DNA of 64,000 nt from positions 62,001 to 126,000 of the forward strand of contig NZ_VWNC01000005.1 of the NCBI RefSeq assembly GCF_013387455.1, given 5' to 3'. The DNA is from Mariprofundus sp. NF. GTDB lineage: Bacteria; Pseudomonadota; Zetaproteobacteria; Mariprofundales; Mariprofundaceae. The position numbers and the translations under genes were made by a program. Every line of letters starts with the position of its first letter. Within the stretch, counting starts at the first letter, position 1. The notes below the pieces were generated by a model, which ran no database searches, was not told the origin of the DNA, and worked only from the letters and a program-made list of their open reading frames with translations. Below are positions 1 to 64,000 of this stretch, piece by piece.

Positions 1-1775
1 TTAAGCCTTTCGGTCTGGCTGCTCTCATAAAGCGCAGGGTCGGCAAGTTCACTCTCCAGTGCTTCGCTGCGTTGATGCAGTTTATCAAGCTCACTCTCAA
101 GTTTTTTCACTCTGTTGCGCAGCGGTTGCAGGGCTTTGCGCTGTTCGGCTTTGGCGCGCCGGTCATCCTTGCGAGAGGGGTGCGTTGTTACCTTCTCCTC
201 TTCATCGCGCAGCTCCAGCAGCCACTTGGAGTAATCATCCAGATCACCATTGAAAGGGTTCACTTTCCCGTTTGAGACCAGCATCAGAGCGTCGCAGACA
301 GTGCGTAGCAGGTGGCGGTCATGCGAGACCAGAATCATCGCCCCTTCAAAGCTCTGCAGTGCCATATTCAGGGCGTGGCGCATCTCCAGATCGAGATGGT
401 TGGTCGGTTCATCCAGCAGCAACAGATTGGGCTGCTGGTAGACCAGCATAGCCAGTACCAGCCGAGCCTTTTCACCGCCGGAGAAGGGGCCGACAGGGGC
501 AAGGGCCATATCCCCCTGAAAATCGAAACCACCGAGGAATTGCCGCGCCTCTTTCTCCGGCAGTCGCTCTTCCAGCATGCGCAGGTGTTGAACAGGTGAG
601 AGCTCATCATGCAGCTGCTCCAACTGATGCTGGGCGAAATAACCGATGGAGAGATCTTTGGCTCGTTCACATTTGCCTTTTTGTGCTTCCAGTTCACCGG
701 CCAGTAGTTTGATCAGCGTTGATTTGCCTTCGCCATTGGGGCCGAGCAGGCCGATGCGTTCCCCCGGAAGCAGGGAGAAGGAGAGGTCGGAGAGAATCGT
801 GGTCTCACCGTAACCGGCATCGGTTTTGTGCAGCCGCAGTAGCGGATTGGGAATGCCACCGGGATGGCTGAACTCAAATGAGAAAGGGGAGTCGACATGC
901 GCCGGCGCAATCAGCTGCATGCGCTCCAGTGCCTTGATGCGACTCTGTGCCTGCGTTGCTTTGGTATTCTTGGCCTTAAAGCGGGTGATGAAACTCATCA
1001 TGTGGCTGATCTGCTTCTGCTGTTTCTCATGGCTGGCCTGCTGCAGTGCCAGCTTCTCTGCTCTGATGCGCTCAAATGCCGTGTAGTTGCCCGAGTAGAG
1101 GGTAAGTGTTTCATGCTCAATGTGAGCGACTTTGTTTACACAGCGATCAAGAAAATCGCGATCATGGGAGATCAGCAGCATCGCACCGCGATAACTGTTC
1201 AGCCATTTCTCCAGCCATACCACCGCTTCCAGATCGAGATGGTTGGTTGGCTCATCGAGCAGTAGAAGATCAGAACGGCACATCAGTGCATGGGCAAGAT
1301 TCAGGCGCATACGCCAGCCACCGGAGAAATCAGCCACTGCCTTCTCTTCGGTGCCAACTTTAAAGCCTAAACCGTGCATCAGTCGTGCAGCACGGGCGTG
1401 AGCTGAATATGCATCGATGGCGGCCAGCTTCTCATGCAGCTCAGCCACCCTGATGCCGTCGCCAGAGGTCTCTGCCTTATCCAGCTGGGCCTGTAGCTTA
1501 GTTAGCTCTTCATCGCCCTGCATGACGTAGTGAATGGCTGGTGTGGCCAGGGCAGGGGTCTCCTGCTCTACCTGAGCGATGGCGATATTTCTGTCCATGC
1601 GGAAGCTGCCGCTATCCTCTTCCAATTTCCCCTGTACAAGCGCGAACAGTGATGACTTACCGCAGCCGTTGGCACCGGTAATGCCGACCCGGTCACCGAT
1701 GTGCACAGAGAAACTCATATCGCCAAACAGTTGTTTGCTGCCACGTCGCAGGGATACCTTATCAAAATAGAGCAT
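1..1775 (-). CDS. ABC-F family ATPase, YheS-like (C-terminus cut by window edge)
   Basis: Soluble tandem ATP-binding-cassette protein of the ABC-F type, a family that acts at the ribosome rather than in transport. I translated the minus strand from the ATG at 1775; the frame stays open to base 1, giving about 591 residues. The first cassette has Walker A GANGCGKS, signature FSGGW and Walker B LLLLDEPTNHLDLE. The second has GPNGEGKS, FSGGEKARLV and another LLLLDEPTNHLDLE. Between them lies a charged linker, and the last visible part is a Lys/Glu-rich coiled coil (near RVKKLESELDKL), as in YheS/Uup. YheS is a little over 630 residues, so some 40-50 C-terminal residues are probably missing. No transmembrane segment is seen. 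The subfamily (YheS versus Uup) is judged from the N-terminal sequence and is less sure than the ABC-F call. Confidence 0.9.
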   Translation of the reverse strand, partial: MLYFDKVSLRRGSKQLFGDMSFSVHIGDRVGITGANGCGKSSLFALVQGKLEEDSGSFRMDRNIAIAQVEQETPALATPAIHYVMQGDEELTKLQAQLDKAETSGDGIRVAELHEKLAAIDAYSAHARAARLMHGLGFKVGTEEKAVADFSGGWRMRLNLAHALMCRSDLLLLDEPTNHLDLEAVVWLEKWLNSYRGAMLLISHDRDFLDRCVNKVAHIEHETLTLYSGNYTAFERIRAEKLALQQASHEKQQKQISHMMSFITRFKAKNTKATQAQSRIKALERMQLIAPAHVDSPFSFEFSHPGGIPNPLLRLHKTDAGYGETTILSDLSFSLLPGERIGLLGPNGEGKSTLIKLLAGELEAQKGKCERAKDLSIGYFAQHQLEQLHDELSPVQHLRMLEERLPEKEARQFLGGFDFQGDMALAPVGPFSGGEKARLVLAMLVYQQPNLLLLDEPTNHLDLEMRHALNMALQSFEGAMILVSHDRHLLRTVCDALMLVSNGKVNPFNGDLDDYSKWLLELRDEEEKVTTHPSRKDDRRAKAEQRKALQPLRNRVKKLESELDKLHQRSEALESELADPALYESSQTERL

Positions 1776-2125
1776 GCGGCATTTTAGGGTGGAATCGAAA
1801 AACTGCACCCATCAATATTGGTCTGCAGTGCGCCAATCTGTTTGCGCTGCAACTATTTTCCAAGAGATTATAAGCCATGACTTCATTGTATACGGAGCTA
1901 TATTGGATCAAGCGTTGCTACTCCCGGTTACACATTTACACGAAATCCGGTGCAAATCTTTTTGCAAAAGATGACCTGTTTGTTGTATGGTCGCTGTTGA
2001 TGACCATGCATCTTTTTCAGCCCTGTTATTTTCCCTGCCATGCATGTGTAGAGTAGTGCCATCAGTATCCCGTCTACCCTGACGGGGGATCGGCAAACCA
2101 GATTCAAAGCAAAGGACATGTTTAC
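1776..2125. other. Intergenic region between divergent ABC-F and parEC genes
   Basis: 350 bases without a convincing gene; short open frames here have no recognisable product. It should carry the promoters of two divergent genes. Two structures stand out. A 17-base palindrome at 1956-1972 has arms ATCTTTT and AAAAGAT around TGC, and could be an operator or a short hairpin. A hairpin at 2069-2086 (CCCGTC, six-base loop, GACGGG) lies about 40 bases before the parEC start and would be in its 5' leader. No clear -35/-10 pair could be assigned. Confidence 0.5.
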
Positions 2126-5100
2126 ATGAGTGCAGATTACGATATCGATTCGATTAAAGACCTCGATGGGATTTCTCATATCCAGCTGCGGCCGAATATG
2201 TATACCGATACCGGCCTTGAGCTTGGTTGTCACCACATCGCACAAGAGGTGCTTGATAACTGTGGTGATGAGGCGATCGGTGGTTTCTGCAATAAGATCA
2301 TTGTTGAACTGGAATCCGAGAATGTGGTATGCATTTCAGATAACGGACGCGGCATTCCGGTGAAGGAGAACCAGGACGGCATATCCGGTGTTGAGCTGGT
2401 GCTTACCAAGGACAAAGCCGGCGGCAAGTTTGATCATAATGCCTATAAGGTCTCCGGTGGTCTGCACGGGGTAGGTATTACCGTCACCAATGCACTCTCA
2501 TCGTGGCTGGAAGCGACTGTAAAGCGTGACGGGGGTGAGTGGTTCATTCGCCTTGAAAACGGCCGTACAGTCGAAAAGATCAAACAGATCGGCGAATGCG
2601 GGCCGCGCACGCACGGCACCAAGATCAGATTCTCTCCCAACCCGAAATATTATGAGCGCGCCAGGTTCCGTGTGCAGCAGTTGCGCCAGCAGGCGATGGA
2701 CAAAGCGATTCTGATTCCTGGGCTGGAGGTGGTGTTCAAAGCGCCGGGTCTGGAAGATGAGACTTTCTGCTTTAAAAATGGACTCTCCGAATTTATGACC
2801 TCGCGCATGGAAGAGTCTCCGATGTTTGAGTTTTCAGGACAGCTCGGGGATATGGAGAAGGTGCACTGGTTTTTCGCCTCTTTTGAAGAGAGCACTCCGA
2901 TCTACACCAAATCCTATGTGAATACTGTGCCCACGCCGCGTGGCGGTACCCATGAAAAGGGTTTTGAGTCGGGGCTTCTCAAGGCTGTTCGTGAATATAT
3001 CGATATGCGCCCGGAGCTGAAAAAACTGCTCGGTAAAAAGACCAGAATTGCGGCATCCGATATCATGACCAACAGCCAGCTTGGTCTCTCCGTCTATATT
3101 CAGGACATCTCCTTTGAGGGGCAGACCAAACAGAAGCTCACCTCTTCTGAAGCGACCAAGTTTGTCGGTGGTGTGATCAATGATTCGGCTGCCCTCTGGC
3201 TGAATCGTGATGGCGAGATCTCTGATGCATGGATGAAGCTGATTATTGATCGGGCTACCACGCGCACGGCTGCTGAGAGTGGCAAAACCAAAAAGGTGGA
3301 TCGCAAAACCTTTACCGGTAGAACACCGCTGCCTGGCAAACTGCTCGATTGCCGCAGCAACGATATTGAAGATACAGAGCTCTACCTTGTGGAGGGTGAT
3401 TCGGCGGGTGGTTCTGCCAAGCAGGCCAATGATCGCGACCTGCAGGCGGTTTTCCCCCTGAAAGGTAAAATCCTGAACTGCGAAGGTGTGACATCTACCG
3501 ATGCAGGCAACAGTGAAGCTGTTGCAGATCTGATTACGGCGATTGGTACCGGCATTGGTGATGCCTGTGATATCGAGAAGCGTCGCTACGGCAAAATCGT
3601 GGTGATGACCGATGCGGATATCGACGGCAGCCATATCCAGACACTGCTGTTTACCTTCTTCTGGCGACAGATGCGGCCAATGGTGGAGGCGGGGCGTGTG
3701 TTTATCGTGCAGCCGCCACTTTACGGCGTCACCGTAGGCAAACAGAAACACTACGCGCAGGATGAAGAGGAGCTTGATGGCCTCAGAGCCATGGCGCTGG
3801 CTGAGAACAAGAAGATTGAATATATCCGCTTTAAAGGTCTTGGTGAGATGAATCCGCCGGAGCTGAAAGAGACCTGTATGGATGTTGAAAATCGCGTGCT
3901 GGTGCAGGTGAGTCCTGAAGATGCGCAGCGCATGGATGCACTGGTGACCAAGCTGATGGGTGATGATGCAGGTCAGCGCCGTGATCTGCTGATGGGTAAG
4001 GAGATCGAGGATGCCCGCTTTGTAAATAGTGCAGCCGCCATCGAATCCATCGATGATCCATGTGATATGACCGATGATCTTGATGACATCGATGATCTGC
4101 AGCTGCGTTTTAAACCTTATGATTCAGGCAACAATACCATTGCGCCATTTGAGACGGTCTTCCGTGAACTCTACCGCAGCTACGGTCTGAAAGTGGTGGG
4201 TGATCGTGCCATTCCCGATGTTCGTGATGGCCTGAAGCCGGTGCACCGCCGCATTCTCTATGCGATGGAAAAACTCCAGCTCAGATCAAACACCAAAACC
4301 AAGAAATCCGCCCGCGTGGTCGGTGACGTGATCGGTAAATATCACCCGCACGGTGATTCGGCTGTGTACGGCGCGATGGTGCGTATGGCCCAGCCCTGGG
4401 CGATGCGTTATCCGCTGGTGGATGGGCAGGGTAACTTCGGCTCCATTGATGGTGATTCGGCAGCGGCTATGCGTTATACCGAAGCGCGAATGACGCCGAT
4501 TGCCGAAGCGATGCTCTCCAGTGATCTGAAGGATGGCATCACCCCGTATCAGCCCAACTACGATGATCAGGACAGGGAGCCGATGCTGCTGCCGGCACCA
4601 TTCCCGTGGATTCTGATGAACTCAAGCACAGGTAATCCGGCTGTTGGCTTTAAGACTGAAATCCCTTCGCATAATCTCTCTGAGCTGCTTGGCGCATGTA
4701 TTGCGCTCTCCAAACGCAGAAGCAGGACAGGGGCGGGGGCATCCAACAGAGATTTCGCCCTTGTGCGTAAACATATCACTGCACCGGACTTCCCCGGTGG
4801 CGGTATTATCACCAGCACGGAAGAGGAGCTGGAGAAGATGTATGCCAGCGGTTACGGAAAAATGCTGCTGCGCTGCAAATGGCATAAGGAAGATATTGGC
4901 AAAGGCATGTGGCAGATCATTGTCACAGAGATTCCCTACGGTATTGAGAAGTCACCACTGTTGATCGAGATGGGGGCGCGTATTTCGGATAAAACCATTG
5001 CCGAATCACGCCAGCTGCCGATGATCTCTGATCTGCGTGATGAATCCTCAGCTGAAGGTATCCGCATTGTTATCGAGCCGAAATCGAAAAATCTCGATGC

Positions 5101-6415
5101 CGAACAGATCATGTTACATCTCTTCTCAGCCACCAATCTGCAGGTGACCATCCAGTATGCCACCTATGCGCTGGAGAAGTGGATTGATGCACCCGGTGGT
5201 GATCGCTATCGCCTGCCAAGCCTCTTTTCACTCGACGCACTACTCAACTCCTTCCTGAACAACAGAGAAGGGATTGTGATGCGCAGGGCGGAGGTGCGTC
5301 TGGGTGAGATCAATAAGCGCACCAATATCCTTGAGGGTCTGTTTGTTGTTTATCCGAATGTGATGGAGATCGTGAAAACGATCTATGACAACGATAAACC
5401 AAAACCGATTCTGATGCAGAAGTATGGTTTCAATGAGGAGCAGGTGGTGGCTATCCTCGATCTGCGTCTGGCGCAACTGCGTAAGCTCGATGAGATGAAG
5501 CTGATGAATGAGCATGCAAAGCTGCTGCAGGAGAAAGCGGAGCTTGAACTGATTGTCGATGACCACGGGCATCGCTGGAAGCACATCACCGGCGAGCTTA
5601 AAGATGCGCTGGCCAAGTTCGGAGATGAACGTCGAACAGTGGTTGATGCCGATGCGCCAAAAGCGCGCACCATGAGCAAGCAGCAGACGGTCAACCGTGA
5701 ACCGATCACAGCAATCCTCTCCAGGCAGGGGTGGCTCAAGGGGCTGCGAAACGCCCATGTTGATCTGGCCGGTCTTAAATTCAGGGAGGGGGACAAGCTC
5801 CTTGATGCAGCTGCAGGGCATACTACAGACATGCTTGTGCTGATCGGACGGAAAGGGCGGGCATTCAGTATGCTCGCCGCTGATCTGGCCGGTGGCCGTG
5901 GTAACGGTGAGCCGATCTCTAAAACGTTCATGTTCAGTATCAATGAAGCGCCAACGCGCATGGTGATGGTCAAAGCCGAGTCTGAATATCTGATCGCCAC
6001 CACGGCAGGTCACGCTTTCCGGGCGATGGGTGAGTCGATGCTCTCGGCCAACAAGAAGGGTAAAGCCTTTATCAATTTCCCGGTAGGCTCGAAACTGCTC
6101 TGCATCCGCGAAATCGATGCTGCCCATGATGCGTTTGCCTTTATCGATTCCGATGGTCGTCTGGCGGTTATTGCAAAAGATGAGTTCCCGCTGCTCGGCA
6201 AAGGTAAGGGGGTGACAGCCATCTCGATGAAACGGGGTTCAAAGGGCTTGCGTGATGCTGCACCAATCACCGTGAAAGAGGGGGTTCGGGTAGGCACTGA
6301 GAAGCGTGCGACGAGCATTGAAGCCGATGAGTTACAGGAGATCTATGTCATCGCCAGAGCCAAGGCTCCGAGACCACTGCCGATGGCAGCTGTGAACGGC
6401 ATGGTGGTCTCATGA
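2126..6415 (+). CDS. parEC: Fused topoisomerase IV, ParE-ParC single polypeptide
   Basis: Type IIA topoisomerase that would decatenate and relax DNA by ATP-driven strand passage. The two usual subunits are in one 1429-residue frame. The ParE half (about 1-640) has the GHKL ATPase with E41 and N45 in EVLDN, DNGRGIP at 72-78 and the GGLHGVG loop at 111-117. Its TOPRIM region has EGDSAGG at 423-429 and TDADIDG at 495-501. An acidic linker (about 640-665, rich in Asp) leads into the ParC half: GDGLKP-like segment near 700, HPHGDS near 740-745, QGNFGS at 768-773, and the catalytic tyrosine Y784 in RYTEARM. The C-terminal 230 residues form a beta-pinwheel-like domain without a gyrase QRRGGKG box, so ParC rather than GyrA. 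The order matches eukaryotic topoisomerase II. AAAGGA lies 9 bases before the ATG. No frameshift is seen at the junction. Confidence 0.95.
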
Positions 6416-6444
6416 TGACCATTTTTGCGCAGAGGGGGTGAGGG

Positions 6445-6864
6445 ATGTGGAAGCAGAAAACAGTTCGACTGCAGGCAAAATCGAGAGGGTTTCATCTTGT
6501 CACCCGTGAACTGCTTGAGCAGCTGCCGGAGTTGCGTGAGTTAAAAGTGGGGGTGGCGCACCTCTTTATTCAACACACCAGCGCAAGTCTGACCATCAAC
6601 GAGAATGCCGACCCTGATGTGCGCAGGGATATGGAGGCGCACTTCAATCACTTTGTACCGGAGAATCAGGATTACTATCAACACACGCTGGAGGGCTCTG
6701 ATGATATGCCTGCGCATATCAAATCGAGCACACTCGGCTCATCGCTCTCTATACCGATCAGTAATGGATCACTGGCCATGGGTACATGGCAGGGCATCTA
6801 TCTGGGTGAACATCGTGATCATGGTGGAGCCAGGCGAATTATCGTCACACTACATGGTGAGTGA
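6445..6864 (+). CDS. YjbQ/UPF0047 family protein
   Basis: A 139-residue soluble protein of the YjbQ (UPF0047) family, whose members have been linked to thiamin phosphate synthase-like activity; the physiological role is unsettled. Family landmarks are visible: [19 protein letters not shown] at about 48-66, the GSDDMPAH segment near 90, and the ending [16 protein letters not shown] followed by RRIIVTL. The conserved His and Asp residues in these motifs are thought to bind metal or substrate. The length is normal for the family. It starts 29 bases after the parEC stop behind a purine-rich stretch (GAGGGGGTGAGGG), so it may be cotranscribed with parEC. Nothing links it functionally to topoisomerase. 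Confidence 0.9.
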
Positions 6865-6946
6865 TCTATAATTGCTGCAAAAACCGCGGCTTTAGTCTAA
6901 CGTAGTCCAGTCGGGGCAGATAAATTGCCGGGCAGGAGCCAAGCCT

Positions 6947-8800
6947 ATGGGGCAATCGCAGTTTCACCACACTCTTCGTACGGATCTCATTAAGGATATT
7001 CTTATCTGGTCGGGATCTTTCTTTCTGGCTCTCGTTGTAGCATTTGTTCTTACCCTTGATGGTCTGGTCAATTACATGGTGGCCGAGATGGCCGGGCATC
7101 GCATGCATTATCAGCTTGCCGAGTTTTCCAAGCATCTGAGTCAGGGTGATACGACAAGTATTACCGAGGAGTCAGAGGCTCTGGTTCAGGATGAGTCAAT
7201 CTCCGGTATTCTTCTGGTCGATGCATCAGGCTTGTTGGTGCAGGTATCGTTGAAGGATGGGGAGCCACCAAGGGTTAGTCTGACGCGTAACATGAGTGTG
7301 GAAGAGATGCGCAGCGAAGTTGCGCTGGAAGATGATCTGGTGCTGTTTGAGGAGAGAATCCCCGGCCATACAGGTTCGCTGGTTCTTATTCTGGATAAAG
7401 GTCCGATTTTAAAAGCGATTTATACTTCAACCGGCTGGACTGCAGCACTGCTGATATTCTTTATTATCCTCTCAATCGTGGTTCTGCATTTCTCTCTGCG
7501 CAGGCACCTGATCAAACCGGTTGATGAAGTCAGACATCTAATGGATGATGACCTGAAGAGGGAGGAGAAGGAGGAGTTGATCAGTCATCTGCCTGATGAA
7601 GTGGCTGCTTTGGCTATATCTTATGAAGCAAGTAATGAGGCGCATCTGCTGATGGAGAGGCAGTTTAATCAGGCCCAGAAGATGGAGGCGATTGGAACGC
7701 TGGTGGGTGGCATTGCCCATGATTTCAATAATACTCTGGCTGGTATTGTCGGAAATCTCTACCTGGCTAAACAGGGGGCGACTACCCTGCCTGATGTGGT
7801 TGAGAAGCTGGACCGGATTGAGGTGTTATCTCTTCGCTCTTCAGAAACCGTAAAAAACCTGCTTGCCTTTGCCCATAAGACACATCTGGAGACGGCTCCT
7901 GTTGCCCTTGGCTCGTTTATTAAAGAGGCGATTAAGCTGAACAGGGTCTCTGTGCCGGAGAGCGTGAATCTCACCTACCATGTGAGTGATGAAGATCTTA
8001 CGGTGAACGGGGATGTTACCCAGTTGCATCAGGTGCTGCTGAATCTGATTAATAACGCTTTCCATGCTACAGAGGGTATGGCTGAACAGAATATCAGTGT
8101 GAGTGTGGAACGATTCAATGCAGATGAGCAGTTTTTGCAGAAACATGCAGTTACCTCAGAACATTTTGCCAGAATAACTGTCAGTGATAATGGGCGCGGC
8201 ATAGCAGCGGATGTGATTGAACATATATTCGAACCCTTCTTCACTACCAAAGAGGTAGGCAAAGGAACCGGGCTTGGGCTGGCGATGGTCTACGGTTCTA
8301 TCAAGAGTCAGCACGGCATTATTGAGGTTGAATCCGAGCCTGGTTGTGGTGCCACTTTTAAAGTTTTTCTTCCTCTGATTGAAAACGAAGAGGGTGTTGA
8401 ATTTACGGGTAGTGATGAAGCTGTTCAGGGCCAGGGTGAATCTATCTTGCTTGCTGATGATGAAGAGGGGCTTCTGGTGGCAACTTGCGAGGTATTAGAG
8501 TCGCTGGGGTACCGTGTCTTCGGTGCCGCCGATGGGCAGCAGGCTGTCTCACTGTACAGAGAGAAACGGGAGGAGATTGACCTTGTCATTCTCGATGTCG
8601 TGATGCCCCGGCTGGGAGGGATTATGGCTGCGCAGCAGATCAGAGAGATCGATCCTGCTGCCAGAGTAGTGTTTGTGACCGGTTACGATGAAAAGAGCTT
8701 TTCAGGGGGGGGAGAGGAGCTTCATCATCCAGTGATTCATAAACCCTATGCCATTGAAGAGTTGAGTCTGCTTATCCGTCAACAGCTGGATCAGGCATGA
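6947..8800 (+). CDS. Membrane hybrid sensor histidine kinase with C-terminal receiver domain
   Basis: A 617-residue two-component sensor. Membrane helices at about 22-45 and 164-186 enclose a roughly 115-residue extracytoplasmic sensor region with no family I recognise. After TM2 comes a short HAMP-like stretch, then the H-box GGIAHDFNN with phospho-acceptor H258. The ATPase shows LINNAFHAT (N box), DNGRGI (G1) and GTGLGLAMVYG (G2). A receiver domain follows from about 495 with acidic pair DDEE, phospho-acceptor D550 in VILDVVMP, a threonine in FVTG and lysine in HKPY. The signal would pass His to Asp within the protein or to an external response regulator, but no regulator gene is adjacent. 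The GGIAHDFNN type is common in NtrB-like and hybrid kinases. The stimulus is unknown. Confidence 0.92.
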   Translation: MGQSQFHHTLRTDLIKDILIWSGSFFLALVVAFVLTLDGLVNYMVAEMAGHRMHYQLAEFSKHLSQGDTTSITEESEALVQDESISGILLVDASGLLVQVSLKDGEPPRVSLTRNMSVEEMRSEVALEDDLVLFEERIPGHTGSLVLILDKGPILKAIYTSTGWTAALLIFFIILSIVVLHFSLRRHLIKPVDEVRHLMDDDLKREEKEELISHLPDEVAALAISYEASNEAHLLMERQFNQAQKMEAIGTLVGGIAHDFNNTLAGIVGNLYLAKQGATTLPDVVEKLDRIEVLSLRSSETVKNLLAFAHKTHLETAPVALGSFIKEAIKLNRVSVPESVNLTYHVSDEDLTVNGDVTQLHQVLLNLINNAFHATEGMAEQNISVSVERFNADEQFLQKHAVTSEHFARITVSDNGRGIAADVIEHIFEPFFTTKEVGKGTGLGLAMVYGSIKSQHGIIEVESEPGCGATFKVFLPLIENEEGVEFTGSDEAVQGQGESILLADDEEGLLVATCEVLESLGYRVFGAADGQQAVSLYREKREEIDLVILDVVMPRLGGIMAAQQIREIDPAARVVFVTGYDEKSFSGGGEELHHPVIHKPYAIEELSLLIRQQLDQA

Positions 8801-9358
8801 TAGTTTCAGCCGATGCAGGATGGCTGCACCTCTTCTGATCTATTCTCTATGGTGGATGAAAAGGTTGTATGAAAAGTTGCCGGGATGGCACGCTGTCCCT
8901 CTGAAATCACCGAAGTTGTTGTAATCAAAGGGGTTGCGACATCTCTCCACAGGGCCTGTGGATAACTCAGTGGATGAAATAGAGTGAATCGTTACTTGTC
9001 ATGTTGCCGCTAGAGATGGGTTGCCTCTGCCTAAATAATGGGCTTATATCTTTGTCTATATAAAACAGCAGTTTAAGATACACATGTTAAAGTATGTTTT
9101 AACCAGTGCCTGTAAGGTCTATTAGCAGCCCTTGAACCGACTTCGTCGGTGGATAAATAGCGAAAGTATAGGTCCTTTTCCTACAGCTGTCGGGATTTAG
9201 CGCTTTTTTAGCGATCGTATTGCCGTTGCTTTGATGGGCTCGCGGGTGTCGCTGATCACAGTAGTGGTGACGAAAATCGCTAACTTCGGTTAACCTTCGC
9301 AGTGCTCAGATTGGATGCTGGCCGAAGTTAAATTTTTATACACATGGAAGTGGAACCT
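8801..9358. other. Long non-coding region with DnaA-box-like palindrome and hairpins
   Basis: About 560 bases without a credible gene, between the kinase and endonuclease I. Bases 8946-8962 form a palindrome, TCCACAGG-G-CCTGTGGA, whose right arm runs into TGTGGATAA (8957-8965), a perfect reverse-strand DnaA box (TTATCCACA). Near matches occur at 9130-9138 (GGTGGATAA) and 9336-9344 (TTATACACA), and the sequence between about 9035 and 9100 is AT-rich. Small hairpins are present: ACCGAC-TTC-GTCGGT near 9137-9151, TAAC-TTCG-GTTA near 9281-9292, and the separated arms AACTTCGG/CCGAAGTT before the endA start. It is unusually long for this compact window. Origin-like, regulatory or small-RNA roles are all open. 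Confidence 0.45.
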
Positions 9359-10135
9359 ATGCGTAACATGGACGTTACCTTTTCAATAAGGACTTTTATT
9401 CTGATGATGCTGATCGCTCTGCTGTCGAGCTCAGCTCATGCTGCCGGCAACGAATCGGGCAACAGTTTTGGCAAAGCGAAAAAAGAGCTGGAGAAAATGT
9501 ATCAGGATCATCGCCTCACCTTTTATGCCGGATGCGAGTATGGCAAGAAAGGGCACGTGAATGGCAAGAGCTGTGGTTACAAAGCGCGCAAGAATGAGAA
9601 GCGAGGACGCAAGATCGAGTGGGAGCATGTGGTGCCTGCCTGGGCGTTTGGGCATGCCCTGCAGTGCTGGCAAAATAAAGTCTGCTCAACCTCAAAAGGC
9701 AAGCCCTACAAGGGGCGCAAATGTTGCGGAAAAATTGATGCAACTTTTCAGGCGATGGAGTCGGACATGTTCAATCTTGTGCCGGCCATTGGCGAGCTGA
9801 ACGGTGATCGTTCCAACTTCCGTTACGGCATGATTGCAGGTGAAAGCCGGGCATATGGAGAGGTGGATTTTGAGGTCGACTTCAAACAGCGGGTAGCTGA
9901 ACCGGCTGAAGCCGTTCGCGGCGATATTGCCCGCATCTATTTCTACATGGAAAAAACCTACGGCATGAAGATCGGCAAGAAAGATCGCAGGCTGTTCGAG
10001 ATCTGGAATCGTCAGGATCCGGTGGATGCCTGGGAGATTGAGCGCAATTTGAGAATTGCTGCGATTCAAGGCAACAGCAATCCCTTTGTAGATTCAACAT
10101 CTGCCAGCGCCAGAAGCGGAGCTGCGATTCAGTAA
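9359..10135 (+). CDS. endA: Periplasmic/secreted endonuclease I (EndA/NucM family)
   Basis: DNA endonuclease of the beta-beta-alpha-metal (His-Me) fold, cleaving DNA outside the cytoplasm. I place the start at the ATG at 9359, preceded by GGAAGTGGAAC, giving about 258 residues; an ATG at 9344 lacks a ribosome site and adds only five residues. A signal peptide covers about 1-30, with a hydrophobic core MMLIALL and cleavage after SAHA. The catalytic motif is KIEWEHVVPAWAFG, with the general-base histidine in WEH, followed by the metal-binding asparagine region FNLVPAIGELNGDRSN. A cysteine-rich stretch between them probably forms disulfides, fitting export. The C-terminal WNRQDPVDAWE segment is typical of the family. 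It stands alone between two non-coding regions. Confidence 0.92.
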   Translation: MRNMDVTFSIRTFILMMLIALLSSSAHAAGNESGNSFGKAKKELEKMYQDHRLTFYAGCEYGKKGHVNGKSCGYKARKNEKRGRKIEWEHVVPAWAFGHALQCWQNKVCSTSKGKPYKGRKCCGKIDATFQAMESDMFNLVPAIGELNGDRSNFRYGMIAGESRAYGEVDFEVDFKQRVAEPAEAVRGDIARIYFYMEKTYGMKIGKKDRRLFEIWNRQDPVDAWEIERNLRIAAIQGNSNPFVDSTSASARSGAAIQ

Positions 10136-10189
10136 CTGCAAGGTTCGGCCATTGTCCGGGATGGCGTGTTAAACCAATTTTTATCTCTG

Positions 10190-10223
10190 TTAACCTTTTA
10201 TTCATGTTATGAGCACCTATAAT
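10190..10223 (+). promoter_or_regulatory. Candidate promoter of the VWA/ExbB-like operon
   Basis: A perfect -10 hexamer TATAAT at 10218-10223 lies 81 bases before the first gene of the eight-gene operon, in the only sizeable gap ahead of it. Upstream T-rich sequence with TTAACC at 10190-10195 is a poor -35 at 22 bases spacing, so the -35 assignment is weak. Confidence 0.35.
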
Positions 10224-10303
10224 TGGGTGGTGAAATATTCGCACTTATCCTGTTATATATAGCGGTTAGACTCTCAGCGTGACATGGATATCAGGGGATC
10301 TAT

Positions 10304-10924
10304 ATGAAGTTAAAAACATTTGTTCATGTTTTTGTTCTGCTGGCAGCCCTGTTGGCTGCGGGTCTCTCTTCGGCGCAAGAGGATGGCGGCTCCAGCATTG
10401 GCGCTGCTGATGACTGCAGTGATATCAGTGTCGATTTTGATGCGCGTTCGGATCTGACTGAGCAGGAGAGGATCAGACTCATGGACAGGGCACTCTTGAA
10501 ATCTCTCAATAAATATGAGCGCTGCCAGATGGCGCAAGAGCGTTCAGCTGCTGCTGGCGGTGGGGCTGCCGGTAACGGCGGGGGTTCTGGAGATGGCGGC
10601 GGCGGTGGTGCTGGCGGGCAGGGCTCCTCCACAGCAAGTAGTGAGATGTCCGGCACCGAGGCTCCTAGTGAGCAGGAGGCTGCAAGCAGTCTGGCCAGCA
10701 GTGAGTTGCCAACCAGCAAACCTGAGGGTGGCACCCCTGAGGATGGAACCCATTTGCCGGGCAGCGGAAAAATTCCGGATGATATTCCTCCGGCAGATAA
10801 TGATAGTGTACTTGAAGAGCAGATTCGTCAGGCGGCAATGAATGAAACTGATCCAGTGATCAAAGAGAAATTGTGGAATGAGTATCGCAAATACAAGGGG
10901 CTTCCGGTTGTTACAAAGCCGTAG
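10304..10924 (+). CDS. Secreted Gly-rich low-complexity protein, first gene of the VWA/ExbB-like operon
   Basis: A 206-residue protein I do not recognise. A clear signal peptide (about 1-24, cleavage after LSSA) sends it to the periplasm or outside. Residues 25-80 form a small acidic region with two cysteines (C38 and C78), perhaps a disulfide. Residues about 85-110 are almost only Gly/Ala/Ser, followed by a Ser/Glu/Pro-rich stretch to about 165. The last 40 residues are a predicted charged helix ending in EYRKYKGLPVV. This looks like a flexible linker between two small modules. It is followed 10 bases later by a lipoprotein gene in a continuous operon, so a structural or scaffolding role in that envelope system is likely but inferred. 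Confidence 0.75.
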   Translation: MKLKTFVHVFVLLAALLAAGLSSAQEDGGSSIGAADDCSDISVDFDARSDLTEQERIRLMDRALLKSLNKYERCQMAQERSAAAGGGAAGNGGGSGDGGGGGAGGQGSSTASSEMSGTEAPSEQEAASSLASSELPTSKPEGGTPEDGTHLPGSGKIPDDIPPADNDSVLEEQIRQAAMNETDPVIKEKLWNEYRKYKGLPVVTKP

Positions 10925-10934
10925 GTAGAATGAG

Positions 10935-12185
10935 ATGAATGGTATGATGTTGATTAGAAAATCGATTGCAGTGATCGTGGCATGCTCGTTTCTGTTGAGC
11001 GGCTGTGCTGCCGGCAGCTCGGGATCCTCCAAGGTGAGTGATGGTCCTCAGAAATCCTCCGCCTATGTGAAAGCAAAACCTGAAGCGGTGGTGGAGATTC
11101 AAAAGCCAAAACTGGATATTATTATTCCGGTCTTTGATCCCGGCCTGCCAGATGATCCGGAAGAGTATGCAGATGAGGGGATCTGGCCGGAGCTGCGTCG
11201 TGCAGAGGCATCCCGCTTTGCCTACAAGATGAAACTGGCAATTGAAGAGACCAATGCTTTCGGGGCGGTTCGGGTGATGCCGGATGCAAAGGCGACGGGT
11301 GACCTCTATGTGGTTGGAAAAATTATTGAGTCCAACGGCGAGAATGTAGAGATCAATATCAAGGTTTATGATATCAGTGGCAACAAGTGGTTTGATAAAA
11401 CTTTCGATCATGAGGTGGCGGCAGATTTTCATAGCAACATAAGAAACAAGGGCAAAGACCCCTACGACCCTGTTTTCACGGCTGCTGCAGATCGACTTGT
11501 TGAAGAGCTTATGGATCAGGATGATGCGCAGTTAACAAAGTTGCAGGCGCTTACTGATCTGCGTTTTGGTGAGAACTTTTCTGAACAGGCATTTTCCCGC
11601 TATATGAAGAGAAAGGGGGGTAAGGTGTCGCTGATCGGTTATCCCGATCAGGATGACAGCATGCTCAAGCGTGTGCAGGCGATCCGGATTCGGGATCAAC
11701 TCTTTACCGATCGCATGCAGCCCCATTACGAGCAGTTTAATCAACAGATGGAAGAGAGTTATACGATGTGGCAGAAGCAGAGTTTTAACGAGGTGAGGGC
11801 GGCTCGTGAGGCAAGAAATGCGGCCATTGGTAAAGCTGTTGCAGGTGTTGGTTTGATTGCTGTTGCGGTGCTCTCTGCAATTGCCGGAGCCCGCTCCAAT
11901 ACATACGGAGGCGCCAGTGCCGGTACAACCGGAGCTATCGTGGCCGGTCAGATCGGAGCTGGCATGCTGGGTGAGAGCTCCAAGATGAGTGAAGAGGCGA
12001 AGTTTCACAGAGAAGCACTGGATGAGCTCGGGCAATCTATCGATGGTGAAATGGCACCACAGGTTGTGGACTTTGAAAAAACGACCACAAAACTTACCGG
12101 TAGTGCCAAAGAGCAGTTTGCCCAGTGGCGGGCTTTCCTGAAAAGTATGTATGAGCAGGAAGCCACTCCTGATGTTCAACTCTGA
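10935..12185 (+). CDS. Outer-envelope lipoprotein of the VWA/ExbB-like operon
   Basis: A 416-residue lipoprotein: hydrophobic leader with lipobox LLSGC, lipidated at C24. Residues about 55-175 read as a compact alpha/beta domain (DIIIPVFDPGLPDDPEEY, later TGDLYVVGKIIESNGE and VYDISGNKWFDKTF), similar in feel to lipoproteins that oligomerise at the outer membrane. Residues 190-290 are helical and charged. A glycine/alanine-rich hydrophobic segment at about 297-345 (GKAVAGVGLIAVAVLSAIAG, then GAIVAGQIGAGML) resembles a glycine-zipper that could insert into or span a membrane. The C-terminus is again helical. I do not recognise the family. It lies 10 bases from the preceding gene and 15 from the next, so it is part of the same operon. 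The start could also be the ATG at 10944 or 10947. Confidence 0.8.
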   Translation: MNGMMLIRKSIAVIVACSFLLSGCAAGSSGSSKVSDGPQKSSAYVKAKPEAVVEIQKPKLDIIIPVFDPGLPDDPEEYADEGIWPELRRAEASRFAYKMKLAIEETNAFGAVRVMPDAKATGDLYVVGKIIESNGENVEINIKVYDISGNKWFDKTFDHEVAADFHSNIRNKGKDPYDPVFTAAADRLVEELMDQDDAQLTKLQALTDLRFGENFSEQAFSRYMKRKGGKVSLIGYPDQDDSMLKRVQAIRIRDQLFTDRMQPHYEQFNQQMEESYTMWQKQSFNEVRAAREARNAAIGKAVAGVGLIAVAVLSAIAGARSNTYGGASAGTTGAIVAGQIGAGMLGESSKMSEEAKFHREALDELGQSIDGEMAPQVVDFEKTTTKLTGSAKEQFAQWRAFLKSMYEQEATPDVQL

Positions 12186-12200
12186 TTTGATAAGCAACTT

Positions 12201-13616
12201 ATGTTAGAGAAGAAGCTTGAGCAGGCCAGTCAGGCCAGTGTGAAAGATAGAAGGCGGATCGTGGCGATCACCAGTTTCGTGCTGCTCTGTGCTATCGCTA
12301 TGGTTATGCTCATTTCAGGTTTGGATGATCAAGCACCACTGCTACCTGCATCTGAGCCGCAGGCATCTTCTCAGCAAAACGCTGAGTCAGAGCTTCGCAA
12401 TCAGTTTATGCAGCGGCTGCAGGCTTATGAGGCTGAGGTTGAGGCGGATCTAAGCAGTGCGAATCTGAAAAAGTGGGATCAGCCCAGGGATATTGAGATC
12501 ACAACAGTTAAAGATGAAGCGATCTCAGCATTTGCTGTCGGGGCGTACGCCTCTGCACTTGGCTCGCTGATTCGACTCGAAACCTTGGCGGGACAGGCGC
12601 TTGCGGCAAGGGACTCTATGTTTGCATCGGAGGTTGCATTGACCCGGCAGGCAGTGAATGCGGATGATTATACGCAAGGCAAACTGCATATCAGCAAAGC
12701 CCTACTACTCAAACAGGATGATGAACAGGCTCAAGTTCTGGAGGCAATGGTTGAAAAGCTCCCTGAGCTTCTGTCACTGCTCAAAGCGGCAGATGTCGCA
12801 GCGATCGAAAACAATCTGGAGAAAGAGCATGCGGCAGTTGCCGAGGCCTTCAATATTGCGCCTCAGCGTCAGGGGTTAAAAGAGCGGCGCGATGCGCTGC
12901 ATGATAAAATCAGAGAGAGCCGATTCACAGCCTTGATTGCGGCTGGCCTGTTAAGTCTGGAGAAAAAACAGATCAGCGCCGCACGTCGCAATTATGCTGA
13001 GGCGAAGGCTCTGTTTCCCCAGCGTTCGGAGCTGAAGGTTCTTAAACAGGGTATGATCAGCGTTGCAGATGAACTGGATTTGAAACAGACGAAAAAGAAG
13101 GTGAAAAAGGCTATCGATGAAGATCAGTGGCAAACGGCAGAGCAGCTCTATGCGCAAGCCTTGCAGCGCCATCCTGAGGAGAAGGCGATTCGCGATGGTC
13201 TGCAACTGGCAAGCAGGATCGTTGCGTTGCAACGTGATATCACCGATTATATTCAGCGGCCGGAAAGGCTCGCGTCCGCAAACATTTTTGCTGCCGCAGA
13301 GGATAAGCTTATTCAGGCAACTGTATTGACCGCTTACAGCAGATCATTGGCTGAAAAGAGTGGTGCGTTGAAGGATCTTCTTGCCAGTATGAGTGTGAAA
13401 ATTCCGGTGTTTGTGAAATCGGATAATCAAACCTATATCGTGGTGAAAGGGGTCGGCAAGGTAGGTTTGACTCATGGTCGTGAGATCGCCTTAAAACCCG
13501 GAGTTTATACCTTTGAGGGTAGTCGTAGTGGTTACAGGTCCAAACTTGTTCAGGTTCGACTGCCTGTCGGTAAACCGGCCTTGCAGGTAGAGGTGGTGTG
13601 TGATGAGCGCATCTGA
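12201..13616 (+). CDS. Inner-membrane-anchored helical-repeat protein with PEGA-like C-terminus
   Basis: A 471-residue protein with a basic cytoplasmic N-terminus, one membrane helix at about 22-41 and a large periplasmic part. Residues 65-390 are almost wholly helical and carry TPR-like pairs (DDYTQGKLHISKALLL, DQWQTAEQLYAQALQRHPEE), suggesting protein-protein contact. The last 75 residues switch to beta-rich sequence with PVFVKSDNQTYIVVKG and GLTHGREIALKPGVYTFEG, ending in a GYRSKLVQVRL pattern like a PEGA domain. Its end overlaps the start of the next gene by 14 bases, which implies coupled translation with a protein that has several PEGA repeats. No enzyme motif is seen. A role as periplasmic scaffold of the operon's complex is inferred. 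Confidence 0.8.
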   Translation: MLEKKLEQASQASVKDRRRIVAITSFVLLCAIAMVMLISGLDDQAPLLPASEPQASSQQNAESELRNQFMQRLQAYEAEVEADLSSANLKKWDQPRDIEITTVKDEAISAFAVGAYASALGSLIRLETLAGQALAARDSMFASEVALTRQAVNADDYTQGKLHISKALLLKQDDEQAQVLEAMVEKLPELLSLLKAADVAAIENNLEKEHAAVAEAFNIAPQRQGLKERRDALHDKIRESRFTALIAAGLLSLEKKQISAARRNYAEAKALFPQRSELKVLKQGMISVADELDLKQTKKKVKKAIDEDQWQTAEQLYAQALQRHPEEKAIRDGLQLASRIVALQRDITDYIQRPERLASANIFAAAEDKLIQATVLTAYSRSLAEKSGALKDLLASMSVKIPVFVKSDNQTYIVVKGVGKVGLTHGREIALKPGVYTFEGSRSGYRSKLVQVRLPVGKPALQVEVVCDERI

Positions 13617-15660
13617 AACTACTGTTCAACCTGAAGAGAAACAGATCGACAGAATCACTGCCGAACTGCTGCGTGCCAAAGCGCGACAGAGGGTTGTCTA
13701 TCTCTTTATTGCTGCCGGCCTGCTATCGGCGCTGATCTTTGCCCTTGGATTTATCGCTTACTCCAACGCGACGCGCATCGAGGTGGCACCTGAAGAGGCG
13801 CAGGCGAGTGCCACCCTGAGTGTGGTGGATGGTTTTGCGGCAACGATAGGCCATACGGTCTACGCCCTGAGTGGGCGTTCGACTGTTGAGATTTCAGCGG
13901 CAGGCTTCAGGTCGCTGCGTAAAACGCTGCAGAGCACTGAAGCAGGCAGAACGATTCGTGTTGAGTTATCCGAGCTTCCCGGCGAGTTGCAGATCACAAC
14001 AGCGCCAGAATCTGAACATAGCCGCTGGTTGATCGATGGCCAGCTGGTTGCTGTTGCAGCTGCTCTGAAGCATGAAGTGGTTGCGGGTGATCATGTTGTT
14101 GAGATCGATAATCCCTATTACCAGAAAAAAAGCCTTCCTGTGACCCTACAGCGTGGAAAGCTTCTCAAGCTGAACGTTGATCTGCAGCCGGTTGAGGGAG
14201 AACTTAAGATTGATACACAGCCTGCTGGTGCCAGGATTGAAATCAATGGCGATCCGGTTGGCATCTCACCGCTGCGGCTATTAAGGCCGGGTGGCAGCTA
14301 TCAGATTGGCGTGAGCCATAACGATTATCAGAGCATCACAGAAAATATTGAGATCACCAGCAGTGAGCAGAGCATCGAGAGGGATTATCGCTTAGCACTC
14401 AAAGAGGCAGTGCTGCACATCGATGTGGCACCTTCAGGCGGTAAGCTGCTGCTCAACGGTAAATCGGTATCTCCTGCTGCGCCACTGGCTGTCAAAGCAG
14501 GTGTGAAGAATACGATTATCTACCTTAAAGATGGATACTTCTCGCAACAAAAACGGATAACCGTTGCTGCCGGAGAGGAGAGGAGGGTCTCTTTCAGCTT
14601 AAAGGCGGAGATGGGTAAGGTCAGTTTCTTCTCCACACCATCTGCAACTGTGAATCTCGATGGTAAAGATATCGGCCAGACGCCGCTGCAGCTGGTACTG
14701 CCTGCAGTGGCGCATCGGCTGCTTGTGCATAAAAAAGGCTACCGCTCGTTTAGAAAAACGCTGACTCCAAGTAGTAAAGCTGCGCAGCAGGTCAGGGTGA
14801 CACTACAGACGAAGATGCAGGCAAGGCTTGCAGAATCACCGCAGCGTTATACCAATGCGGCTGGCATAACGCTGAAACTGTTCAAACCAGATAGTACGTT
14901 TGTGATGGGGGCTCCACGCCATGAAAAGGGGCAGCGCGCCAATGAGTTTTTAAGAACAGTGAAGCTGAGTATGCCATTTTATGTCTCCACACATGAGGTT
15001 TCCCGAGCCCAGTATGGACGATTCAGACCGGTGCAGGGGGCAGGCAACGAACCGATTACCTCGATCAGCTGGATTGAGGCTGCACTTTATTGTAACTGGC
15101 TCAGTCAGCAGGAGAAAAAAACGCCATTTTACACTATTCGTGGTGGTCAGCTGCAAGGTTCAGATATCACCTCCGATGGTTACCGGCTGGTGAGCGAAGC
15201 GGAGTGGGAGTGGCTGGCCAGAAAAGCGTCTAAAGCCAAACAGAGCCGTTTCACATGGGGTGATGATACAACGATTCCGCCAAAGGCAGGTAACATTGCA
15301 GATGAACATGCCAAAGGCAAAACATCGCATTATGTGCCGAACTACTCCGATGGATTTGCAACGGTAGCACCAATCGGAAGTTTTCCTGCTGAAGTTATGG
15401 GTCTGTATGATTTGACCGGCAATGTCAGTGAGTGGGTACATGATGTCTATACATTGGTGCCAGGCAGCGGGCAGGCTGTGGAGGTTGATCCGTTAGGCGA
15501 GATGGTGGGAGATACCCATACGGTTAAAGGTTCGAACTGGCGCTCAGGACGAATCACCGAACTTCGCGCCGCCTACCGTGAGGGTGAAAAAACGGGGCGC
15601 AGTGATATAGGATTCAGAGTTGCGAGGTATGTTTATGGAGGCGAAAATGGAGACGAGTAG
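13603..15660 (+). CDS. PEGA-repeat membrane protein with C-terminal SUMF1/FGE-like domain
   Basis: A 685-residue protein, start ATG at 13603 behind GAGGTGG (a GTG at 13600 is the alternative). One membrane helix at about 31-53, then a periplasmic region with three to four PEGA-type beta repeats (about 130-195, 199-263, 270-335, 338-400) marked by GARIEINGDPVGISPLRL and ATVNLDGKDIGQTPL. Residues 421-685 are a formylglycine-generating-enzyme/SUMF1-like fold: GITLKLFKPDSTFVMGAP, HEVSRAQYGRF, ITSISWIEAALYCNWLS, YRLVSEAEWEWLAR, MGLYDLTGNVSEWVHD and ending DIGFRVARY. The two active-site cysteines of true FGE, expected near VKGSNWRSGRITEL, are absent, so sulfatase activation is unlikely. Such cysteine-free relatives bind ligands or do other chemistry. 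PEGA repeats suggest cell-wall or envelope contact. Confidence 0.88.
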   Translation: MSASETTVQPEEKQIDRITAELLRAKARQRVVYLFIAAGLLSALIFALGFIAYSNATRIEVAPEEAQASATLSVVDGFAATIGHTVYALSGRSTVEISAAGFRSLRKTLQSTEAGRTIRVELSELPGELQITTAPESEHSRWLIDGQLVAVAAALKHEVVAGDHVVEIDNPYYQKKSLPVTLQRGKLLKLNVDLQPVEGELKIDTQPAGARIEINGDPVGISPLRLLRPGGSYQIGVSHNDYQSITENIEITSSEQSIERDYRLALKEAVLHIDVAPSGGKLLLNGKSVSPAAPLAVKAGVKNTIIYLKDGYFSQQKRITVAAGEERRVSFSLKAEMGKVSFFSTPSATVNLDGKDIGQTPLQLVLPAVAHRLLVHKKGYRSFRKTLTPSSKAAQQVRVTLQTKMQARLAESPQRYTNAAGITLKLFKPDSTFVMGAPRHEKGQRANEFLRTVKLSMPFYVSTHEVSRAQYGRFRPVQGAGNEPITSISWIEAALYCNWLSQQEKKTPFYTIRGGQLQGSDITSDGYRLVSEAEWEWLARKASKAKQSRFTWGDDTTIPPKAGNIADEHAKGKTSHYVPNYSDGFATVAPIGSFPAEVMGLYDLTGNVSEWVHDVYTLVPGSGQAVEVDPLGEMVGDTHTVKGSNWRSGRITELRAAYREGEKTGRSDIGFRVARYVYGGENGDE

Positions 15661-15811
15661 AGAATCCGGAAAACCTGCCGTAAAGGCGCGAAATATCATG
15701 GTCATAGCCCTGCTCGGTATCTGTATGGTCGGGCTGGTTGCCGGTGTTGCCTATGCCGCCAAGCAGTCGATTCAGCTTGATTCAGCAGCCACCTTCCCCG
15801 TGGATATCTGA
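15647..15811 (+). CDS. Small single-pass membrane protein (54 residues) in VWA/ExbB-like operon
   Basis: A 54-residue protein with a basic N-terminus, one membrane helix at about 17-39 (IMVIALLGICMVGLVAGVAYAA) and a short polar tail. I choose the ATG at 15647, because GGAG at 15637-15640 is spaced 6 bases from it; in-frame ATGs at 15620 and 15635 are weaker. It overlaps the end of the preceding gene by 14 bases and ends one base before the next start, so it is translated as part of the operon. It may be a small accessory subunit of the channel encoded next, but this is inference. It could also be a cleaved signal peptide with a short secreted tail. Confidence 0.65.
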   Translation: METSRESGKPAVKARNIMVIALLGICMVGLVAGVAYAAKQSIQLDSAATFPVDI

Positions 15812-15812
15812 T

Positions 15813-16571
15813 ATGAGTGAGATGATGAAAAGCCTTACAGCGCTGATTGTCAGTGCCATTTCCGTGCATCTTGCCTATATCGGTTTTATCCGGCCACAGG
15901 CGGATATGATCATTGATGCTGCAAAGCAGGCCGGGCAGTCAGCCCCACGCGATATGCTTGTGATCCTCAAGGATTACGAGCAGGAGATATGCATCATCCT
16001 GATGCTCTGGGCTGGATTTCTGATTATTAGTAAATGTCTGGCGATACTAAAAAATCAGTACCTCTTCTCAGTCGATCTTCTTGAAAACGGTGAAGAGAGT
16101 GGCGGAGAGCTTAAAACCGTGCTCTCTAATCTGGAGCGACTGCCTGCAGAGATCAGTTCAACACCGCTGGTGATCGCTTTAATGGCCAGTCTGCGCCGTT
16201 ATCTGATCACCAGTGATGTCCAGAACACTTCGGATGCCGTGGAATCAAGCATAGAAGCGCTGGCTATCCGGCATGATGCTGAAAACTCGATGATCCGCTA
16301 TCTGATATGGGCTATTCCATCGATCGGGTTTATCGGCACAGTGAGAGGTATCGGCGGTGCACTTGCGCAGGCTGATCAGGCACTGGCAGGCGATATCGCC
16401 GGTATGACAAACAGTCTGGGACTGGCATTTAACTCCACCTTTGTGGCACTGTTGATCAGCATTCTGTTGATGTTTCTGCTGCATCAGCTGCTGCGACTGC
16501 AGGATGGTCTTGTGGTGGATACCCAAGCCTATTGTGAGAAGTTTCTGCTGAAACGGATATCCGAGAAGTAG
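15813..16571 (+). CDS. MotA/TolQ/ExbB-family proton channel-like protein
   Basis: A 252-residue inner-membrane protein of the MotA/TolQ/ExbB group, which forms ion channels energising partner proteins across the envelope. Membrane helices lie at about 5-25, 58-80, 165-187 and 205-228, with a cytoplasmic domain of about 80 residues between the second and third. The family signature is IPSIGFIGTVRGIGGAL, corresponding to the GLLGTVxGI segment of ExbB/TolQ, and a last helix NSLGLAFNSTFVALLISI with a polar Thr in the usual place. The start is the ATG one base after the previous stop; a longer in-frame start at 15738 would lie inside that gene. It is directly followed by two proteins whose membrane helix resembles ExbD/TolR, its expected partners. 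Confidence 0.88.
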   Translation: MSEMMKSLTALIVSAISVHLAYIGFIRPQADMIIDAAKQAGQSAPRDMLVILKDYEQEICIILMLWAGFLIISKCLAILKNQYLFSVDLLENGEESGGELKTVLSNLERLPAEISSTPLVIALMASLRRYLITSDVQNTSDAVESSIEALAIRHDAENSMIRYLIWAIPSIGFIGTVRGIGGALAQADQALAGDIAGMTNSLGLAFNSTFVALLISILLMFLLHQLLRLQDGLVVDTQAYCEKFLLKRISEK

Positions 16572-16578
16572 GCCGACT

Positions 16579-17643
16579 CTGAAACGCCATCGTAAAACCG
16601 AAGGGTTCAATGTCGCATTTCTGGATATCATGGCATCCGGGCTTGGTGCGATTATTCTTGTGCTGATTCTGGTGAAGTTTGATGTTGGCCAGAGCACTCC
16701 GGAGGCCGATCTTCTACAGGCTGATCTGCAGCGTCTTGAGCAGCAGGATGAGAGTCTGAAGCGCTCGCTTAACCAGCGCGACCGGGATGCTCTGGCTGAA
16801 GCGGCGAAAATGGCCACTGTTCAGGCTGAGATCAGGACCCTTAAAAGAGAGATATCGCAAAAAAGTGATGCGCTGAAACAGCAGCAGGTGGTGATGTCAT
16901 CTGTGAAAAACAGCATAAAAAATGCGCCCCGGGCAAAAAAAGATGATGTGGTGGAGAGTGGCTCTGGTGGTGAAGAGGACTATATCATGGGGCTCAAAGT
17001 CGAGGGTCGTAAAATCCTCTATCTCATCGATAGCAGCGCCTCAATGACGGATGAGAAGCTGATTGAGATCATTCGTCGAAAAAACAGCAGTGATGCCGAG
17101 AAAAAGAGAGGCCCCAAGTGGCAGCGCACCAAACGTATTGTGCAGTGGCTGCTGGCCCGTTCACCCCAATCGAGTCAGGTCGCTGTCGTCGCATTTAACA
17201 AACAGGTGAAGGTGCTAGGTGGCAGCGGCTGGTTCAATGCTCGTGATGCCAGTGCTATTGGTCAGGTTCAGAGGGAACTGGATCAGTTTGTGCCAACCGG
17301 AGCGACCAACCTGCAGCTGGGCTTGCAGAAGGCTGCTTCCCTGAATCCAACAGATATCTATCTGGTCACCGATGGCCTGCCTACAGCAGGAGAGTCAAGA
17401 TACTCAAGTTTGAATCCATTTGCCGCCTGTAGCTCTCTGCTGGGCAGATCGAACAATATCTCCGGCCTTTGCCGTGTGAAACTGTTCCGGCAAACGGTTG
17501 CTGAGAGTGCGCCTGGCAGAGACACGAAAGTGAATGTTGTGCTGCTACCGATCGAAGGTGACCCGCAGGCAGCTCCGGAGTTCTGGCGCTGGAGTGCGGC
17601 AACAGGTGGTCTGCTTATCACGCCGGCAGTGAGTTGGCCATGA
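16579..17643 (+). CDS. VWA-domain protein with ExbD/TolR-like membrane helix (first paralogue; CTG start)
   Basis: A 354-residue protein with a short basic cytoplasmic leader, one membrane helix at about 17-37, a coiled coil (about 48-112) and a periplasmic von Willebrand A domain from about 142. The metal-ion-dependent adhesion site is D151 in DSSASM, with VTDG later. The motif AFLDIMASGLGAIIL holds Asp16 just where ExbD, TolR and MotB have their proton-conducting aspartate. The first ATG is 16630, inside this helix. Upstream the frame is open back to 16552 with only CTG at 16579 as a plausible start; GTAGG lies 6 bases before it. Residue 1 then aligns exactly with Met1 of the paralogue encoded next. 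Both proteins place MIDAS Asp at residue 151. The end overlaps the next gene as ATGA. Confidence 0.82.
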   Translation: MKRHRKTEGFNVAFLDIMASGLGAIILVLILVKFDVGQSTPEADLLQADLQRLEQQDESLKRSLNQRDRDALAEAAKMATVQAEIRTLKREISQKSDALKQQQVVMSSVKNSIKNAPRAKKDDVVESGSGGEEDYIMGLKVEGRKILYLIDSSASMTDEKLIEIIRRKNSSDAEKKRGPKWQRTKRIVQWLLARSPQSSQVAVVAFNKQVKVLGGSGWFNARDASAIGQVQRELDQFVPTGATNLQLGLQKAASLNPTDIYLVTDGLPTAGESRYSSLNPFAACSSLLGRSNNISGLCRVKLFRQTVAESAPGRDTKVNVVLLPIEGDPQAAPEFWRWSAATGGLLITPAVSWP

Positions 17644-18581
17644 AGCAGCGGCGAGAAAACCTTGAGATATTTACCATCTCCTTTCTCGATATCATCTCTT
17701 CCGCATTTGCGGCGGTGGTGTTGCTGGTATTGCTATCCAAGCCCTTTGAGGGCTCATCAAGTGATGTGGGTACGACCCAGGAGCTGTTGCAGCAGGTGAT
17801 CGCTGCACAAAGCAGTGTTGAGGTTTCAGCTGCGGCACTTGAAAAGAAAGAGCGTGAGTTAAGCAGGCTGAAACAGATCAACGCGCAACTTAATGACTCG
17901 CAGATTGCTGCAGAGAGTGCGCTGGGCGCAAAAACCAGAGAGGTTGAGAAGCTGGATGGCGATCTTGAAGGGCTCTCACTTGTTCAGTCGGCGCTTAAAC
18001 GGGCCTCGATTAGGCCGAGTTCATCGACAACACGGGATGTGGAGGTTGGTGGCATTCCGGTTGATAGCGATTATATCATCTTTATCGTCGATACCTCGGG
18101 CAGCATGCTCACCATCTGGGATCGCGTATCGCGGGAGGTGATCAATGTGCTGAAGATTCATCCGCAGGTGAAGGGTTTTCAGATTATGAATGACAACGGC
18201 ATTCATCTGATTTCAAGTTATGTCGGCAAGTGGATTCCCGACACACCACAGCGACGCAGTGGTGTAATGAAGGTTTTTGGGGCATGGCAATCCGCCTCCA
18301 ACAGCAGTCCGGTTGAGGGGCTTGAGGTTGCACTCAAGAGGTACGCGAAAGCGAATATCTCCCTGTCGATCTATATCTTTGGCGATGATTATACCGGTTC
18401 ATCCTATGATGCTGTGGTTGATAGTGTTGAAAAATTGAATCGCAATAAGATAACCGGCAAACAGTTGGCTAAGATTCATGCTGTGGGTTTTATGTCCAAC
18501 TATGCAACCAATCGCTTCTCTATTTTGATGCGTGAGGTAACAAAGCGAAATGGCGGTACATTTTTAGCGCTGGCACCATAA
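17640..18581 (+). CDS. VWA-domain protein with ExbD/TolR-like membrane helix (second paralogue)
   Basis: A 313-residue protein built like the preceding one: basic leader MKQRRE, motif SFLDIISSAFAAVVLL with Asp17 at the start of the single membrane helix (about 18-37), a coiled coil at about 45-115 and a periplasmic VWA domain with MIDAS D151 in DTSGSM. Later landmarks are FQIMNDNG, IFGDDYTGSSYD and HAVGFMSNY. The ATGA overlap at 17640 marks the start; ATG at 17634 adds only two residues. The likely arrangement is a proton-driven unit in which the MotA/ExbB-like channel moves two VWA effectors instead of peptidoglycan-binding domains. What the VWA domains bind is unknown. It is the last gene of the operon; no strong terminator follows. 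Confidence 0.88.
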   Translation: MKQRRENLEIFTISFLDIISSAFAAVVLLVLLSKPFEGSSSDVGTTQELLQQVIAAQSSVEVSAAALEKKERELSRLKQINAQLNDSQIAAESALGAKTREVEKLDGDLEGLSLVQSALKRASIRPSSSTTRDVEVGGIPVDSDYIIFIVDTSGSMLTIWDRVSREVINVLKIHPQVKGFQIMNDNGIHLISSYVGKWIPDTPQRRSGVMKVFGAWQSASNSSPVEGLEVALKRYAKANISLSIYIFGDDYTGSSYDAVVDSVEKLNRNKITGKQLAKIHAVGFMSNYATNRFSILMREVTKRNGGTFLALAP

Positions 18582-18660
18582 CCTCCGGATACATGCTGTA
18601 GGCTATATCCGTCATGCAACTCAGGCTGTCAGCGTCTCTTTTATATCTTAGTTAGCAGAC

Positions 18661-19389
18661 TTATTCGGCCATGATGATGGCATCAATCTTCTGCTGAATA
18701 GGGCGAGGGTTCAGACCTTCCCGCATCAGTTTTTTGCGCATCTCAATCAGCTCATCAATGGCTGCATTTTTCTCTTCAGACGTCATCTTCTTTGTGCTCT
18801 TGCCTGCGAGCTGGTTAACAGCAAATGCTGTTGTGCAGCTGTTGTGGTAGCTGCGGATATCGATCATGACCTGCTTGAGTGAGTAGTGGGTAATGCTGGC
18901 TTCCATGCGCCTGTCGAGTTCGATGCGGGCACGACTGCGCTGATCTTTGATGGTTGTTACCAGTGTGTCTGCAAGTCTTTTGCCTGCATCTGCTGAGCTG
19001 CTCTGTGCAAACAGAGGTGCGGCACTGCCTACATTGTCGAACTGACGTTTGCTGATCACGCTATCGAGTTTCTCCTCCAGCTCACCTGGAGAGTTGCTGC
19101 TGATGTTCCAGTTTTCGACAGCAGAATCGATTCTGGAAAGTTGTTTTTCACAGCTGCGATCAGACTCTGCAATCATTTCACGAGCCAGTTTGTTGCGCGC
19201 TGCTTCTCTGTCATTGGCCCGATCCACAGCCTGCAGCTGCGGGCTCATCGTCTCCGAGGCATCTGATTTCATGCTATCTGAGAGCATCGATTTACCATCT
19301 TTGTAGATCGCCTCCACATGGCTGCAGCCTGAGAGGGCTATCAGTGCGAGTGATAGCAGGATAAGCGATTTAGAGATTGAACTGTGCAT
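18661..19389 (-). CDS. Predicted lipoprotein of unknown function
   Basis: A 242-residue lipoprotein, start ATG at 19389 preceded by CGGAG at proper spacing. The leader ends in lipobox ALSGC, lipidated at C22. The mature part is strongly helical and charged, with three cysteines (in SDRSCEKQL and YHNSCTT, plus the lipid Cys) and a C-terminal Lys/Glu-rich helix ending in PIQQKIDAIIMAE. I do not recognise the family and see no catalytic motif. It points toward the VWA/ExbB-like operon and ends about 80 bases from its last stop, so it is convergent with it. A functional link is possible since both are envelope genes, but there is no direct evidence. Confidence 0.75.
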   Translation of the reverse strand: MHSSISKSLILLSLALIALSGCSHVEAIYKDGKSMLSDSMKSDASETMSPQLQAVDRANDREAARNKLAREMIAESDRSCEKQLSRIDSAVENWNISSNSPGELEEKLDSVISKRQFDNVGSAAPLFAQSSSADAGKRLADTLVTTIKDQRSRARIELDRRMEASITHYSLKQVMIDIRSYHNSCTTAFAVNQLAGKSTKKMTSEEKNAAIDELIEMRKKLMREGLNPRPIQQKIDAIIMAE

Positions 19390-19666
19390 GGCGTGCTCCG
19401 GTAGCGCGGTGTTTAGAGATAATAAAGCAATCATGAGGCCAAGTTGGTGATGGCCGGTTTTGCAGCTCTTCAGCGTTTAAAAAAGCATGCTGTTTCAACG
19501 TTAATGCTAAGTTTAGGGGGTCCTGAGTGATGAGGTGAACAGCTGTTTGCGTAGCCGGGAGAGGCATAAACTTCCTGCAGCGGAGGCAGAGTTTTCTAAC
19601 TGTGCATCGTTGTCGGACTGTTTGGACAATGTTCAGCGTTGCTCTGGATTGTTACAGTGCTCAGCT

Positions 19667-20728
19667 ATGAATATTGCAGTTTATATTTCAGGGCATGGAT
19701 TCGGGCATCTGGCGCAGATGGCACCGGTGCTCAATCGGATTCACCAGATCAGACCGGAGTGCCGGTTTCTGATTCGCTGTGCATTGTCAGAGGGAGAGTT
19801 AAGGGCTCGTCTCGATTTTGATTTTGAGCTTGATGCTGAGTCAGTTGATATCGGCGTGATTCAGAAAAGTGCCATTGAAGAGGATCGGGATGGCTCCATT
19901 GCGCTGATGCGAGAGTGGACAGCTACGATGGCTGATCGCATTGAACGTGAAATAGATGTTCTGAACAGATTTAAACCTTCGCTTGTCTTCTCCAATATCT
20001 CACCACTGGCCTTTCCTGCAGCCAGAGCATTGGGCATCCCCTCAGCTGGACTGGCAACACTGGACTGGTTCACCATCTATTCGCACTGGCTTGAGACGGA
20101 TGATCCGGTCATTACAACTCTAAAAGAGGCCTATGAAATGTGTGATCTCTTGCTCACACCACCGATGGCCATGGATATGGATCAGTTTCCCAGACGCCAG
20201 TCTATTCCATTGATTGCAGCCCATCCTTCGGTTGACACATCACCGTTTGAACGCACCAGAAAGCATGTCGCGCTGGTGATTTTTGGTGGTTCGAATCAAC
20301 CCGCTTTTGATATTAAGGCTCTGGCAGCGATGGATGCGTGGCAGTTTTTGATTCCTTCTGCCCTGCATGAGGCGCCGGAGAATGTTACCTCGATTAGTTT
20401 TGGCTCCGGCTGCATGGCGGTGGATCTTATGCCGTTTGTTGATGTGGTAGTCTGTAAACCCGGTTACGGTATTCTGGCCGAAAGCTGGCGAACAGGGACC
20501 CCCATGGCATGGGTGGAGCGGCCTGATTTTCCTGAATATCCGATGTTAAAGGGCTGGCTTGAGGGTGTTTTTCCCAGCCATGGCATGAATCGCACAGATT
20601 TTGGCAAGGGGTGCTGGTTATCAGCCTTAAGCGGCGCACTTGCTTCAACGCGTCAGTTTCCTGATCTGCATGAGGATGATGGTGCAATAGTTGCGGCTAA
20701 CGCTGTTCTCTCCCGGTTTAAGGGGTAA
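19667..20728 (+). CDS. GT-B-fold glycosyltransferase-like protein (arabinokinase N-domain type)
   Basis: A 353-residue cytoplasmic protein. The N-terminus has a glycine-rich motif, YISGHGFGHLAQM, typical of the glycosyltransferase-like domain found at the start of plant L-arabinokinase and in free-standing bacterial relatives. The C-terminal half contains VIFGGSNQP and the nucleotide-sugar-site pattern VVCKPGYGILAESWRTGTPMAWV, as in GT28/MurG-like enzymes. Donor and acceptor cannot be told from sequence. The ATG at 19667 puts the glycine motif at residue 8, as expected; the frame is open further upstream, to 19535, but that part looks unlike protein. No strong ribosome site precedes it. The next gene follows after about 60 bases. 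Confidence 0.75.
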   Translation: MNIAVYISGHGFGHLAQMAPVLNRIHQIRPECRFLIRCALSEGELRARLDFDFELDAESVDIGVIQKSAIEEDRDGSIALMREWTATMADRIEREIDVLNRFKPSLVFSNISPLAFPAARALGIPSAGLATLDWFTIYSHWLETDDPVITTLKEAYEMCDLLLTPPMAMDMDQFPRRQSIPLIAAHPSVDTSPFERTRKHVALVIFGGSNQPAFDIKALAAMDAWQFLIPSALHEAPENVTSISFGSGCMAVDLMPFVDVVVCKPGYGILAESWRTGTPMAWVERPDFPEYPMLKGWLEGVFPSHGMNRTDFGKGCWLSALSGALASTRQFPDLHEDDGAIVAANAVLSRFKG

Positions 20729-20791
20729 ATTCATCGTGCCGGTGTAATGTTTGCATCTGCCAATTCCGGTTTTATCGGCTACAATAGCCCT

Positions 20792-21436
20792 ATGAGCAAG
20801 TATCAAACAACGGGTAATCCCAACGTCATGGACCTTTTTGTTGTGGTCGCCACCTGTCTGGCCGTACTGTTTCTGGCCTTTCCTCTCAATATTGATGCCC
20901 AGGCTTGCGGTAAAGCGGAGAGTGCCAGTGTGCAGCCTGCCAAGGTAGAGAAAGCTGTGCAGCCAGTTAGCGAAGAGATGGCTGAGCCGCCGATTACAAA
21001 AGCCAAGCGTGAGCAGCCCGTGAAGAGAGAGAAGAGCAGGGCGCCGGTTAAGGTGGTTCATTCTGAGCCTCTCCCTCTGCAGGAGAAGCAGCCTCAACAG
21101 GCCAAGACAGAGCAGGAGGCTTCAGCTGTGGAAAGTTCGGGTGAAAAACAGATCGCAGTTGATATTGAGAGCTTGAAAACGCGATTGAAAGAGACCGATG
21201 CTATTGGCGTTTTTACCAAGCTGGCCATTCGCAGCGACATTCTTGATCTGGTGGATGAGATTAATCGCCACCGCAAAAAGAACAAACTTGAACTGAAAAT
21301 TGCCGAGATGCGAGCCAGTTTTGATGGTCTGTTGCTAAAGATGGTTGCACTGCTTGAGAGGGATCCAAATCTCTCCCGTGATCTTTATGTGAGCCGGGAG
21401 TCGATCTGGAAAAGTTTGCTGGAGGTGAAGGTATGA
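20792..21436 (+). CDS. Membrane-anchored protein with charged linker and helical C-terminal domain, unknown
   Basis: About 214 residues from the ATG at 20792. A membrane helix at about 13-33 (LFVVVATCLAVLFLAF) is followed by a long Lys/Glu/Pro/Gln-rich linker (about 45-125), the layout of TonB-like or other envelope-spanning proteins, and a helical C-terminal domain of about 90 residues (LKTRLKETDAIGVFTKLA, later YVSRESIWKSLLEVKV). I do not recognise the family. An upstream ATG at 20747 would add 15 residues. TACAAT at 20780-20785 is close to the ATG, so a very short leader or leaderless message is possible but unproven. The stop overlaps the next gene as ATGA, so the two are translationally coupled. 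Confidence 0.65.
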   Translation: MSKYQTTGNPNVMDLFVVVATCLAVLFLAFPLNIDAQACGKAESASVQPAKVEKAVQPVSEEMAEPPITKAKREQPVKREKSRAPVKVVHSEPLPLQEKQPQQAKTEQEASAVESSGEKQIAVDIESLKTRLKETDAIGVFTKLAIRSDILDLVDEINRHRKKNKLELKIAEMRASFDGLLLKMVALLERDPNLSRDLYVSRESIWKSLLEVKV

Positions 21437-21687
21437 AAAGATATTTGATAGTTCTGTTGGCAGTGATGTTCATGATACCTGCGGCACATGCCGTGACCAA
21501 AGCCGAAGATATTGCCACTACGATTATGCTGCGCGGGCACGCATGCCCCGGCAGAACCGTGAGCAATATCAGTGAGCGCGAAGATGCCAGTGGCAATAAA
21601 ACCATTCAGGCGACCTGTGCAGATGGGGCCCGTTATCAGGTCAATGTATCCGCTGATGGCAGGGTCACTGTGCAGCGATTGAATTGA
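21433..21687 (+). CDS. Small secreted protein of unknown function
   Basis: An 84-residue protein with a signal peptide (about 1-20, cleavage after AAHA), leaving a mature protein of about 64 residues. The mature part has two cysteines (in RGHACPG and QATCADG) that probably form a disulfide, and a beta-strand pattern with YQVNVSADGRVTVQRL at the end, resembling small periplasmic PepSY- or SH3-like folds. No family is assigned. Its ATG overlaps the stop of the previous gene, so it belongs with that membrane protein; together they may form a small envelope module just before lepA. Confidence 0.65.
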   Translation: MKRYLIVLLAVMFMIPAAHAVTKAEDIATTIMLRGHACPGRTVSNISEREDASGNKTIQATCADGARYQVNVSADGRVTVQRLN

Positions 21688-21775
21688 TTATTAGTCAGAG
21701 CAGCAGTCACTAGCAGCTGAAACGTGTCATAACCTTATGGCGCAAGGCGTGGCGCATCGCTACACTGCCGCCCCA

Positions 21776-23599
21776 ATGAGTAAGATTAAGCAAACCCACA
21801 TTCGCAACTTTTCTATTATCGCCCATATCGACCATGGCAAGTCTACCCTTGCCGACCGTTTGATTGAGATCACTGGTACGCTCTCCGAGCGCGAGATGAA
21901 AACCAAGCAGGTTCTCGACTCCATGGATCTGGAGCAGGAGCGCGGTATTACCATCAAAGCGCAGACTGCTACTTTGAACTACACCGCAAAAAATGGTGAG
22001 ACCTATCAGCTTAACCTGATTGATACCCCTGGTCATGTGGATTTCACCTATGAGGTCTCCCGCTCGCTGCAGGCCTGTGAAGGTGCGCTGCTGATTGTTG
22101 ATGCGGCGCAGGGTGTCGAGGCGCAGACACTGGCTAATGTCTATCTGGCGATGGAGAATGATCTCGAAATTATTCCGGTGATCAACAAGATCGATCTACC
22201 GAGCGCGGATATTGAGGAAGCCAAGCGTCAGATTGAAGATGTTATTGGACTGGATGCATCCTACGCTATTCCGATCTCCGCTAAAACCGGCATTGGTATT
22301 ATCGATGTGCTGGAAGCGGTTGTTGAACATGTTCCTCCGCCTGAAGACCATGATGATAAACCACTACGAGCGCTGGTGGTGGACTCCTGGTTTGACTCCT
22401 ATGTGGGGGCAGTGGCACTGATTCGCGTTTTTGAGGGCACAGTGAAAAAGGGCGACAGGTTCCGCCTGATGTCGATGCCAACAGCCGCCTCCTATGAAGT
22501 GCAGGATGTCGGTTATTTCGTGCCTACACCATTCTCTACACCACAGCTGGATTCAGGTGCCGTGGGTTTTCTCATTGGTGGTATCAAAACACTGGCTGAC
22601 CTGAAAGTAGGTGACACCCTCACCACGCTGAAAAATGGTGCGACCGAGCCGCTGCCGGGTTACCGAGAGCCCAAGCCTATGGTTTTCTCCGGTCTCTACC
22701 CGGTCGATTCTGCCGATTACAATGATCTGCGTGACTCGCTGGAAAAACTGAATATGAATGATCCGGCTTTCACCTTTGAACCTGAGGCCTCCTCAGCACT
22801 GGGTCTTGGTTTCCGCTGTGGTTTCCTCGGCATGCTGCACATGGAAATTGTGCAGGAGCGACTGGAGCGGGAGTATGATCTTGATCTGATTACCACGGCG
22901 CCGAGTGTGATTTATCGCATCCATAAATCCGATGGTACGGTGATTGAGATCTCTAATCCGAGTGAGTTCCCTGAACCGCTGGATATCGATCGCATTGAAG
23001 AGCCTACGGTGCTGGCCAATATCTTTATGCCGGAAGAGTTTGTCGGCACCATGATCAAGCTCTGCCAGGATCGACGTGGCATGCAGCAGGATATGAAATT
23101 TATCGGCCAGGGGCGTGTGATGCTCACCTATAGCATCCCACTGGCTGAGATGGTGATCGATTTTTACGATAAGCTTAAATCGGTATCACGCGGTTATGCA
23201 TCGATGGATTATGAGCTCTCCGAGTTCACTGTCAGTGATGTGGTGAAGCTTGATGTGCTGGTGCATGCTGAACCTGTAGATGCGCTTTCGCTGATTGTAC
23301 ATCGCTCCATTGCCGAGTCGCGTGGTCGCGATCTGGTTAAGAAACTGCGTGAGTTGATTCCACGTCATCAGTTTGATGTTCCCTTGCAGGCTGCAATCGG
23401 TAGCCGTATCTTGGCCCGTGAGACAGTCAAAGGTGTGCGTAAGAATGTGACGGCCAAATGTTACGGCGGCGATATTTCGCGTAAACGCAAGCTGCTGGAG
23501 AAGCAGAAGGCGGGTAAGAAGCGGATGAAGTCGATCGGTAGTGTTAACGTGCCGCAGGAAGCGTTCCTGGCTGTGCTCAAGCTGGGGGATGGCAAGTGA
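21776..23599 (+). CDS. lepA: Elongation factor 4 (LepA)
   Basis: Translational GTPase EF-4, which acts on stalled or mis-set ribosomes and in initiation/assembly. The 607-residue protein has G1 AHIDHGKST, the RGITI switch I motif, DTPGHVDF (G3), NKIDLP (G4) and SAKTGIG (G5), then EF-G-like domains II, III and V. The C-terminal LepA-specific domain has [23 protein letters not shown]. The start is the ATG at 21776, giving the standard opening [17 protein letters not shown]; a longer frame from 21737 is not conserved-looking. No clear ribosome site lies before it, and TACACT at 21761-21766 suggests a very short leader is possible. It is followed by a fold-back element and lepB, the order found in many Proteobacteria. 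Confidence 0.97.
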
Positions 23600-23602
23600 C
23601 AA

Positions 23603-23868
23603 GGCCTGTTGCCATGAGAACACGAGTGAAGCGCTGCTGCCCGAAATGGGGGCAGGCAAGGCGCGAGGAGTGCGGTTTGGTGAATCCAAATAAGCGACGA
23701 GCAACGATGCATGAGCCCATTTCGGGCGCAGCCCTGCGGGACGGGCCATTTTTCCATCCGGCTACGTTATCGCTCTCTTGCGTGCAACAAGCACGCCACG
23801 CTCGCAAAGCCTTGCCGGGCCGAAAAAATGACCACGTCGCTACAGTCGTGTTCTCATGGTAACAGGCC
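23603..23868. mobile_element. MITE-like fold-back element between lepA and lepB
   Basis: A 266-base stretch bounded by 23-base inverted repeats with one mismatch: 23603-23625, beginning GGCCTGTTGCCATGAGAACA, and 23846-23868. A second pair, GGCAAGGC (23655-23662) and GCCTTGCC (23809-23816), shares the same centre (23735.5), so the whole region folds back on itself imperfectly. A further perfect 12-base pair, GCCCGAAATGGG at 23639-23650 and 23716-23727, forms a side hairpin. No transposase is inside. It begins four bases after the lepA stop, and its right arm contains the lepB start codon. This fits a miniature inverted-repeat element or a large repetitive palindrome; no target duplication is evident. 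Confidence 0.6.
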
Positions 23869-24530
23869 CTGACAAACCGGTATGGCGGGAGTGGCTTGAG
23901 AGCTTGCTGATCATCGCTGTGCTGGCGATAACTATTCGCAGCTTTGTGGTTGCTCCGTTCAAAATCCCCTCTACCAGCATGGTGCCAACCCTTGAGATTG
24001 GCGATTACCTGTTTGTGTTGCGTTACCCCTACGGCTTCCGCATTCCTCTCACCGATATCCAGATTCTCTCCAAAGAGGCCAACCGTGGTGATGTGGCGGT
24101 GTTCGTCTATCCAGAGGATAAGAGTAAGGATTATATTAAACGTATCGTCGGTATTCCCGGTGATGTGGTCACCTATCGCGACAACAAACTATCGGTGAAT
24201 GGCAAAGAGATGCCACTGGTGGAGAAGGGTAAACGTGCCTATTACATGGCCGATGGTACAGCTGATGTTTCTGGCCTCTATGAAGAGAATCTCTCAGGCG
24301 TTAAACATCATGTGCTGCGCAAAGATTATTCCATTCGCGATGGTGAGTGGACCGTGCCGGCAGGGCACTACTTTGCAGTCGGTGATAACCGCAATAATTC
24401 TCGTGATTCCCGTTTCTGGGGTTTTGTGCCGCAGGCTTACATGGTTGGACGTGCTGCGATCATCTGGTGGTCGTGGGACGGTTTCAAGAGTGAAGTTCGC
24501 TGGGATCGTTTAGGTCTTGTCCTTGAATAA
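23856..24530 (+). CDS. lepB: Signal peptidase I
   Basis: Membrane serine protease that removes signal peptides from exported proteins. The 224-residue protein has one N-terminal membrane helix (about 15-33), then box B PSTSMVPTL with catalytic Ser41, box C YPYGFRIP, box D DYIKRIVGIPGD with the general base Lys95, and box E GDNRNNSRDSRFWGFV. It is slightly short compared with two-helix enterobacterial enzymes (over 300 residues), and matches one-helix forms. The only good start is the ATG at 23856, which lies inside the right inverted repeat of the fold-back element, so the first five codons come from that element. No ribosome site is obvious. The next gene overlaps its end. Confidence 0.95.
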   Translation: MVTGPDKPVWREWLESLLIIAVLAITIRSFVVAPFKIPSTSMVPTLEIGDYLFVLRYPYGFRIPLTDIQILSKEANRGDVAVFVYPEDKSKDYIKRIVGIPGDVVTYRDNKLSVNGKEMPLVEKGKRAYYMADGTADVSGLYEENLSGVKHHVLRKDYSIRDGEWTVPAGHYFAVGDNRNNSRDSRFWGFVPQAYMVGRAAIIWWSWDGFKSEVRWDRLGLVLE

Positions 24531-25008
24531 GCGCCTGTTGTCCGCTTCATTCCTGATTGAGACGGGGTCAAACGAGCGCGGCTTCTCCATGGTTAAAACA
24601 CTATTCTGGCTGGCGCTGGTGGGTTTTGCTATCTGGTATGGCGCGCTGGTTTTTCAGGCTCACTACACCAACTGGAAAGTGCAGGATGTCTTTGACAGCG
24701 TGCCTGAGAAGATGAGCAATGCCAGCGAGGCGGCTATTCGTGCCCGTCTGCCACAGCTGTTCAATGTGATGTATCTATCTCCATCTGATCTGCCACCAGA
24801 ATTTCAGGATAACCTGGTCATCCGCCGCGAAGGTTCGATGCTTGAGATATCTTCCAGTTACTCGGTTGTGATCTGGCCACTGGGTCCTGTGCAGGCTGTG
24901 GATGAAGAGGGCAGATATAATATTGATCAGCTGGAGGGGATGGATATTGTGCGTGATAAGCTGCGCACCGATATCGAGTTTGAGCCTTATGCGATCTCCA
25001 ACAAATAA
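24517..25008 (+). CDS. DUF4845-type small membrane protein
   Basis: Protein of about 163 residues with one membrane helix behind the short motif RGFSMVKTLFWLALVGF. This layout, and the place between lepB and rnc, match the DUF4845 family of beta/gamma-Proteobacteria, whose function is unknown. After the helix, about 110 residues of mixed alpha/beta sequence (NWKVQDVFDSVPEKM, later LRTDIEFEPYAIS) should face the periplasm. The start is uncertain: TTG at 24517 or 24523 keeps the RGFS leader, which family members have; the first ATG at 24589 would lose it. The frame overlaps the lepB end by 14 bases. Confidence 0.72.
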   Translation: MSLNKRLLSASFLIETGSNERGFSMVKTLFWLALVGFAIWYGALVFQAHYTNWKVQDVFDSVPEKMSNASEAAIRARLPQLFNVMYLSPSDLPPEFQDNLVIRREGSMLEISSSYSVVIWPLGPVQAVDEEGRYNIDQLEGMDIVRDKLRTDIEFEPYAISNK

Positions 25009-25029
25009 CGCTGTGACGTTTTCCTGACC

Positions 25030-25725
25030 ATGGGTGAAGCATCGACTGCAGGCGCCACCAAACAGGCTCTGCAGAAGCGAATCCATTATAGTTTTACAGA
25101 TCAGGCTCTGCTTACCCGTGCTTTGACGCACCGTTCTGCATCCATTGCCATGGGCGGCAAACATATGGAGCGCCTGGAGTTTCTCGGTGATGCTGTATTG
25201 GGGCTGGTGATCTCTGAAATTCTGCACGGCCGTTTTCCCGATAGCCCTGAGGGTGAACTCTCACGTATGCGTTCGGCACTGGTGAGAAAGGAAGGGCTGC
25301 TTGAGGTGGCCAAAGCCTGGCAGCTTATTCCGCATCTGATTGTCGGTGATAGTGAGCGCACAAAGCGAGGCATTAAATCACCCTCGATTGGAGCTAATGC
25401 TGTTGAGGCGCTGATTGGTGCTATCTTTGAGGATGGCGGTTGGGAGTCAGCCCGCAAGGTTGTGCAAACGGCGTGGGCAGCGATGCTTGTGGATATCGAT
25501 AGGGTGGATACCCGCGATGCCAAGTCCCGTCTGCAGGAGCTAACCCAGGCCAATGGCTGGGGTTTGCCGGAGTATGAGTTGATTGATCGCGGTGTCGGCA
25601 TCTCACCGCGTTTTGAAGCGCGCTGTAGTGTGCAGGAGAAGGCGGCAGGCAGAGGTTTTGGTGAGCGCAAGAAACAGGCAGAGATTGAAGCTGCGGAGCA
25701 GGCATGGAGAGAGTTGAAAGTATGA
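25030..25725 (+). CDS. rnc: Ribonuclease III
   Basis: Double-strand-specific endoribonuclease for rRNA precursor and mRNA processing. The 231-residue protein shows the signature RLEFLGDAVLGLVISE with metal-binding acidic residues, GELSRMRSALV, and the second acidic site in GANAVEALIGAIFEDGG. A C-terminal double-stranded RNA-binding domain runs from about 160 (DAKSRLQELTQANGW to the KKQAEIEAAEQAW helix). Length is normal. It lies in the lepB-DUF4845-rnc-era-recO order, and its stop overlaps the era start (ATGA), so the two are coupled. Confidence 0.97.
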   Translation: MGEASTAGATKQALQKRIHYSFTDQALLTRALTHRSASIAMGGKHMERLEFLGDAVLGLVISEILHGRFPDSPEGELSRMRSALVRKEGLLEVAKAWQLIPHLIVGDSERTKRGIKSPSIGANAVEALIGAIFEDGGWESARKVVQTAWAAMLVDIDRVDTRDAKSRLQELTQANGWGLPEYELIDRGVGISPRFEARCSVQEKAAGRGFGERKKQAEIEAAEQAWRELKV

Positions 25726-26654
25726 GTGATAGCGAAAGAGATGGCGAGAATGATGGTGATTTCCACTGCGGCACAGTTGCGCTATTAGGGCGCCCCAATG
25801 TAGGTAAATCGACACTGATGAATAAGATTATCGGTGCCAAGGTAGCGATTGTAACACCCAAGCCACAGACCACGCGCCACCGTATCTTAGGTATTCTCTC
25901 CGATGATGAGAGACAGATGATCTTTGTCGATACACCGGGTATCCATCAGGGCAGCAAACAGCTTAATAAGAATATGGTGCGTATCGCTTATGCAGCAGCA
26001 GAAGAGTCTGATGTGCTGGCGATTATGCAGGATGCCAGTGTTCCTCTGGATGCTCAGACGCGCATGCTGATTGAGCGTTTTGCCGATGGCCGCTTAACGC
26101 AGCCGCGCATTCATATTTTGAACAAGGTGGATAAAGCCAACAAGGACAGACTGTTGCCGCGTCTACTGGAAATTCAGCGACTCGATCCCGGAGCTAAGGC
26201 CTATATACCGGTCTCTGCCAAAAAAGGGTCTCAGGTTGACGGGCTGATCAAGGAGATCACCAAATACCTGCCTCAGCAGCCGGCGATCCATGATCCCGAC
26301 TGGTTTACCGATCAGAGCCAGCGCCAGCTTGCCGCAGAATATGTGCGCGAGCAGGTATTCCTCTCCATGCATCAGGAGATCCCATTTCAGACGGCTGTGG
26401 ATATCGAACGCTTTGAAGAGCATGGCGATATGATCGAAATTGATGCCGTGATTCTGGTCGGCGCCGAACGCCACAAGCCGATGCTGATCGGCAAGGGCGG
26501 CGACCGTATGAAAACGGTTGGCACCCGCGCACGTCAGGGTCTTGAAGAGATCCTCGGCTGCAAAGTCCGCCTCAACCTCTGGGCTAAGGTGGATGAAGAC
26601 TGGTTCAATCACCCCGGCAAACTGATAGATCTCGGCTTGGGGGCTGATCAGTAG
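25722..26654 (+). CDS. era: GTPase Era
   Basis: Essential small GTPase that binds the 3' end of 16S rRNA during 30S subunit assembly. The 310-residue protein has G1 GRPNVGKST, the TTRHRI switch I segment, G3 DTPG, G4 NKVD and G5 SAKKG, then a type II KH RNA-binding domain with KPMLIGKGGDRMKTVG near the C-terminus. The start ATG at 25722 overlaps the rnc stop. In many Proteobacteria recO follows directly; here a toxin-antitoxin pair has been placed between them. Confidence 0.97.
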   Translation: MSDSERDGENDGDFHCGTVALLGRPNVGKSTLMNKIIGAKVAIVTPKPQTTRHRILGILSDDERQMIFVDTPGIHQGSKQLNKNMVRIAYAAAEESDVLAIMQDASVPLDAQTRMLIERFADGRLTQPRIHILNKVDKANKDRLLPRLLEIQRLDPGAKAYIPVSAKKGSQVDGLIKEITKYLPQQPAIHDPDWFTDQSQRQLAAEYVREQVFLSMHQEIPFQTAVDIERFEEHGDMIEIDAVILVGAERHKPMLIGKGGDRMKTVGTRARQGLEEILGCKVRLNLWAKVDEDWFNHPGKLIDLGLGADQ

Positions 26655-26659
26655 ACCGC

Positions 26660-26701
26660 TTGTCTCTTCCTAGCTGATTACATATACTTGCATGTATATG
26701 T
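26660..26701 (+). promoter_or_regulatory. Promoter and palindromic operator of the VapBC-type pair
   Basis: A perfect inverted repeat at 26680-26701 has arms ACATATAC and GTATATGT around TTGCAT, 18 bases before the antitoxin start. It overlaps a good promoter: TTGTCT at 26660-26665, 17-base spacer, TATACT at 26683-26688. A ribbon-helix-helix antitoxin bound here would block its own transcription, the usual autoregulation of such modules. GGAGG at 26709-26713 is the ribosome site. Confidence 0.6.
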
Positions 26702-26719
26702 GTTGTCAGGAGGTAAGTT

Positions 26720-26950
26720 ATGGGTCAAGTCACAGTATATCTTGATGACAAAACCGAAGCAGAGATGAATTCGGCGGTTAAGGCTTCAGGTATATCTAAG
26801 AGCAAATGGGTGGCGCGCATAATCCATGAGAAGGCGGGCAGTGAATGGCCCGAGTCTGTAGCTCAATTAGCAGGTGCCTGGCCTGACTTTCCATCTGCAG
26901 AAGAAATTCGCGGCACATCCGGAGATGATGCCAAGCGAGAACCTTTCTGA
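26720..26950 (+). CDS. Ribbon-helix-helix antitoxin (VapB-type)
   Basis: A 76-residue antitoxin. The N-terminus GQVTVYLDDKTEAEM followed by a helix-turn-helix-like SGISKSKWVARII is a CopG/Arc ribbon-helix-helix DNA-binding domain. The C-terminal half, Trp/Pro/Asp rich (AGAWPDFPSAEEI), should wrap and inhibit the toxin. It overlaps the toxin start by one base. Ribosome site GGAGG 6 bases upstream. A near-perfect palindrome in its promoter fits autorepression. The pair sits between era and recO, genes that are usually adjacent. Confidence 0.85.
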   Translation: MGQVTVYLDDKTEAEMNSAVKASGISKSKWVARIIHEKAGSEWPESVAQLAGAWPDFPSAEEIRGTSGDDAKREPF

Positions 26951-27342
26951 TGTATGTTCTCGATACAAATACGTTGATCTACTATTTCAAGGGCATGGGT
27001 CAAGTATCAGAGCAATTATTGAAACACCCGCCTAGAGACATAGCCATTCCATCCATTGTGTTATACGAACTGGAAGTGGGTTTGGCTAAATCGATAGCAC
27101 CTGAAAAGCGTCGTCAGCAGCTTGAAACGTTAACTGAGCTTGTCATAGTCTTACCGTTGGGAGACAGAGAAGCGAAGTCTGCTGCCATGATTCGCGCATC
27201 TTTGGAGCTGGCAGGGAGACCCATTGGCCCGATGGACACGCTGATTGCTGGTACTACTTTGGCACATCAGGGCATACTTGTTACGCACAATACAAAAGAA
27301 TTTTCACGCATTGATGGTTTACAGATTACTGATTGGTATTGA
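26950..27342 (+). CDS. PIN-domain ribonuclease toxin (VapC-type)
   Basis: A 130-residue PIN-fold toxin that would cut RNA, in known cases often tRNA. Acidic active-site residues are visible: Asp5 in VLDTNTLIYY, Glu in YELEVGL, and Asp in PIGPMDTLIAGT, with the closing LVTHNTKEFSRIDGL motif, giving the four-acid PIN pattern. The length and the overlap with a ribbon-helix-helix antitoxin are standard for VapBC. The specific RNA target is not predictable. The module looks like an accessory insertion into the era-recO housekeeping order. Confidence 0.9.
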   Translation: MYVLDTNTLIYYFKGMGQVSEQLLKHPPRDIAIPSIVLYELEVGLAKSIAPEKRRQQLETLTELVIVLPLGDREAKSAAMIRASLELAGRPIGPMDTLIAGTTLAHQGILVTHNTKEFSRIDGLQITDWY

Positions 27343-27444
27343 TGAGAAATCAATGGAGTCAGACTCGATTGAAATATAACGAAGAGACAAAACCATCCGA
27401 TCAACCCAGCGCGTACAGTATTTCTGTTGGGGCGAAAGTAGGGT

Positions 27445-28116
27445 ATGGCTGAGATTCAGGATAGGGCACTGCTGGTCAGGCGAATTCCTTATGGGGATAC
27501 GTCGCTGATTTGCCATTTTATTACTGAACATCACGGGCGTATCGCGTTGATGGCGAGAGGGGCGAGGCGTCCGAAAAGTGCTTTTCGTGCCAGCCTTGAA
27601 CCGTTGTATGAGTTGCAGATCGGCTGGCGACCGGGTCGCACCGGCATGGGCACACTCACTGATGTGAATCGGGGTGCAGCGCTGTTGCAACCGGCACAGA
27701 TGCTCGGTGGGCAAGAGCTGATTGCGATTGCATCGCGCCTGTTTCAGGAGGGCGATTCGCACGGCTATGAGGAGTTGCACTCCGCCCTGCAACTGCTTGC
27801 GGTTAGTAGTCAGCAACCGCTGCTCGTGGCGGTTTGGAAACTGCTTGAACAGACCGGCTGGCTGGGTGATATGTCGTGCTGCTGGCACTGTGGAACAGAG
27901 GAAAATGGCAGCATGTTCTGGAAGCAGGGGCATCTGCTCTGTGGCGCATGCGGTCAAGGTATGGAAATATCCGCAGGTCTGAGAAAAACTGTTGCCGCAC
28001 TCATGCATGGCGAGCGGGTGATGCTCTCCGAAGCCAATGCCGGAAGATGGCGGGAGATGATTCGCCTGATCCTGCAGCAGCACGGCATCAAGGCCACTGA
28101 CAGCTTTAAAGTGTGA
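27445..28116 (+). CDS. recO: DNA repair protein RecO
   Basis: Recombination mediator that with RecR loads RecA on SSB-coated single-stranded DNA. The 223-residue protein has an N-terminal OB-fold (RALLVRRIPYGDTSLICHFITE, then GRIALMARGARRPKS) and a helical C-terminal domain with a zinc-knuckle: CWHC about residue 150 and CGAC about residue 172. Length is usual. It follows the VapBC-type insertion and precedes a repeat element and pdxJ, as expected for the lepA-acpS cluster. Confidence 0.93.
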   Translation: MAEIQDRALLVRRIPYGDTSLICHFITEHHGRIALMARGARRPKSAFRASLEPLYELQIGWRPGRTGMGTLTDVNRGAALLQPAQMLGGQELIAIASRLFQEGDSHGYEELHSALQLLAVSSQQPLLVAVWKLLEQTGWLGDMSCCWHCGTEENGSMFWKQGHLLCGACGQGMEISAGLRKTVAALMHGERVMLSEANAGRWREMIRLILQQHGIKATDSFKV

Positions 28117-28128
28117 GTGTTTTTTTTT

Positions 28129-28269
28129 ACCGCAAAGTACGCAAAGGTTCGCAGAGGAAGCATTTATAATATTGGAGAACCAGGTGCTTTGGAATTATCC
28201 ATGCATGCCGAACCACAAAGCGGGTGTTTTTAATGATTTTCCTTTGCGTAACTTTGCGTACTCTGTGGA
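28129..28269. repeat. Intergenic inverted-repeat element (ACCACAGAG/CGCAAAG type)
   Basis: Imperfect inverted repeat with 31-base arms at 28129-28159 and 28239-28269 (about 24 of 31 matching), built of short units such as TACGCAAAG. The outer end reads as TCCACAGAGTACGC on one strand. The space between is AT-rich and non-coding. It fills most of the gap between recO and pdxJ. The outer CCACAGAG unit recurs in the element at 56467-56537, so both look like one dispersed, probably non-autonomous repeat family. Confidence 0.6.
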
Positions 28270-28303
28270 GACAGGTTTTGAATTTAGATCTAAGGAAGAG
28301 AAT

Positions 28304-29017
28304 ATGATCAGTCTAGGTGTAAATATCGATCACATTGCCACAATCCGGCAGGCGCGCGGTACTATGTATCCCGATCCGCTGGATGCGGTATCGATCTGTC
28401 TGGAGAGTGGTGCCAACAGCATCACCGCGCATCTGCGCGAGGATCGCCGTCATATTCAGGATCACGATATTGAACGTCTTGCCGCTATACCCGGTCTGCA
28501 TCTGAATATGGAGATGGGTGTAACCGATGAGATGGTGGCGATCTGTGAACGTCTGGCGCCTGCTGCCTGCTGTCTGGTGCCGGAGAAGCGCGAAGAGTTG
28601 ACCACTGAAGGTGGCCTGGATGTGGTCGGGCATATGGCGCGTCTGGCGCCTGCTGTTGCGCGACTCAGTGCAGCCGGTGTGCGCGTATCGATGTTTATCG
28701 ATCCGATTGCCGAGCAGATCAGGGCAAGTCGGGAGATCGGGGCAGCCGTGGTTGAGCTGCATACAGGCCACTATGCTAACTATAGCGGTGAAGCGCAGGC
28801 CAAAGAGTTAAGAGCACTTACCGAAGGGGCCAAGCTGGCCAGTGAGATAGGTCTGATTGTGCATGCCGGTCACGGGCTGACGCTGGAAAATACACCGGCG
28901 ATCTGTGCTATTCCTGAAATCGAAGAGCTTAATATCGGTCACGCCATTATTGCCGATGCGATCTTTAAAGGTTTGGGGCAGTCAGTAGCCGATTTCAGAG
29001 CGGTGATGGATCGCTGA
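28304..29017 (+). CDS. pdxJ: Pyridoxine 5'-phosphate synthase
   Basis: Last step of the DXP-dependent vitamin B6 pathway: joins 3-amino-2-oxopropyl phosphate and deoxyxylulose phosphate to give pyridoxine 5'-phosphate. The 237-residue TIM-barrel protein has the opening LGVNIDHIATIRQARG, then ITAHLREDRRHI, MEMGVTDEM, VSMFIDP, VELHTGHYAN and VHAGHGLT, all PdxJ landmarks. The start is the ATG at 28304 behind AAGGAAGAG. Longer frames run back into the repeat element and are rejected. Its stop overlaps the acpS start by one base. Confidence 0.97.
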   Translation: MISLGVNIDHIATIRQARGTMYPDPLDAVSICLESGANSITAHLREDRRHIQDHDIERLAAIPGLHLNMEMGVTDEMVAICERLAPAACCLVPEKREELTTEGGLDVVGHMARLAPAVARLSAAGVRVSMFIDPIAEQIRASREIGAAVVELHTGHYANYSGEAQAKELRALTEGAKLASEIGLIVHAGHGLTLENTPAICAIPEIEELNIGHAIIADAIFKGLGQSVADFRAVMDR

Positions 29018-29403
29018 TGGCAATCTTCGGTATCGGCACTGATCGCGTGGTGATCGCCCGTATCGCCGCCTCGCTCGAGCGTTTCGGTGATCGCTTTGTG
29101 GATCGTGTCTACACTGAGGAAGAAGTTGAGCAGGCCCGAGCCAAAGGCAATGTTGCACGCCGACTGGCGATGCTCTTTGCTGCCAAAGAGGCTGCCTCCA
29201 AGGCGCTCGGTACAGGCTTTCGCCACGGTATTACCCTGCGAGATATAGAGACCATTCATCAGGCTTCCGGCAAACCTGAGATTATTCTGCACGGTGTGGC
29301 TGCCAAGATGGCTGCTGAGCTGGGTATACAAACAGTTCATCTCTCCCTGACCGACGATGATGGTATCGCCATGGCATTTGCCATTGCCGAGTCAGGCCAT
29401 TAA
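29017..29403 (+). CDS. acpS: Holo-[acyl-carrier-protein] synthase
   Basis: Transfers 4'-phosphopantetheine from CoA to acyl carrier protein. The 128-residue protein has the metal-binding start FGIGTDRVVIARI and the second motif RLAMLFAAKEAASKALGTG with catalytic Glu, ending with HLSLTDDDGIAMAFAI. In the first motif the usual Asp is kept (GTD). It overlaps pdxJ by one base; pdxJ-acpS adjacency is common in Proteobacteria. Confidence 0.95.
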   Translation: MAIFGIGTDRVVIARIAASLERFGDRFVDRVYTEEEVEQARAKGNVARRLAMLFAAKEAASKALGTGFRHGITLRDIETIHQASGKPEIILHGVAAKMAAELGIQTVHLSLTDDDGIAMAFAIAESGH

Positions 29404-29422
29404 ACAAAAATCAGAGTCTTAC

Positions 29423-29803
29423 ATGTCTCGCCTGTGGGCTCTGCTGCTCCTCTCTTATTGTGCGCTGATCTTCTACCTCTCCAGTCAGCCTATGCTGCCT
29501 GTTCCTGATCTTTTCAACATGCAGGATAAGTTTATTCATGCTGGTGCATATGCTTTAATGGCTTTTCTTTTCTGGCGTGCAGGCTGGATCTATGTTTCTG
29601 ATTATGCCCGTTTCACACCCGCTTTCTTAGCGTTTTCTGCTGTTCTTTTTGCTGCGCTGTATGGTGCCAGTGATGAGTGGCACCAGTCCTTTGTAGCTGG
29701 TCGCGACGCCTCATTTCTTGACTGGCTTGCTGATCTTTTCGGGGCTCTGCTATTGACACTTACCCTCTGGAAAAGAGAGGCTGTAGCTATTGGACGTGTG
29801 TAA
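29423..29803 (+). CDS. VanZ-like membrane protein
   Basis: A 126-residue integral membrane protein of the VanZ-like family, with four predicted helices. Landmarks are YLSSQPMLPVPD near the N-terminus, DKFIHAGAYALMAFLFW in the second helix, YGASDEWHQSFVAGRDASFLDWLADLFGALL in the third and fourth. In VanZ proteins the conserved HxxxY and DExHQ residues lie in the membrane; function outside teicoplanin resistance is unknown. The ATG at 29423 is chosen because the longer frame from 29357 lies inside acpS. Confidence 0.85.
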   Translation: MSRLWALLLLSYCALIFYLSSQPMLPVPDLFNMQDKFIHAGAYALMAFLFWRAGWIYVSDYARFTPAFLAFSAVLFAALYGASDEWHQSFVAGRDASFLDWLADLFGALLLTLTLWKREAVAIGRV

Positions 29804-29853
29804 AAGTTAAGCGGGACGTCGGAAATCAACAATCTTTCGACGCAGGGGTGTGA

Positions 29854-31404
29854 ATGAGTATTACCCGGATTTTAACTGCCGCCCAGATGCGCAGGGCGGA
29901 TGAGATAGCGATAGAATCAGGCATTTCAGGTTTTGATCTGATGGATCGTGCCGGCCGTGCTGTTGCCGGTGTTGCGCTGAAAAATATGCCCGATTACGGC
30001 CGAGTTCTGATCCTTGCCGGGCCTGGCAATAATGGCGGTGATGGTTTTGCCGCCGCCCATCATCTGCGTAAGTACCGTATTCAGGTTACCGTCGTCTCAC
30101 TGGTTCCTGTCGATTCAATCGTCGGGGATAGCAAGGCGCATGTGGAGCTGGCTATTAAGACCGGTGTTAAAATCAGGGAAGCGACATCCGTTGATGATAT
30201 TTGTGAGGTGGAGCGCTGGCTTAGTCGTGCGGTAATGATTATCGATGCGATGTTTGGCACCGGTCTCTGCCGCCCGCTGGAAGGTTTGATGGCGGAGACG
30301 GTAGTTAGAATTAACAGTTGTGATCGTCCTGTTATCAGCATTGATATCGCCAGTGGTATCTGTGCAGATACAGGCGCTCTGCTTGGCGCGGCAGTCAATG
30401 CCACGATTACCCTGCCTCTTGCTGCCTCCAAATGGGGGCACTGGCTTGCTGAGGGACGTGATTATACCGGCCTTCTGCTTGATGCTGCAGATATCGGTAT
30501 CAGTGATGAGATCATTCAATCCTGCTGGCATGCATCCTGTGATTGTGAGGATGATAACAACTGCTTCTGCGTCAACAGCACCTGTCTGATTAATAAAGAG
30601 TATCTTAGGGCAGCCTGGCCACCAAGGCCGCGTCTTTCCCATAAAGGATTTTTCGGTCATGTCTGTGTATTTGGTGGTTCAGTCGGATACACCGGTGCAC
30701 CGCAACTGGCAGGACTTGGGGCCTATGCCGCTGGTGCCGGTCTGGCCAGCATCGCTTGCCCGGATGAGGTGTGGTCCATTGTTGCATCTGCCAACCTGGA
30801 GGTGATGGCACACCCTGAATCCTCCACCGCGTGGCAGAGGGCTGACGCTATTGTAGTTGGGCCCGGTTGGGGGCTGGAGAGGGATGCACTACTGGAATCG
30901 CTGCTTGCATCTGATAAGCCGATGGTTATTGATGCCGATGCCCTGAATATTATCGCTGTGAACCCTGCTCTGCAGGAGAAGGTTGCGACGCGTTCGGCTT
31001 TAACAGTGATAACACCGCATCCGGGTGAGGCGGCACGCTTGCTTGGGGTAGACGTCGGTGGGGTTCAGGATGACCGTAAACAGGCCGTGTTGCGTCTGGT
31101 TGGCCGTTATAACTGCTGGGTTGTATTGAAAGGATCTGAAACGCTGGTTGCATCACCACAGCGCGATATCTATCTCAATCCGTTCGGTTCGCCGCACCTT
31201 GCTGTGGCCGGTTCCGGAGATGTGCTTGCCGGTATGATCGGCGCCCAGCTTGCTCGCCGCAAAGGTGACGGCGCTACATTGGCTGAATTGATCTCATCGA
31301 CAGTGGCCCTGCATGCCAAGGCGGGGGCGAAGGGGGGATGGTATCTTGCCGGTGAACTGGCTAAGCTTGTCTCTGACATGCGCCAGAAACTTGAAAAGGG
31401 GTGA
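29854..31404 (+). CDS. nnr: Bifunctional NAD(P)H-hydrate epimerase / ADP-dependent NAD(P)H-hydrate dehydratase
   Basis: Metabolite-repair enzyme that restores hydrated NAD(P)H. The 516-residue protein has an N-terminal YjeF epimerase domain (AQMRRADEIAIESGISGFDLM, LAGPGNNGGDGFAAAHHL, IIDAMFGTG) and a C-terminal ribokinase-like dehydratase domain from about 245 (HKGFFGHVCVFGGSVGYTGAP, VGPGWG, VIDADALN, TPHPGEAARLLG, AVAGSGDVLAGMIGAQL). Both active sites look intact. A short Cys/Asp/Asn-rich linker (about 225-240, five cysteines in HASCDCEDDNNCFC and nearby) joins them, which is unusual and might bind metal. It follows the VanZ-like gene and precedes sdhC. Confidence 0.95.
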   Translation: MSITRILTAAQMRRADEIAIESGISGFDLMDRAGRAVAGVALKNMPDYGRVLILAGPGNNGGDGFAAAHHLRKYRIQVTVVSLVPVDSIVGDSKAHVELAIKTGVKIREATSVDDICEVERWLSRAVMIIDAMFGTGLCRPLEGLMAETVVRINSCDRPVISIDIASGICADTGALLGAAVNATITLPLAASKWGHWLAEGRDYTGLLLDAADIGISDEIIQSCWHASCDCEDDNNCFCVNSTCLINKEYLRAAWPPRPRLSHKGFFGHVCVFGGSVGYTGAPQLAGLGAYAAGAGLASIACPDEVWSIVASANLEVMAHPESSTAWQRADAIVVGPGWGLERDALLESLLASDKPMVIDADALNIIAVNPALQEKVATRSALTVITPHPGEAARLLGVDVGGVQDDRKQAVLRLVGRYNCWVVLKGSETLVASPQRDIYLNPFGSPHLAVAGSGDVLAGMIGAQLARRKGDGATLAELISSTVALHAKAGAKGGWYLAGELAKLVSDMRQKLEKG

Positions 31405-31455
31405 TGGCAGGGAGAAGTGATGGTGTCCAATATCTGTGATCTCAAGGTTTTGTAG

Positions 31456-31845
31456 ATGCAGCATCAACTGAAAAAAGAAGAACGACCACTATCTCCACGT
31501 CTGAGTATCTACCGCTGGCATCCGACCATGATCGCCAGTCTTGCCCACCGCGCCAGTGGAGTGGCACTGGTGCTGTTTGTGCCGATCTACCTCTGGCTGT
31601 TGCGTGGCATGACCGGCAGCACAGAACAGTTTGATAACACACTGCTCTGGCTGCATTCGGGTTGGGGTAAACTCTTTCTCTGGCTAATGGGTGTGGCGCT
31701 GATCTACCACTTTATCAATGGCATTCGTTTTCTCTGTATCGATACAGGCTGGTTTGAGAGCCGCGCCGGACTGCGCAATACAGCCATGGCTGTGATAGCC
31801 ACTGCAGCTGTCGCTGCTGCACTACTGCTGCTGGTGCTGTTATGA
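31456..31845 (+). CDS. sdhC: Succinate dehydrogenase cytochrome b556 subunit
   Basis: Membrane anchor of complex II. The 129-residue protein opens with the family motif RPLSPRLSIYRWHPTMIASLAHRASG, and has three membrane helices with the haem-ligand histidine in ALIYHFINGIRFLCID. Its stop overlaps sdhD. Length and motifs are typical of the proteobacterial SdhC type with haem b. No strong ribosome site precedes it. It starts the sdh cluster. Confidence 0.93.
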   Translation: MQHQLKKEERPLSPRLSIYRWHPTMIASLAHRASGVALVLFVPIYLWLLRGMTGSTEQFDNTLLWLHSGWGKLFLWLMGVALIYHFINGIRFLCIDTGWFESRAGLRNTAMAVIATAAVAAALLLLVLL

Positions 31846-32201
31846 GAACGGTGAAAGAGCCGGGTTCAGCTCACAGCGGTCTCTCCGACTGGTACTGGCA
31901 GCGACTCTCTGCCGTTGTGCTGCTTCTGCTTCTGCCACTGCCATTTTTCCTGCTTGTCTCAGTCTATGGTGGCTCACTTAATCAGCAGTCACTGCTTGAT
32001 ATTGTCGATCATATCTACTCCAGAGTTCTGCATACGATTCTTATTCTGGCACTGATTATTCACGCCTATGCAGGTCTGAAGGTGATTCTTGAGGATTATA
32101 TTCATCGCATATTCTGGCGCATTCCTCTGATTGGCGCGATGCTGGTGATGATGAGCGGTTTTGGTATCTGGTGGTTGGCTATTATTTGGGCCTGGGCATG
32201 A
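31842..32201 (+). CDS. sdhD: Succinate dehydrogenase membrane anchor subunit
   Basis: Second membrane anchor of complex II, 119 residues, three helices. The opening SGLSDWYWQRLSAVVLLLL carries the Trp/Arg pair near the quinone site, and the second helix LALIIHAYAGLKVILEDYI has the haem-binding histidine and the conserved LEDYIH. It overlaps sdhC by 4 bases (ATGA). A 145-base palindromic element lies directly after its stop and separates it from sdhA. Confidence 0.92.
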   Translation: MRTVKEPGSAHSGLSDWYWQRLSAVVLLLLLPLPFFLLVSVYGGSLNQQSLLDIVDHIYSRVLHTILILALIIHAYAGLKVILEDYIHRIFWRIPLIGAMLVMMSGFGIWWLAIIWAWA

Positions 32202-32346
32202 AAATATCTACCCATGGCATTCGTCTTTTGTCCGCACTCTGCGTTGCTGCGGTGCTCGAATGCTCCCGTATTAAACAATACGCTCCGCTTCTGCGCTCCT
32301 TGCGCCTTGATTGCGAACAAAATCCAAACACCCTGAATAGATATTT
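32202..32346. repeat. Concentric palindromic element between sdhD and sdhA
   Basis: A 145-base fold-back. Outer arms AAATATCTA (32202-32210) and TAGATATTT (32338-32346) are perfect. After equal 15-base spacers come TTTTGTCCGC (32226-32235) and its partner GCGAACAAAA (32313-32322, one mismatch). The centre is a hairpin CGTATT-AAAC-AATACG (32267-32282). All three pairs share one midpoint, so this is a designed-looking palindrome, such as a miniature element or an mRNA stem. No coding capacity. It ends 12 bases before the sdhA ATG and contains the sequence up to its ribosome site (GGAG at 32347-32350). Confidence 0.6.
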
Positions 32347-32358
32347 GGAGACGTTCGC

Positions 32359-34155
32359 ATGACTTACCTCTCGACCGATAAGGTGACTAACCATTTCCAT
32401 GATGTTGTGATCATCGGCTCCGGCGGAGCCGGTATGCGCTGTGCGCTGCAACTGGCCGATGCGGGTTACCGCGTGGCTATTGTCACCAAGGTGCTGCCGA
32501 CCCGTTCGCATACCGTGGCTGCACAGGGTGGCATTAATGCCTCCCTTGGTAATGTGCTCTCTGACCACTGGCACTGGCATATGTATGATACGGTTAAAGG
32601 ATCGGATTACCTGGGTGATCAGGATGCCATTGAATATATGTGTCGGGCTGCGCCACGCATTGTGCGTGAACTGGAGCATCAGGGTGTGGCTTTCTCGAGG
32701 CTTGATAACGGTACGATCTATCAGCGTGCCTTTGGTGGCCAGTCGCGTGAATTCGGTGAGGGTGGTCAGGCGTTGCGCACCTGTGCAGCAGCAGATCGAA
32801 CAGGCCACGCTATTCTGCATACCCTCTATCAGCAGAATCTGCGCGCCGGCACCCATTTTTATGAGGAGTTCTTCGCCCTTGATCTGATCACCGATGCAGA
32901 TGGCTGTCACGGCGTGATGGCGTGGGATATCGGTTCTGGCAGCTATCACATGTTCCAGGCTAAAGCGGTGATTCTGGCAACCGGCGGGGCAGGGCGTGTG
33001 TTCAAAACAACAACCAATGCCCATATCTGTACCGGTGATGGCGGCGCACTGGTGCTTGATGCGGGACTGCCTGTTGAGGATATGGAGTTTTTCCAGTTTC
33101 ATCCTACCGGCATTGCCGATGTCGGGCCGCTGATTACTGAGGGTGTACGTGGTGAAGGTGGTTATCTGCTCAACGCTGAGGGTGAGCGCTTTATGGAACG
33201 CTATGCGCCTACAGCCAAAGATCTGGCCAGTCGTGATGTGGTCTCCCGTGCTATTGCGCTGGAGATTCGCGCCGGACGTGGCTGTGGTCCGAACAAAGAT
33301 CATGTGCTGCTCAAGCTCGATCATCTGGGTGAAGAGTTGATTATGCAGCGCCTGCCCAACATTCATGAACTGGCACTGCGTTTCGCGGGCGTGGACTGCA
33401 CCAAAGAGCCGATTCCGGTGCAGCCAACCATGCACTATACCATGGGCGGAGTGCCGACCAATCTTCATACCGAAGTGGTCTATAGTGATGGTGATGACAA
33501 AGCCAGGGTGTTCCCCGGCCTCTATGCGATCGGTGAAGCAGCATGTGTCTCGGTACACGGCGCCAATCGACTGGGTGGTAATTCACTGCTGGAGATTGTT
33601 GTCTTCGGTTACGCCTGTGGCGAGCGGGTAATCGAATTTCTTAAGCAGCAGCGTTACCACCCTCCGCTTGATAGCGACTGCTGGAAGGATGGTTTTAATC
33701 GGGTGGAGAAATGGTTTGCATCTACCGGTCAGACAACGGGCATGCGCATTTCAGAGCTGCGCAGTCGTATGCAGTCGATTATGCAGGATCATTTCAGTGT
33801 TTATCGCACAGAGGATGTGATGCGCGAAGGGGTTGAGCAGATCGAGGCGCTCGCTGCTGAGGTGGCCAATGCCCGTATTGATGATAACTGCCGTCTGTTT
33901 AACACCGAACTGGTTGAGGCGCTGGAGCTGGAGAATCTTATGGGGCTCGCCCGCGCCACCGCTGCCGGGGCACTGGCACGCACCGAGTCGCGCGGAGCAC
34001 ATGCCCGTGATGATTACCCGGATCGTGATGATGCGCTCTGGCAGAAGCATACGCTGGCTTACATCGGAGATGACGGGGTGAAGCTGGATTACAAACCTGT
34101 GCGTACACAACCGATGAGTGTTGAAACGTTCCCGCCCAAAAAGAGGGTGTATTAA
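32359..34155 (+). CDS. sdhA: Succinate dehydrogenase flavoprotein subunit
   Basis: Catalytic subunit of complex II, oxidising succinate to fumarate at covalently bound FAD. The 598-residue protein has the dinucleotide fold [18 protein letters not shown], the FAD-attachment histidine in [18 protein letters not shown], and substrate/active-site segments [23 protein letters not shown] and [10 protein letters not shown]. The C-terminal part has [16 protein letters not shown] and [11 protein letters not shown]. Length is standard. It follows the palindromic element after sdhD and is separated from sdhB by about 107 bases containing hairpins. Confidence 0.97.
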
Positions 34156-34194
34156 TTGAACGGCCTCAGAGCATCGTGCCTTCGGTCTTTTGAC

Positions 34195-34249
34195 GCATGC
34201 CAAAAGCGTGGTTTTGCCATGCTTACTAAAGCCGCCCATCCGTGGGCGG
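34195..34249 (+). other. Two hairpins between sdhA and sdhB
   Basis: An 11-base inverted repeat with one mismatch, GCATGCCAAAA (34195-34205) and TTTTGCCATGC (34212-34222), is followed by a perfect CCGCCCA-TCCG-TGGGCGG hairpin (34232-34249). The second ends one base before the purine-rich ribosome site of sdhB (GGGGAGGAGG). They are not followed by a T-run, so they are not simple terminators; mRNA processing, stability or translational control are options. Confidence 0.5.
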
Positions 34250-34262
34250 AGGGGAGGAGGTT

Positions 34263-34973
34263 ATGAGTGAGATGATCAGACTCTCCATATTCCGTTACGA
34301 CCCTGAAAAGGGTGGCAAACCGGTGATGCAGGCGTTTGAAGTGCCTGTGCTTAACAGCGGCATGAAACTGCTGGATGCACTTAATTATATTAAGTGGGAG
34401 CTCGATGGCACACTGACCTATCGCCGCTCCTGTGGTGAAGGTATCTGTGGTTCTGATGGTTTGAATATCAATGGTGTGAACGGCTTAGCCTGTATTACAC
34501 CGATTGCAGGGCTGAAGCAGCCGATTCATGTGCGGCCTCTGCCGAGCATGCATGTCATTCGTGATCTGGTTGTCGATATGGATCACTTTTTTGATCAGTA
34601 CCGCCAGATTCAACCGTGGCTGCAGACCATTACACCGGTGCCTGAGCATGAGCGGCTGCAGTCACCGGAGGATCGGGCCAGGCTCGATGGCTCCTACGAG
34701 TGTGTTCTCTGTGGCTGCTGCACCACCTCATGCCCGTCGTGGTGGTGGAATGGCGACCGTTTTCTCGGCCCTGCTGCACTGCTGCATGCCAACCGCTGGA
34801 TTGTTGATTCACGTGATGAGGCGACCGGTGCGCGTCTTGATCAGGTGGAGGATGCATTCCGTCTCTATCGCTGCCATCAGATTATGAACTGCATGGAAGC
34901 GTGCCCGAAAGAGCTCAATCCAACCGCGGCGATCAATCATATCAAACGCAAACTGATTGCCCGTAAATCCTGA
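34263..34973 (+). CDS. sdhB: Succinate dehydrogenase iron-sulfur subunit
   Basis: Electron-transfer subunit of complex II, 236 residues from the ATG at 34263 (strong GGGGAGGAGG before it; a GTG at 34242 is unlikely). The [2Fe-2S] ligands are in RRSCGEGICGSDG and GLACI, the [4Fe-4S] ligands in CVLCGCCTTSCPS, and the [3Fe-4S]/[4Fe-4S] third-site cysteines in CHQIMNCMEACPKELNP. The length is typical. sdhE follows after 10 bases. Confidence 0.96.
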   Translation: MSEMIRLSIFRYDPEKGGKPVMQAFEVPVLNSGMKLLDALNYIKWELDGTLTYRRSCGEGICGSDGLNINGVNGLACITPIAGLKQPIHVRPLPSMHVIRDLVVDMDHFFDQYRQIQPWLQTITPVPEHERLQSPEDRARLDGSYECVLCGCCTTSCPSWWWNGDRFLGPAALLHANRWIVDSRDEATGARLDQVEDAFRLYRCHQIMNCMEACPKELNPTAAINHIKRKLIARKS

Positions 34974-34983
34974 TTTATAATCT

Positions 34984-35211
34984 ATGACTGAGCCGGAAAT
35001 TCTTATCCGTCGTATGCGCTATCGCTTGAACCGGCAGGGTATGCTGGAGCTGGACGCATGGTTATCGCCGCTGCTTGATGCCGATATGCAGGATACAGGG
35101 GTGGTCTCAGCCATTGAATTGTTATTACAATGCGAGGCGCCTGAGTTGCAGATGATGATGACAGGTGAAACTGAAGTTCCTAAGGTGCTGGAGAAGTGGT
35201 TGTGCAGATGA
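34984..35211 (+). CDS. sdhE: FAD assembly factor SdhE
   Basis: A 75-residue helical protein that helps attach FAD to SdhA. The family motif is plain: RRMRYRLNRQGMLELD, containing the RGxxE-type region here as RQGMLELD, with the usual C-terminal helices (LLQCEAPELQMMMTGE). The N-terminal basic arginines are kept. It is in the sdh cluster, ten bases after sdhB, and its stop overlaps the start of the cytochrome lipoprotein (ATGA). Confidence 0.92.
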   Translation: MTEPEILIRRMRYRLNRQGMLELDAWLSPLLDADMQDTGVVSAIELLLQCEAPELQMMMTGETEVPKVLEKWLCR

Positions 35212-35945
35212 TGGTTCGATTCTTTTTATCGATGGTGATTGTTTTACTGATCAATGGCTGCTCAGAGCCGATGCAAGTTAAGCCGGCAAGTGAAGCGCCA
35301 CCACTGCTTTCACAGGAGGAGCATGCCTCTCTGCTGGTGTTTGAACCTGCAGTTGTTGATTTGGGCACCCTGAAAGAGGGCGATGATGTGGTGGCTTACC
35401 TGCGTGTGCGCAACTCCGGCAATAGTATGCAGCAGATTGCCGATCTGCAGGCCTCCTGTGGCTGTACGGAGGTTAAACCTGAAGATTCACTGCTGATGCC
35501 GGGTGGTTTTACACGCATAAGTGTGAAGGTGGACACCTTTGCCAAACAGGACGCTATTAAGAAGTGGGTGATGTTGACCGATGGCGATGGCAAAACCAGC
35601 AAGGCCTGGATTAATTTTACCATACGTCCGAATCCGCATATGGCGGGGACAACGCGTTCGATTTTTGATGGCAAGTGTGCGACCTGCCATTTTGAGCCTG
35701 CCAAAGGAAAGATGGCTGGCCGTGATATCTATGGCGCAGTCTGTGCCATGTGCCATGGTGAAGGTGGCAAAGGTGGGGTGGCTCCGGCTCTGGCTCATAT
35801 TGGTGACGTGAATGCCTTCTCCGCCCTGATTGCCAACGGCACAGGTTCTCATCATATGCCCGGCTTTGCCAAAAATGTAGGTGGACCGCTCACTGATGAG
35901 CAGATATCAGCACTGAGCCGATGGTTATCCACGCTGGACGAATAA
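35208..35945 (+). CDS. DUF1573-cytochrome c lipoprotein
   Basis: A 245-residue exported protein. The leader ends in LLINGC, so Cys18 is a likely lipid site, though Asn before Gly is uncommon. Residues about 45-140 form a DUF1573-type immunoglobulin-like domain (VVDLGTLKEGDDVVAYLRVRN, ASCGCTEVKPEDSLLMPGG). A cytochrome c-like domain follows with two haem-binding motifs, CATCH and CAMCH, about 25 residues apart, and a possible methionine ligand in HHMPGF. Thus one or two c-type haems would be held at the membrane surface. The ATGA overlap with sdhE decides the start and couples it to sdh. A role taking electrons between complexes is inferred; this fusion next to sdhE is not one I know. Confidence 0.85.
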   Translation: MMVRFFLSMVIVLLINGCSEPMQVKPASEAPPLLSQEEHASLLVFEPAVVDLGTLKEGDDVVAYLRVRNSGNSMQQIADLQASCGCTEVKPEDSLLMPGGFTRISVKVDTFAKQDAIKKWVMLTDGDGKTSKAWINFTIRPNPHMAGTTRSIFDGKCATCHFEPAKGKMAGRDIYGAVCAMCHGEGGKGGVAPALAHIGDVNAFSALIANGTGSHHMPGFAKNVGGPLTDEQISALSRWLSTLDE

Positions 35946-35999
35946 GGCAAAAATCGCTATTTTGCGGTCTCTCAGAAAAATTGGGAATAAACAGAATTT

Positions 36000-36050
36000 G
36001 GCTTTTTTCATCCTCTGACCTGCCTGTGCTGTCGCAGGATGAAAAAAGCC
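36000..36050. other. Perfect 15-base stem-loop upstream of rpe
   Basis: GGCTTTTTTCATCCT (36000-36014) and AGGATGAAAAAAGCC (36036-36050) pair perfectly around a 21-base loop, and the stem can extend outwards with mismatches (GAATTTGGC/GCCGGATTC). It lies 28 bases before the rpe start and 55 after the cytochrome lipoprotein. The T-run is inside the stem, so as a terminator it could work in both directions; a 5' leader element of rpe is the alternative. A weaker GCAAAA/TTTTGC hairpin stands at 35946-35965. Confidence 0.5.
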
Positions 36051-36077
36051 GGATTCGTTAACTAGGGGAGCCTTTCC

Positions 36078-36746
36078 ATGAAAAAAAGTACTGTAATTGC
36101 ACCGTCCATTCTGTCGGCAGACTTTGCACGACTGGGTGACGAGATCGCTGCTGTTGATAAAGCGGGCGCTGACTGGATTCATTTCGATGTTATGGATGGT
36201 TCATTTGTGCCGCCGATTACCATTGGCGATAACATCTGCAAGGCGATCCGCAGCTATACCGATAAACCGATTGATGTGCATCTGATGGTGAATCATCCCG
36301 ATACACAGGTTGAAGCCTTTGCCAATGCCGGTGCTGATATCATCACTGTGCATCAGGAAGCATGCATTCACCTTGAGCGCACGCTGCAGCTGATTCGCTC
36401 GTATGGTAAGAAAGCAGGTGTCAGTCTGAATCCAGGCACACCGGTATCTACCATTAAGAATGTACTGCACTGCGTTGATCTGGTGCTGCTGATGAGTGTG
36501 AACCCGGGTTACGGCGGTCAGTCTTATATCCATGCGGTAACCGACAAGATTCGTGAAGCACGTAAGATGCTTGATGATGCCGGTTCTGATGCATGGCTGG
36601 AAGTTGATGGTGGTGTCAATGTGAAGACTGCGGCTGAAGTGGGTGGCGCGGGTGCAGATGCGGTAGTAGCCGGTTCTGCAGTTTACAACACGGATGATTA
36701 TGCCAAGGCAATCAAAGAGATCAGAGATCTGGCCGATAACGCATAA
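36078..36746 (+). CDS. rpe: Ribulose-phosphate 3-epimerase
   Basis: Interconverts ribulose 5-phosphate and xylulose 5-phosphate in the pentose-phosphate and Calvin pathways. The 222-residue TIM-barrel protein has IAPSILSADFARLGDE, HFDVMDGSFVPPITIG with metal-binding His/Asp, DVHLMVNHPD, GVSLNPGTP, LLMSVNPGYGGQ and LEVDGGVN. Length is normal. A strong terminator follows at 36787, so transcription ends here and petABC has its own promoter. If the organism is an autotroph it would serve carbon fixation, but no Calvin genes are in the window. Confidence 0.96.
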   Translation: MKKSTVIAPSILSADFARLGDEIAAVDKAGADWIHFDVMDGSFVPPITIGDNICKAIRSYTDKPIDVHLMVNHPDTQVEAFANAGADIITVHQEACIHLERTLQLIRSYGKKAGVSLNPGTPVSTIKNVLHCVDLVLLMSVNPGYGGQSYIHAVTDKIREARKMLDDAGSDAWLEVDGGVNVKTAAEVGGAGADAVVAGSAVYNTDDYAKAIKEIRDLADNA

Positions 36747-36786
36747 GATTAGCCCGTTTTTTAGTAGGGTTAATTCAGATAATCAT

Positions 36787-36820
36787 AACCCGTCAGCCTC
36801 ATGGCTGGCGGGTTTTTTCT
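36787..36820 (+). terminator. Rho-independent terminator after rpe
   Basis: Stem AACCCGTCAGCC / GGCTGGCGGGTT (12 base pairs with one G-T pair), loop TCAT, followed by a run of T. Separates rpe from petABC. Confidence 0.9.
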
Positions 36821-36867
36821 TTTGAAGTGCGCCAGTGAATGGAGTAAGGTTTCACGTTCATTAAAGG

Positions 36868-36896
36868 TTGACCGTCACTATTCTCGCTGATAGTCA
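36868..36896 (+). promoter_or_regulatory. Candidate promoter of petABC
   Basis: TTGACC at 36868-36873, 17-base spacer, TAGTCA at 36891-36896, about 50 bases before the petA ATG and after the rpe terminator. The -35 is good, the -10 only fair. Confidence 0.35.
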
Positions 36897-36943
36897 TGCA
36901 TCCTTTAGATTTAGTCTGAAAATGTACGAGGGGAGGAGAGTCT

Positions 36944-37543
36944 ATGACAGATCAAGCAAATCAGTCGCGCCGTAATTTTCTTTACGTTGCTGCGGGTGGT
37001 TTAGGGGCTGTTGCTGCAGGCGCTACAGTTGTTCCGTTTATCGGCAGTATGTTGCCGGCTGCGGATACACTAGCCGCATCTAAAACAGAGTTTGATGTTT
37101 CTACAGTCGAAGCCGGTCAGCTGGTCACTATTCAGTGGCAGGGTAAACCGGTTTTTGTAGTGCATCGTACACCGGAACTGCTCAAACAGGTGGATGGCCA
37201 CGACGACAAGCTGAAGGATGTAAATTCTGAAGCCATTGCTGAAGTTCAGCAGGAGTGGATGGATACACCGGAAAAACGAAAATATCGTGCGATTAAACCT
37301 GAATACTTGATTGTGGTGGCAAGTTGCACCCATCTTGGTTGTATTCCGTTGTTTAAACCATCTGAAGGCCGTAAAGAGTGGGGCGATTCTGTTCCTGACG
37401 ATTGGGCTGGCGGATGGCATTGCCCATGTCATGGCTCTTACTATGACATTTCAGCACGCGTTATTAATGGTTCACCTGCACCGCACAATTTGCACGTGAT
37501 GCCATACCAATATAAAACCGACACTACAGTAGTGATCGGTTAA
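36944..37543 (+). CDS. petA: Cytochrome bc1 Rieske iron-sulfur subunit
   Basis: Rieske [2Fe-2S] protein of the bc1 complex, 199 residues. A twin-arginine-type signal anchor SRRNFLYVAAGGLGAVAAGA is at about 8-27. The cluster motifs are CTHLGC and CPCHGSYYD, each with one Cys and one His ligand plus the disulfide cysteine. The insertion between them (LFKPSEGRKEWGDSVPDDWAGGW) is the proteobacterial type. Ribosome site GAGGGGAGGAG before the ATG. It is first in petABC. Confidence 0.96.
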   Translation: MTDQANQSRRNFLYVAAGGLGAVAAGATVVPFIGSMLPAADTLAASKTEFDVSTVEAGQLVTIQWQGKPVFVVHRTPELLKQVDGHDDKLKDVNSEAIAEVQQEWMDTPEKRKYRAIKPEYLIVVASCTHLGCIPLFKPSEGRKEWGDSVPDDWAGGWHCPCHGSYYDISARVINGSPAPHNLHVMPYQYKTDTTVVIG

Positions 37544-37560
37544 TTCAGGGGGGAGGTAAA

Positions 37561-38778
37561 GTGTTAGATAAAATTATGAAAACAGACCTGTTCGCCTGGA
37601 TTGACAAGCGAACTGATGCTGGGGCGATTATTAAGTCTCAGTTGACTGAATATCCGGCTCCAAAGAATCTCAACTACATGTGGAACTTCGGTTCCCTGGC
37701 ACTGCTGGTGCTGGTGCTGCAGATTCTGACCGGTATTTTCCTTGTGATGTATTACAAGCCATCAGCAGAAGCGACATTCGGTGGATTCACCGTCGCCTTC
37801 GATTCGGTGGAACGCATCATGCGAGATGTGAACTTCGGCTGGCTGATCCGCTACATGCATGCGGTTGGTGCTTCAATGTTCTTTGTTGTGGTCTATATGC
37901 ATATCGGCCGCGGCATGTACTACGGTTCATTTAAAGCTCCGCGTGAGCTGCTGTGGATTATTGGTGTTGTGATTCTGCTGATTATGCAGGGTGCTGCATT
38001 CTTCGGTTATCTGCTGCCTTGGGGGCAGATGTCCTTCTGGGGTGCTACCGTGATTACCAACCTGTTCGGTGCGATTCCGGTATTGGGTGAGTATATCGGC
38101 CAGGTTCTGGTCGGTGGTTTTGCAGTTGGTGATCCAACGCTGAACCGCTTCTTCTCACTGCATTATCTGTTCCCACTGCTGCTGGCAGCGATTGTTGGTG
38201 GCCATATCCATGCACTGCATGTGGTTCACTCCAACAACCCTGAAGGTATCGATCTGCACAAGCCTGAAGAGATGATTCCTTTCCATCCTTATTACACACT
38301 TAAGGATGCGTTCGGCGTTGCTTTCTTCCTGCTCTTCTACTGCTACATCGTATTCTTCAACCCTCAGATGAGTGGTTACTTCATTGAAGTGGATAACTAT
38401 GTACCTGCGAACAACCTGCAGACGCCTGCTCATATTGCGCCGGTCTGGTACCTGACGCCTTGGTACACGATCCTGCGTTCGTTTGAGAGCAAGCTCTTGG
38501 GTGTTGCTGCGATGGGTGGTTCACTTGCGATTCTGTTCGTGTTGCCATTCCTCTGCAGATCAGCAGTGCGTTCGGCACGTTATCGTCCGGTCTACAAGAT
38601 CATGGTGATTATGTTCTTCATCGATGTGATTGTACTGGGTTACTGTGGTCACTCTGCACCAACTGCAACACTTAAAGTTGTAGGTCAGATTGCAACTGCA
38701 TACTACTTCCTCTTCTTCTTCGCGCTGCCGTTGCTGCCGAAATTCGAGAAGACGAAACCAGTGCCGGAGGGGATTTAA
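37561..38778 (+). CDS. petB: Cytochrome b of the bc1 complex
   Basis: Eight-helix di-haem cytochrome b, 405 residues, with GTG start at 37561 behind GGGGGAGG. Helix B/D histidine ligands are in YMHAVGASMFFVVVYMH and GGHIHALHVVHSNNP. The quinol site shows GYLLPWGQMSFWGATVITNL and the ef-loop PEWY-equivalent, here APVWYLTPWY: PVWY replaces the usual PEWY, a variation also known in some bacteria. Its gene follows petA after 17 bases and ends one base before petC. Confidence 0.96.
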   Translation: MLDKIMKTDLFAWIDKRTDAGAIIKSQLTEYPAPKNLNYMWNFGSLALLVLVLQILTGIFLVMYYKPSAEATFGGFTVAFDSVERIMRDVNFGWLIRYMHAVGASMFFVVVYMHIGRGMYYGSFKAPRELLWIIGVVILLIMQGAAFFGYLLPWGQMSFWGATVITNLFGAIPVLGEYIGQVLVGGFAVGDPTLNRFFSLHYLFPLLLAAIVGGHIHALHVVHSNNPEGIDLHKPEEMIPFHPYYTLKDAFGVAFFLLFYCYIVFFNPQMSGYFIEVDNYVPANNLQTPAHIAPVWYLTPWYTILRSFESKLLGVAAMGGSLAILFVLPFLCRSAVRSARYRPVYKIMVIMFFIDVIVLGYCGHSAPTATLKVVGQIATAYYFLFFFALPLLPKFEKTKPVPEGI

Positions 38779-38779
38779 C

Positions 38780-39472
38780 ATGAAGATGACTAAATTCGTG
38801 ATGGCAGCGGTTGCTGCAATGGTAATGGGTTTCTCATCTCAGGCAGTGGCCAGTGGTGGCGGTGCTCACCTTGAGCATGCCAATGTTGATGTAAGTGATC
38901 AGGAGCAGATCCGTCGTGGTCTGACTGTATTCACTGACGTCTGTATGGGTTGTCACTCAGCTAAGTACATCACCTACCGTGGTCTGATGGCTTATCCTGA
39001 AATCGGCCTGAGCCGTGAAGCGGTGGATGAACTGCGTGGTGAGAAATCACTGATGAGCGGCATGATCTCTGATCTGTCGATTGAAGATGCAGTGGTTTCC
39101 TATGGTAAGGCTCCGCCTGATCTGTCTCTGATTGTTCCTGGCCGTCGTGGTGGTGCTGACTATGTCTATTCACTGCTGATCGGTTATGAGCATGATCCTG
39201 AAGGTAAGGTTCCTGATGGTAACTGGAACAAGGTGTTCCCGGGTAACCGTATCGCCATGCCGGATCCACTTTCATGGCTGGATCATGATGAAGATGAGAC
39301 TGCTGAGCTGAAACAGCAGGCTGAAGATGTGGCTGCATTCCTGGCTTTCATCGGTGATCCGCATCAGAACACCCGCCGCGCTATTGGTTGCTGGGTGATG
39401 GGCTTCCTGCTGCTTCTGACTCTGGTTCTCTGGCGTCTGAAAGTAGAAGTCTGGAAAGATATCAAACACTGA
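38780..39472 (+). CDS. petC: Cytochrome c1 of the bc1 complex
   Basis: A 230-residue c-type haem subunit. A signal peptide of about 26 residues (cleavage after AVASG) is followed by the haem motif CMGCHS and, near the C-terminus, NRIAMPDPLSW with the methionine ligand, then the membrane anchor GCWVMGFLLLLTLVLWRLKVE. The start ATG at 38780 is one base after the petB stop; the longer frame from 38690 is inside petB. A strong terminator follows. Confidence 0.95.
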   Translation: MKMTKFVMAAVAAMVMGFSSQAVASGGGAHLEHANVDVSDQEQIRRGLTVFTDVCMGCHSAKYITYRGLMAYPEIGLSREAVDELRGEKSLMSGMISDLSIEDAVVSYGKAPPDLSLIVPGRRGGADYVYSLLIGYEHDPEGKVPDGNWNKVFPGNRIAMPDPLSWLDHDEDETAELKQQAEDVAAFLAFIGDPHQNTRRAIGCWVMGFLLLLTLVLWRLKVEVWKDIKH

Positions 39473-39500
39473 TCTGAATAGTTCAGTCGCAAAATAGAGA

Positions 39501-39528
39501 GGCCCGCCATTATGGCGGGCCTTTTTTG
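39501..39528 (+). terminator. Rho-independent terminator after petABC
   Basis: GGCCCGCCAT / ATGGCGGGCC stem with a minimal loop around base 39511, followed by TTTTTTG. Ends the petABC operon. Confidence 0.92.
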
Positions 39529-39678
39529 TTGTCAGCTGTTTCGTATTTTATTGTCGATTCCTACCTTGAGTGAGCAGATGTTGCTGAGCTGGAATTAATG
39601 TTGTTCATTTTAGTGTAAGCTTTTCACTATAACTCCGGTCTAATTATAATGATCCTAATCAGTGGTGGAGGAGGGAGT

Positions 39679-40941
39679 ATGTTCAACCATAAAACATTGA
39701 TATCCATCTCTATCTTATTCCTAAGTGGCTGTGCCTCAGCTCCTGTACTGATGCCTACACCAAACATGTACAGTGGGGAAAAAGGATATCCCGACGCTGA
39801 CATTACGGTGGAGCATAAGAGCTCCCGCATTGACCTGCTCTATGTGACAGATCGTCTGCCAGATCCTGAAAAGAGGCAGCTTGAATATGGCAGTGGTCGC
39901 TCTGCATCAGTCGCTTTTGGTTCGGCCACAGTTGATATCGGAGATGATGTTAGCTGGGATCAACTTGTAAAAGATAGTCAGTCTGCATCCAGAAGTAGCT
40001 CGCATGAATTAAGCGTAAGCAAGCGCATCGAACAGGGCAGGTTTCCTGAAACCCCACATGCATTCTCCATAGTGGCTGGCAGGCCTGTAACCAATCCGGA
40101 TGTAGAGGCGGCGTTTAAAAAAACTGCAGCCCAATTTAAACAAGAGATAGCCCGACGTCTGAGCCTTACGCAGCGTAAAGATGTGGTTATCTTTATCCAC
40201 GGCTTCAATAACTCTTTCGATGATGCAGCCGCCAGTCTGGCAGAGATATGGCATTTCAGTGGCAGGCAAGGGGTGCCACTGCTCTACACATGGCCGGCAG
40301 CACATGGTGGCCTGTTTGGTTATTTCGTTGATCGGGAGTCTGGTGAATTTACGGTATTTCATCTGAAGAAGATGCTTAAACTCCTGGCATCAATCAATGA
40401 GATAGAGAACATCCACATTATCGCACACAGCCGAGGCACAGATGTCACTACAACGGCATTAAGAGAGCTTATGATCGAGAGCCGGGCTGCGGGTAAAAGG
40501 CCGTTAGAGGACCTGCGCATCAAAAACCTGATATTGGCTGCGCCTGATCTTGATTTCGGTGTCATGCGCCAGCGCTTGATGGCTGAAAAGTTTGGCCCTG
40601 CCATCGGTCAAATCACCATATATACCGCCCAAACCGACAATGCTCTGAATATTTCAGAATCGCTTATGACAGGACTGCGTCTGGGCAAACTGGAATCGAA
40701 GAATTTCAGCGACACTGAAAGGCAGATATTTGCCTCGGTTAAAAATGTCAGTTTTATCAATGTACTCGATGTTGGAAGTTTTATCAGTCACGCCTATTTT
40801 CTTGATAGCCCATCAGCCAGTTCAGATTTGATCCGTGTGCTGCGCGACAGCAGTAAACCAGGAAGCAAAAACAGACCACTGATTCATAAAGAGGACAACT
40901 TCTGGGAGATGCCTGCTGACTACCCTAACAACAGAGAGTAA
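39679..40941 (+). CDS. Alpha/beta-hydrolase lipoprotein (DUF900-like)
   Basis: A 420-residue lipoprotein, ATG at 39679 behind GGAGGAGGGAG. The leader ends in LFLSGC (lipid Cys18). The mature protein has an alpha/beta-hydrolase core of the DUF900 kind: VVIFIHGFNNSFDDAAASLA (oxyanion loop), YTWPAAHGG, and a nucleophile elbow HIIAHSRGTDVTTTAL with Ser in AHSRG. A possible acid and histidine lie in AAPDLDF and FISHAYF. Substrate unknown; lipase or esterase activity at the envelope is a guess. It stands alone, followed by a convergent AraC-type regulator. Confidence 0.85.
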   Translation: MFNHKTLISISILFLSGCASAPVLMPTPNMYSGEKGYPDADITVEHKSSRIDLLYVTDRLPDPEKRQLEYGSGRSASVAFGSATVDIGDDVSWDQLVKDSQSASRSSSHELSVSKRIEQGRFPETPHAFSIVAGRPVTNPDVEAAFKKTAAQFKQEIARRLSLTQRKDVVIFIHGFNNSFDDAAASLAEIWHFSGRQGVPLLYTWPAAHGGLFGYFVDRESGEFTVFHLKKMLKLLASINEIENIHIIAHSRGTDVTTTALRELMIESRAAGKRPLEDLRIKNLILAAPDLDFGVMRQRLMAEKFGPAIGQITIYTAQTDNALNISESLMTGLRLGKLESKNFSDTERQIFASVKNVSFINVLDVGSFISHAYFLDSPSASSDLIRVLRDSSKPGSKNRPLIHKEDNFWEMPADYPNNRE

Positions 40942-40947
40942 GGCTAA

Positions 40948-41850
40948 CTACTTGCGTAGCTCCTTGGGGGAGTAACCGAACTGCTGTTTAAAAGCTTTGT
41001 TCAAGCCCATCTGTGTTCTGTAACCCACCTTTTTGGCAATGGCCCTGTATGACAGGCCGGTATTACGGATCAGTGAGCGGGCTTTGTTCATCCGCCACAT
41101 GGTGAGATATGTCATCGGAGACATACCCACGCATTTACGGAAATTGGCAGTGAATGCAGAGCGGGACATGTAAGCGCCTTCAGCCATCTCATCCAGTGTC
41201 CACGCTTTGCCGGGATTGAGGTGGATCTCTTTTAAGATATCGCCTACCCGAGTCATAGCCGGGGCATTGTAAAAGCTGTCTACATGTCTGTTGCCGCTGA
41301 AATATTGTTGCAGAAGTTGGATGAACAGTATTTCGTAGAGTCGGTCGATTAAAATATCCGTGCCACCATATCCGTTGCTAATCGCTGTGTGGATAAGGTG
41401 AGCAACATGTGGATGAAATGCTTCTGAGCTATGGATGCTGGAGAATTTAACGTGCATTAATTCAGGTAGCGATGTGAATAGCGGGTGCTGGAAATCATCC
41501 TTGGTGAGGAAAACACCGCATAGAACCTGCTGCTCTGCATCGGCATCAGAGATCTCTGTCGGCATGCAGGTCTCATCGGGCACAATGGTCATTTTTGTAC
41601 ACTCAGACTCCGGGGAGCTGGCAATAAAATGGCCTGTTCCAGAAGGCAGAAAGATAACATCACCGGCTTCAAGCTTAGTGAATGATTTCTGATTCTCGGT
41701 AGCGATCCATGCTGTTCCACGCATCAGATAGTGAAAGACTGGCAGGTCTATAGCCTGATAATGGACACCCCATTCGCCAGCCATATTGGCACGCATAAAG
41801 ACATTGCCCGTAAAACGAAGCGTGTGCAAAACATCCGAAATAATATCCAT
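40948..41850 (-). CDS. AraC-family transcriptional regulator with cupin sensor domain
   Basis: A 300-residue regulator. The N-terminal half is a cupin (AraC_binding/cupin_6 type, with FHYLMRGTAWIATE and LEAGDVIFLPSGTGHFI). The C-terminal 100 residues hold two helix-turn-helix motifs (WTLDEMAEGAYMSRSAFTANFRKCVGMSPMTYL and LSYRAIAKKVGYRTQMGLNKAFKQQFGYSPKE). It is divergent from the ECF sigma gene with a 176-base gap, so it may control that cluster. The ligand is not known. Length and order are standard. Confidence 0.92.
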   Translation of the reverse strand: MDIISDVLHTLRFTGNVFMRANMAGEWGVHYQAIDLPVFHYLMRGTAWIATENQKSFTKLEAGDVIFLPSGTGHFIASSPESECTKMTIVPDETCMPTEISDADAEQQVLCGVFLTKDDFQHPLFTSLPELMHVKFSSIHSSEAFHPHVAHLIHTAISNGYGGTDILIDRLYEILFIQLLQQYFSGNRHVDSFYNAPAMTRVGDILKEIHLNPGKAWTLDEMAEGAYMSRSAFTANFRKCVGMSPMTYLTMWRMNKARSLIRNTGLSYRAIAKKVGYRTQMGLNKAFKQQFGYSPKELRK

Positions 41851-42026
41851 ACCGTAGATTACATCATCGCTTCCATATGAGAAACATCATGAGTTTATGA
41901 TTATCTGAGTTTAGCTGATCGGACTATAAAAGAGTCCATTCGACCATATTATGTTTAAGGGTATTGAATATTAATGCCATAAGTTTCAATAATCCCGAGG
42001 CCTAGGATTCAATAAGGGGATGATTT

Positions 42027-42581
42027 GTGGTCACAGAGAGTAACTTTCAATCATGTGTAACAGAACATAGGGATTATCTGTTTGGTTTTGCGATATCACG
42101 ACTGTTCGATGAAGAGGCTGCCTTAGATCTTGTTCAGGAAACTTATTTGGCAGCATGGAAAAACAGGCTGACATTTGATGGAAGGTCAGCTTTGCGCACA
42201 TGGTTGGTCGGCATTCTTAAGCATAAGATTAATGATCATATTCGCTACCTGATTCGCCAGAGGGATTTGATGCGTGAGATCGAAGTTGAAACAGTCCTTG
42301 ATAATAACAGTGATAATAACTACTGGCTGCAGCATCTCCCTGAACGGCAAAACTGCCCTGAATTACAACTCCATAATCGGCAGCTAAGTGAGGTGCTGCT
42401 CTTCTGTATTAATCGACTGCCTGCAATGCAGAAGGAGCTGTTCCTTCAACGGGAACTGGGTCATCACGATACTACATCGATTTGTCAGATTCATGAAATT
42501 ACATCAGGGCATGCTTATGTGCTGTTTCATCGCGCCAGAACTGCATTGAAAGAGGGGTTGGAAACTCACTGGCTTACGTGA
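42027..42581 (+). CDS. ECF-type RNA polymerase sigma factor
   Basis: A 184-residue sigma factor with region 2 (HRDYLFGFAISRLFDEEAALDLVQETYLAAWKN, then RTWLVGILKHKINDHIR) and a helix-turn-helix region 4 (LPAMQKELFLQRELGHHDTTSI... to YVLFHRARTALKEGL). There is no region 1.1 or 3. The start is GTG at 42027 with AAGGGGA 6 bases before it. No obvious anti-sigma gene is adjacent; the next gene encodes a multi-pass membrane protein that could fill that role, but its sequence shows no zinc anti-sigma motif. It heads a five-gene plus-strand cluster. Confidence 0.9.
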   Translation: MVTESNFQSCVTEHRDYLFGFAISRLFDEEAALDLVQETYLAAWKNRLTFDGRSALRTWLVGILKHKINDHIRYLIRQRDLMREIEVETVLDNNSDNNYWLQHLPERQNCPELQLHNRQLSEVLLFCINRLPAMQKELFLQRELGHHDTTSICQIHEITSGHAYVLFHRARTALKEGLETHWLT

Positions 42582-42676
42582 GAGACCAGACAAAAGTGAT
42601 AAGGGGAGTTCTGGATATATTCTTTTGTAAGCTATCAGGCCTCTGCCCGACTCATCTGTTTTATTAAGGAGAGAAG

Positions 42677-43336
42677 ATGGGAATTGATAATAGACAACAA
42701 CTTGTTATTGCCGGAGTGATTGGACTGATCGCTGCTGTTCTTGTGGGCGCAGGAGAGTTCCTGCTGCATTTTGATCCCTTGGGGCGCTTTGGTGAGGCTG
42801 GTGGTTATGCATTCATGCAGGGCATTGATGCAGGGAGAGCATCCGTCGGTCATTTCATAGGCGTGCTTGCCGCTCCGCTATATATTATTGGCTTCTGGCA
42901 CATCATGAAGATGTTGGAACCGGCCAATCGCATGGCATCACGTATTGCATTTGCCATTATGTCGTATGGCATCATCATCGGTGCAGTCTGGATCGGCTCC
43001 CGTTCGAGCGTAAGCGGGCTTATCAATTTCAGTGATGTCTCAAGCGTTTCATCTCTGATTGCAGCCTATGAGTTGCGTTACGAAAACCTGCTGCAGATAA
43101 CACGCCTTGCTGTATTGGGATTTTCAGTGATCTTTGTCTGGCTGGTGTTCTCCGGACGTAGCCATTATCCGCGCTGGGTAGCAGGGCTTAATCCTATTCT
43201 GCTTATTCTGGTCAGCTTTGCTATCTGGGCTGTTGCACCGGCTGTTGGCATCTACCTGATGCCTATTGCACTGAATGTTGCATTTGCGGTGCTGTTTGTG
43301 TTCTCAATTTTTTATTCTAAAAGTATCAAGGGGTAG
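42677..43336 (+). CDS. Multi-pass membrane protein of the ECF cluster (DUF6796-like)
   Basis: A 219-residue membrane protein with about six helices. The opening runs NRQQLVIAGVIGLIAAVLVGAGEFLLHFDPLGRFGEAGGYAF, then HFIGVLAAPLYIIGFWHIMKML. I tentatively relate it to a family of uncharacterised six-helix proteins (DUF6796-like); no function is known. It starts 95 bases after the sigma gene behind AAGGAGAG and ends four bases before the FG-GAP gene, so it is likely cotranscribed with that. Confidence 0.6.
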   Translation: MGIDNRQQLVIAGVIGLIAAVLVGAGEFLLHFDPLGRFGEAGGYAFMQGIDAGRASVGHFIGVLAAPLYIIGFWHIMKMLEPANRMASRIAFAIMSYGIIIGAVWIGSRSSVSGLINFSDVSSVSSLIAAYELRYENLLQITRLAVLGFSVIFVWLVFSGRSHYPRWVAGLNPILLILVSFAIWAVAPAVGIYLMPIALNVAFAVLFVFSIFYSKSIKG

Positions 43337-43340
43337 AGAT

Positions 43341-44939
43341 ATGCGTATATTAAAAAGGCTTTTGCTTACTGTTGTAGCTTTGGTGATCCTCATTATGGCC
43401 ATGCTGACAGGTAAATCCATGATGGACAGACAGGATGATTATGATGTTGATCTGACCGGTGTTGAGGTGCCAACCTTTACGGCATCAGCCATTGCTTTCA
43501 ATCAGGGTAACGACTTTACAGTCAGCCTGCCTTTTCTGGCATCGGCCATCATTGATATTGATGGCGATGGCATCGAAGAGCTGTTTTTAGGTGGTGGACA
43601 AAATAACCCGGACGGGCTCTTCAAGTTTAAAAATAATCAGCTGGTCGCCATAGAGGGCGCTGCCGGTCTTACCAAAGGCAATGCTGCCAGTTATGGAAGT
43701 GTCGTTCTGGATGTGAACGGTGATGGTAGTCAGGATCTTCTCGTGGCGCGCCAGGACGGTATCTGGCTACATCAGAACAATCAGGGTTCATTCACTTCAA
43801 CCAAGCTTAATGCAGCCATGCCTGATGGCACCGTGCCGCTCTCTATCGCTATTGCTGACCTGAATCGTGACGGTGCCTTTGATATGTATGTTGCAGGTTA
43901 TATTCGTCATGATCTGGTTGAAGGTCAGAACCTGTTTCGTGAAGGGTACGGTGGCTCAAGCCGACTGTTTATCAATAACGGTGACAACACCTTTACCGAC
44001 ATGACCGATCAGGCAGGGCTCACTTATAAACATAACACCTTTCAGTCGGCCTTCATCGACATTGATCGCGATGGCAAAGAGGATTTGATTGTTGCCCATG
44101 ACACAGGCCACGTTGTGACCTGGCGAAACCTGGGTGGCATGAAGTTTGAGCGGGTAAGCAACCCTAATACGAATGAATTCAGCTATCCGATGGGTCTGGG
44201 TATCACCGATCTGGGTAACGATGGGCTGGTTGACTTCTTCTTCTCCAATGTTGGCTCAACGCCACCTAATTTCATGATTCGTGGTGACCTCACTGATGAG
44301 CAGGTGAGTAACTGGAAATGGATGTTGTTTCAAAACAGAGGCGGCTTTAAATTTGAAGATGTCGCCGCCAAGGTCAAGATCGCTGACTATGAGTTCTCAT
44401 GGGGCGGCGTGTTTGAAGATCTCAATCTTGATGGCATGGAAGACCTGCTCGTTTCTGAGAACTATATCGGCTTGCCGCCTCATAAAGTGCCATTCCTTCG
44501 CTTGAACGGGCGCCTGCTGTTGCAAAAAGCCAATGGTGAATTTGCTCCGGCAGAAAAAGAGGCGGGCGTGATCAACCAGACCTATTCGATTTCACCGCTG
44601 ACTGCAGACTTCAATGGTGATGGTCGCCCTGACATTGTGCATGCCAACCTCAATGGCGATTCCAAACTATTTCTCAGCCATGCCGGAAAAGGCAACTATC
44701 TGAAGGTGGAGTTGCCTCATACGGTGGGCTCAATTGGCGCCACGGTTACCGTCAAGCTTACGGATGGTCGTACACTGAGTCGCCCCTATGTTTCCGGCGA
44801 GGGGCTCTGCTCAGATAGCTCGCGAATCATCATTTTTGGTTTGCGTGATGAGAAGGTCTCGGAGATCAATGTATCCTATCTCAATGGCAAAGTGGTAAGC
44901 AAAAACGGTTCATTTGATAATACACTGGTTCGTTTCTAA
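43341..44939 (+). CDS. FG-GAP/VCBS-repeat protein with C-terminal ASPIC/UnbV domain
   Basis: A 532-residue exported or membrane-anchored protein; signal anchor at about 5-22 (LLLTVVALVILIMAML). The body has repeated FG-GAP/VCBS motifs with Ca-binding DxDxDG loops: IIDIDGDGIEELF, VLDVNGDGSQDLLV, IADLNRDGAFDMYV, FIDIDRDGKEDLIV, FEDLNLDGMEDLL, ADFNGDGRPDIV. They would form a beta-propeller. The last 75 residues (VGSIGATVTVKLTDGRT, then PYVSGEGLCSD) match the ASPIC/UnbV domain often found with such propellers. Ligand is unknown. The start is the ATG at 43341; a longer frame is inside the previous gene. Confidence 0.88.
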   Translation: MRILKRLLLTVVALVILIMAMLTGKSMMDRQDDYDVDLTGVEVPTFTASAIAFNQGNDFTVSLPFLASAIIDIDGDGIEELFLGGGQNNPDGLFKFKNNQLVAIEGAAGLTKGNAASYGSVVLDVNGDGSQDLLVARQDGIWLHQNNQGSFTSTKLNAAMPDGTVPLSIAIADLNRDGAFDMYVAGYIRHDLVEGQNLFREGYGGSSRLFINNGDNTFTDMTDQAGLTYKHNTFQSAFIDIDRDGKEDLIVAHDTGHVVTWRNLGGMKFERVSNPNTNEFSYPMGLGITDLGNDGLVDFFFSNVGSTPPNFMIRGDLTDEQVSNWKWMLFQNRGGFKFEDVAAKVKIADYEFSWGGVFEDLNLDGMEDLLVSENYIGLPPHKVPFLRLNGRLLLQKANGEFAPAEKEAGVINQTYSISPLTADFNGDGRPDIVHANLNGDSKLFLSHAGKGNYLKVELPHTVGSIGATVTVKLTDGRTLSRPYVSGEGLCSDSSRIIIFGLRDEKVSEINVSYLNGKVVSKNGSFDNTLVRF

Positions 44940-44942
44940 ATT

Positions 44943-45341
44943 TTGAATACGACATATGTAAAACGCTTAGCCCTATGGTGCTTTGTCGCCATAGGGTTAA
45001 GCGGTGTCGTGAAGGTCTCTTATCTGCAGATAACGGGTGCAGAAAGCTGCCCGAACATAGTCGGTTTACCGATCTGCTATATTGTAACCATTGGTTACGG
45101 CCTGATGTTCCTGGCCTTGCTGCTTTCCATCCCGGTAAAACACATCTCGACGCCTGTTTTCCTGAGCGGATGGGCTATCACATTCCTGATTGCACTCTCA
45201 GGCACTGCGCTGGAGATCATCAACGGACATGCCTGCCCTATAGGATTTGGTTGGCTGCCTCTCTGCTATGTGTCCCTGGCTCTCTGTATTTTGATTTTTG
45301 GTCTGTTCAAGTGGACTCAGAAATCTGCACAGGTCACGTGA
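44943..45341 (+). CDS. Four-helix membrane protein with internal duplication (CP/LPxCY motifs)
   Basis: A 132-residue membrane protein with a TTG start at 44943, four bases after the FG-GAP stop. It consists of two similar halves, each of two helices joined by a motif GAESCPNIVGLPICY (first) or GHACPIGFGWLPLCY (second), i.e. Cys-Pro, then Leu-Pro-x-Cys-Tyr. Paired cysteines at one membrane face recall disulfide-exchange membrane proteins such as DsbB/VKOR, but spacing differs and no CxxC is present. I do not know the family. The TTG start has no good ribosome site, so the true start may be coupled to the upstream stop. Confidence 0.7.
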   Translation: MNTTYVKRLALWCFVAIGLSGVVKVSYLQITGAESCPNIVGLPICYIVTIGYGLMFLALLLSIPVKHISTPVFLSGWAITFLIALSGTALEIINGHACPIGFGWLPLCYVSLALCILIFGLFKWTQKSAQVT

Positions 45342-45356
45342 TAACAGGAGCACCAC

Positions 45357-45665
45357 ATGGTAAAAACTATCATTGCCGTCATAGCCACTGTTACGTTGCT
45401 GCTTGGGCTTGTTTCCATGCTTACTCCGATTCCCGGAGGAACACTGATAATTGCGGCAAGTTTGACGGCACTCATTTGCACAAGCCCGCGTGCTAGACGG
45501 GGACTTCAGTTTTTGCGTGTACGTGTAAACTGGTTTAACAAGATGTTCTTCTGGCTGGAGAATAAAATCGGAGATCGAATTACCATTATCAGTTCCGCGC
45601 TGCGCCAGACCAGACCCGGAACCGACATCACTGACTCTGACGCAGTCAGTAAAGAGGTGATTTAG
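45357..45665 (+). CDS. Small membrane protein (PGPGW-like)
   Basis: A 102-residue protein with a tandem of two N-terminal hydrophobic helices (TIIAVIATVTLLLGLVSM and GTLIIAASLTALI) joined by LTPIPGG, followed by a basic stretch and a polar C-terminus. The LTPIPGG hinge resembles the PGPGW family of small membrane proteins, of unknown function. It lies 15 bases after the previous gene in the ECF cluster; the cluster ends here, convergent with a thioesterase gene. Confidence 0.65.
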   Translation: MVKTIIAVIATVTLLLGLVSMLTPIPGGTLIIAASLTALICTSPRARRGLQFLRVRVNWFNKMFFWLENKIGDRITIISSALRQTRPGTDITDSDAVSKEVI

Positions 45666-45707
45666 GTCGGTAAACCTGCTTCAAACCGCTCGGCTTAATT
45701 TATACAT

Positions 45708-46109
45708 CTAGGTGGCACTCATCCTTTTTCGCCACTCTTTTGGAATAGATTTTGCCTTTTGAGATTGATGGTCAAAACACACGAGCACGGTGTTTCCCGT
45801 GGCGACCAGTAGCTCTCTGTCATCTTCTGTTTTGATGATACGGTAGCCCACGGTGAAACTTGCCCTTCCTTGCTGTTCTATCGAGGTTTCGATCACAGCC
45901 CGGTCATGCAGATAGAGTGGTTGTTTATAGTCGATCTCGCAGTGGGCGAGAACAATGCCGTCGGTAGTCCAGTTCCAATCTGAACCGATCATCTCTTTGA
46001 ACCAGAGCATACGAGCCTGCTCAAAATATTGCAGGTAGATACTGTTGTTCACGTGGCCCATGGCATCAATATCACCAAAGCGGATATGGATTTCACTGAT
46101 ATGTGTCAT
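45708..46109 (-). CDS. Acyl-CoA thioesterase (4HBT/YbgC-like hotdog)
   Basis: A 133-residue hotdog-fold thioesterase. The active-site segment is FGDIDAMGHVNNSIYLQYFEQAR, with the catalytic Asp in the D-x-D-x-M-G-H-V-N-N pattern of YbgC/4-hydroxybenzoyl-CoA thioesterases. Beta strands follow with AHCEIDYKQPLYLHD. Substrate acyl group unknown. It is 35 bases from the next minus-strand gene, a YheT-like hydrolase, and probably shares its message. Confidence 0.9.
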   Translation of the reverse strand: MTHISEIHIRFGDIDAMGHVNNSIYLQYFEQARMLWFKEMIGSDWNWTTDGIVLAHCEIDYKQPLYLHDRAVIETSIEQQGRASFTVGYRIIKTEDDRELLVATGNTVLVCFDHQSQKAKSIPKEWRKRMSAT

Positions 46110-46144
46110 GGTAGCACCTCTCTTTTGGCATAGTTCTACTGTTT

Positions 46145-47101
46145 TCAGACACTATCGATCCATTCCACCAAACGTTGTTCACCCCAGTATTTCTCCTGAC
46201 CTGGCATAACACCACTAATAAAACCTGCGTGGCCACCATGCTCAACAAGTTCCAGCCAGACATTCTCCGGCAGTTCATCTTCATGAGGAACCGAGTATGG
46301 AAACATGAAGGGATCATCAACGGCATGAAGAATCAGAGTAGGTACGCAGATATCCGGAATGAACTGGCGACTGCTGACCTGCGTATAATAATCATCCGCC
46401 CCTTTAAATCCGTTGAGTGGGGCTGTGACTTGATCATCAAATAGCCTGAAACTGTCGAGTCCATCAACATCGACAGATAAGGGGGAGGGGATGCGTGCAA
46501 ATTTATTTTTGTAACCCTTTTGCAAGGAGCGGATCAGATGCCACTGATAGAAACGTGAGAAGCCTCTGTTCATGCGTTCAGCAGCATGCCCGAGGCTGAA
46601 TGGGACGGACATCACTGCTGCTCTTTTCAGTGAGCTTGCACAACCTTGTTCACCCAGCCATTTAAGCAGTACATTGCCACCGAGTGAGACACCAATAGCA
46701 GCATACAGATCTATATCCATATGCTCTTTCAGATACCAGAGAATTTGCTGCGGATCAGCAGTTTTGCCACTGTGATAGCTTTCAGAGAGACGGTTGGGCT
46801 CACCACTGCAGCCACGGAAATGCATCAGGCAGGAGCGGTAGCCGCGTAACTCAAGCTCATGCATCAACCCGAGGATATATGGAGAGTTGATGTTGCCCTC
46901 AAGGCCGTGCAGCAGCAGTACTGTTCGCCCCTCTTTTGGACCCGACCAGACCAGATCAATAAAATCACCATCGATGAGTTCCACGCGTTGCCACGCCATC
47001 TCCATTTTTGGTTTGAGGCGGAACAGCTTGGGCCAGAGCGTCTGGGCATGACCACTCCTTAGCCACCAGGCAGGCTTGAATTTACTCTGGATGATTGGCA
47101 T
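46145..47101 (-). CDS. YheT-like alpha/beta hydrolase
   Basis: A 318-residue hydrolase of the YheT/ABHD1-3 group. Visible parts are PAWWLRSGHAQTLWP at the start, typical of YheT, LLLHGLEGNINSPYI with the oxyanion loop, the nucleophile elbow AIGVSLGGNVLLKWLGE (Ser in GVSLGG), the acid in LHAVDDPFMFP and the histidine in EHGGHAGFI. Substrate unknown, perhaps lipid-related. Length is normal. It is followed on the same strand by the thioesterase. Confidence 0.92.
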   Translation of the reverse strand: MPIIQSKFKPAWWLRSGHAQTLWPKLFRLKPKMEMAWQRVELIDGDFIDLVWSGPKEGRTVLLLHGLEGNINSPYILGLMHELELRGYRSCLMHFRGCSGEPNRLSESYHSGKTADPQQILWYLKEHMDIDLYAAIGVSLGGNVLLKWLGEQGCASSLKRAAVMSVPFSLGHAAERMNRGFSRFYQWHLIRSLQKGYKNKFARIPSPLSVDVDGLDSFRLFDDQVTAPLNGFKGADDYYTQVSSRQFIPDICVPTLILHAVDDPFMFPYSVPHEDELPENVWLELVEHGGHAGFISGVMPGQEKYWGEQRLVEWIDSV

Positions 47102-47224
47102 TACTGATGTGTGGTAAAAAATACATGGTTAGCCGTTAACGACACTTAAGCTGCGATAGAGAAGGTCATCGCTAAGACGTTTCGGTAGATATATTGGAGT
47201 CATCTGAATCTCAAACAACATCAG

Positions 47225-47839
47225 CTAGCGTTGGGGAGAGATTGAACACTGGCCGCGATCCATATTGGGCTCTACCGTGTTATGAATAATTTCACTAAGT
47301 TGATCTGCGCCGCCGATATGGTCTCCATCAACCCAAATCTGGGGAACTGTAATCGGAGTTTTAGCGCCAACGATCGGTTTGACTCTGGCAAGCATCTCAT
47401 ACAGGCCGCGCGGGCTTTCAACGACGTCATGATAGGTGTAATCAATCTTGGCTTTCTCAAGGTATCCCTTAGCGCGCACACAGTGTGGGCACGTTTTTTT
47501 GCCGAAAAGGTGGGTTCCGCTGATCGGCTCTCTGCCCGCATAGGCTTCAATGACTGCCTGAGTCAGAACACCGCGATTTAACGCCGCGCCCTGGCTGATT
47601 ACCTTATTGTTCACAATTACGATGGGAGCATGCCAGCCACCCTTGAACAGAGGCCGCCACCACTCTGTAAGCCACTCCCGCAGCTCCAGCTCTACCGGGA
47701 TTCCCGCCAGTTCCTTCTCGATGGTGTCATGGATTACGTCTTTGGTCAGAGAGCATTCACCACAGGGGATGGTCACCTTGAATGGCCCCCATGCACCGGC
47801 CCAGCGAAATACAGTGACGACTATCGGTTGTTGTTGCAT
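47225..47839 (-). CDS. Thioredoxin-fold/glutaredoxin fusion protein
   Basis: About 204 residues from the ATG at 47839 (AAGGAGAAGAT before it; a longer start at 47857 is less likely). The N-terminal 100 residues are a thioredoxin-like domain with a CGEC motif after KVTIP. The C-terminal 85 residues are a glutaredoxin: FGKKTCPHCVRAKGYLE, the cis-Pro segment ITVPQIWVDG and IGGADQLSEI for glutathione binding. Two redox-active pairs in one chain suggest a glutathione-dependent disulfide relay. It is the last gene of the minus-strand set that includes glutathione reductase, which would supply reduced glutathione. Confidence 0.88.
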   Translation of the reverse strand: MQQQPIVVTVFRWAGAWGPFKVTIPCGECSLTKDVIHDTIEKELAGIPVELELREWLTEWWRPLFKGGWHAPIVIVNNKVISQGAALNRGVLTQAVIEAYAGREPISGTHLFGKKTCPHCVRAKGYLEKAKIDYTYHDVVESPRGLYEMLARVKPIVGAKTPITVPQIWVDGDHIGGADQLSEIIHNTVEPNMDRGQCSISPQR

Positions 47840-47868
47840 ATCTTCTCCTTTGTGCAAGTCATAGCAGT

Positions 47869-49098
47869 TCAGTCAGACTCAATCGGAGCCCTTTTCAGGT
47901 AGGTTTTCAGTAGAAGTGGCTGGATAAACAGTGTTGTCGTCACCACCACAAAGACCAGACAGAGAAAATCCTCCCGATAGGCATATTCAGCGGGGATGGT
48001 CAGCACGAGCGCTGCTGGAATGGCACCACGTAAGCCGCCCAGTGTCAGCACATGCCGCCAGGCCATAGGCCAGCGTCTGCAGGAGGAGACGAACCATGGG
48101 CTGGCATAGATCAGCGCAACCCTTGAGAGAAGCACAATCAGAACGATGCCCGGAATAGCCCAGCTGAGAACAAAGGTGTGTTCACCTATCGCAACACCGA
48201 GCATGAAAAAGACAGTGCTGCCAGCCAGTGTTGCGATGTAGGCCCAGAATGACTGAAAAGCATCGTTACCATCCCGCTTCATCTCTTCACATTTGGTGTA
48301 CCTGCCGCGCACAAATGCCAGGGCAGCAAAGAGAACCGCAATAATGCCGGAGATATGCAGCAGATGTTCTGCCAGCAGGAATGTGCCGTAAGCCAAAACA
48401 ATAGTAAGGGTCAATCCGGTGAACTCATTGCGCACAGACCAGATGACAACCACTTTGGCCGTGACCCATCCCAGTAGCCAGCCAATTGGTGCAGCAGCCA
48501 GTACGATCCAGAGTGTGTCCAGCGCAACAGAAGTAAATGTTACCTGCTGTTCAAACAGGACAAGGCCAGCGATTGTCGTGAACAGGACAATGGCAACGCC
48601 ATCATTAAACAGCGACTCGCCTTCAATAGTCATCAGTAGTTTCTCAGGAATCGAGAAGCGGCGTAACACCACACCTGCAGCCGAAGGATCAGTTGCCGCC
48701 AGAGCTGCACCGAGCAGCAGTCCGTGAATCGGCTCAATACCCATCAACCAGGCGATTGAAAAACCGATCGTAGCAGCAACAAACAGGACGCCAGCAACAG
48801 CAAGATATGCTACAGGATAGGCAACCTGTAACAGACTCTGAATATGTACAGAGCGCCCCTCAGCAAAAATAAGCAGCGGTAGAATCATCAGCATGATCAC
48901 CTCAGGCTGGAATCCGACCGGTGGCAGTAGCGCCAGATGCGGCTGAATTTGCGCATAAACGATACCCACCAGAATGATCCACGCTTCATAGGGCAGGGGT
49001 GTCTTCTGTGTGTAGTGACGAAGGAAGGCCAGCATCAATAGAAACAGACAGCCCAGCAGTACAGCTGTAGCAGGATCAAAAAGGTGAGCGCCGTCCAT
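47869..49098 (-). CDS. CPA1-family Na+(K+)/H+ antiporter
   Basis: A 409-residue, about 12-helix cation/proton antiporter. Key motif: AATDPSAAGVVLRRF, IEGESLFNDGVAIVLF with the acidic ND pair of CPA1, and GGLRGAIPAALVL near the C-terminus. The start is the ATG at 49098 directly behind the gor stop; a longer frame to 49230 lies inside gor. It is between gor and the glutaredoxin fusion. Grouping of a CPA1 antiporter with glutathione enzymes recalls glutathione-gated potassium efflux systems (Kef belongs to CPA2), but a direct link is only suggested. Confidence 0.9.
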   Translation of the reverse strand: MDGAHLFDPATAVLLGCLFLLMLAFLRHYTQKTPLPYEAWIILVGIVYAQIQPHLALLPPVGFQPEVIMLMILPLLIFAEGRSVHIQSLLQVAYPVAYLAVAGVLFVAATIGFSIAWLMGIEPIHGLLLGAALAATDPSAAGVVLRRFSIPEKLLMTIEGESLFNDGVAIVLFTTIAGLVLFEQQVTFTSVALDTLWIVLAAAPIGWLLGWVTAKVVVIWSVRNEFTGLTLTIVLAYGTFLLAEHLLHISGIIAVLFAALAFVRGRYTKCEEMKRDGNDAFQSFWAYIATLAGSTVFFMLGVAIGEHTFVLSWAIPGIVLIVLLSRVALIYASPWFVSSCRRWPMAWRHVLTLGGLRGAIPAALVLTIPAEYAYREDFLCLVFVVVTTTLFIQPLLLKTYLKRAPIESD

Positions 49099-49099
49099 A

Positions 49100-50449
49100 T
49101 TACCGCATTGTAACCAGCTCTTCAGAACTGGTGGGGTGGATGGCAACAGCGCGATCAAAATCCTGCTTGGTTGCACCCATTTTGATAGCCACGGCAAAGC
49201 CCTGCAGCATTTCATCCACATGCATACCAATCATATGACAGCCGATCACTTTTTCCTCGCGGCCCAGACAGATCAGTTTCATGGTGGTTTTCGGCTTCTC
49301 TTCAGCAAATGCGTAGTACATCGGTGTAAACCGTGTCTGATAAATTTTTACCGCATCGCCATGCAGCTCACGCGCCTCATCCTCAGTTTTGCCTATCGTG
49401 GCAATAGGTGGGTGGCTGAATACTACGGTGGGGATATCATCATAGTCCTGTTTGCTGTCGGCATGGTTATCAAACAGTCGCGCTGCCAGCTTGCGTCCGG
49501 CAGCGACTGCTACAGGGGTGAGTTGTGCCCGTCCGGTAATATCACCAATGGCATAGATGCCCGATTGATTCGTATTCTGAAACGCGTCGGTGGGAATCGT
49601 CCCGTTTGCATTCACTTCGATACCGGCGGCATGAAGGTTGAGTTTGTCCGTGGCAGGGCGGCGTCCGATTGCCCAGAGCAGCGCATCAACATGCAGGATT
49701 GTTTCATGATTATTGCACTGAATCTCGATGCAGCCATCGGCAAGTTGGCGCGCCGAAGAGATCTGTGTGTTGGGGATAATATTGATGCCGCTCTCGAGCA
49801 TATGTTCTGTCAAAGCCTCGCGCACGCTCACATCGAAGGGGCGTAGCAGCTGCTGTTTGCGCAACAACATGGTCACTTCTGAGCCCAGTGCATTGAACAT
49901 GCAGGCAATCTCTACTGCGATATAGCCACTGCCGACAATGGCAACACGTTCAGGCCTCTCTTCCAGTGCAAAGAAACCATCGGAGCTGATACCCAGCTCT
50001 GCTCCGGTGATGTCCGGGATGGTGGGATAACCGCCGGTGGCAATAACGATATGCTCAGCACGGTATTGGAGACCTTCGACCTCTATCGTTTTGTCATTAA
50101 TAAAGCTGGCAAACCCATACGCCACATCGACACTGCTGCTATCAAGCAGGCGCCCGTAAACCTCATTGAGATTTTTCACATAGGCATCACGGCGCTGCTT
50201 CAACTTAGACCAGTTAAATTGCCGCTCTCCTACAGCAAACCCATAACCTTCAGCCTGCTCCAGATGGTGATGGATATCCGCTGCATTCCACATCACCTTT
50301 TTCGGCACACAGCCGACATTCACGCAAGTGCCACCAAGGCGACTGGATTCAACCAGCAGGACCTTTGCGCCATATTCAGCCGCACGTCTGGCGGTGGCTA
50401 CACCACCACTGCCGCCACCAATCACTATATAATCGTAATCTGAATTCAT
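49100..50449 (-). CDS. gor: Glutathione-disulfide reductase
   Basis: NADPH-dependent flavoprotein that reduces oxidised glutathione. The 449-residue protein has the FAD fold [22 protein letters not shown], the redox pair C42/C47 in [13 protein letters not shown], an NADP fold [13 protein letters not shown] followed by basic residues, GDIT in [15 protein letters not shown], and the interface motif [13 protein letters not shown] with the active-site histidine. The start at 50449 has CGGAG upstream. Partner gene: glutaredoxin fusion two genes downstream. Motifs fit glutathione better than mercuric or trypanothione reductase. Confidence 0.94.
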
Positions 50450-50459
50450 GTGTTCTCCG

Positions 50460-52112
50460 TTATATGGAACAGACAATATCGCCCATCTTTTCTGTCAGCA
50501 GCATATTCTCGCGGTAGTCGATCGGAATCACAATCAGGCTAGGACCGGACTCGGTAAAGGCCTGTTTCAATGTGTCCTGAAGCTCGACACTCTTCTTAAC
50601 ATGATGGCCATGCCAGCCAAACGATTCGGCTAAAAGCATCCAGTTCGGATTGCCGAAGGCGAGGTCCGTGTGATGACCAAACTCATTCTGCTGTTTCCAG
50701 GCGATCAGACCATAAGCGTTGTCTTCCCAGACCATGACAACGATATTGCTGTTCAGCCGTTTGGCGGTCTCCATCTCCTGCACATTCATCAGAAATCCGG
50801 CATCACCGCAGATAGCGAGAATATTGCGATCCGGATGCACCATGGCTGCGGCAATGGCGCCGGGCAGGGCAAAGCCCATCGAGCAGAAACCGTTAGGGAT
50901 CAGGCAGGTGTTGGGTTCATGGCACTGGTAATAGCGGGCGATCCACATTTTGTGGGCACCGACATCAGAGAGCAGAATATCCTCTGCGCCCATCACAGCT
51001 CTGGCATCAGCCAGCACCTTCTGTGGCCGGATCAGACCTTCGGTCTCATCATCAGCATACTCCAGCAACTGGCGCTGCATCTCAGCTCTTGTCGCGCTCT
51101 GTTGTGAGAGGTTGCGCTGCACCGCCCCGAGCGTGTCGATGTTGTCATTGATGGTGGCCAGCGTATGGGCCAGATCACCCACCAGCTCCAGCTCCGGATG
51201 ATACTGCTGATCAATTTCCGCAGGCATGAAATCAATATGGATAATCTGTTTGTCCTTCTCTTTGTTCCATAGACGAGGGTGATACTCCACCATGTCATAT
51301 CCCAGGGTGATGACCAGATCAGCGGCATCCAGTGCGCAGGAAACCACATCTTTGGCCTGCAGGCCGATGGTATAGAGGCAGTAATCCGCATCCATATCGA
51401 CACAGCCTTTGGCCATGAAAGTGTTGATCACACCAATGCCTGTGGTTTCACAAAAACGACGCAACTCAGCACTGGCACGTCGACGAATGCAGCCGTTGCC
51501 GGCCAGAATGATGGGCCGTTTGGCAGCCCGTAACATCGTAAATGCCTTGTCGATCTGCTCAGGATCAGCGACCGGTCGGCGATAGCGGTGTGGTGTCATT
51601 GGTTTTGCATCCGTATCGATCTTGGCAATGTCTTCAGGTAGTTCGATAAGGCAGGCGCCGGGTTTTTCACTGCGTGCCAGACGCACGGCTTTGCGCACAA
51701 TTTCAGGTACAGAAGCCGGATGCAGAATGGTGGTGGCCCATTTGGTGACCGGTTTAAACATCGCCACCACATCCATGATCTGGTGCGACTCCTTATGCAG
51801 TCGTGTAGATGCACCCTGACCGGTCAGCACAATCATCGGGGCGCGATCCATATTGGCATCGGCAACACCGGTAATCAGATTGGTGGCTCCCGGACCCAGC
51901 GTGCCGAGACAACCTGCAGGGGTGCCGGTCAGGCGGCCATACACCTCGGCCATAAAGGCCGCGCCCTGCTCATGGCGGGTGAGAATAAATTTGATGGCGT
52001 CCGATTGCTCCAGCGCCATCATGAAGTCGGCATTCTCCTCGCCGGGGATGCCGAAAATATATTCGATACCCTCCTCTTCGAGGCAGGCTACAAGCAATTC
52101 CGATGTTTTCAT
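50460..52112 (-). CDS. Acetolactate synthase-like TPP enzyme (AlsS-type, large subunit only)
   Basis: A 550-residue thiamin-diphosphate enzyme. The N-terminal domain opens [15 protein letters not shown] with the catalytic Glu in [17 protein letters not shown]; the middle FAD-like domain follows; and the TPP-binding domain has [19 protein letters not shown] then DNAYGLI, where the usual GDG is GDA. It resembles catabolic acetolactate synthases and relatives, joining pyruvates with loss of CO2. No regulatory small subunit (ilvN) is next to it, supporting a non-anabolic role. It overlaps the aldehyde dehydrogenase gene by 4 bases. A different alpha-keto-acid substrate is possible. Confidence 0.88.
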
Positions 52113-53560
52113 GACAGGCCTCCTGATTGAATCACAATCATTTTTTCAATTTGCATGTCGTGCATGGTGTAGGGGATGCCGCCAACCCCAAGGCCTGACC
52201 TTCTCAACCCTGCAAATGGCATCCAGTCGACACGAAATGCGGTGTGGTCATTAATCATCACGGCTGAGGCGGCAAGTCGGTTGGCGGCATAGAGAGCCGT
52301 ATCAATATCACGGCTGAATACCGAAGCCTGAAATGCAACATCAAGTGAATTGGCAATCTCAATGGCTCTATCGATATCCTCATAGGGGTAGATGCAGACC
52401 ACCGGGCCAAAGATCTCTTTGGTGGAGACGTTGACATCAAGCGGGGGACTGAAAATCACCGTTGGCGCATAGCAGTTGTTTTCAAGCCTGTTGCCACCAC
52501 ACATGAGGTCGGCTTCTGCTGCTACCGCCTGCTGAACCCACTGATGCACACGTTCCGCCTCTTTTTCACGGATCAGAGGCCCGACTTCTGTTTTGTCTGA
52601 TAGCGGGTCACCGACCACCAACGCGACTGCGGCATCCTTTATCTTCTCAGCAAGCGCTTTGGCGATGGACTTGTGTGCAAAAATCCGTTGCACGGAAACA
52701 CAGACCTGTCCGGCATGATAAAATGCACCTTTCATCAGGCTGGGCAGTATCCGGTCGATATCGGCATCGGCGGCTACAATGACCGGAGCTGCACCACCAT
52801 GCTCCAGTGCACATCGGGTGCCTGCTGCCAGTTTGGAACGCAGATACCAGCCCACGCCGGGGCTGCCGATAAAGCTGAAAAATGCCACACGTTCATCGCT
52901 CACCAGCTCTTCCGACAGTTCTCTCGACTCCGGCATAACAAACTGACACCAGCCATCAGGCAGGCCAGCTTCAGAAAATAGTTTCACCAGACGAATGCAT
53001 GAGAGCGGGGTATCTGCAGCCGGTTTGACGATGACCGGACAGCCTGTGGCGATGGCCGGACCAATCTGATGTGCGATCAGGTTCAACGGATGGTTGAAGG
53101 CACTGACAGCCACCACGACCCCGATGGGCTCTTTAGAGGTGACAGCAAGGCGTCCTGCCGATGCTGCATTGCTGCCCATGGGGATGGATTCGCCTGCATG
53201 CGTGCGTAACTCATGGATACAGATATTGATGCTGTCGATACAGCGAACCATCTCAATGCGGGAATCAAGCAATGGCTTGCCGCCTTCACGAGCTGCTTCA
53301 ACTGCCAGCGCTTCAGCCCGATCACTCATCAGATCCACGGCCTTTTCGAGGATGGCGATGCGTTGTGGTTGCGTTAACCAGCCATTACGCTTTTCAAACA
53401 GTGCTCTGGCATTGAGGAGCGCCTGCTCAACCGATTTGGCGTTGGCCATCGTAACCGTTGCAATCAGAGAGCCATCATAGGGGGAGAAAACCTCCAGAGC
53501 TTTACCATCTGTTTGGAGGGAGCCTGGAATCATCAAGGGGAAATGTTCGATATTATTCAT
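52109..53560 (-). CDS. NAD(P)+-dependent aldehyde dehydrogenase
   Basis: A 483-residue enzyme of the aldehyde dehydrogenase superfamily. Catalytic residues line up: Asn156 in SAFNHPLN, Glu253 in ALEHGG, Cys287 in GQVCVSV, with FSFIGSPGVG for the cofactor and EIFGPVVCI. Substrate is not deduced; the family includes lactaldehyde, succinate-semialdehyde and glyceraldehyde dehydrogenases. It overlaps by 4 bases with both neighbours, so it is translated together with the FMN-binding glutamate-synthase-like protein and the acetolactate-synthase-like enzyme, implying one short pathway. Confidence 0.92.
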   Translation of the reverse strand: MNNIEHFPLMIPGSLQTDGKALEVFSPYDGSLIATVTMANAKSVEQALLNARALFEKRNGWLTQPQRIAILEKAVDLMSDRAEALAVEAAREGGKPLLDSRIEMVRCIDSINICIHELRTHAGESIPMGSNAASAGRLAVTSKEPIGVVVAVSAFNHPLNLIAHQIGPAIATGCPVIVKPAADTPLSCIRLVKLFSEAGLPDGWCQFVMPESRELSEELVSDERVAFFSFIGSPGVGWYLRSKLAAGTRCALEHGGAAPVIVAADADIDRILPSLMKGAFYHAGQVCVSVQRIFAHKSIAKALAEKIKDAAVALVVGDPLSDKTEVGPLIREKEAERVHQWVQQAVAAEADLMCGGNRLENNCYAPTVIFSPPLDVNVSTKEIFGPVVCIYPYEDIDRAIEIANSLDVAFQASVFSRDIDTALYAANRLAASAVMINDHTAFRVDWMPFAGLRRSGLGVGGIPYTMHDMQIEKMIVIQSGGLS

Positions 53561-55077
53561 GTTTGCTCCTGTGGTTTTCCATGCGGATAACCCTCAATGG
53601 TTTCAGGATGGCGTATGTGCAGGCCAGTGCTGCTGCCTTCGCCTGTAACCACGCGGGCATGTCTGCGCTGTAGCTGGCGGGGATGCTTAACGCCGCAGGA
53701 GTGGGCAATCACACCGACATCATGCTGGATATGATTTGCATAGTGATGCACACGCACCGCTTTATCTGTCGGATCAAGTCCGCGCTGCAACCGTTTCTGG
53801 TGGGTAGTGATGCCGGTCGGGCAGCTGTTTTTGTTACACTGCATGGCCTGAATGCAGCCGAGTGCAAACATGAAACCGCGTGCTGAGACGATAAAATCTG
53901 CCCCCATGCAGAGTGCCCATGCGATACCTGAGGGGGTGATCAGTTTACCTGAGCAGATGACGCGTACCCGATCGCGCAAGCCATAACCGACCAGATGATC
54001 AATCAGCATTGGCAGGCTCTCTTTCAGGGGCAGTCCCATGAAATCCATCAAGGGTTGAGGGGCGGCACCTGTACCACCATCGGAGCTATCGAGGGTGATA
54101 AAGTCGGGGGCGCTCTCAACACCACGTTCTTTGATCGCATCAAAGAGATTATCGAGCACATTACAGCCGCCAATCACCAGTTTGATACCGACCGGTTTGC
54201 CGGTGACTTCGCGAACACGTGCAATCATATCCAGCAACTGGCCGGGATTGTCGATATCTACATGGCGGTTGGGGCTGATCGAATCTTCACCTTGCGGGAT
54301 GCCGCGAATGGTGGCGATTTCAGCCGTCACCTTGGCCGCTGGTAGAATGCCGCCTTTACCCGGCTTGGCACCCTGACTGAGCTTGATCTCAAACATGCGC
54401 ACCTGTTCGATGGCTGCCAGTTCGCGCAAGCGATCATCAGAGAGTTCACCCTTCTCGTCGCGTACGCCATATTTGGCAGTGCCGATCTGCATGACAATAT
54501 CGCAACCGCCTTCAAGATGGTAAGGGGAGAGCCCACCCTCTCCTGTATTCATCCAGCAGCCAGCTTTGGCAGCGCCGTTTGAAAGTGCCTGCACGGCTAC
54601 TTTGGAGATCGCTCCGTAACTCATGCCTGAGATGTTGAAGAAACTTGTTGCCGTATACGGGGTTCGGCAACCGGTACCGATAACCATAGGCTCTGTCTCT
54701 GCCGCATCGACATCCAGTGTGGGGTAGGGGCAGTTTACAAAGGAGATACTGCCAGCCGGGCTGAGATCTCGGGTAGAGCCGAACGGGATGGTATTGTCCT
54801 CATTCTTGGCCGCCCGGTAGACCCACTCGCGCAGGGCCCGGTTAAACGGCATCTCCTCGCGATCCATGGCAAAGAAGTATTGGCGGAAGAAGGTACCGAG
54901 ATGTTCAAACAGGCCGCGAAACCGACCAATCACCGGATAATTACGGCGAACGGCATAGCGGGTCTGGGTGATATCGATGATAAACAGTATGATCACCGTG
55001 ATGATCAACAGGCTGAATGCAATCAGCAGTAGTGCGGAGAGTCCTGTATAAAATGTATCAATATAGTCACTGAGCAT
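53557..55077 (-). CDS. Membrane-anchored FMN-binding glutamate synthase family protein
   Basis: A 506-residue protein with a membrane helix at about 13-36 (ALLLIAFSLLIITVIILFI) and a soluble TIM-barrel domain like the synthase domain of glutamate synthase. Landmarks are GCRTPYTATSFFNISGMSYGAIS, NTGEGGLSPYHLEGG, QGAKPGKGG, LDSSDGGTGAAPQPL and the [3Fe-4S] cysteines in CIQAMQCNKNSCPTG (C-x5-C-x4-C). There is no glutaminase domain, so it cannot by itself use glutamine. Such stand-alone members are widespread with no known substrate. First gene of the minus-strand set; its stop overlaps the aldehyde dehydrogenase start by 4 bases. Confidence 0.9.
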   Translation of the reverse strand: MLSDYIDTFYTGLSALLLIAFSLLIITVIILFIIDITQTRYAVRRNYPVIGRFRGLFEHLGTFFRQYFFAMDREEMPFNRALREWVYRAAKNEDNTIPFGSTRDLSPAGSISFVNCPYPTLDVDAAETEPMVIGTGCRTPYTATSFFNISGMSYGAISKVAVQALSNGAAKAGCWMNTGEGGLSPYHLEGGCDIVMQIGTAKYGVRDEKGELSDDRLRELAAIEQVRMFEIKLSQGAKPGKGGILPAAKVTAEIATIRGIPQGEDSISPNRHVDIDNPGQLLDMIARVREVTGKPVGIKLVIGGCNVLDNLFDAIKERGVESAPDFITLDSSDGGTGAAPQPLMDFMGLPLKESLPMLIDHLVGYGLRDRVRVICSGKLITPSGIAWALCMGADFIVSARGFMFALGCIQAMQCNKNSCPTGITTHQKRLQRGLDPTDKAVRVHHYANHIQHDVGVIAHSCGVKHPRQLQRRHARVVTGEGSSTGLHIRHPETIEGYPHGKPQEQT

Positions 55078-55177
55078 ATCTTCCCCTACAGGCTAGTGCG
55101 CCGGATAGAAGGTATGTCTTGCTAAGGCAGCTTTTCTTACAAAGTGAAACACGCGTTGCATGAGAGACTGTTGTTTC

Positions 55178-55194
55178 TGAATGAGAATGATTTA
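55178..55194 (-). promoter_or_regulatory. Fur-box-like site in front of the redox operon
   Basis: TGAATGAGAATGATTTA lies about 100 bases upstream of the FMN-binding glutamate-synthase-like gene, in the divergent gap to the aminotransferase. It contains the repeated GAATGA/GAATGA units and AATGATT core seen in Fur-type boxes, but only about two of the three expected hexamers are good. No matching promoter assigned. Confidence 0.3.
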
Positions 55195-55277
55195 CCCTTC
55201 CTTGACCGTAATAGGCCTGCTTCGTAGTCTCGGCAATCCTTTTACAGGTTACCTTTCAGCGGAGAAAAACCTTATTC

Positions 55278-56456
55278 ATGCGCGAATTTGAAAAGATCAA
55301 ACGTCTTCCTCCTTACGTGTTTGCAGTTGTTAATCAACTGAAGATGGAGCTTCGCCACGCCGGCGAAGATATTATCGATCTCGGCATGGGTAACCCCGAC
55401 CAGCCGACGCCGCAGCATATTGTCGATAAATTGTGTGAGGCTGCACAGGATGGTCGCAACCATCGCTACTCGATGTCCAAGGGTATTCCCGGACTTCGTA
55501 AGGCGATCTGTGGCTGGTATAAAACCAAGTTTGATGTTGACCTCGACCCTGAAACCGAAGCGATTGCTACCATCGGCTCCAAAGAGGGACTGGCTCACCT
55601 GGCAGTGGCGATCACTTCACCCGGTGATCTTATCCTCACCCCGAATCCTGCTTATCCGATTCACCCTTATGGTTTTATTATTGCCGGTGCCGATATCCGC
55701 CATGTGCCGATGGGGCCTGAACGTGACTACTTTGCCGATATTGAAAAGGCGGTAAAAGATTCCTGGCCGCGTCCGAAAATCATTGTGGTTAATTTCCCCT
55801 CCAACCCGACAGCTCAGGTGGTTGATCTCGACTTTTATGTGAAACTTGTCGATTTTGCGCGTGAGAATGATCTGATTGTCATCTCCGATATCGCTTATGC
55901 CGAGATCACCTTTGACGGGTATCAGTGCCCTTCGATCATGCAGGTGCCCGGAGCCAAGGATGTGGCGGTGGAGTTTTACTCCCTCTCCAAGACCTACAAT
56001 ATGCCGGGTTGGCGTATGGGCTTCATGGTCGGCAACAAAGATATTGTGGCAGCCCTAGCCAAGATTAAGTCGTATCTCGATTACGGCACTTTCCAGCCGC
56101 TACAGATTGCCGCATGTGCAGCATTGAACGGGCCACAGGATTGCGTGGAAGAGATTCGTGCCATGTACCAGTCACGTCGCGATGTGCTGATTAATGGTAT
56201 GCATCAGATGGGCTGGATGGCTGAGAAGCCGAAGGCATCGATGTTTGTCTGGGCTGAGATTCCCGATGAGTTCAAAGCGATGGGTTCGCTTGAGTTTGCC
56301 AAGCGCATGATGAAAGAGGGTGGTGTATCGGTCTCTCCTGGTATCGGTTTTGGTGACTACGGCGATAGCCATGTGCGCATTGCACTGATCGAGAACGAAC
56401 ACAGAACACGTCAGGCACTGCGCGGCATGCGCCAGTTTCTCAACGCAGGAAAATAG
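55278..56456 (+). CDS. alaC: Class I/II aminotransferase, AlaC/YfdZ-like
   Basis: PLP-dependent transaminase of 392 residues, most like AlaC (glutamate-pyruvate aminotransferase) rather than LL-diaminopimelate aminotransferase. Opening [31 protein letters not shown], then [21 protein letters not shown], the Asp in ISDIAYAEI and PLP-lysine in [15 protein letters not shown], ending in [17 protein letters not shown] with the carboxylate-binding arginine. Divergent from the redox operon; a repeat element and hom follow. In many Proteobacteria alaC precedes hom-thrC as here, supporting the call. Confidence 0.9.
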
Positions 56457-56466
56457 AGGCGGATTA

Positions 56467-56537
56467 ACCACGAAGTGCACGAAGATCACGAAGTATCAAT
56501 ACATGTTATTCTTCGTGCACTTCGTGATCTCTGTGGT
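56467..56537. repeat. Intergenic inverted-repeat element (ACCACGAAG/CACGAAG type)
   Basis: Arms at 56467-56493 (ACCACGAAGTGCACGAAGATC onward) and 56511-56537 pair imperfectly, and both contain CACGAAG units, in different order. Outer ends read ACCACGAAG and, on the other strand, ACCACAGAG. This ACCACAGAG end resembles the outer end of the element at 28129-28269, so they look like two members of one dispersed family. It lies between alaC and hom, ending 19 bases before the hom start and leaving its ribosome site free. Confidence 0.6.
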
Positions 56538-56556
56538 GAAAAAAATGGAGTTTTAA

Positions 56557-57876
56557 ATGACTGAATTGAGAGTAGGGCTGCTGGGACTTGGTACGATAGG
56601 TACCGGAGTAGCCCGTATCCTGATCGAGCAGAAAGAGTTGATCAGCCGGCGCCTTGGTAAGCAGGTGAGGCTGGTTGCTGCTGCTGACCGCGATCTGGAT
56701 CGTGACCGTGGTCTTGATCTCTCCGGCGTCCGCTTAAGCAGTGATGCTAACGATGTTGTGACAGCTGATGATGTTGATCTGGTGGTTGAGCTGATCGGTG
56801 GATATGAACCGGCCCGCACTTTTGTGGCAACTGCGCTGGAGCATGGCAAACATGTGGTGACCGCCAATAAGGCGCTGATTGCCAAGCATGGCGAGGAGCT
56901 GTTTCCTGTAGCTGCTGCCAATGGCCTGCAGATCGGTTTTGAAGCGGCAGTCGGTGGTGGTATTCCCTGCATGAAAGCACTGCGTGAGGGCCTTGCTGCC
57001 AACGCTATCGAGTCGGTCTACGGTATTCTTAACGGTACATGCAACTTTATTCTCACCAAGATGGAGAATGAGGGTGCCGATTACGCTGATGTTCTCAAAG
57101 AGGCACAGGCGTTGGGATACGCAGAAGCTGATCCAACCTTTGACGTTGAAGGCATCGATACAGCCCAGAAACTCTCGATTCTGGCAGCCATGGCATTTGG
57201 CTCCAAGATCAAGTTTGAAGAGGTGTTTACCGAAGGCATCAGTAAAATTACAGCTGCCGACATCGAGTCCGCCCATGAGATGGGTTACCGTATCAAGCTG
57301 CTCGGTATCGCCAAGCCGCATGGAGCCGGAGTTGAGGCTGTTGAGATGCGTGTGCATCCGACACTGGTGCCACTGACTTCACAGATGGCACAGGTTTCAG
57401 ACTCCTATAATGCTGTGCAGATCTCCGGCGACTTTGTAGAGCACACTATGTATTTCGGTCGTGGTGCGGGTGAACGCCCAACGGCTTCGGCAGTGGTTGC
57501 CGATATCATGGATATTGCCAGTGGTTTCCCCGATGGTATTGCACATCTGGCACCGCCAATGGGTTTTGTGGAGAGTTCGCGTTGTGATAAACCGACCATG
57601 CCGATGGCTGATACCGAGTGTGAATATTTCATTCGCCTGATGGTGAAAGATCAGCCGGGCGTGATTGCCTCGGTCACCTCGATTCTGGCCGATCATCGCA
57701 TCAGCCTGGAAGCACTGGCCCAGAAAGAGCGTCATGCCAGCCATAATGTGCCGATTGTGATGCTGACCCATGATACAACCGAAGGAAATCTGCAGGCGGC
57801 GATCAGTCGCATTACCGGCCTTGAAGCCGTAGAAGAAGATGTGCTGATTCTGAGAAAAGAATCAGCCGTTGCATAA
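56557..57876 (+). CDS. hom: Homoserine dehydrogenase
   Basis: Makes homoserine from aspartate semialdehyde in threonine/methionine synthesis. The 439-residue protein has the NAD(P) fold [54 protein letters not shown], the catalytic lysine/aspartate part [21 protein letters not shown], and a C-terminal ACT domain ([22 protein letters not shown]) that allows threonine feedback. It lacks an aspartate-kinase domain. thrC follows after 11 bases. Confidence 0.96.
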
Positions 57877-57887
57877 GGGATATTACC

Positions 57888-58946
57888 ATGCCTCGATATG
57901 AAGGAATCATTAACCGTTACCGCGCTTTTCTGCCTATAGCCAAGGATGACGCGGTCATCACCCTCTATGAGGGTAATACACCGCTGCATGAATCGCTCAA
58001 TCTGCGCAACGCTATCAATCCTGAGCTGAATATCTTCCTCAAGTTTGAAGGGCTGAATCCGACCGGTTCATTCAAGGATCGTGGTATGACCATGGCTGTA
58101 ACACAGGCCTATAATGCCGGCTCACGCAAGATTATCTGTGCCTCTACCGGTAACACCTCCGCCTCTGCTGCTGCTTATGCCGCCAACTCCGGTATGGAAG
58201 CTTATGTGCTGATTCCCGATGGCAAGATTGCACTCGGTAAGATGAGTCAGGGTATGCGTTATGGTGCCAAGGTGATCCAGATTCGCGGTAACTTCGATGA
58301 TGCACTGGAGCTGGTGCGTGAGATCTCTGCCGATGGTTCCATCTCGCTGGTGAATTCAGTGAATCCCTACCGTATTCAGGGTCAGAAAACTGCCTCGTTC
58401 GAGATTGTTGATGAGCTCGGTTTTGCACCGGACTTCCACGCACTGCCGGTTGGCAATGCAGGTAACATCACCGCTTATTGGATGGGTTATAAAGAGTATG
58501 CCGAGAAGCGTATCTCCAAATCCCTGCCCAAGATGCTCGGTTTCCAGGCCGCCGGTGCTGCCCCAATTGTGCTGGGTCATCCGGTTGAGAATCCTGAGAC
58601 CATTGCTACGGCTATCCGTATTGGTAAACCTGCTTCATGGAAGCAGGCCGAAGCTGCGCGTGATGAGTCCGGTGGCGTCATTGATGCGGTAACCGATGAA
58701 GAGATTCTGGAAGCCTATAATATGCTGGCATGCCTTGAAGGTGTCTTCTGCGAACCCGCATCAGCAGCCTCTGTTGCCGGCATCATTAAACTGAACAAAG
58801 CCGGTTATTTCCAGCCGGGGCAGACCATTGTCTGTACCCTGACCGGTAATGGCCTGAAAGATCCCGATACAGCCATGAAGGGTGTGGCTACACCGGTAAC
58901 CATCGATGCCAATGAGAGTGCTGTGCGAAAGGCTCTGGAGTCGTAA
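57888..58946 (+). CDS. thrC: Threonine synthase
   Basis: PLP enzyme converting phosphohomoserine to threonine. The 352-residue protein is of the short, archaeal/Gram-positive-like class: [15 protein letters not shown] lysine in [40 protein letters not shown] and the closing [15 protein letters not shown]. Length fits the class. It is coupled with hom (11-base gap). Homoserine kinase, the missing step, is not in the window. Confidence 0.96.
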
Positions 58947-58957
58947 TCGCAGCTTCG

Positions 58958-59851
58958 ATGCTGATTGTAAGTCAGGCATTAATTCCTCATCAGGATGGAG
59001 TCACCCTCCATCCTGATCTTTTTTTATGGGACAAGCAGTTAGCTGACCGTAAGCAGTCCTGGTTTCATGCGGCTGATCGAACCCCTGCCGAGTGGTATGC
59101 GTCACTGCAGGGATCAGATGTAACAGCGTTGCTGGCTAGGCAGATCGAAGTAATGCCTGCCGCGACCAGTCAGTGCTGGAGCGTTACGCCATATCATGGC
59201 CAACTGATGCGCGATTCGATCAGGGTCTATCCCGAAGGGCTGTTTCCATGGTGCAGTGAAGATGCGGCATGGTTGTGCAGCACGCTTAATCCACTGCTGG
59301 CAGAAGAGGGTATGACCCTGTTGCATAGCGGAGCTGCACTGCTGTTAAGCTGTCGCGACGCACTTGATGCAAAACCCCTCTCCTTTGCAGCGATCTCCGG
59401 CAAGATGCTGCCCAACCGGCACCATGAAGGTGCAGATGGCGGCAGACTTAATCGCCTGATGGCGGAGATACAGATGATGCTGCACCAGCAGCAGCCTGAA
59501 TCTCGCCGGCAGCGTGGTGAGGTGGATGTGAGTGGTATCTGGCTCTCCAATCCTGTTGCCTGGCCGCAAGTTATTATTGAGAAAAAGATCGCTGTTGCTA
59601 CACGTAATCCGCATCTGAGTGCGATCGTGGATGGGCAGAATGCTACGGTTGTGATCAGTGAAGCCGAGCGTCTTGATCAGCTTGTGAAGGGCAATGTCGA
59701 ACTGCCCAAGAGGATTGTTCTGACCGGAGAGGGTTATGCTGTGCTGCTGAACAGATCACTGCTGCCAACATTCGGCAAGCCCTCCTGGTCCCCCAAGCGG
59801 GTGAAAAGTGAAGTGGAGCTGATCTCCAAGCTCTCCGGATGGATAGCATGA
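58958..59851 (+). CDS. Uncharacterised protein coupled to recJ (COG4255-like)
   Basis: A 297-residue protein that I associate with a poorly known family commonly placed just before recJ in Beta/Gammaproteobacteria. The sequence has acidic/histidine-bearing parts: VTPYHGQLMRDSIRVYP, SGKMLPNRHHEGADGGRLNRLM and the repeated helix around MLHQQQPESRRQRGEVDVSG, but no clear enzyme motif. It is 11 bases from thrC and its stop overlaps the recJ start (ATGA). That coupling suggests a link with RecJ. Family placement is by context more than by motif. Confidence 0.55.
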   Translation: MLIVSQALIPHQDGVTLHPDLFLWDKQLADRKQSWFHAADRTPAEWYASLQGSDVTALLARQIEVMPAATSQCWSVTPYHGQLMRDSIRVYPEGLFPWCSEDAAWLCSTLNPLLAEEGMTLLHSGAALLLSCRDALDAKPLSFAAISGKMLPNRHHEGADGGRLNRLMAEIQMMLHQQQPESRRQRGEVDVSGIWLSNPVAWPQVIIEKKIAVATRNPHLSAIVDGQNATVVISEAERLDQLVKGNVELPKRIVLTGEGYAVLLNRSLLPTFGKPSWSPKRVKSEVELISKLSGWIA

Positions 59852-61533
59852 ATCTGCCTGAACAGAGGACGGCAAAAGGGTGCAGGCTGAGCTGGCGCGA
59901 TGAACCGTTACATGCGGATGATCCTGTAGCGGCCTGGCATGGCGTGTTGAAAAACCGGGGTCTGAGTGAAACCGACTCCTTCTTCTCTCCACGTCTGAGT
60001 GATCTTCCTGATCCGTTTCAGATGACCGATATGGGAAAAGCGGCTGAGCGGGTTGCTGATGCCATCGCCAGCGGTGAAGCGATCCATATCTTTGGTGATT
60101 TTGATGCTGACGGTGTCAATGGCACCGCTATTCTGGTGGAAGCACTTCAAGCCACCGGTGCGAAGGTGACCTTTTCTATTCCACATCGGGCTGATGAGGG
60201 GCACGGCATTGGTGTGGAACCTGTACGAGCGGCTGTTGAAGCAGGTTGTAAATTGGGCTTGAGTGTTGATACCGGCACCACCTGTTTTGATGCCTGCAGT
60301 GCAGCCCTTGAGCTTGGTTTTGATCTGATTGTTTCCGACCACCACCTGCCAGACGCTGAACTTCCTGCAGCTTTTGCGCTGCTTAATCCGGCCCGTGAGG
60401 ATTGTGGTTTTGCCGGTCGTCAGCTCTGTGGAACCGGCGTTGCCTTTTTTCTGCTGATGGCAGTATGGAAAGTGATGGGAGAGCGAGGCAGTCGTCCGGA
60501 ATTTGATCTGAGACAGTTATTGGATCGTGTGGCCGTTGCCACCGTGGCCGATGTGATGGATCTGGTTGGGGCCAATCGCGTTCTGGTCTATCACGGCCTG
60601 CAACGACTGAACAACGAACCCTCTGTAGGCATGCGGGCACTGATCACCATCGCCAAGGTAAAAAAGGCAGTCTCGGTAGAGACCATCGGTTTCTATCTGG
60701 CACCGCGTATTAATGCTGCCGGGCGTCTGCAGCACGGCGAGGCAGCGATGCGTCTGCTCTCTACCCACGATGCGGATGAAGCCGCCAAACTTGCCTCTGA
60801 ACTGGATGAGACCAACAAACAGCGGCGACTGGTGGAAGCTGAAGCGTTCAAGCAGGCTGAACTGATGCTTGGTGATGCTGAGATACTGGCTGTTTATGAT
60901 CAGCGCTGGCATGCCGGTGTTGTCGGGCTGGTAGCCGGACGATTGGCGCGCAAACATGGCAGACCTGCTGCAGTAGGCTTTGTATCGCCAGATGGCGCTG
61001 TGCGCGTCTCATTGCGTGGCCAGCCGGGATTCCACATCGGCAAGCTGTTAAATCGCTGTGGCGAGCACCTGGAGGGCTTTGGCGGCCATGCCGGTGCCGG
61101 TGGTGGCACCATCAAAGCTGGGCAGTGGGATCAGTTCTGTGAAACATTTGCGCTGGTGGTTGCTGATCAGGCTGAACACGCCTCTGATTTTCTTCAGCAT
61201 AGCATTGATGGTGAGTTGAGTCTGAGGGCGCTGCATATTGCACTGGCTGATCGTCTTGCCCGCTTTGAGCCGATCGGCAGAGGTAATCCCGCCTGCTCAT
61301 GGCTGATCAGAGATCTGCACATTGCTGATCGCCGTAATCTTAAGGGTGGTGTGGTTCGCCTGAAGCTTACCGATGGATCGAGCTGGATTGATGGCATTGT
61401 ATTCGGTGCCAACGGCATGAGTGATGCCATTGAGCCGGGGCTTACTGTATCGGTGATCGGGCAGTTGCAGAAGGATGAGTGGCGCGGCAATGGCGCTGTG
61501 CAGTTTGTGATTGAGGATCTGATAGCAGTCTGA
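59848..61533 (+). CDS. recJ: Single-stranded-DNA-specific exonuclease RecJ
   Basis: 5'-3' single-strand DNA exonuclease for recombination and mismatch repair. The 561-residue protein has the DHH-family motifs: GDFDADGVNGTAIL (I), SVDTGTT (II), SDHHLPD (III), AVATVADVMDL (IV), RINAAGRLQHGE, then a DHHA1 domain with GVVGLVAGRLARKHGRPA and GFGGHAGAGGGTI, and an OB-fold C-terminus. Length is a little under the E. coli protein (577). The ATGA overlap at 59848 sets the start. The upstream partner is described separately. Confidence 0.96.
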   Translation: MNLPEQRTAKGCRLSWRDEPLHADDPVAAWHGVLKNRGLSETDSFFSPRLSDLPDPFQMTDMGKAAERVADAIASGEAIHIFGDFDADGVNGTAILVEALQATGAKVTFSIPHRADEGHGIGVEPVRAAVEAGCKLGLSVDTGTTCFDACSAALELGFDLIVSDHHLPDAELPAAFALLNPAREDCGFAGRQLCGTGVAFFLLMAVWKVMGERGSRPEFDLRQLLDRVAVATVADVMDLVGANRVLVYHGLQRLNNEPSVGMRALITIAKVKKAVSVETIGFYLAPRINAAGRLQHGEAAMRLLSTHDADEAAKLASELDETNKQRRLVEAEAFKQAELMLGDAEILAVYDQRWHAGVVGLVAGRLARKHGRPAAVGFVSPDGAVRVSLRGQPGFHIGKLLNRCGEHLEGFGGHAGAGGGTIKAGQWDQFCETFALVVADQAEHASDFLQHSIDGELSLRALHIALADRLARFEPIGRGNPACSWLIRDLHIADRRNLKGGVVRLKLTDGSSWIDGIVFGANGMSDAIEPGLTVSVIGQLQKDEWRGNGAVQFVIEDLIAV

Positions 61534-61732
61534 CATATCTGCTCAGATTTTCCTGATTCTGATTTTAACAACATTGCGATCAGTAGATTCCATACAGACA
61601 AACCAGGACCAATAATAGGGATTTAAGTGGAGAAATTGGCCTGTTTATTGCTCTAGCTAGAAAAGCCTAATGTATCGGTATGTTTTTGGTCAGCTGATGA
61701 ACAGGTAACTATCTCGTTTAAGTGAGGTGTTT

Positions 61733-62137
61733 ATGCTATATATCCGTTGGAACGAGGAGAATGAGCTGGGCATAGATATTATCGATGAACAGCACAGAGG
61801 GGTGGTGTCTACCATCAACTCATTCTACTACGGTGTTAGTCAGGGGCTCTCTAAACAGTCACTGACACTCACCAAAGGCATGCTCGATGAGATGACGATT
61901 ATGCATTTTGAGACCGAGGAGCGGTTTCTCGAACAGATGGGCTATCCTCACCTTCACTCCCATGCGCTGCTGCATCAGAAATTGCTCACTAAAATGAGTA
62001 CAATATATGATGAATCAATAAAAAATAGTGATCCAGAACCGTTTTTGAAGTTCCTCAAGAACTGGTGGCTGCACCATATCAATGAGGAGGACAGGGCTTA
62101 TGCCAGATATCTGGAAATCAACGGTAAGTTGCCGTGA
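61733..62137 (+). CDS. Bacteriohemerythrin
   Basis: A 134-residue O2-binding non-haem di-iron protein. The ligand set is complete: His in DEQHRG, His and Glu in HFETEERF, histidines in HLHSHALLHQK, then HHINEED near the end, as in four-helix-bundle hemerythrins. The start ATG at 61733 is preceded by GTGAGG. It sits before a membrane PAS sensor with FixL-like haem contacts, an arrangement that suggests oxygen sensing or delivery. No CheA or methyl-accepting domain is attached. Confidence 0.93.
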   Translation: MLYIRWNEENELGIDIIDEQHRGVVSTINSFYYGVSQGLSKQSLTLTKGMLDEMTIMHFETEERFLEQMGYPHLHSHALLHQKLLTKMSTIYDESIKNSDPEPFLKFLKNWWLHHINEEDRAYARYLEINGKLP

Positions 62138-62331
62138 TACTGTGTTACTTTCTAAATTTACCCTCTCTTACACGTTTGTTCGGAAGCCATCCTAATAATG
62201 GCAGTTATGGCAGCAGTAATGACAGCTTAAATCGATCGGGTTGAACATATGGTTGCTATGGCTTATTCTTTAGTTAAATAGTCGGGTATTTGGTGGGAGT
62301 GATCCGGTTTGTGAGAAGCAGAGGAGAGTGA

Positions 62332-64000
62332 ATGGAAAAGTCAGCCTCCAGTGAAAGCGCGACCAAACTGAATGGTGGTTTGGTGAATGCACTCAAACGC
62401 TTGTTGGGTCTGCAGAGCTCTGAGCTGCTGCTGCTTGTTCTGGCACTTTCACTCATTCTGGCTGCGACTTTTGGTGCCATCCACATTATTAAAATCGGCT
62501 ATGATCAGAGGGTTAGTAGTGAGCTGACAACACTTCTGAACAGTACGGATGAATCGATTCACCTCTGGAGTCGCGACAGGAAAGCGGTGGCTGAAAACCT
62601 TGCCCTGGATGACGATATCCTTGCCGCCACGAAGACGCTATTGCAGTTGCCAACAGATCAACAGTCGCTGATTGAATCACCTGCTCAAGAGACTGTACGA
62701 CGACTCTTTCGAGGCTTTCTGAAGGGCGGTAATTTGCGTGGTTTTTTTATCCTCGATTCCAACAATATTAGCCTTGCATCTTCCAGAGATATTAACGTGG
62801 GTGTCGAAAACCTGCTAACCAGACAGCCGGATACATTGAAAAAAATGTGGCGTGGTGAAGTGGTCATGAGTCGGGTGCAGCGATCGGATGTGCCAATGCT
62901 AGAGCAGCAGGCGATTGAGACCGGCACACGCGACCTGAACATGTTTGTCGGCGCTCCGATTCGTGATGCAGACGGTAAGGTTATTGCTCTGTTAACCCTG
63001 CGTATCGATCCGAACGAAACACTGTTTGCGCTACTGCATCAGGCGAGGTTGGGAAAAACTGGTGAAGCCTATATTTTCGACCAACAGGGGTTGATGCTTA
63101 GCCCGAGCCGTTTCAGGAAAGATCTGATCAGTCTGGGGCTGATCAATCCGGCCGAATCGAGTGTTTCAAAGGTCTATATTCGTGATAACAGCTCGGCTAG
63201 TTCTAAGCGGCTGAATCGTATGGCATCCAGTGCTGTGCAGGGCGAAGAGCGTGTCGATCTCTCCGGTTATCCGGATTACCGCGGCATTCCGGTTGTCGGT
63301 GCATGGAAATGGGAGAAGGAGCTGGAGCTGGGGCTTGCTGTCGAACAGGATTTCGATGAGGCATATACTATCTATTTCACCATTCGCAGCCTGCTGATTT
63401 TTGCAGCAGCTGTAGCCTTCTTTGCCATACTGATGCTGGCCATCTCCTTCGGAAGGGGGCGCAGGGAGATTCGGGAGACCCAGAGCCGACTTGCTGCGGT
63501 AGTTCAACATACTGTGGACAGTATTATCGTCATTAATGACAAAGGAATCATCGAGAGCGCCAATCCGGCCGTAGAGAAGGTATTCGGTTATGCTCCTGCC
63601 GAGCTGGTTGGCAGCAATGTGAGCATGCTGATGCCAGAGCCCTATCAGGGTGCACACGATGGCTATATCTCCCGGTTTATGGAGACCGGAGAGGCGCATG
63701 TGATCGGCATTGGCCGCGAGGTTGAGGCACAGCGCGCCGATGGCTCACTGTTTTCTGCGGAGTTGACGATCAGTCGGTTTGAACTGGACTCCGGAACCCA
63801 CTTTGCCGGCACGCTGCGTGATCTGACTCTACGTAAAGAGGCCGAGGCAGAGCTAGAGGAGGAGCGAAGGTTCAGCGAGCGGGTGTTGAACTCATTAGCA
63901 TCCCATGTCGCGGTTCTGGATGATCGTGGTGAAATCGTCTTTGTGAATGATTCATGGCGTCGATTTGCGCATGAGAACGGCATGCCGGAAGGTCTAGAGC
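62332..64000 (+). CDS. Membrane sensor with periplasmic Cache domain and FixL-like PAS (cut by window edge)
   Basis: Partial protein, at least 556 residues. Membrane helix at about 27-50, a periplasmic double-Cache-like sensor (about 55-340), a second helix at about 345-370, then a PAS domain (about 385-500). The PAS contains MPEPYQGAHDGYISRF and IGIGREVEAQ: H442 and R462 match FixL His200 (haem ligand) and Arg220 (O2 contact), with the same 20-residue spacing. A second PAS begins near 535 (ERVLNSLASHVAVLDD). The frame is open at the edge, so the output domain (kinase, GGDEF or other) is unseen. Start ATG at 62332 follows GAGGAGAG. Confidence 0.88.
   Translation, partial: MEKSASSESATKLNGGLVNALKRLLGLQSSELLLLVLALSLILAATFGAIHIIKIGYDQRVSSELTTLLNSTDESIHLWSRDRKAVAENLALDDDILAATKTLLQLPTDQQSLIESPAQETVRRLFRGFLKGGNLRGFFILDSNNISLASSRDINVGVENLLTRQPDTLKKMWRGEVVMSRVQRSDVPMLEQQAIETGTRDLNMFVGAPIRDADGKVIALLTLRIDPNETLFALLHQARLGKTGEAYIFDQQGLMLSPSRFRKDLISLGLINPAESSVSKVYIRDNSSASSKRLNRMASSAVQGEERVDLSGYPDYRGIPVVGAWKWEKELELGLAVEQDFDEAYTIYFTIRSLLIFAAAVAFFAILMLAISFGRGRREIRETQSRLAAVVQHTVDSIIVINDKGIIESANPAVEKVFGYAPAELVGSNVSMLMPEPYQGAHDGYISRFMETGEAHVIGIGREVEAQRADGSLFSAELTISRFELDSGTHFAGTLRDLTLRKEAEAELEEERRFSERVLNSLASHVAVLDDRGEIVFVNDSWRRFAHENGMPEGLE

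Follow-up and report, generated by a model that had tools for sequence, protein, structure and literature searches.

Three consecutive genes in the window, the 64,000-nucleotide stretch of DNA from Mariprofundus sp. NF analyzed here, probably encode a route from glutamate/2-oxoglutarate to succinate that runs parallel to 2-oxoglutarate dehydrogenase, a reading to which we assign a probability of about 0.6. In the proposed route, a membrane-anchored relative of glutamate synthase (P0001) would interconvert glutamate and 2-oxoglutarate (plus NH3) without glutaminase activity, possibly with a membrane carrier such as quinone as electron partner. The ThDP-dependent enzyme P0003, as its residues suggest, would convert 2-oxoglutarate into succinic semialdehyde and CO2, and the aldehyde dehydrogenase P0002, on similarity and residue evidence, would oxidize succinic semialdehyde to succinate, yielding NAD(P)H. 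The genes for glutathione reductase, an antiporter and a glutaredoxin fusion that follow would be downstream passengers or may be served indirectly by the route (reductant, pH).

The ORF reading of the 64-kb window confirmed that the six minus-strand ORFs within 47225-55077 are real and correctly placed; they are given here from the first gene to the last, followed by an element upstream of them.

53557..55077, minus strand: P0001, 506 aa, stand-alone GltS-type FMN/3Fe-4S protein with one N-terminal membrane helix (PF01645)
52109..53560, minus strand: P0002, 483 aa, aldehyde dehydrogenase resembling ALDH21, candidate succinic semialdehyde dehydrogenase (Pfam Aldedh)
50460..52112, minus strand: P0003, 550 aa, ThDP enzyme annotated as acetolactate synthase, proposed 2-oxoglutarate decarboxylase (Pfam TPP_enzyme N, M and C domains)
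49100..50449, minus strand: P0004, 449 aa, glutathione reductase, gor (TIGR01421, 649.7 bits, cut-off 556; Pfam pyridine nucleotide-disulphide oxidoreductase)
47869..49098, minus strand: P0005, cation:proton antiporter of CPA1 type, ATG start at 49098 (PF00999, Na_H_Exchanger)
47225..47839, minus strand: glutaredoxin fusion, with a C-terminal glutaredoxin domain (CPHC; PF00462) and an N-terminal domain without assignment
55177..55195, plus strand: Fur-box-like sequence, 12/19 consensus matches, at background level

Down the series from the GltS-like gene to the glutaredoxin fusion, the spacing is -4, -4, +10, +1 and +29 bases; the 4-base overlaps among the first three genes and the short gaps to gor, the antiporter and the fusion, which the earlier note had described, were thus both found on measurement. 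Judged from spacing, this arrangement suggests co-transcription of the six genes.

The protein P0003 is best read, from its active-site residues, as a 2-oxoglutarate decarboxylase (OgdA/KGD) and not as an acetolactate synthase. It was compared with the cyanobacterial KGD of Microcystis (MaKGD) by the residue numbers given in excerpts of PMC10418658, not by sequence; according to the same excerpts, the MaKGD contacts were derived by modeling and docking, and mutants cover some sites only. P0003 matches 15 of the 17 published active-site residues, including Lys386 and Lys471: 13 of the 15 sites in the C-terminal half match at one constant offset, E50 and Q254 match too, and the two mismatches are the replacement of A408 with Cys and of G436 with Ala. 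Among the six 2-oxoglutarate-contact residues (Q254, V382, K386, A408, L467 and K471), A408 is the only one that differs. Where KGD has Lys386, the solved AlsS structures carry Y, A or H, and where it has Lys471 they carry Q; the solved chain 13bb, named only "acetolactate synthase," has Met and Lys at these two sites, respectively. Moreover, the pocket motif V-A-H-K occurs in 36 of 52 P0003 homologs and is absent from the genome's own IlvB and from its second TPP enzyme, the P0003 pocket being unlike those of AlsS, IlvB, IlvG and Gcl. Against the decarboxylase reading stands the altered pocket (N-I-Y-K) of the Leisingera-type TPP enzyme, which is partnered with the same GltS and ALDH.

It could be supposed that P0003 is a true catabolic acetolactate synthase, active in pyruvate overflow or acid stress, with the ALDH unrelated to it, since it passes the cut-off of the NCBIfam acetolactate synthase model PRK08322 (744 vs 509), its best solved relatives by phmmer are AlsS, and it shares with AlsS/BudB the overall fold, with about 35% identity to Pantoea AlsS. 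However, P0003 falls below the cut-offs of both AlsS models (TIGR02418, 469 vs 551; NF006378, 509.2 vs 510 bits), and its pocket reads H-K...Y-x-L-x3-K, different from the F-H...Y-x-M-x3-Q of Pantoea AlsS. Furthermore, no acetolactate decarboxylase was found with Pfam among the other five genes, where the partner is an ALDH, whereas the Pantoea alsS control follows budA; we therefore regard this explanation as very unlikely. P0003 also falls below the cut-off of the biosynthetic acetohydroxyacid synthase model TIGR00118 (389.7 vs 538 bits) and has ALDH and gor, not a small-subunit gene, next to it; on the same model the genome's C4 copy, followed by a 165-aa ORF taken by eye for the small subunit, scores 830. 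A literature search found nothing joining Zetaproteobacteria with acetolactate synthase.

A different use of the same substrate would be carboligation, in which P0003 joins 2-oxoglutarate, or another 2-oxo-dicarboxylate donor, to an acceptor, and the ALDH takes the resulting or another aldehyde. The enzymes belong to the same superfamily, Rv1248c of M. tuberculosis uses 2-oxoglutarate and glyoxylate (excerpts of PMC10418658), and even the Leisingera-type TPP enzymes retain both pocket lysines in most cases. Yet the recurrent partner is an SSADH-like gene, and no conserved acceptor-making enzyme adjoins, which makes carboligation distinctly improbable. An agmatinase gene adjoins the Leisingera trio. 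Arginine/agmatine catabolism was considered for the trio and is kept as no more than a lead, since the two lysines in the pocket point to a substrate that is acidic.

With regard to P0002, the closest solved chain is ALDH21 (5mz5), and a gene for a predicted SSADH is indeed found in the putative operon of P0003, as expected for an OgdA/KGD. P0002 carries arginines at the positions of ALDH21 R121/R457, whose role in that enzyme we presume, together with the catalytic Cys and Glu; R106, R443, C287 and E253 are kept in all 31 relatives of at least 48% identity. ALDH21 is described in the excerpted text of PMC7823795 as an NADP+-dependent SSADH, and P0002 is proposed, on its residues and closest structure, to be a succinic semialdehyde dehydrogenase of this type, even though it scores below the NCBIfam SSADH model TIGR01780 (285 vs 646 bits).

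As the earlier note had observed, the GltS-like protein P0001 lacks a glutaminase domain (the Glu_synthase FMN domain PF01645, at 292 bits, is its only Pfam domain), has a membrane anchor (a hydrophobic helix at about residues 13 to 36) and carries C-x5-C-x4-C ligands (Cys408-x5-Cys414-x4-Cys419), which are invariant among its relatives. It shares with the FMN domain of the glutamate synthase (GOGAT) large subunit the FMN-barrel fold, the FMN-site motifs and the 3Fe-4S cluster cysteines, and glutamate synthases are the best matches of its AlphaFold model (TMq 0.60 to 0.64); it differs from that subunit in the missing glutaminase domain, the length of about 500 aa and the N-terminal membrane helix. 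In addition, P0001 does not reach the large-subunit model NF008730 (122 vs 1047), and a separate full-length GltB-type ORF of 1558 aa is encoded elsewhere in the genome. Residues E180, K238 and R258, in motifs that we take to be those of the 2-oxoglutarate site of glutamate synthase, are invariant in relatives together with the three Cys, and one GltS Gln, presumably a 2-oxoglutarate contact, is replaced by Ile. Because the glutamate-synthase catalytic motifs are kept, P0001 may plausibly act at the step between glutamate and 2-oxoglutarate. It is possible to hypothesize, tentatively, that P0001 is a new type of respiratory glutamate dehydrogenase (FMN/3Fe-4S) passing electrons to the quinone pool and delivering 2-oxoglutarate straight to the decarboxylase and SSADH, in which case burning glutamate to succinate would require neither CoA nor lipoate nor 2-oxoglutarate dehydrogenase.

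Alternatively, P0001 might be a membrane-bound oxidoreductase of oxidative or metal stress with a non-glutamate substrate, the adjacency to KGD and SSADH being one of several stress-regulon placements. In fact, GltS relatives, including those of the same clade, often adjoin redox and metal-stress genes (MNIO/DUF2063/DoxX, MsrP/MsrQ, OsmC-hydrolase with glutaredoxin, and CPA antiporters). This possibility is nevertheless unlikely, given that the glutamate-synthase FMN-site motifs are invariant and that gdhA occupies the equivalent place beside related TPP genes. Specifically, gdhA precedes the ALS relative on plasmids of Sulfitobacter and Dinoroseobacter, giving a pair in which a glutamate/2-oxoglutarate enzyme accompanies a same-clade TPP enzyme (61% and 43% identity); here glutamate dehydrogenase replaces the GltS-like protein and no ALDH is present in the two stretches shown. 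On two haloarchaeal plasmids, an annotated SSADH gene precedes the ALS relative, with products of 29 to 30% identity to P0002 that lack both arginines. No cyanobacterial KGD homolog was found among the plasmid matches listed.

The GltS-ALDH-ALS core, which the earlier note proposed to look for in other genomes, is a conserved unit: the three genes are contiguous, with the same gene order, at 10 loci of the window's taxonomic order (window included) and occur in a different gene order at four loci of distant Gamma- and Alphaproteobacteria (L147, L172, L034 and L035). ALS and ALDH are both present in 8/8 genomes of the genus with a GltS of at least 77% identity; among the remaining 15, ALS is present in one and ALDH in two. 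Neither ALS nor ALDH adjoins GltS in 71 of 80 named GltS relatives, from which it follows that GltS also works elsewhere. ALS or an antiporter adjoined none of the 20 outer-clade GltS loci used as a negative control, a contrast with those 80 relatives that is not significant (p=0.20), and in Streptomyces ALS precedes a GltS-like gene that is itself outer-clade, at 41% identity. Downstream of ALS lie glnA and glnE at L038 (window's genus), gor and then glnA at L040, and glnA at L043.

Conservation of the six-gene set stands for the trio and mostly fails for gor and the glutaredoxin fusion. Besides the window, gor directly follows the trio at one fetched locus of the same taxonomic order, L040; the remaining loci whose downstream region was covered (L037, L038, L043, L047 and L075) showed no gor after it. 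Glutaredoxin-fusion homologs occur in 6 other genomes of the 299 searched, and in the four loci checked the neighbors are unrelated and no other gene of the set adjoins; the fusion is probably a chance neighbor. CPA antiporter genes adjoin GltS relatives, always on the same strand, in 10 of 102 loci. Mapping of the gor and glutaredoxin homologs in relatives thus led us to discard a thiol module conserved with the trio, and the link to thiol balance that had been proposed is weak. An indirect thiol/redox link is left in the frequent placement of GltS relatives noted above.

The Fur box placed upstream at 55178-55194 is no better than chance. Scanning the 64-kb window with a 19-position consensus, which we take to be that of Fur, gave 106 sites with 12 matches, like the one in question, 31 with 13 and 2 with 14, where first-order Markov resampling expects 53.6, 10.5 and 2.2, respectively. 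The scan gave no signal for Fur regulation of the six genes, and the suggestion of iron control lost its ground. An undescribed iron-controlled keto acid/aldehyde pathway, tied to thiol balance through gor and glutaredoxin, could point to gor after the trio in the window and L040, to a gor-like gene (42%) after GltS in L061 and to redoxin genes downstream of the KGD/SSADH pair in Halorarius; against it stand the chance-level Fur site, the lack of synteny of the glutaredoxin fusion and the five loci without gor, and we consider it highly improbable.

Returning to the glutamate-to-succinate route, the genome encodes SucA (1137 bits) and has a normal 2-oxoglutarate dehydrogenase; the trio would thus be a parallel bypass and not the sole TCA link, and TCA gap-filling is ruled out in this genome. 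A SucA match is lacking in 8 of 10 sampled genomes with a KGD homolog of 50 to 53% compared to 39 of 289 other genomes, although in 5 of those 8 absence means missing from the list of matches, and the eight are not independent because most come from two families.

The substrates of the keto acid/aldehyde pathway suggested earlier look like 2-oxoglutarate and succinic semialdehyde, but its chemistry is not undescribed, because both soluble enzymes have their counterparts in the OgdA/SsaD bypass of cyanobacteria (for example SYNPCC7002_A2770-A2771), with which the window shares the two-gene ThDP decarboxylase and SSADH unit and the decarboxylase active-site residues. The cyanobacterial operon is written ogdA-ssaD in the excerpted text of PMC5160925, whereas in the window the SSADH-like gene comes first, a membrane GltS-like gene leads and the genome also has 2-oxoglutarate dehydrogenase. 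Most likely, then, the window combines a side-route best known from cyanobacteria with a membrane-anchored glutamate synthase relative that is unstudied. If this is true, several lineages of proteobacteria, and haloarchaea too, would carry a 2-oxoglutarate decarboxylase under the common annotation "acetolactate synthase large subunit," TCA-cycle reconstructions would need correcting, and a testable substrate would be at hand for the "FMN-binding glutamate synthase family protein," which is widespread but unstudied.

The assembly that contains the six-gene set measures 2.53 Mb. The genes are packed closely from first to last, with intergenic distances of -4, -4, +10, +1 and +29 bases.

Six-gene set and its domains
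47225-55077, minus strand, six-gene set
Gene 1, GltS-like (P0001), Pfam Glu_synthase as sole domain
Gene 2, aldehyde dehydrogenase (ALDH, P0002), Pfam Aldedh
Gene 3, "acetolactate synthase" (ALS, P0003), Pfam TPP_enzyme N/M/C
Gene 4, gor (P0004), Pfam pyridine nucleotide-disulphide oxidoreductase; glutathione reductase by TIGR01421
Gene 5, CPA antiporter (P0005), Pfam Na_H_Exchanger
Gene 6, glutaredoxin fusion, Pfam Glutaredoxin

The GltS-ALDH-ALS core recurs in other genomes, contiguous and with the same gene order at nine further loci of the window's taxonomic order (L037, L038, L039, L040, L043, L044, L046, L047 and L075, with contig ends interrupting L039 and L075), and at three more (L041, L042 and L045) GltS-ALDH runs up to the contig end. 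The finding of the earlier note holds, and is stronger than the evidence first given for it. Of the phylum's 299 genomes, 100 have a GltS homolog at 1e-60; these homologs form a close group (at least 55% identity) and an outer group (39 to 46%). Within the genus, both ALS and ALDH occur in all eight genomes with a GltS of at least 77% identity, versus 1/15 (ALS) and 2/15 (ALDH) of the others (Fisher p = 2e-5 and 9e-5, for genomes that are related and not independent). ALDH-ALS pairs without GltS were found at L097 and L100. Among the best 80 named loci of GltS relatives listed, a set that may lack some of the window's close kin, ALS or ALDH adjoins GltS in nine (L136, L139, L146, L147, L148, L150, L172, L193 and L202), and both do in L147 and L172; the 20 outer-group loci showed no ALS, no antiporter and one weak ALDH (26%), and the difference between 9/80 and 0/20 is not significant (p = 0.20).

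P0003 is labelled acetolactate synthase in NCBIfam (PRK08322, 744 versus 509 bits) and falls below the NCBIfam cut-offs for AlsS and AHAS; the true AHAS of the genome sits elsewhere (830 bits). In a 25-row tree, some branches of which are long, the P0003 group stands apart from AlsS, Gcl, IlvG and IlvB. For the 2-oxoglutarate decarboxylase (KGD) of Microcystis, Li et al. 2023 (PMC10418658) name the residues that surround 2-oxoglutarate and ThDP; of the sites taken from it between Val382 and Tyr531, 13 of 15 match P0003 at a constant offset of +2, the deviations being Ala408 to Cys and Gly436 to Ala, and Glu50 and Gln254 also match at an offset of -2. In solved AlsS chains, Tyr, Ala or His occupies the position of Lys386 and Gln that of Lys471, while chain 13bb, labelled just acetolactate synthase, has Met and Lys, respectively. 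The Val-Ala-His-Lys pocket occurs in 36 of 52 homologous ORFs, Val-Ser-His-Lys in two (both haloarchaeal) and the Leisingera-type Asn-x-Tyr-Lys in 11; one ORF is incomplete, and neither pocket type is seen in IlvB of this genome or in a further TPP enzyme. Elsewhere in the genome (L133, G000:C11:8000-24000), a second TPP enzyme is tightly spaced after two citrate-synthase-like ORFs (by eye).

The nearest solved relative of P0002 is ALDH21, which in Physcomitrella is, according to PMC7823795, an NADP+-dependent succinic semialdehyde dehydrogenase (SSADH). The catalytic Cys and Glu of P0002 and two arginines are present in 31/31 relatives of at least 48% identity, leaving out two further rows that are the window's own copy. 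We take these arginines to bind the substrate carboxylate. P0002 scores below the NCBIfam SSADH cut-off, and shares 29 to 30% identity with two haloarchaeal SSADH-annotated partners, in which both arginines are missing.

P0001 has a single strong hydrophobic segment close to the N terminus. The seven top PDB matches of its AlphaFold model (mean pLDDT 81) are glutamate synthases (TMq 0.60 to 0.64), and the next, alpha-hydroxy-acid oxidases, are weaker by about nine orders of magnitude. Two alignments, of 15 and 26 sequences, show no variation at Glu180, Lys238, Arg258 and the three cysteines; from alignment to solved enzymes, we assume that Glu180 is the catalytic Glu and that Lys238 and Arg258 bind 2-oxoglutarate, while a further Gln presumed to contact 2-oxoglutarate is Ile in P0001. 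From the fold match and these kept residues, it is therefore plausible that P0001 performs glutamate/2-oxoglutarate chemistry. The same genome (L134, G000:C2:96000-110000) encodes a second stand-alone GltS-domain ORF of 538 aa; its Rieske-like start and the MsrA-like ORF that comes after it were both recognised by eye.

Related TPP genes were also found in independent 2-oxoglutarate contexts. On Sulfitobacter and Dinoroseobacter plasmids gdhA lies immediately upstream; on a Streptomyces plasmid a GltS-like gene follows; and in Haloarcula and Halorarius an SSADH-annotated gene shares a 4-base overlap with the TPP gene. The cyanobacterial ogdA ssaD pair is an operon (PMC5160925). No glutamate enzyme adjoins the TPP gene in the Octadecabacter, Agrobacterium, Roseomonas, Halorussus and Ruegeria plasmid regions examined; the Ruegeria region has the ALDH. 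On Leisingera plasmids (L034 and L035), agmatinase and LysR genes precede GltS-ALS-ALDH, with a RidA gene in one, and the substrate of that trio may differ because its TPP pocket differs (N-I-Y-K). In Halorarius (L220), DsbA, two redoxin and GST-N genes follow the SSADH-KGD pair, a second redox neighbourhood.

The earlier note had also linked the set to thiol balance. Among relatives with downstream sequence (L037, L038, L040, L043, L047 and L075), gor follows ALS at L040 only. A homolog of the glutaredoxin fusion is encoded by 6 other genomes among the 299, and tblastn at four of these six loci found none of the other five genes nearby; in the three of those four whose ORFs were read, it sits next to a DMT-type transporter or genes of sulfate assimilation (named by eye). 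On these two grounds we dropped the thiol reading. Downstream of the core, glnA occurs in L038 (followed by glnE), L040 (after gor) and L043, and nadE lies upstream in L038, L042 and L043; the Pfam check was passed by glnA in L040, glnE in L038 and nadE in L043, the remaining glnA and nadE names being given by eye. As for iron control, the proposed Fur box matches 12 of 19 consensus positions, and a scan of the whole window gave 12 matches at 106 sites, 13 at 31 and 14 at 2; since 106 sites are as good and others better, the box carries no weight, and this part of the proposal falls.

A CPA antiporter lies beside GltS in 9 of the best 80 loci listed. In 102 clustered GltS loci, with gene names by eye apart from those domain-checked, antiporters occur in 10 (same strand in every case), DoxX in 8, MNIO/DUF692 in 7, MsrP in 7 and DUF2063 in 5. 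MNIO (MbnB/TglH/ChrH)-DUF2063-DoxX genes, presumably a Bufferin-type operon, adjoin GltS relatives in L135, L149, L059, L145, L152 and others, some also with a CPA antiporter. An MsrP-like gene follows GltS in L058, L063 (molybdopterin domain confirmed), L066, L067, L204, L205 and L214, with an MsrQ-like gene in 5/7; those bearing names are of Rhodobacteraceae type. L103, L123 and L127 have NhaA-like antiporter ORFs (by eye) in the vicinity of KGD or ALDH.

Of the keto acid/aldehyde pathway first proposed, the recurring core stands and the thiol and iron readings do not; with moderate confidence, the chemistry of the core can be named, P0003 being the candidate KGD and P0002 the candidate SSADH. 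A SucA match is missing in 8/10 sampled genomes with a KGD homolog of 50 to 53% identity, versus 39/289 others, where five of the eight absences mean not among the matches listed and most genomes come from two families and are not independent; within these bounds of kinship and matches listed, such a distribution would be predicted were the enzyme able to stand in for SucA. In this organism, because the genome encodes a normal 2-oxoglutarate dehydrogenase E1, the bypass would be a parallel route.
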